Of a stretch of 20,163 nucleotides of DNA, positions 1 to 20,163 are shown one piece after another. The DNA is taken from positions 1 to 20,163 of the forward strand of contig JAKSYS010000832.1 of the NCBI GenBank assembly GCA_022925895.1, written 5' to 3'. Below the pieces are notes generated by a model. It saw only the letters and a program-made list of their open reading frames with translations. It was not told where the DNA came from and ran no database searches. Positions within the stretch are counted from its first letter, which is position 1. Each line of letters opens with the position of its first letter. This DNA comes from Fragilaria crotonensis. Lineage: Eukaryota > Bacillariophyta > Fragilariophyceae > Fragilariales > Fragilariaceae. The position numbers were made by a program, and so were the translations under genes.

Positions 1-609
1 AATATGATGTACAGTACGGAGTACCATACCATAAAACTAGTACTGTAGTACCGCCGAACTGAAACAGTGGTAGGGAGCCCGTCTGGTGTCCCCTTTTCGA
101 GCCGGTCAATCTTTTATTTGCGTAGCTTCTACATCACTGTCTATACGAATACCATCCAGAGATGAGATTCTGGAGGTATTTTTTTATCCCATGAAAAGTA
201 CTTGTACATGGTTGGCTGATAACTGATAACGCATTTAATTTCACGAAGTCGATTTATTCAGAACGTTTGACCGGCTCGAAAAGGGGACATAGACGGGTAC
301 TTGTAGTGGAGTACAAAGTATTCGAGAGTCTGTGCAGTCTCCAACGCCTTGCAGGCACCCTGTTACCCTTTTACCTGCCGTACTCCATCAGTATTCATAT
401 ACTACCTGGTACTACTACCGGTAGTCATACGTCATACGGTAGGACGAAAGCAGGTCCACATAAATCCCCTCCCTCATGCGGTCATGCGGACCTCCCGACG
501 AGAGGACTACGGAAGACATTAGCTTCCAGTCTATTCACTACCCACTACGCCAGGACCAGCATAACTATCAGCACGGGTAAACTTCCTTATCACCTGGCTT
601 ACAACGAGT
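1..609. other. Noncoding spacer downstream of eIF5B
   Basis: No credible gene is seen on either strand. The longest open frame (267-617, plus) starts at TTG, has low-complexity composition and matches no family I know. The first 60 bases and the stretch around 380-440 are rich in GTA/TAC trinucleotides, as in other spacers of this window. The eIF5B stop codon lies at 610-612, so the right end of the spacer should hold its 3' untranslated region. The only clear structure is the inverted repeat at 87-109/267-289, listed separately. Confidence 0.7.
87..289. repeat. Inverted repeat, 23-bp perfect arms
   Basis: Positions 87-109 and 267-289 are perfect reverse complements over 23 bp. The similarity continues outward after a 1-2 base mismatch: CCCGTCT at 78-84 pairs with AGACGGG at 291-297, giving arms of about 31-32 bp around a spacer of about 157 bp. 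The arms are far too long to be chance. This could be a small fold-back or MITE-like element of about 220 bp (78-297). I see no convincing target-site duplication outside the arms, so the type of element is open. Confidence 0.75.
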
Positions 610-3600
610 TTAAATAATGTTGAAAACTTTCTTGAGCTTGACCACAAGGCGCCAGTCCTCTGTTTCCAGCTTGTCCTTGAAGTTCTCTTTTAATGCGTCA
701 ATTGAGGCACGGGTCAGAGTTGAATACAAGCTGTGGGAGGCGTCAAACTGACGGCCGTAGGTAATGTTTGGATTCGACTCGTTCACAATTTTGACAGCAA
801 CCGACATTCCCTTGCGAGCGGTATCTTGCTCTCGTCCGTTGCTCTCAATTGACATTACTTTGCCAACATGGAGACCACTAAGGGCAGGGACACACAGGGG
901 TGTGCCAACCTTTAAGATTCCTTCGACAACTTCGCACCCGACGATGATTGGATCCTTTTGATTGAAGACATGTTGTGGGAGAATCTTGATGATACTAGGG
1001 AAGACAGCGATCCTGAAGGATCATGATAGGAAAGGAGTGAGCAATACAACAGCAGCAGCGACGCCATCGCCAACCCGAATCTCACTTACTCAGCAGCTTC
1101 TGCACGTCTCTTTTCACTTAATTCATCCATGAATCTCGTAAATTGATCGAACAGATGATAGATGATGTCAGCGGTGAAAATTCTGACATTCATCTCCGCG
1201 GCATGTTCTCTGGCTTCCTTCTCGACCTCAACGTCGAATGCTAGGATGGTGGCAAACTCGGGCATGCCCTTCTCATTCATGATGGAAATCTTCGTCACAT
1301 CACGCTTGTGGACGGTTCCAATACCAATGGCACTGACAGGGATCGGCGGCTTGGTCTCTTCGCGCAAGAATTGTAATAGCGCCTCCAAGGCACCGAGAGT
1401 CGATGCTTGAACCCTGACACCCTTTTTGTCTGTGCTAAGCTTAGCCTTCAGCTCTGTCAAGTCCGACATGACTTCGGACTTAATATCTTCCTCTTCATCA
1501 TCAGGACCCACCACCATAACTGGTGTACCAGCCATTACCTTGTCTAGGTTGTTACCGATTACCTTGACACCAAGCGCCCCTTTCACCTTCTTGTGATGGA
1601 TGTACTCGGATTTGATGCGCATTTCACGACTGGGAGGGGGAGTAAGCAGCCCGCGAATTTCGGTGACAATGGGTCCATCGAGCGTGCAAAAGACAGCTTT
1701 ATCACCTTCCTTCAAGTACCCGTTCACGACAAGTACGTCCACCGTCATACCAAGACCATCGATAGCCTTGACTTCGAGTACGGTGCATTGAAGATTGGCG
1801 TGCCACATCAGCTCCTTCCACACCTTTTTCTGTGCCATTTGACATAACAGCAGAAGCACATCCTGAACACCTTCGCCGGTGACACCCGAAGTCGGAACTA
1901 ACGGAATAAAGTCAGTGCTCTCCCAGTCATCCTCTCCCATTTCCCAATACAAATTTGAATTAACTCCTTGTTCCATGAGTTGCACCTTGGCATCTTGTGT
2001 GCGGGAGCGGAACTCCTGTATGGTTCCCTCAGGTTGCTCCTTTAAGGCGTCGCGAATAGGCGTATCTTTGCACGTCTTCCACGCGTAACACCGATCGACC
2101 TTGTTCAAGGCAACCACGAACGGAACGTGGCGGGCAACCAACATGTTCAAACTCTCTATCGTCTGCTGCTCAAGACCGTGCATCAGATCGATGACCAGAA
2201 TGGCAACATCACAGAGCGAGGACCCACGAGATCGGAGGTTTGTGAAGGACTCATGCCCCGGTGTATCGATGATTAGCATTCCAGGCACAGTAATCTCGAA
2301 CTTCTCAGTGGCATTGAGTTTTTGTGTCTGAGTTTCTAACGTGGACTTCTCGAAGAATGTAGCGCCGATTTGTTGGGTAATACCGCCAGCTTCGCCTTCT
2401 TGGACATTTGTTTTTCGAATCTTATCTAGGAGGGTAGTCTTTCCTGTATCGACGTGTCCCATGATTACGACGACTGGACATCGAAGATCATCGCGAGAAC
2501 GAGCATCAAGGTTTGCTTTTTCTTGTTCAAGCCGTTTTCTTTTTCCCTCTACACGCTTCATTTCAACAAGTTGTGCCTGGTAGTTCAGCTCGCTCTGTGC
2601 CGCCTCCATCTCGGCACGCTTCTCAGCCTCGATTCTATCGCGCTCAGCACGCTCCAGACCAAGTTGTCGCAATCTCTCTTGTTCTGCTTTCTTTTCTTTT
2701 TCGATCAAGTCCTCGTCATCATCTTCGTTGATTGTGACCTTCTTGAGACGTTTCGTCAGATCTTTGAACTTGTCATCGTCACTGTCGGAAGCATCCCAAT
2801 CATCACCAGAGCCGTCGTCTGCGTCCCAATCGTCGGCATCGTCTTCCAATTCTGGCTTTTCATCTTCCATTTTCGAAACTGATACAGGCTTCACAGGTGC
2901 CTTGAGTGGCTCCACAGCGTCATCATCATCAGCTTCGTCCTCCCAGTCGTCTGGCGCGTCGTCCTCTTCCTGCTTCTTGGTTTCTTCCTGTTTACGTTGT
3001 GGCCCACGCCCCTTTCCTTTCTTTCTTGTCTCGTAGACTACTTTTTGCTTCTTAGGTGCCTCAACTTCCTCCGTCGATTCTCCTTGTTTCGCTTGGCCGT
3101 CTGTGGGAAGCATGCCGGCTAAGCGCATCGCTTCCAGACGCTGTTCCGTCAGCTTTGCCTTCTGCTTCTGAGCTTTGGTCATGTAGGTTCCTTCCTTCTT
3201 CTGGCGTTCCACCTTTTCACGTTGCTTTTGTTTCTTTCGTTCCCTTTCCTCTTCTCTCAAACGCTCCTCCTCTTCCTCCTTGCGGCGTTCTTCGTCTATT
3301 CGGGCCTGTTCTTCTTCTTGCAATTTTCGAATTCGTTCTTCTTCTTCTTGTTGTTTGCGGAGACGTTCGGCAACCAATCGACCGGCTGCTGATGGCTACA
3401 CGGAAAATCGTCATGCAAAAGCACATAGAGTCACACAAGTATGCAATGGATTAAGACACGCGAGGTTAGTTTCAACATCGTGGAAGTGGCATTATTGAAC
3501 CCATTCGCCACGACATGACAACAAATCTCACCTTTTTGGCGGCAGGAGCCTCATCCCCACCAGCCTTGTTGGCTGGCTTCTTCTTTTTCTTCTTCTTGTT

Positions 3601-3846
3601 TGCAGCCGCCTTTTCACCATCATCACCCGCAAGACCTTGAGACGCCAAGAATGCCGCGGCTGCGTCCACTACCTCCGGTTCCTTCGAAACGGCTGCTGGT
3701 TGTTGTGCTTCTACGACTGCAACGGCCGGAGCAGCGTCAGTTGCTGCTACTTTATTCTTGCTAGCTTCTTGTTCCAAGAGAGCCTCCCAGTCATCATCGT
3801 CCGCTGCAGCGGATGCTTGCTTTTTGTTCGCCTTCTTCTTTACCAT
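610..3846 (-). CDS. Translation initiation factor eIF5B (IF2-family GTPase), three exons
   Basis: eIF5B is the cytosolic GTPase that joins the 60S subunit to the 48S complex. I read join(610..1012, 1090..3395, 3532..3846) on the complement, 1007 aa, close to the roughly 1000 aa of yeast eIF5B. Exon 1 (105 aa) starts MVKKKANKKQ and ends AAKK before donor GTGAG. Exon 2 resumes after TAG with PSAAGRLVAERL. Exon 2 ends GA before GTAAGT, and exon 3 resumes after CAG to give EIAVFP, the start of the terminal barrel region. Introns are 136 and 77 nt, both GT-AG. The G domain shows GHVDTGKTT (about residue 418), DTPGHESF (482) and NKVD (536-539). The N-terminal 400 residues are lysine/glutamate-rich and acidic, as usual for the family. 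The C-terminus (ASIDALKENF, KKVFNII) is the conserved eIF1A-binding domain IV. No defects seen. Confidence 0.95.
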
Positions 3847-4149
3847 GATGGAAGATACAACAACGTGCGTTCGTTATTTTGTGTGTTGAGATGGAGTCTC
3901 GCGTTGATACGTTGATCACTGTGCCGTCTGCCGTCTCGCAGCGTCGGATTGATCCAACCTCCAAACACTTGGCGACAATATGGAACGGTGAAGCCTGTGG
4001 GAACCACGAATCCATTCCGACGGTGGTTTGAGGTTAGGATTCTGGATTCCGTTCGGATAACGGATTCTACATGCATACGTACAGTAGCCCGAGTGCATAC
4101 ATACTACGGTAGCTGTAGTATATAGCATGTATGCGCAGCAACGGTATGT
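3847..4149. other. eIF5B upstream region
   Basis: This stretch should contain the eIF5B promoter and 5' untranslated region, because the start codon is at 3846-3844 on the minus strand. No TATA-like box stands out. The right part (about 4060-4149) is rich in GTA/TAC, like the other spacers. The overlapping short open frames on the minus strand look like chance. The region ends at the left target duplication (4150-4157) of the hAT-type element. Confidence 0.5.
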
Positions 4150-4157
4150 ATAAACAC

Positions 4158-4478
4158 CAGAGACGGGAATTTCTGAAAATATCAAACCCATGGGTACCCA
4201 CGTAAAGCTACGCTCACGGAAGTACCAGCCCAAACCCACCCAGAACCCATACGATCTACCAAGACCTACCCAAACCCACCCAAACCCAGTAGTTAGTACT
4301 GGAGTAGATGGTTATACTACTACCGGTAGCAAACATCTACTGTCATTTTTTGCAATGATTTGCCGGCCCACCCAGACCCACCCATGAAATCCTGAGCTCA
4401 CCCAAAACCCACCCTTAACCCAATGGGTTTGGGTGGGCCGTGGGTTTGGGTGGGCTGGGTCTGAAATTCCCGTCTCTG
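4158..4478. mobile_element. Non-autonomous hAT-type DNA transposon (MITE), complete
   Basis: The 321-bp element begins CAGAGACGGGAATTTC (4158-4173) and ends with its exact reverse complement (4463-4478), a perfect 16-bp terminal inverted repeat. It is flanked on both sides by the perfect 8-bp duplication ATAAACAC (4150-4157 and 4479-4486). An 8-bp duplication and ends of the form CAGNG are the hallmarks of the hAT superfamily. There is no transposase coding capacity, so it must be moved in trans. Perfect ends and duplication suggest a recent insertion. It sits between the 5' side of eIF5B and the 3' end of the PAP/fibrillin gene. The interior is dominated by CCCACCC/GGGTGGG repeats. Confidence 0.88.
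4228..4460. repeat. Subterminal CCCAAACCCACCC repeats inside the hAT-type element
   Basis: The motif ACCCAAACCCACCC and close variants recur at about 4228-4250, 4265-4290, 4369-4384 and 4400-4422 in C-rich orientation. They then switch to the G-rich orientation (GGGTTTGGGTGGG, twice) at about 4425-4460. Tandem subterminal motifs in hAT elements are commonly binding sites for the transposase zinc-finger domain; that role is inferred here. The G-rich part has enough G3 runs with short loops to form a G-quadruplex. Confidence 0.75.
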
Positions 4479-4716
4479 ATAAACACTCGTATTACAGTGC
4501 TACGTATGCCAAGTACTCCAAACTGCAACTGAATGCAGTATCGTATGATACGTACACCGTCGTAGAAAAAAGAGATCACGAGGCATTCATTCGTCGGGGA
4601 AAACAACGAGCCGAACGCAGCGACTCAACAGCAAACTACAAGAAATACTGGTAGGAAAAGACCTGCGAGATTGCCATACATTAAAGTTGCTAGCGATTGA
4701 CCCGAGAAGCATGCCT

Positions 4717-5607
4717 TTAAAACCATTCTGGATCGGATCGAACGTTGACGGCTACAAAGTTTTGTTGTGTCCGAAGAATGCGCATGCGCTCGTCCAGAAA
4801 GAGGATCCTAGCTTTTCCAAAGGGTGCGGTCAAAGGTCCTTCGATAAGCAACGGTGCTTGCTGTAGTATGCTAACCGGCAGTCCGTTGGTTTGAAGGGCA
4901 TCAATCCACGCCGCTGGGTCTGCTGCAATTGAAGCGCCATCCTTATTGTTGCCATCGTCCGCAACGAGCTCAATACCCGACACATCCAAATTCAAAAGTA
5001 GTGGATCCGTCGGAGATGCGGTCGCCTTCGTACATACCTTTTGCAATATCCGCGATTCAGACGTTCCTGAAAACGGCAAGAAATCCGCCCATTCAGGTCT
5101 TTTCCATTCAATCACATTCTTGACGTAGGGTGGAGTGCAGTCTTGACCAATGCGTCCCAGTTTGGCGGTTGGTATCGATGCTAATGAGGTTATATCAGGT
5201 GCATCAGTATATACCAACGTCCATTTGCCGCAAATGTTGGGTCCGGGTATGTAGGTTGTCGTGTCATAGTATGGCGAGGCGGGTTCCGTTGTTGGGTTTA
5301 ACGCAGCCAACTGGTCAATGATGGCAATGGCTTCTTGCCGCTTGGAGCGAGATGCGTCGAATCCACGATTTGTCACTTCACCCAGGCTGAGGATCTCCGT
5401 TTGGAGACGAAGAATCAACTCCGACTCTGCCGTCGCTTCTTGATCATCAACGATTGATGAGGTAGAACTGAGAGGTCGATTGAGGACAATGCATCGTTCC
5501 TTGCTCTGGTTACATGCAATAAAAGACTGGACAGGGGTCAATATGCCGAGAAGGAGAGTGGCAATTAACATGGTCACTGCTGTGCTCGTTCTTGTCGTCA
5601 TGGACAA
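4717..5607 (-). CDS. Plastid lipid-associated protein (PAP/fibrillin family)
   Basis: Single-exon gene of 296 aa. PAP/fibrillins are lipid-binding proteins of plastoglobules and thylakoids, linked to stress and lipid or quinone handling. The family signature is visible: LNPTTEP (about 103-109), the lipocalin-like start CGKWTLVYTDAPD (126-138), GRIGQ (151-155), and the C-terminal strand pair ARILFLDERMRILRTQQNFVAVNVR (266-290). Residues 1-28 form a hydrophobic signal peptide ending VQS, followed by F29. This is the diatom motif for targeting across four plastid membranes, so the mature protein should be plastidic. Residues 30-60 would be the transit region. The gene is divergent from the methionine-rich gene at 5909, with about 300 bp between them. 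The exact fibrillin subclass cannot be told from sequence alone. Confidence 0.85.
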   Translation of the reverse strand: MSMTTRTSTAVTMLIATLLLGILTPVQSFIACNQSKERCIVLNRPLSSTSSIVDDQEATAESELILRLQTEILSLGEVTNRGFDASRSKRQEAIAIIDQLAALNPTTEPASPYYDTTTYIPGPNICGKWTLVYTDAPDITSLASIPTAKLGRIGQDCTPPYVKNVIEWKRPEWADFLPFSGTSESRILQKVCTKATASPTDPLLLNLDVSGIELVADDGNNKDGASIAADPAAWIDALQTNGLPVSILQQAPLLIEGPLTAPFGKARILFLDERMRILRTQQNFVAVNVRSDPEWF

Positions 5608-5908
5608 TCCACTCCAATTCCACCGTCAAGTGCCCAAAGTTGTGTTCTCAAACCTCATTGCAAAAAGTTGTCCGTGGTCTGATTTTTCTAAATTCCAAAG
5701 CACAGCCAGCATTCATTTCGGGATTCAACATGGAAAGCAAAAACTAAAACAGACAACAAGTCACGGTGGCTTTAATCTCTTATTTCAACCACGTGGAACT
5801 GGGGAAATGATGGCGGAGTGTGGTGGCAGTTTTTGACACAAGCGCGACAGCATCAGCCATAAAAATTAAACAACCCTTTCACCCCAAAAGTCTTACATCT
5901 CGGCCATC
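5608..5908. promoter_or_regulatory. Shared divergent promoter region
   Basis: The 301-bp gap separates the start codons of two divergent genes, the PAP/fibrillin gene (minus, ATG at 5607) and the methionine-rich protein gene (plus, ATG at 5909), so it must hold both promoters. No TATA box or recognised operator is evident. An A-rich run (AAAAATTAAAC) lies at about 5862-5872, roughly 40 bp before the plus-strand start. Confidence 0.4.
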
Positions 5909-6860
5909 ATGAAGTTTGTTAGAATCGTCAGTCTCATTAGTCTGCTGGTCTCGGTACGTTGATCCATTAACATGATGACCATGAGCTATCCTAATATTAT
6001 CAACCAACATGTCATACTCGCTTACCTTCACCACATCTGATCAATCCTACTCTCAGCCGGCATGCGCTCAATTTGGTGTAGCTGGCGGTCGCAAGAAGAA
6101 AGTCGGCACGTCGTTTCAAGAACTCAATGAAAAGGTCAAAGCAGAAGGAACAGGTGCTGCAGCAGCAGCTGGTGGTGCGGGAGCTGATGACCTTGCCAAA
6201 CTTCAAGAAATGATGGCCAAAGCCTTTGAAGATCCTGCCGCACTCGAAGCCATTAATCAATTGAGTTCAGGACTACAAGATGTTATGGAAGAGTTGGGAA
6301 AGATGGATCCTGAAGCTCTTCAAGCGCAAATGGAGCAAGCAATGAAGTTAATGACACAGGGCGATATCATGGATGCTGTGATTTCGAAGAAGGATGAAGT
6401 CTTGGCTAGCTTGGAACAAACCGGCTTGGTGCCGCCAGCGGAATTGGCAAAGTACAAGGCAGACCCTGCTTATTTTGAGGAGCAAATGAAAGGCGCATTT
6501 GACCAAATGAAGGGATTGTTTGAAAATCCAGATTTACTTAAAACTGCATCCGAAGCCATGAAAGGAATGCAGGAGGCCATGTCGGATCCCCTCCTTACAA
6601 AAATGCAAGAATTGCTCATGGCTGACAGCGTGTCAGAGGTCGAGATTGAGGAATTGCGATTGTCTTTCCTCCAGAATCCAAACTGGATGCAAGATAACCC
6701 ATCCATGGCAATGTTCCAGGGTCTTTCAGAAGAAGTGAAGGATGCAAGAAAGTTTAAGAATGGTTTTCTCGAGGCCCGGAAATCTATTACTGACATGATG
6801 GGTGGCATGGGAATGGGTATGAATGTCGCTGCTGGTGGAGCTGGCGTCGGCGAACTCTGA
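5909..6860 (+). CDS. Secreted or organellar Met-rich, STI1-like helical protein (function unknown)
   Basis: I read join(5909..5953, 6057..6860), 282 aa, with a 103-nt intron (donor GTACGT, acceptor CTCAG). Exon 1 encodes only MKFVRIVSLISLLVS. Joined to exon 2 it gives ...LLVSPACAQFGVAGG, a textbook signal peptide with cleavage after ACA (residue 19). An unspliced reading starting inside the intron (ATG at 6009) lacks this and is rejected. The mature protein is alpha-helical and rich in Met, Ala, Glu and Lys. It contains repeated segments such as LQEMMAKAFEDPAALEAI and MKGLFENPDLLKTASEAM, which resemble STI1/DP co-chaperone modules (helices with Asn/Asp-Pro turns). It ends in a Gly/Met-rich tail. 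QF after the cleavage site makes plastid targeting possible, but ER or secretory location fits as well. I do not recognise an orthologue. Confidence 0.8.
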
Positions 6861-6971
6861 AAAACATGATAGCCTAGATTACTCAGTGTACTCTGTGATT
6901 TACATTCGATCGCATTTTTGCTCTCGTATCTTCTGGTACAGACAATTTTTTCCCTAGCACTCCGTCCTTTG

Positions 6972-9009
6972 TCATGTCGACTCTTTGGGTCCGTCTGGAA
7001 TAGGGGTCCATCCATCCAATCGATGTCTCCACTGCAGCATAACCAACATAACGAAACCTAGCCCAAAGAGGCCCGCCACGAGCGTCATGGGATGAACAGT
7101 GGGAGGAATGAAGCCCAAATCCGAAATCTTATCAGGCTGGTCGTAGAGGATGGGATCAAAACCTTGATGCGAAAGACAGTGAGGGCCCGTCCAACCTACA
7201 AAGCATTCACATTCCTTGCCTGGGCTGCATCGACCACGTTTGGGACCGCCGCAGGCACCTGCTGATTCATCGATCGCTTGCGTATTACAAGCTCCTCGCC
7301 CAGTTTGAATTCCTTTGAGGGGATGCACCTGTTGAAGGGAATGAAATAGTTAGCACACCAATGGCGAACACACGGGACAGTTTATAGGGAGCAAGACGTA
7401 CATCATCAGCAGTCTTGTAGAGCTTCTCATGTGCCTCGATAAATTTCCTTGTTGGTCGTTCAGGGGTAGAACATCCCACTTTTTGCATTTCGTTCGTTGG
7501 GTCTTGGTACACCCTAACCCAATTGATCTTGTACTCCGGCGGACCTTCAGCATTTGTCACCATATCACAGAAGCCTTCCGAGAAACCACATGTGTCTTGC
7601 CACCTCGTGGATCTACACCTATAGTTTTTGCATGGACAAGCGCCAGGGCATGTTCTGGGGAAGCCCCATTGTTTGGATACGGCGGTATTGAGGAGAATGT
7701 ACATGGGCTCAGATGAAATTTCTGATCCTGCGAGGATGGAAAAGTCAGTTATGATTCATCTGCTGCGGATGCATCATGACATTCATACGCGATATGCATG
7801 CTTACCTAAATCCGCCTTCACAACTCCGGTGCCATTAATGGATAGCACAAGCTCTCCGTCAAGGTACCATCGCAGATATCCATCTGTTTCATTCGATGGT
7901 AAGTCCCACTCTAATCGATAGACATGAGGCTTCGCGAAGTAGTCTGCATCCAGCTGTCGATTGAAACTAATAGCATCACTCCAATAATCCTGTCGCGCTG
8001 GATCGAATTCTCCTTTGAAGCTGTTGTAGTTGCCGTAGAAGTTAATATTCAGTGAAGAGTTTGCACCGCCCTTAAGCCCCTCATACCACTGTCCTGGTCC
8101 AGGCCAATTTCCGTCACCCGGTCGATTTGCCGGTCTACCGGGCGCCACTTGGTACGATGCGCTCATGAATGGTTGGCCGACGGATGATTGCAAAAAAGGA
8201 CCTTCATTTGCCCGCGTCGGTCCAGGTTGTACTTCAAATATGTCAATCTCTGGCGCCCCACGGCCCAGTCTCTTCTCCATCCCGTAGTGAGCAATGTTGG
8301 CACACCCGCTAATCAATTGCGCGGTCCTACTTTTGGTCGTGCACGTCGTTGAACTCCATGGCCACACGTGTTCAGATGAGGCAACGTAGGTGTGTCTGGC
8401 GAGGTTCCCCAGCATCCAAAACGCTGGCCAGAGTCCCCCAACGTCGTGTCGGCCCGGCAGGATGGCTTCGGCTTCGACAATACCGCCCGTGAAGCAAAAT
8501 TTATTCCAAGACTGTAACATGGCCGATCTAAAGTGTTTGGTAGTGTGCGTGTTCTGTCGTTTGACATCGTCATATCCAATGACACTAGTATCGGCAGCTT
8601 CTGTGGTAATGACAAGTTCACCATCGGCGTTGGTGACGGCATTTTGTGGACTGTAATAATGCAGTGCATCGTTGGTGTAATCGTTCTTATCGAGCGCAGT
8701 CCATCTAGGATCAGATCCATCTTCAAAGGTCCGACCGGGTGTGTTGAATTCATCCGAGAAAACAAGTTGAAACGTCTTGGTGGTGACGGTTGGTATAGCG
8801 GTGGGAGTTGAAGACGGTGACGCCGATGGATATTCGGTCCAGTTCGCGGTGATGTTGACAGGAGCACGTGTTGCTGAGGGTTTCGGATCGTTGCGGATTC
8901 TCGGTACATAGGAGTCTGTACTAAGAGCATCCAAGGGTGTGTCCGGGTCGATCCAATCCGCGGCGGCGAATGGCATTATCGCGAAACACAATATTCTTGC
9001 TCCCCTCAT
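6972..9009 (-). CDS. GH16 / SKN1-KRE6-type 1,6-beta-transglycosylase with EGF-like module and C-terminal anchor
   Basis: I read complement(join(6972..7328, 7402..7727, 7806..9009)), 628 aa, introns 78 and 73 nt (donors GTAAG and GTACGT, acceptors GCAG and ACAG). The start is the ATG at 9009; the open frame extends to 9087 only through a TTG. Residues 1-18 (MRGARILCFAIMPFAAAD) are a signal peptide. The catalytic domain shows LVFSDEFNTPGRTF, SWNKFCFTGGIVEAEAILPG, LWPAFWMLGNL and the nucleophile/acid motif EIDIFE (254-259), then SEISSEPMYILLN across intron 1. Exon 3 adds a Cys-rich EGF-like module (about 524-561, ending GWTGPHC) and a membrane segment (about 591-610) with a short basic tail. This family adds beta-1,6 branches to beta-1,3-glucan; in diatoms the product is vacuolar chrysolaminarin. 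A type I protein with its active site on the luminal side is predicted. Confidence 0.88.
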
Positions 9010-9420
9010 GGTTTTGATTGGGTACGCGTATAAGATATTGCGGTTGCAAGATTCGAAGCTGTGAAGAAGGTAAACGCGTTGGCCCAACGATCAGGTTAAA
9101 GAAAGGGATCAGCTTGACCTTCGTAATCTCGATGAAAAATGAAGCGATTGGATCGAATCTACCTTCCGCGTACCTCTGTCACGCGTGGTCAAGACTTCGC
9201 GGACTTTGATTGGTACGAACGTCGTTGTTGCAATTGATTCTGCTGCGAATAGGAAGGGAAACCGCCTCCTCGTTATTCCTTGATAGATTCAGAACTACTC
9301 AAGTAGAAAACTGATGACAATGATCTACTGAGTACTCGTACTCAGTAACAATCATCAAGATTCAGAAGTTCAAACCTTCATGCATTTGATATGGGCATAC
9401 CAGGTGGTTTCAATTGGCGA
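9010..9420. other. Spacer upstream of the GH16 gene
   Basis: This stretch holds the promoter and 5' untranslated region of the minus-strand GH16 gene and the flank of the retrotransposon. No gene is seen. The one clear structure is a perfect hairpin at 9326-9347. Composition is ordinary compared with the GC-rich sequence that begins near 9420-9450, which is why I place the left edge of the retrotransposon about there. Confidence 0.45.
9326..9347. repeat. Perfect short palindrome (hairpin)
   Basis: TACTGAGTA (9326-9334) and TACTCAGTA (9339-9347) are exact reverse complements separated by CTCG; counting the C-G pair, the stem reaches 10 bp. A weaker outer pairing exists between TGATGA (9312-9317) and TCATCA (9352-9357). 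It lies about 320 bp upstream of the GH16 start codon. Role unknown. Confidence 0.6.
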
Positions 9421-9788
9421 CGTGAGCCTTTGAACGTGTTGTCACGTTGCCCCGTTGCACTACAGACTTCATACCCACCCGTCAGCGGCAGCGTAGACGG
9501 AAGGGCGTCGAACCCGGACGAGCCAGCATCATGCGTCACCCAAAAGATTCGGTGACGCGCTCGAATGAGTGTGACACGGCGACACGGCCCCGCCTAGTGG
9601 ACTACGTGCAAGCTACGGGAAAAAGAACATTTGGCACTTGAACAGAAAAACATCTATTCGCTCACGAGCTCATTGTTGGTCGAACCAGGTCCGAGGAACC
9701 AGTACGGCAACAAGGCGAGACGACTCGCAAGCTTCATCGAGGGACCTGCTACAAGTCAGGTGTACCGATAAAGCGAACACGATAGTTT

Positions 9789-9795
9789 TATAAGG
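9789..9795 (+). promoter_or_regulatory. TATA-like sequence before the gag start
   Basis: TATAAGG lies 36 bp upstream of the first ATG of the Gag-like frame (9831). It is the only TATA-like site in the GC-rich leader. If used as a core promoter, the 5' leader of the RNA would be very short, so it may be coincidental. Confidence 0.2.
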
Positions 9796-9830
9796 ACACT
9801 CAGCGGGCACACAACACTCTGGTGAGTAAC

Positions 9831-12023
9831 ATGGCCCAGCTGGTTGACGAAGGAGCCGCTATCCCACACGGGGACGGGCATGATGTACCGCCGGTACCTC
9901 CACCCGTACCACGTACGTATCGCGAGTACTACGGGGACCGACGTAACAACCCTGCTCCCGAAAGGGTAGCGGGCTATCTGGCCGGTTACAAGTTTGCCGA
10001 TGCAGGAGGGGGAGATATACCCACACCGGCGGCTCTCAAGGATCAGACGGTGGCACTGAGTGATCGACAGCCTATGACTTTCTTGTGCATGGTGCCGGGT
10101 CTAGACGGTACTATTGGCGAGGTCACTGTTCTACACCGCTTTCTACGTTATGTTGATGCACCAGGGGACGACCCCTCCGGATATCATGATCGAGTGCTTG
10201 GTCTACTTGGGGACATTTTACCGCACCAATACCCCGTAGTGGAGGTACCGGGGTCTGCCTTCCATTTGGTTGGCACTTCAGTACGAGTTCCTACGGTTGC
10301 TGCGATGGATGCACTAATCGCCACATGGGAGGACCCTTCGGTCGCCTTGGGGCCGTACACAATGCAAGACCCCGAGACCGAAGTGGTGCGCCCTCGGCAC
10401 TTTCAACTTGTGCCAGGGCACCTAGCGGCCATACTCATTCACCGGCGACGAGTCAATGCAAAGATGGCGTACCAAGAACTGCTTGGAGCTATCCAAGCCG
10501 CAGACGCGTTCGATGCACACAGTGATGTCATTACCTGGCTGCGAGCAGCGTGCACCGCCCGAGGGGGTGGAGGTGCTCAGAATACGACTCCAAGCGTGGT
10601 CCAAACCTTTCTTCCCTTGCATCTACCTCCTGAAGTGTACACGTACGTCACAACCAAGGTGGAAAACGACATTCCGTCTGCCGCAGCCACTGGAGGAGGC
10701 GTGACCGAAGGGCACACCGAGGCACTCGCAGGAGCCATACGCGCCTTGACCGCCACGCGGCGGACGGGCGGGGCAACCGACGAAGGCGATGACGAGACCA
10801 AGACACCGAGAACCATCGTTGAGACCTATCGTGAGACCTACCGCACGCTCCTGCGGTTTGGGAATGTCACCAACGTAGAGGAGGTGGCCCCATTCTGGGC
10901 ACGCTTGGCCAGGTGCCACAAAAGTGAACAGCACACGGTATTGAGTCAGGAGTTCCAGAGAGTCTGCATGGCACGGGGACTGTCTACGGAGATTTACGTA
11001 CCCATCGTCACAACAACTCTCAAACAGATGGTGGTGAGCTTTCAGTTTGTCGGACATGGTCCAGACGACCTGGCATCCGGATGCCAGCCCTTTATGGTAT
11101 CCTATGCAGGAGAAGACAACCATTATGCGGCGCTAGCGGCGGCGAGCGTTAGCAATCAACTCGCACAAGGAGAGCAGAATGCCAGCCTTGCAGACTGGCG
11201 TTCACTGCGGGACCAAGAGAAGGTGAAATTCCCCCGAGATGTGGGGGATGTGTGTATTACTATGTACCGTTTCGCGGTGCTATGTCAAGTCCTATTCCAA
11301 GGGCTGGGCGATCCACACCCCCTGGTGGAGGCCATGTGGGCCACGGCGAGAGGCTTCCAGAACCTGGCTCCGTTTATTACCGCACGGTACCAATCCCTGG
11401 CTAGGACACCAGGCGTCTCACCCACATACTTCGCGAGAGTGCTCCGGGCTATACAGCTAGGAGTCCACGAGTACATGCAACAGGTATCAGTCAATGTCGT
11501 TGAAGGGCTAACTGGAGTGGAAGCGCCCATGTTCACCACAATGCTGCAAGAGCTGAAACGGGGCACCTTTCATCAGTCAACGAATTGGATTGCAATCCCC
11601 GACTCATACATGAACACATGGCCCACACCAGGAAACAGCGGAGGCAACAGCTATAGCGGCCGCAACGTCCCGGGCGGCGTATCAACCACAGCGTCCACAG
11701 TGCAAACCGGCGTTTCGTCCATCACCCAAGAGGGGAGCAGGGAGAGTGTAGCCCGGGTTGCAAACCCAACAAACGACACCGAGTTCACGTCGCTCACACT
11801 GCGCACGGGCGGTTCGCGAGGGATCATACGAGAGCACCCCCCACCTACCAACGACGACGGGCACGAATTCTGCGTGGCGTGGTGGACCCGGGGGGGCTGC
11901 TTCCCAAATTGCAGGCGACGCAACACCCATGCACCTTTCGCGTCTCCGGCCGAGCGCACACGTTTACTGGCGTACGTCCGCGAGCATTTGGTGGCCCCGG
12001 CGACCTCCCGATCTACTGCTTGA
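9831..12023 (+). CDS. Gag-like protein of the YR retrotransposon
   Basis: The frame encodes 730 aa from the first ATG (9831) to TGA at 12021-12023; it can be extended only to a GTG at 9822. Most of the protein has no domain I recognise, which is normal for capsid-like proteins of this group. The N-terminus is Pro-rich (DVPPVPPPVPRTYREYYGD). Near the C-terminus is a zinc-finger-like motif: C681-x8-C690-x3-C694-x5-H700 (FCVAWWTRGGCFPNCRRRNTH), of the kind seen at the end of Gag-like proteins in protist retroelements and probably binding RNA. It is followed in the same frame by Pol, with only the TGA between them. GC-rich codon use differs from the flanking host genes. Confidence 0.78.
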   Translation: MAQLVDEGAAIPHGDGHDVPPVPPPVPRTYREYYGDRRNNPAPERVAGYLAGYKFADAGGGDIPTPAALKDQTVALSDRQPMTFLCMVPGLDGTIGEVTVLHRFLRYVDAPGDDPSGYHDRVLGLLGDILPHQYPVVEVPGSAFHLVGTSVRVPTVAAMDALIATWEDPSVALGPYTMQDPETEVVRPRHFQLVPGHLAAILIHRRRVNAKMAYQELLGAIQAADAFDAHSDVITWLRAACTARGGGGAQNTTPSVVQTFLPLHLPPEVYTYVTTKVENDIPSAAATGGGVTEGHTEALAGAIRALTATRRTGGATDEGDDETKTPRTIVETYRETYRTLLRFGNVTNVEEVAPFWARLARCHKSEQHTVLSQEFQRVCMARGLSTEIYVPIVTTTLKQMVVSFQFVGHGPDDLASGCQPFMVSYAGEDNHYAALAAASVSNQLAQGEQNASLADWRSLRDQEKVKFPRDVGDVCITMYRFAVLCQVLFQGLGDPHPLVEAMWATARGFQNLAPFITARYQSLARTPGVSPTYFARVLRAIQLGVHEYMQQVSVNVVEGLTGVEAPMFTTMLQELKRGTFHQSTNWIAIPDSYMNTWPTPGNSGGNSYSGRNVPGGVSTTASTVQTGVSSITQEGSRESVARVANPTNDTEFTSLTLRTGGSRGIIREHPPPTNDDGHEFCVAWWTRGGCFPNCRRRNTHAPFASPAERTRLLAYVREHLVAPATSRSTA

Positions 12024-12035
12024 CTGGCAGGCCAG
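12021..12035 (+). promoter_or_regulatory. In-frame TGA between gag and pol: candidate stop-codon readthrough site
   Basis: TGA at 12021-12023 is followed by CTG, and the same frame then stays open for 812 codons. The 12 bases after the stop (CTGG-CAGG-CCAG, 12024-12035) can form a 4-bp stem with a 4-nt loop. A strongly GC-rich, foldable stretch follows at about 12088-12128. UGA followed by C is the leakiest stop context known in eukaryotes. The readthrough role is inference. Confidence 0.45.
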
Positions 12036-14462
12036 GGTGAGGCCGACGCGCATCATCCACACGCGCACCACGCCCCACCCTGGCCAACGGAGCACCGGCC
12101 GGAGCCGGCGGGGCCCCCTCGGGGGACACCGACCATTGATCGGCCCAACAAGAAACAACGAACGACCGATATCTCGGATGCGGAGAGGGAGCTCGGTAAG
12201 TTAGCACAATGGTTTGCGGCACAGGTAAGCGCAAGGGGGTGGCAGGCGGTGGTACGGACGGCACGGGGACGTTCCCACGTAGCTACCATGGCAAAGAAGC
12301 TCCACCACAGAGCGGCCCGCCTACTGGGGCACCTCGGTGCACGAGGGGCAAGTGTCACGATGACGTCGGCCCCCTGGTCCGCACAACGCAACGTGCAAGC
12401 CATGCAGCGGGGCGCACACAAGTCGTCGCACGGCGAAAGGGAATTTGTCTGCACTGAGATGCTTGACTTCTGTCGGCAGGGGTACTGGATTGTTCTTCCG
12501 TACGACGCGGTCGCGGCGTGGCCGGGGCTACGCATCTCACCGTTGGGCGTGGTGCCCCAACGCGATCGCCGCCCACGCCTCATAGTGGACTATTCCTACT
12601 CGGGCATCAATTCCGAAACTTTACCTCTCGCTCCAAAGGAGGCCATGCAATTCGGCCGCGCCCTGCAGCGGGTAATGACCACCATTGTACATGCTGATTG
12701 TGGCCGCTATGGCCCTGTGTACCTCGCGAAGATTGATATTGCGGATGGCTTCTATCGTGTCTGGCTACAAGTGGCCGACATACCTAAGCTAGGCGTCGCT
12801 TTACCAACAGCGCTCGATTGCCCTCCACTAGTGGCCTTTCCTTTAGCGCTGCCCATGGGGTGGGTCGAGTCTCCACCCTATTTCACTGCACTCACTGAGA
12901 CCGCCTGCGACCTTGCGAACGCCGCACTACGCAGGCGCCCTGCTCCCCTACAACTCACGACGGCCCACCGGTTGGAAGCGGTGGCCAACACACCCCCCAC
13001 CGACGCGCCCGACGCCTCGTCGTGCTTCTCCACACGACGGAAGGGGGGCGACAACACTCACGTGAGTCCGGCAACCCTCCACCACGGACACCACCGCTTG
13101 CCCGTGGGAGCGGTCGACGTTTATGTTGACGATTTCCTCCTAATGGCTCAAACGCGCGCCCAACAACTCCGCGTGATGCGGGCGACACTCACGGGCATCG
13201 ACGACGTATTCCGCCCCCTCGAGTCGACGGATCCCGTTCACCGGAAGGAGCCGGCCTCTGTCAAGAAGATGTTGCAGGGTGACGCATACTGGTCCACCAA
13301 GAAACGCATCCTTGGGTGGGATGTGGACACAGCGGCAGAAACCTTGCATCTCCCGGCTCACCGCGTCGCCCGCCTGCACAGCCTGTTGGAGTTGCTCCAA
13401 CCCCCACGGAAACGCCTCCCCCTTCCGAGGTGGCAGCAACTCCTTGGAGAACTACGGTCCATGGCCCCTGCACTTCCTGGCTCCAAAGGCCTCTTCTCTG
13501 TCCTCCAGGCCGTGCTCAGCAAGGCCGATCGCCACCGCGTAAAACTCAACCGGCGCGTTTACGACGTCGCCACCGATCTTCGCGCACTCGTCGACGACCT
13601 TGCCCGGCGTCCCACGCGTCTCCGCGAACTTGTCCCGACGTCCCCGTCCGACGTCGGCGCATGCGACGCATGTCGTCGGGGCATGGGCGGGGTCTGGTTT
13701 GACGCGCTCGACCCCCAGTCCCCTCCCATTGTTTGGCGCATGGCATTCCCCTCGCACGTGGCGGACGCCTTAATCACCGCCGAGCACCCCCAAGGAACGT
13801 TGTCCATCTCCGACCTCGAGCTCACGGCGTTAATCGCGCACAAGGACATCTTGGCGCACGCCCGCGATATCGCGGAACGCACCCTCTGGATGGCGAGTGA
13901 CAACAGGGCCGCCGTGTCCTGGAGTGACAAAGGCGCCTCCACCTCCTGGGGCGCTCGCGCCTATCTTTTGCGGTACAACGCCTTGCACCAACGCCACCAC
14001 CGCTACGTGACACGCCACCACTACGTGCCTGGCCCCGTCAACGTTATGGCTGACGACGCCAGCCGTCGGTGGGATTTATCAAACGACGCGTTACTCACCC
14101 ATTTTAATGACACCTATCCCCAGGCCACCTCCTGGCAGCTGCAGACCCTGACACCCGACACCGTTGCCTCCTTGATTGGTGCGCTGTCCAAGACGCGTCC
14201 ACCACCAGGTGCTCTCCTCAACGCTCCGCCAATGCGGCAACGGCCTGGGACCTCTGGACGTCGTTCTGTGGCAGCCTCCGCATCCAACCCCGTCAATTGG
14301 GCACCTGGGATCCCGTCACTCTTCTCCAACTCTATGCCCAACGCTACCGCGACGGTTCCATTGCCCCCGGCCGTCGACCTGTTCGGGCTCGTACCGTGGA
14401 GGACGCCGTACGAACGGTGGGCCAGGCGTACACCCGCATGGGGTCCCCTGACCCTCGTTTGA
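12024..14462 (+). CDS. Pol: reverse transcriptase and RNase H of the YR retrotransposon
   Basis: The frame is open from codon 12024 (right after the Gag stop) to TGA at 14460-14462, 812 codons. The first ATG is at 12288 (ACCATGG context), before the RT domain, so separate initiation is also possible. RT motifs: RLIVDYSYSGIN, LAKIDIADGFYRVWL (motif A, catalytic Asp at 12735-12737), LPMGWVESPPYF (motif B) and VDVYVDDFL (motif C, 13113-13139), with about 60 extra residues between B and C. GWDV follows in the thumb-side region. RNase H: GACDAC (Asp at 13665-13667), SDLELTAL (Glu), SDNRAAV (Asp) and MADDASR (Asp), so all four acidic residues are present. The last 100 residues are Pro/Ser-rich and overlap the recombinase frame. 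No protease or DDE integrase is seen. Confidence 0.9.
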   Translation: MAGQGEADAHHPHAHHAPPWPTEHRPEPAGPPRGTPTIDRPNKKQRTTDISDAERELGKLAQWFAAQVSARGWQAVVRTARGRSHVATMAKKLHHRAARLLGHLGARGASVTMTSAPWSAQRNVQAMQRGAHKSSHGEREFVCTEMLDFCRQGYWIVLPYDAVAAWPGLRISPLGVVPQRDRRPRLIVDYSYSGINSETLPLAPKEAMQFGRALQRVMTTIVHADCGRYGPVYLAKIDIADGFYRVWLQVADIPKLGVALPTALDCPPLVAFPLALPMGWVESPPYFTALTETACDLANAALRRRPAPLQLTTAHRLEAVANTPPTDAPDASSCFSTRRKGGDNTHVSPATLHHGHHRLPVGAVDVYVDDFLLMAQTRAQQLRVMRATLTGIDDVFRPLESTDPVHRKEPASVKKMLQGDAYWSTKKRILGWDVDTAAETLHLPAHRVARLHSLLELLQPPRKRLPLPRWQQLLGELRSMAPALPGSKGLFSVLQAVLSKADRHRVKLNRRVYDVATDLRALVDDLARRPTRLRELVPTSPSDVGACDACRRGMGGVWFDALDPQSPPIVWRMAFPSHVADALITAEHPQGTLSISDLELTALIAHKDILAHARDIAERTLWMASDNRAAVSWSDKGASTSWGARAYLLRYNALHQRHHRYVTRHHYVPGPVNVMADDASRRWDLSNDALLTHFNDTYPQATSWQLQTLTPDTVASLIGALSKTRPPPGALLNAPPMRQRPGTSGRRSVAASASNPVNWAPGIPSLFSNSMPNATATVPLPPAVDLFGLVPWRTPYERWARRTPAWGPLTLV

Positions 14463-15250
14463 ACCCCCACGGGCTCGTCGATTATCGCCTGACCTCCTTG
14501 TACCGCGCGTGGCAACGGGCCGATGATCCCCCTTCCCGAGTGAAGCCCCTGCCCCTGTCCTTGGTGTCTCAGGTGTGGCAATACGCGCATAACGCCTCTC
14601 CCCATGCCACAGCGGCGGCCGAGTGCCTCGTCATCGGCTTCTATTTCCTTTTGCGTCCCGGTGAGTATTTGGGCCGCCCCGGCGCCACCCAATTCCGTTT
14701 ACGCGATGTTCGTTTCTGGATTGGCAATCGCGCTTTGGATCACTTCACCTGCCCGCCTGCCGACATTCTTGCCGCCACTTTCGCGACCTTAACCTTCACA
14801 CGCCAAAAGAATGGCGTTCGCAACGAAACTGTGGGTCATGGCCGCTCGGGCCATCCCACCCTTTGTCCCGTCCATTGTCTGGGCCGTCGGGCCTTAACCC
14901 TTCGTGCGGCGGGGGCCACCCCTGACACCCCCTTGAACGCCGTTCGCGCCGCCCCTAACGCCTCGTGGACATATGTCCACCCCTCCGACCTCACCTCCCA
15001 CCTGCGGGCCGCCCTGCACCTTCACCCGGACCCAGCGTATACACTTCACGATGTCTCCATCCGGTCTACTCGCGCCGGCGGTGCCATGGCACTACTGTGT
15101 GCCGGTGTTGACAGCGACCGCATACGTCTCGTCGGGCGCTGGCGCTCTGACGAGATGTATCGTTATCTCCATGTGCAGGCCCAGCCGGTCATGACCGGCC
15201 TTTCTGCCGCCATGCTTCGCGGCGGCTCCTTCCGCCTGACACCTGGCTAA
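14228..15250 (+). CDS. Tyrosine recombinase of the YR retrotransposon
   Basis: This frame, -1 relative to Pol, is open from 14111 to the stop at 15248-15250. Recombinase-like sequence becomes recognisable about 14228 (ANAATAWDLWTSFCGSLRIQ), 235 bp inside the end of Pol. No ATG is available there; the first ATG (about 14432) would remove the N-terminal DNA-binding part. Catalytic positions: Arg in FLLRPGEY (14654-14656), Arg in IRSTRAGGAM (15071-15073), the GRWRSD segment, and the nucleophile Tyr in MYRYLHVQAQ (15164-15166). The box II His of HxxR is replaced by Arg (RSTR), and the later His by Trp (GRW). The enzyme would integrate circular cDNA by strand exchange. The start coordinate is set by similarity, not by a start codon. 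Confidence 0.85.
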   Translation, partial: ANAATAWDLWTSFCGSLRIQPRQLGTWDPVTLLQLYAQRYRDGSIAPGRRPVRARTVEDAVRTVGQAYTRMGSPDPRLNPHGLVDYRLTSLYRAWQRADDPPSRVKPLPLSLVSQVWQYAHNASPHATAAAECLVIGFYFLLRPGEYLGRPGATQFRLRDVRFWIGNRALDHFTCPPADILAATFATLTFTRQKNGVRNETVGHGRSGHPTLCPVHCLGRRALTLRAAGATPDTPLNAVRAAPNASWTYVHPSDLTSHLRAALHLHPDPAYTLHDVSIRSTRAGGAMALLCAGVDSDRIRLVGRWRSDEMYRYLHVQAQPVMTGLSAAMLRGGSFRLTPG

Positions 15251-15312
15251 TCCCACCCGCCCCCTTGGGGCTCCCACCCTAACTTGCCTTTGGCCCTGAG
15301 GGCCGCACAGTA

Positions 15313-15346
15313 CGGTAGGCACCACCACTAACCGGTGGCGCTACCG
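15313..15346 (+). repeat. Stem-loop downstream of the recombinase stop
   Basis: CGGTAGGCACCACC (15313-15326) pairs with GGTGGCGCTACCG (15334-15346) apart from one bulge and one G-T type mismatch, around a 7-nt loop. It lies 63 bp after the recombinase stop codon, in the 3' noncoding part of the retrotransposon. It may act in RNA 3' end formation or belong to the terminal structure; neither can be decided from sequence. Confidence 0.5.
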
Positions 15347-15474
15347 CCCCGTGGAGATGAAGGGTACGGTAATCCTAGTAGGGTTGTCATTACCCCCATC
15401 AGTATGCCATCTAGCACACTAACGATTCAAACACAGCGCACTAGCTGGCGACCGTAACGTCAAGCAGCCGCTGA

Positions 15475-15499
15475 GGCGGGAAAGCGTATGCATCCCGCC
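15475..15499 (+). repeat. Stem-loop near the right end of the retrotransposon
   Basis: GGCGGGA (15475-15481) and TCCCGCC (15493-15499) are exact complements around an 11-nt loop. It sits just before the sequence changes to the AT/GTA-rich host spacer, so it may mark the terminal region of the element. Confidence 0.45.
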
Positions 15500-15530
15500 G
15501 AATGAAATCTGTGACGTACTACGGTAACAC

Positions 15531-16378
15531 TTTACGCACGAGTATGGCATCGTAAGTATGAATATTCATGTTGTCTGCATCCTGTACCTGGTACATGTAT
15601 GTCATACCTGGTACAATGTACCGTAATCAGGAGTATCCCGTATCCGGTACTTGTATCCCACATAATCAAAATGCACCGCAAATTCAAACGTCGTTCAGTA
15701 CTGACTACTGACACTGCGTCCTGCTACAGTACTACGAACGGTTCGGTGTTCGTAGTGCACTACTGCAGGATAAGGCCTGATCCTATGCAATATGCATACA
15801 TGTTCATACTGTATTTGCACTATAGCTGGTATATGCACGTTAAATATGTCGTACTATGCGTGTACTCTAGTATACGTACTAGGTACTATTCTACAACTAC
15901 CTGCTGGTGCTGTACGCTTATGATTTATGATACAAGAACTACATGTATGAATACTACATTTCGCATTTCACGAATAAAAGGAAATCAACGACTACGGGCC
16001 TACGCGAGCGTAGAGTTCTCTACTGTACCAACGACCGTAAACATCCAAATACGTCTGGCCGTCGCTTGGAATGTCAAGATCCATCATCCATTGCTTGATG
16101 GAAATGGGAAATGATGTTATGTGTCGATGTAATAGATCCATTGATGACACAAAACTTCCCTCAAGTTTCGAGAACAGGCAGCCTTCATTATTAGACTGCA
16201 TCCCGTGAACCGAACCGAGGCACCTCCCTCTGTCCGAGCATCCTACATTCTTAAACAGTGCACCGGCGCCATAAACAGAACGATACAACTACCGAGGGAT
16301 GCAGCTGCTGTCCCGTACTGCAGTCAGAAGTAAAGACCCTGAAACAAGTAGCGCTATAGGTCGTCCTTGAGTCTTTCC
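15531..16378. other. GTA/TAC-rich spacer between the retrotransposon and the TrhO-OMT gene
   Basis: No credible gene. A 171-codon open frame (15599-16114) is Tyr/Thr/Cys-rich with no family resemblance and reflects the GTA/TAC-rich composition. An 11-bp direct repeat TACCTGGTACA occurs at 15585-15595 and 15605-15615. A small palindrome, CTACGC-GA-GCGTAG, lies at 16000-16013. The last 200 bp or so before 16379 should hold the promoter and 5' untranslated region of the next gene; no TATA box is evident. Confidence 0.5.
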
Positions 16379-19126
16379 ATGAACCCATCCAAGTCTCTGC
16401 TCTTTGGACATTCGTTGTTGTCGGTACTGTCAAAAACGCTGCTGACTTTACTCTTGATGGCAAACCCTGCACACGGATTGAATCACATGCTCGGAGTCCG
16501 TTGCTCAGCTTTTCGCAGATTTTCTCGACCAGTTTATTTATCCATGACCAGGATTCCTTCCAATGAAGAACTAGTCGCCCGACGTTTGGAGGTGGCACGT
16601 GAAAAGAAACTAGCTCGGCGGCAAGCAATTCAGGAGTCGCATGATCGCAACATAAAATTCAAACGCATGCTCCATAGCGACGCGAACTCATCACAGGGCG
16701 AAGGCTTTCAAATACCGAGTCTTTACTCTCTTAAGCTGTCGGTTTGCCCAGAACTTCGAGATGAACTCAAGTTGAACGGAAGAGAAAAGAGAGGGCGAGT
16801 CTTTGTCGAAATGGGGAGCGACGCGAGCCGAACGTTGAAGGGTCTCAAGATGGAACTTCACTCCTTCTTCCGAGTCTTGCGGAAGAGCAGTTACCTTCTC
16901 GAAGCGACAATTCCAAAGGTCGACGACAATGGATTGATCGTTAATGATGTTGATGTCTGGAATGATCTGAATGATGCGTGGAAGATTGAATCAGATCAGG
17001 ATGTACTTCGGACATTTTCGGCTGCGGACGAGTTTTTCGAAGCCCATCAGGACAAGCTGAAACGTCCATCATTGCTCCTGTACGTAGCCAAAGACCCCAA
17101 TGCACCTCCTCCGGAGCCCAGCCCCACCTATCTGGAGAACTTGCCCGATCCAGCCGCCACAGAGTCGATGACCATGCTGTCATTCTACGCATTTCCGCCC
17201 GATACTATCAGAAATCCTGAAGACTTTGCGGTGAGTTTGAGAAAATTGTGGAAACCCTTTAATGCCTTGGGCAGAGTCTACGTTGCACAAGAGGGTGTCA
17301 ATGCCCAAATGAGTGTCCCAACGAATGTGTTGGAAAATTTCATGGAGTGCTGCCGCTCCGTTCCAGAGCTCGGCGAATGGATGGAAAATGGAGTTAATGT
17401 TGATCCAAAACCTTTGTCAGTGGAGGAATTCGCCACCGCAGGCGTCCCTGTCAACGGAAAACCTGCACCTCCCTTCCGAAATCTTCACATCAGAGTCCGA
17501 AATCAAGTTGTTGCCGATGGTCTTGACAAGCCCTTGGATTGGCAGTCGGCAGGGTATGACATGCCGCCCCTTGAATGGCACGAGAAGTTAAAGGAGGCTC
17601 GCGAGCAGCAAGAAGCTGGACTGTTGGCTGCTCCTATCCTCCTTGATTGTCGCAACAAGTACGAAACAGACGTTGGACGCTTTGAGTTGGCCGAACCGTT
17701 GGGTACGGAAAACTTTCGTGAGAGCTGGGATGTCATAAGGGAACGTCTCGCCGATACCCCAAAGGATGCTCCTATTATGATGTACTGCACTGGTGGTATC
17801 CGATGCGTCAAGGTGGGTGCCTACGTGACACAAGAACTGGGCTTTACGAATGTGAGTCGATTGGCGGGAGGCATCATCGCCTATGATCGAACGTTAAGTG
17901 AGAAGGCTCCTGATTCAGAACCATTGTTCAAGGGAACAAACTTCGTCTTTGACGGACGCCTGGGACGTCCCATCACCGAGGACGACTTCGGAAATTGTGT
18001 CACATGCGGTTCCGAAACGTCGTTGGTGAGTAATTGCTTGAATGACAATTGTCATCAGCGCATGATTCAGTGTGAAGCGTGCAAGGCGACCTTTTATGGC
18101 GCCTGTTCCGATGCATGCAAACAACGTATCATAAATGGAGGCATGATTCCACGCATGAGTGAGGCTACGGACCAACAAGCGAACATTGCTTCTGAATCAA
18201 GCGAGGTCATCCGTTTTGAAAATTTGGAAGAGTACAGTTCCGGTCACTCGTCTCCACCACCGTCCTTTTTTCGTGAGGTTGAATTCAACACGAAGCAATT
18301 CATGCCAACAGGGGCTCATATGGTGTCCGGAGCTGCCCAGGGTCGATGGTTGACACAGTTGGCCTCCATGACAAGGGAAGGTCGTATCTTGGAATTGGGC
18401 ACTTTCACTGGGTACGCCACGGCCTGTTTCTTGGAGGGTGCCGCCAACGCCGGCTTTGCTGTAGGATACTCTGGGGTGGGTGGACGAGATGGTGGTCCGT
18501 TCGTCATGTCACTGGAACGCGATGCGAGAGCTATCAACATCGCAGTGGCGCATCTCCGCGTAATGGCTGAAAATGGGGTGTCAGAGCAAGGAGCCGAGGC
18601 AGCCTGTGCACTGCGAGTCAGCGGCAAAGATCTTCCCGTGGTTGTTGAAGATAGCGTGACATTAGCCTACAATGGAATCGCGGGATGTGAAGTGATCCGA
18701 GTTACCGATGCTCTCGCGACTGTCGAGGCCATGGTCGCTGGCACGGGAGAGCTCAATCCGGCTCCCTTTGATATGGTTTTTGTGGACGCTGACAAAACTC
18801 GTCTACTCGAATATGCAGAAGCTCTAATCAGCAACGATCGTATCCTGAAAAGGGGTGGGTTGATTGTTGTGGACAACGTCTTGTGGAAAGGCTTGGTGCT
18901 GGAAGCTAATACAGGAGAGTTCACGCCAGATAATGATGACAACGATAGCAACAGCGGCAGTGATGATGATGGTAGCAACAATGACGGCGCAGCCCGCAGG
19001 GGTCGTCGCGCGCGTAAGCTAGCGATGAAGATGCACAAGTTCAACAGCGCGATCGTCAAAGACACTCGCGTTGAGGTGGTTGTGCTGCCTATGCGAGATG
19101 GTCTGAGTGTAATTCGAAAAAGGTAG
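16379..19126 (+). CDS. TrhO (UPF0176 rhodanese) fused to a TrmR/COMT-type O-methyltransferase; predicted tRNA U34 modification enzyme
   Basis: One uninterrupted 915-aa frame. The start is the ATG at 16379; the frame extends only to a TTG at 16367. Residues 1-33 (LLTLLLMANPAHG at the end) form a signal-like peptide, followed by an Arg/Ser-rich stretch, fitting plastid targeting. Residues about 60-250 are unrecognised. TrhO part: MLSFYAFPP (266), VYVAQEGVNAQMS and FRNLHIRVRNQVV, then a rhodanese domain with LLDCRN (about 420) and active-site YCTGGIRC (Cys470), then a Cys-rich zinc module (about 540-585). OMT part (about 625-915): ILELGTFTGYATAC (670-683), FVDADK (metal-ligand Asp803) and VDNVLWKG, with an acidic Asp/Ser/Gly insertion before the last two strands. 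TrhO hydroxylates tRNA U34 to ho5U; TrmR (YrrM of Bacillus) methylates ho5U to mo5U. Both steps in one chain is an inference from the domains. Confidence 0.87.
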   Translation: MNPSKSLLFGHSLLSVLSKTLLTLLLMANPAHGLNHMLGVRCSAFRRFSRPVYLSMTRIPSNEELVARRLEVAREKKLARRQAIQESHDRNIKFKRMLHSDANSSQGEGFQIPSLYSLKLSVCPELRDELKLNGREKRGRVFVEMGSDASRTLKGLKMELHSFFRVLRKSSYLLEATIPKVDDNGLIVNDVDVWNDLNDAWKIESDQDVLRTFSAADEFFEAHQDKLKRPSLLLYVAKDPNAPPPEPSPTYLENLPDPAATESMTMLSFYAFPPDTIRNPEDFAVSLRKLWKPFNALGRVYVAQEGVNAQMSVPTNVLENFMECCRSVPELGEWMENGVNVDPKPLSVEEFATAGVPVNGKPAPPFRNLHIRVRNQVVADGLDKPLDWQSAGYDMPPLEWHEKLKEAREQQEAGLLAAPILLDCRNKYETDVGRFELAEPLGTENFRESWDVIRERLADTPKDAPIMMYCTGGIRCVKVGAYVTQELGFTNVSRLAGGIIAYDRTLSEKAPDSEPLFKGTNFVFDGRLGRPITEDDFGNCVTCGSETSLVSNCLNDNCHQRMIQCEACKATFYGACSDACKQRIINGGMIPRMSEATDQQANIASESSEVIRFENLEEYSSGHSSPPPSFFREVEFNTKQFMPTGAHMVSGAAQGRWLTQLASMTREGRILELGTFTGYATACFLEGAANAGFAVGYSGVGGRDGGPFVMSLERDARAINIAVAHLRVMAENGVSEQGAEAACALRVSGKDLPVVVEDSVTLAYNGIAGCEVIRVTDALATVEAMVAGTGELNPAPFDMVFVDADKTRLLEYAEALISNDRILKRGGLIVVDNVLWKGLVLEANTGEFTPDNDDNDSNSGSDDDGSNNDGAARRGRRARKLAMKMHKFNSAIVKDTRVEVVVLPMRDGLSVIRKR

Positions 19127-19242
19127 TGATAAGACGCCTTTCTTAAATGAAACTCATATGTACTAACGACCTTAGATTCGGGCACGTGGGCTTCCTCGCA
19201 TAGTACAACAATACTGATTTTGAAGATTGGGTGAGGGGATCC

Positions 19243-19953
19243 TTACTTCTCGCTTCGACCGGCTGGGGTGGAAAGTGGTGGTGTGCTGGGAGTTGTAGTT
19301 GACGGAGTTTGCTCGTCAGTCTGAAGTGCCTTTCCAATCTTGGTTGCAACGAAAGTGAGGAGCGCTCCAGTTGCGTTGACTGCGCGCTCCACGAGGCGAT
19401 GCCTTCGATTCAGTTCTACCATTGTATCCCATGACCAAACCAAGAATGCTTTGCTCCTCTCCAGAATGTTGTGCTTTCTGTCAAATTCTTTTGCCTTCTC
19501 CCATGCCTCAGAAGCCGCTTCCTTTCCCTTTTGCACCAGATTGTGCTGGCGATCTAGTTCCACGGCCTTGGCCTTGGCTTCGAGTGCAACATGCCCGATA
19601 GCGCGAGCCACGTCTCCCGTTGCTCCGGCTTGTTTCGTGGCATAAGCAGTTCCAAAGCCAGCCAAAATGGCCAGGAAAGGCCCACCCACGAGGAGGCCAA
19701 CCGCCCCTGTCGCGACTCCCGCACCCACTGTCAAGTTTTGGAGATGATCATCACCTTGTTCTGGTTCTTCATCGTCAAAAGGCGCAACAGGAACTCCTTC
19801 GAGATGTTCAACCGCTACTGCGTTGGCCAAAGAAAAATCAGGGACCACGTAGTCAGCATGAGTGGCTTCCACCAATGGGGAGTTATCTGCGTCGACGAAA
19901 GCGTTAGTTCGGCCCATGATTGGTAGATGGGAAGTGTCAGAAGGAGAGCTCAT
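19243..19953 (-). CDS. Unrecognised protein with glycine-rich hydrophobic segment and three 24-residue repeats
   Basis: Single-exon frame of 236 aa, start ATG at 19953. There is no N-terminal signal peptide. Residues about 1-70 are acidic and variable. Residues about 74-105 (VGAGVATGAVGLLVGGPFLA) form a Gly/Ala-rich hydrophobic segment like a glycine-zipper membrane hairpin. A helical region then contains three repeats with an exact 24-residue period, each starting E-(L/F)-(D/N)-R-x-H-x-(L/I): ELDRQHNLVQK, EFDRKHNILER, ELNRRHRLVER. A similar DEKH...VSEKTK pattern occurs at the C-terminus of some plant BPA1-like proteins, but I cannot claim homology. The C-terminus is Thr/Pro/Ser-rich. The gene converges with the TrhO-OMT gene, with 116 bp between stop codons. 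Function unknown; membrane association is inferred. Confidence 0.8.
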   Translation of the reverse strand: MSSPSDTSHLPIMGRTNAFVDADNSPLVEATHADYVVPDFSLANAVAVEHLEGVPVAPFDDEEPEQGDDHLQNLTVGAGVATGAVGLLVGGPFLAILAGFGTAYATKQAGATGDVARAIGHVALEAKAKAVELDRQHNLVQKGKEAASEAWEKAKEFDRKHNILERSKAFLVWSWDTMVELNRRHRLVERAVNATGALLTFVATKIGKALQTDEQTPSTTTPSTPPLSTPAGRSEK

Positions 19954-20099
19954 AAATTGTTGCTGCGGAGCAAGTTTGGACGTGTCTTCCTTCGTTTTTG
20001 CATTCTTCTGGATTCATTGTTCTCATGATCAGACAGCCACGACTCCAGTTCTTGTGCCATGTGCCACAAACCCGACGATCGGCCAAACGAACTGGTTCG

Positions 20100-20111
20100 T
20101 GCCACGTGGCA
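20100..20111. promoter_or_regulatory. Palindromic G-box upstream of the 24-residue-repeat gene
   Basis: TGCCACGTGGCA is a perfect 12-bp palindrome with core CACGTG, about 150 bp upstream of the minus-strand start codon at 19953. G-boxes are targets of bHLH and bZIP factors in eukaryotes, and in light-responsive algae both classes are common. Binding here is inferred from the motif and its position only. Confidence 0.35.
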
Positions 20112-20142
20112 TACCATAACTACACGGCAGGGGCAGCAGTTC

Positions 20143-20154
20143 TATATATATATA
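20143..20154. repeat. (TA)6 microsatellite
   Basis: Six perfect TA units, followed by AAAA, near the right edge of the window and about 190 bp upstream of the minus-strand gene starting at 19953. It may be simple low-complexity DNA or part of a neighbouring promoter beyond the window. Confidence 0.6.
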
Positions 20155-20163
20155 AAAACTAAT

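Follow-up and report, generated by a model that had tools for sequence, protein, structure and literature searches.

A candidate one-chain route to mo5U34 in a diatom protein joining TrhO-like and O-methyltransferase domains

The closest described relatives of the gene studied here are the fusions of yceA with trmR that Sakai et al. (2019) named in Phytophthora sojae, Phytophthora ramorum, and Phaeodactylum tricornutum, three species called bacterial in the accessible part of the paper (PMC6599085). Like our gene, they join TrhO and a YrrM-type methyltransferase, and the fusion of P. tricornutum is presumably its orthologue. The fusion was one of the reasons why these authors tested yceA (later TrhO), and in their view the TrhO homologues of eukaryotes suggest an xo5U-type modification there (PMC6599085). 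The accessible text of that paper says nothing on the function or location of the fusion, on a PB1-like domain, or on its residues. As far as the available parts of the sources go, ho5U is attributed to both bacteria and eukaryotes in a review (PMC7694415), a survey of coconut lists ho5U34 together with a TrhO homologue predicted to be in the chloroplast (PMC10298058), and RNA of Synechocystis, a cyanobacterium, was found to contain mo5U (PMC12860351). Our searches of the open-licence literature turned up no case of mo5U in a plastid, none of mo5U made by a TrhO-methyltransferase fusion or of a test of the fusion product, and, under these terms, no paper on TrhO in diatoms.

Both the fusion and eukaryotic ho5U have thus been published before, but, within our searches, not the production of mo5U by the fusion. 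The joining itself had been named in 2019 (PMC6599085), and the JGI name of several relatives, "predicted sulfurtransferase/predicted O-methyltransferase YrrM", pairs both activities. Relative to the accessible parts of the earlier work, the new elements are a PB1-like domain, a presequence pattern, an analysis of residues and charges, a fit to the plastid tRNAs, and the observation that the name TrmR is not yet justified for the methyltransferase.

On balance, we lean towards a bifunctional tRNA wobble-uridine enzyme that would take U34 to ho5U34 and then to mo5U34 on one chain, most likely in the plastid. The TrhO part would use O2 and the rhodanese loop CTGGIRC to make ho5U34, and the C-terminal metal- and SAM-dependent methyltransferase would then methylate the 5-hydroxyl without a change of tRNA. 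In the plastid, the Ala, Pro, Thr, Val, and Ser(UCN) boxes are each read by a U34 tRNA only.

One open frame for two predicted enzymes

The window, i.e., the whole stretch of DNA analyzed, comprises 20,163 nucleotides of contig JAKSYS010000832.1 of Fragilaria crotonensis (GCA_022925895.1). The gene is one open frame from ATG to TAG without internal stops (Table 1). This diatom-type nuclear gene encodes a single long chain in which a predicted tRNA-hydroxylating enzyme is linked to a methyltransferase. A Pfam search at E 1e-3 returned four families, each above its own curated cut-off: UPF0176_N, Rhodanese, and Rhodanese_C, in the order of TrhO, then Methyltransf_3 (E 4e-25). Together with the sequence, this bears out the initial description of a complete UPF0176/rhodanese/Zn module with CTGGIRC, followed in the same frame by an O-methyltransferase with motif I, DADK, and DN. 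The approximately 260 residues preceding UPF0176_N go beyond that description. They comprise a presequence-like start, in which reading by eye suggests AHG/L and CSA/F as sites of cleavage, then a long helix, and a domain that we name PB1-like only, since PB1 was not among the four families found. We infer that this domain probably brings chains together.

Table 1. Features of the fusion gene, in positions of the window
Feature	Position	Strand	Evidence
Whole ORF, TrhO-like + O-methyltransferase fusion	16379..19126	+	915 aa; open frame, Pfam
Presequence-like N-terminal stretch, residues 1-61	16379..16561	+	hydrophobic core; pLDDT <50 for 1-56
Long helix, residues 62-100	16562..16678	+	predicted structure
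PB1-like beta-grasp domain, residues ~113-245	16715..17113	+	
UPF0176_N (TrhO N-terminal domain), residues 265-377	17171..17509	+	Pfam, alignment, conservation; contains R372, R374
Rhodanese domain, residues 405-502	17591..17884	+	Pfam
Catalytic loop CTGGIRC, residues 470-476 (= E. coli C200-C206)	17786..17806	+	sequence, alignment
Rhodanese_C cysteine-rich (presumed zinc) module, residues 518-581	17930..18121	+	Pfam; eight invariant cysteines
Class I cation-dependent O-methyltransferase domain, residues 612-915	18212..19123	+	
SAM-binding motif I ELGTFTG, residues 672-678	18392..18412	+	sequence
VDADK, residues 802-806, presumed first metal ligand D803	18782..18796	+	sequence; D803 in 97/97 rows
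DNVLWKG, residues 832-838, presumed metal ligands D832 and N833	18872..18892	+	sequence; each 97/97 rows
Acidic low-complexity insert, residues 846-872	18914..18994	+	pLDDT <50 for 850-872; variable in alignment
Arginine-rich helix RRGRRARKLAMKMHKFN, residues 873-889	18995..19045	+	predicted helix; net-charge comparison

A protein search with the fusion gave 217 matches. Among the 120 listed, 115 have both PF12368 and PF01596, and five (P0092, P0100, P0107, P0110, and P0116) are without the methyltransferase family. The domain order, which the first-pass annotation proposed to seek in other algae, is present in diatoms (Amphora, Seminavis, Nitzschia, Cylindrotheca, Fistulifera, Stephanocyclus, Mayamaea, Epithemia, and Thalassiosira among the matches listed) and in the bolidophyte Triparma. 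At least seven of the two-family entries come from MMETSP transcriptomes, and an eighth, P0023, bears an MMETSP name in EukProt. These transcript-derived entries carry both families in one protein. A wrong merging of two genes into one has a negligible chance, and for practical purposes this artefact is ruled out by the single open frame, the two-domain homologues, and the transcriptome entries. The two-domain fusion is far from chance. A second search, with seven of the most divergent members as queries, gave 1381 matches, and the names among the 120 listed are the same groups plus an Alexandrium label, from which the spread beyond diatoms and bolidophytes is not readable. The fusion labelled Alexandrium tamarense, a dinoflagellate (P0075), ranks amid diatom sequences and may represent contamination or a mislabel.

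The TrhO-like part

The fusion protein shares 34% identity with E. coli TrhO over an alignment of 323 columns, in which the numbering of the E. coli sequence agrees with the published residue numbers. In the E. coli enzyme, C200, T201, G203, and R205 are essential and the basic residues K112 and R114 are also needed, according to the accessible part of the study (PMC6599085). The four loop residues correspond to C470, T471, G473, and R475, each found in 97 of the 97 aligned relatives, while K112 is replaced conservatively by R372 and R114 is matched by R374. Six of the seven CTGGIRC residues were counted, with the same result in every row. The catalytic and tRNA-surface residues of TrhO are thus conserved, and the best structural match is a TrhO-tRNA complex. 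Compared with TrhO (E. coli YceA and B. subtilis YbfQ, PDB 9j5o), the fusion has in common UPF0176_N, the CTGGIR of Rhodanese, the Rhodanese_C cysteines, and the basic strand residues; it differs in being a nuclear gene with a long N-terminal extension and a C-terminal methyltransferase. It also scores 153.2 bits with the NCBIfam TrhO equivalog model, below the curated cut-off of 170; for that reason we use the name TrhO-like and do not class it as an equivalog of this model.

This low score, and the name of predicted sulfurtransferase that annotation pipelines give to relatives, would fit an ordinary sulfurtransferase in place of a hydroxylase. We consider this very improbable given the full set of three TrhO families, the identity to the E. 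coli enzyme, the retention of the essential residues, and the top structural match. Six-frame searches of the 62-Mb genome, which intron-split genes could escape, gave no match to the CmoB family (PF08003) or the U32 TrhP family (PF01136), so that no competing ho5U route was seen. The same type of search, with the same reservation on split genes, revealed six further TrhO-like places. One of them (L003 1132-3561, contig C875) joins a TrhO-like part and an RNA pseudouridine synthase (PF00849, E 3.6e-23) in one frame, so that this genome has two fusions of TrhO with enzymes that modify RNA. The five others are the ORFs L002, L004, L005, L006, and L007: L002 is short and plain, without a Rhodanese_C match, L007 has an RRM match and L004 a Mib_herc2 match, both below cut-off.

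The methyltransferase part

The methyltransferase had been described as TrmR-like, which holds in part. The PF01596 fold and the metal ligands D, D, and N are present (D803, D832, and N833, a role that we take from the OMT family), and B. subtilis TrmR/YrrM (PDB 5zw3 and 5zw4) also shares with the fusion the K of DNVL[FW]KG and the basic helix before the last strands. However, the fusion has DADK where the four TrmR-type chains compared have DAAK, and for this reason we do not file it as a TrmR. It further differs from TrmR by RDGL instead of GDGL, by inserts, and by the fused TrhO. The profile scores of SynOMT, LiOMT, SafC, and the caffeoyl-CoA OMTs 5kva and 1sui are all above that of TrmR, and the best PDB profile match is the Synechocystis OMT 3cbg. 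In the structure ranking, SynOMT, LiOMT, SafC, and caffeoyl-CoA OMTs are also nearer than TrmR, with two plant caffeoyl-CoA OMT chains among the top structural OMT rows. These enzymes share the PF01596-type fold and the DADK motif with the fused methyltransferase. The genome has one other PF01596 match in a six-frame search, which split genes may escape: an ORF with an LDHDK motif, by which we judge it presumably COMT-like. Synechocystis combines this best profile match with the reported mo5U in its RNA (PMC12860351, as accessible), and SynOMT-type enzymes may act on ho5U34 tRNA.

We placed the domain in trees with TrmR and caffeoyl-CoA OMTs, as the first-pass annotation had proposed. Its claim that the enzyme is not of caffeoyl-CoA type is weakly supported: one clade with the plant caffeoyl-CoA OMTs, of which there were three chains, is weakly rejected (AU p 0.041 and 0.029). 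For TrmR, the two trees differ. In the first, where 3 of the 56 bacterial rows (<180 aa) were dropped, the fused methyltransferase falls outside TrmR, with an AU p of 0.436 for one clade; in the second, where 11 of 81 rows were left out, the two group together at 94/89, with a long-branch warning. Kinship with TrmR is thus neither established nor excluded by these trees. Grouping with Bacteroidota gave AU p 0.205 (Sphingobacteriaceae rows) and 0.394 in the second tree, and the OMTs of Pelagibacter-like OMT-TrhO pairs as source gave 0.098. RDG[LI] is common to the fused methyltransferase and the Bacteroidota rows possessing the motif, and the neighbour genes of three Bacteroidota loci, inspected by eye, gave no functional clue. 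In sum, the trees and AU tests established no caffeoyl-CoA, TrmR, or Bacteroidota parent. Annotations of YrrM type cover several unresolved methyltransferase lines and call for caution.

The fused proteins carry a motif like RRxRRxRKLA before a conserved FN, with a net charge of +4 to +7 in 14 of 14 and of +7 in F. crotonensis; K837 is also conserved. The corresponding values are +1 to +4 in TrmR-type chains and +2 and +3 in plant caffeoyl-CoA OMTs, whereas SynOMT (-3), LiOMT (0), and SafC (-1) are without the basic helix. The comparison covers 81 rows, two without a DG motif and one without an FN-like motif, and a second N shifted the scoring window in 5zw3, P0121, L019, L033, L043, L052, and 2hnk, among others; read by eye, the helix of 5zw3 (TrmR) is at about +3. 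The helix may be an RNA-facing surface of the fused enzyme. The bacterial locus rows are mostly negative at this position: of the 51 with a score, 40 are below zero, 2 at zero, and 9 above it (maximum +4), and among seven scored OMTs linked to TrhO in bacteria, five have a negative value. The bacterial OMT-TrhO pairs do not support the basic helix as a general mark.

These pairs consist of an OMT gene directly preceding TrhO, an arrangement found in 8 of the 56 pattern-recruited bacterial loci, all eight alphaproteobacterial; several of the 56 end at contig ends, and misses are possible. The Pelagibacter-like pairs bring a related OMT next to TrhO, but as separate genes, with the OMT first, and mostly without the basic helix. 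We then sampled 289 genomes of Alphaproteobacteria evenly, with the OMT of L061 as query: 116 had a match at 1e-3, and for 95 of these the match was at least as good as 1e-20, the remaining 21 not entering the co-occurrence count. TrhO (UPF0176_N) was found in 101. Both occurred in 25 genomes, for 33 expected (odds ratio 0.55, p 0.036, n=289), and were adjacent, by coordinates, in three of these 25, once divergently; as some genomes are fragmented, adjacency may be undercounted. UPF0176_N was not found in any of three further genomes carrying related OMTs. Hence, the gene pair exists but is no rule in Alphaproteobacteria, and the lack of a positive association weakens operon linkage as general support. 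Candidatus Shikimatogenerans (L035 3890-4522, L064), with chromosomes of ~184-195 kb, retains a related O-methyltransferase, and searching its two genomes gave no UPF0176_N.

Several of these results would also fit a TrhO part making ho5U34 next to a methyltransferase that acts elsewhere, on another RNA position or on a small phenolic or catechol, the fusion merely co-localizing the two. They are the rank of other OMTs above TrmR, the tree position that changes between trees, the lack of general TrhO linkage of the related alphaproteobacterial OMT, and the scarcity of the basic helix in TrhO-linked bacterial OMTs. Against them stand the conserved helix and K837 of the fused proteins, the rejected caffeoyl-CoA grouping, and the retention of the fusion across diatoms and bolidophytes, and we regard a substrate of this kind as unlikely. 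Synthesis of mo5U34 from ho5U34 on one chain is plausible, as the TrhO loop residues are kept, the metal ligands are invariant, and the arginine-rich helix is as in TrmR. Its odds are slightly lowered by the missing helix in most TrhO-linked bacterial OMTs and by ho5U being already listed for eukaryotes. In all, this is a genuine and conserved fusion, suggestive as to function and of a kind noticed in 2019, and it makes a reasonable case for one-chain mo5U34. For the xo5U-type modification suggested in eukaryotes, it points to a place to look and to the methylated product to expect.

Compartment and plastid tRNAs

Diatom plastid-targeted proteins have a signal peptide followed by small-x-small/F. 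Of the 97 relatives in the alignment, 32 were dropped for shortness or lack of a Met and 27 for lack of a hydrophobic 10-mer (the F. crotonensis protein itself, below the threshold, is one of the 27), leaving 38. The motif follows the hydrophobic core in 24 of these 38, which are kin and not independent, for a mean of 9.5 in shuffled sequences (sd 2.6, maximum 18 in 1000). By this sequence criterion, the pattern of the relatives fits plastid-type presequences.

Phytophthora is without a plastid. The fusion reported in this genus (PMC6599085, accessible part) would suit the same two reactions taking place in the mitochondrion, or in both organelles, as would the arginine-rich N-terminus with RLYST of the Triparma fusion and the lack of a signal-peptide-like core above threshold in F. 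crotonensis. However, none of the 1000 shuffles reached the count of presequence motifs observed in the relatives, and a mainly non-plastid site seems to us improbable.

A plastid site would also suit the tRNA set. The plastid contig, of 150,396 bases, has a U34 tRNA only for each of these five boxes (Ala, Pro, Thr, Val, and Ser(UCN)); a Leu(UAG) tRNA was not found there, though it may have been missed. Within the U34-only boxes, 35-54% of the codons are NNU (104 ORFs and 29,719 codons, including unannotated ORFs and repeat copies). These boxes are where an xo5U base would help, although to our knowledge plant plastids manage without one. The earlier suggestion that mo5U may occur in an algal organelle is compatible with this set. 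If true, it would help explain how a plastid with U34-only tRNAs for five family boxes reads all four codons, and the coupling of wobble modifications could be studied in a single protein. We put forward tentatively the fuller statement that diatom plastids make mo5U34 with a single PB1-assembled hydroxylating and methylating enzyme, in which a DADK-type line of ho5U methyltransferases would stand beside the DAAK TrmR.

Elsewhere in the window, genes on the reverse strand encode a translation initiation factor IF-2 type protein (1089-3377) and a PAP_fibrillin protein (4720-5607), two types that are often organelle-related, and an SKN1/KRE6-type beta-glucan synthesis protein (7786-9087). On the mitochondrial contig (C880, L068-L069; 107,979 bases), cox1 was matched in four separated pieces and is therefore probably intron-bearing.
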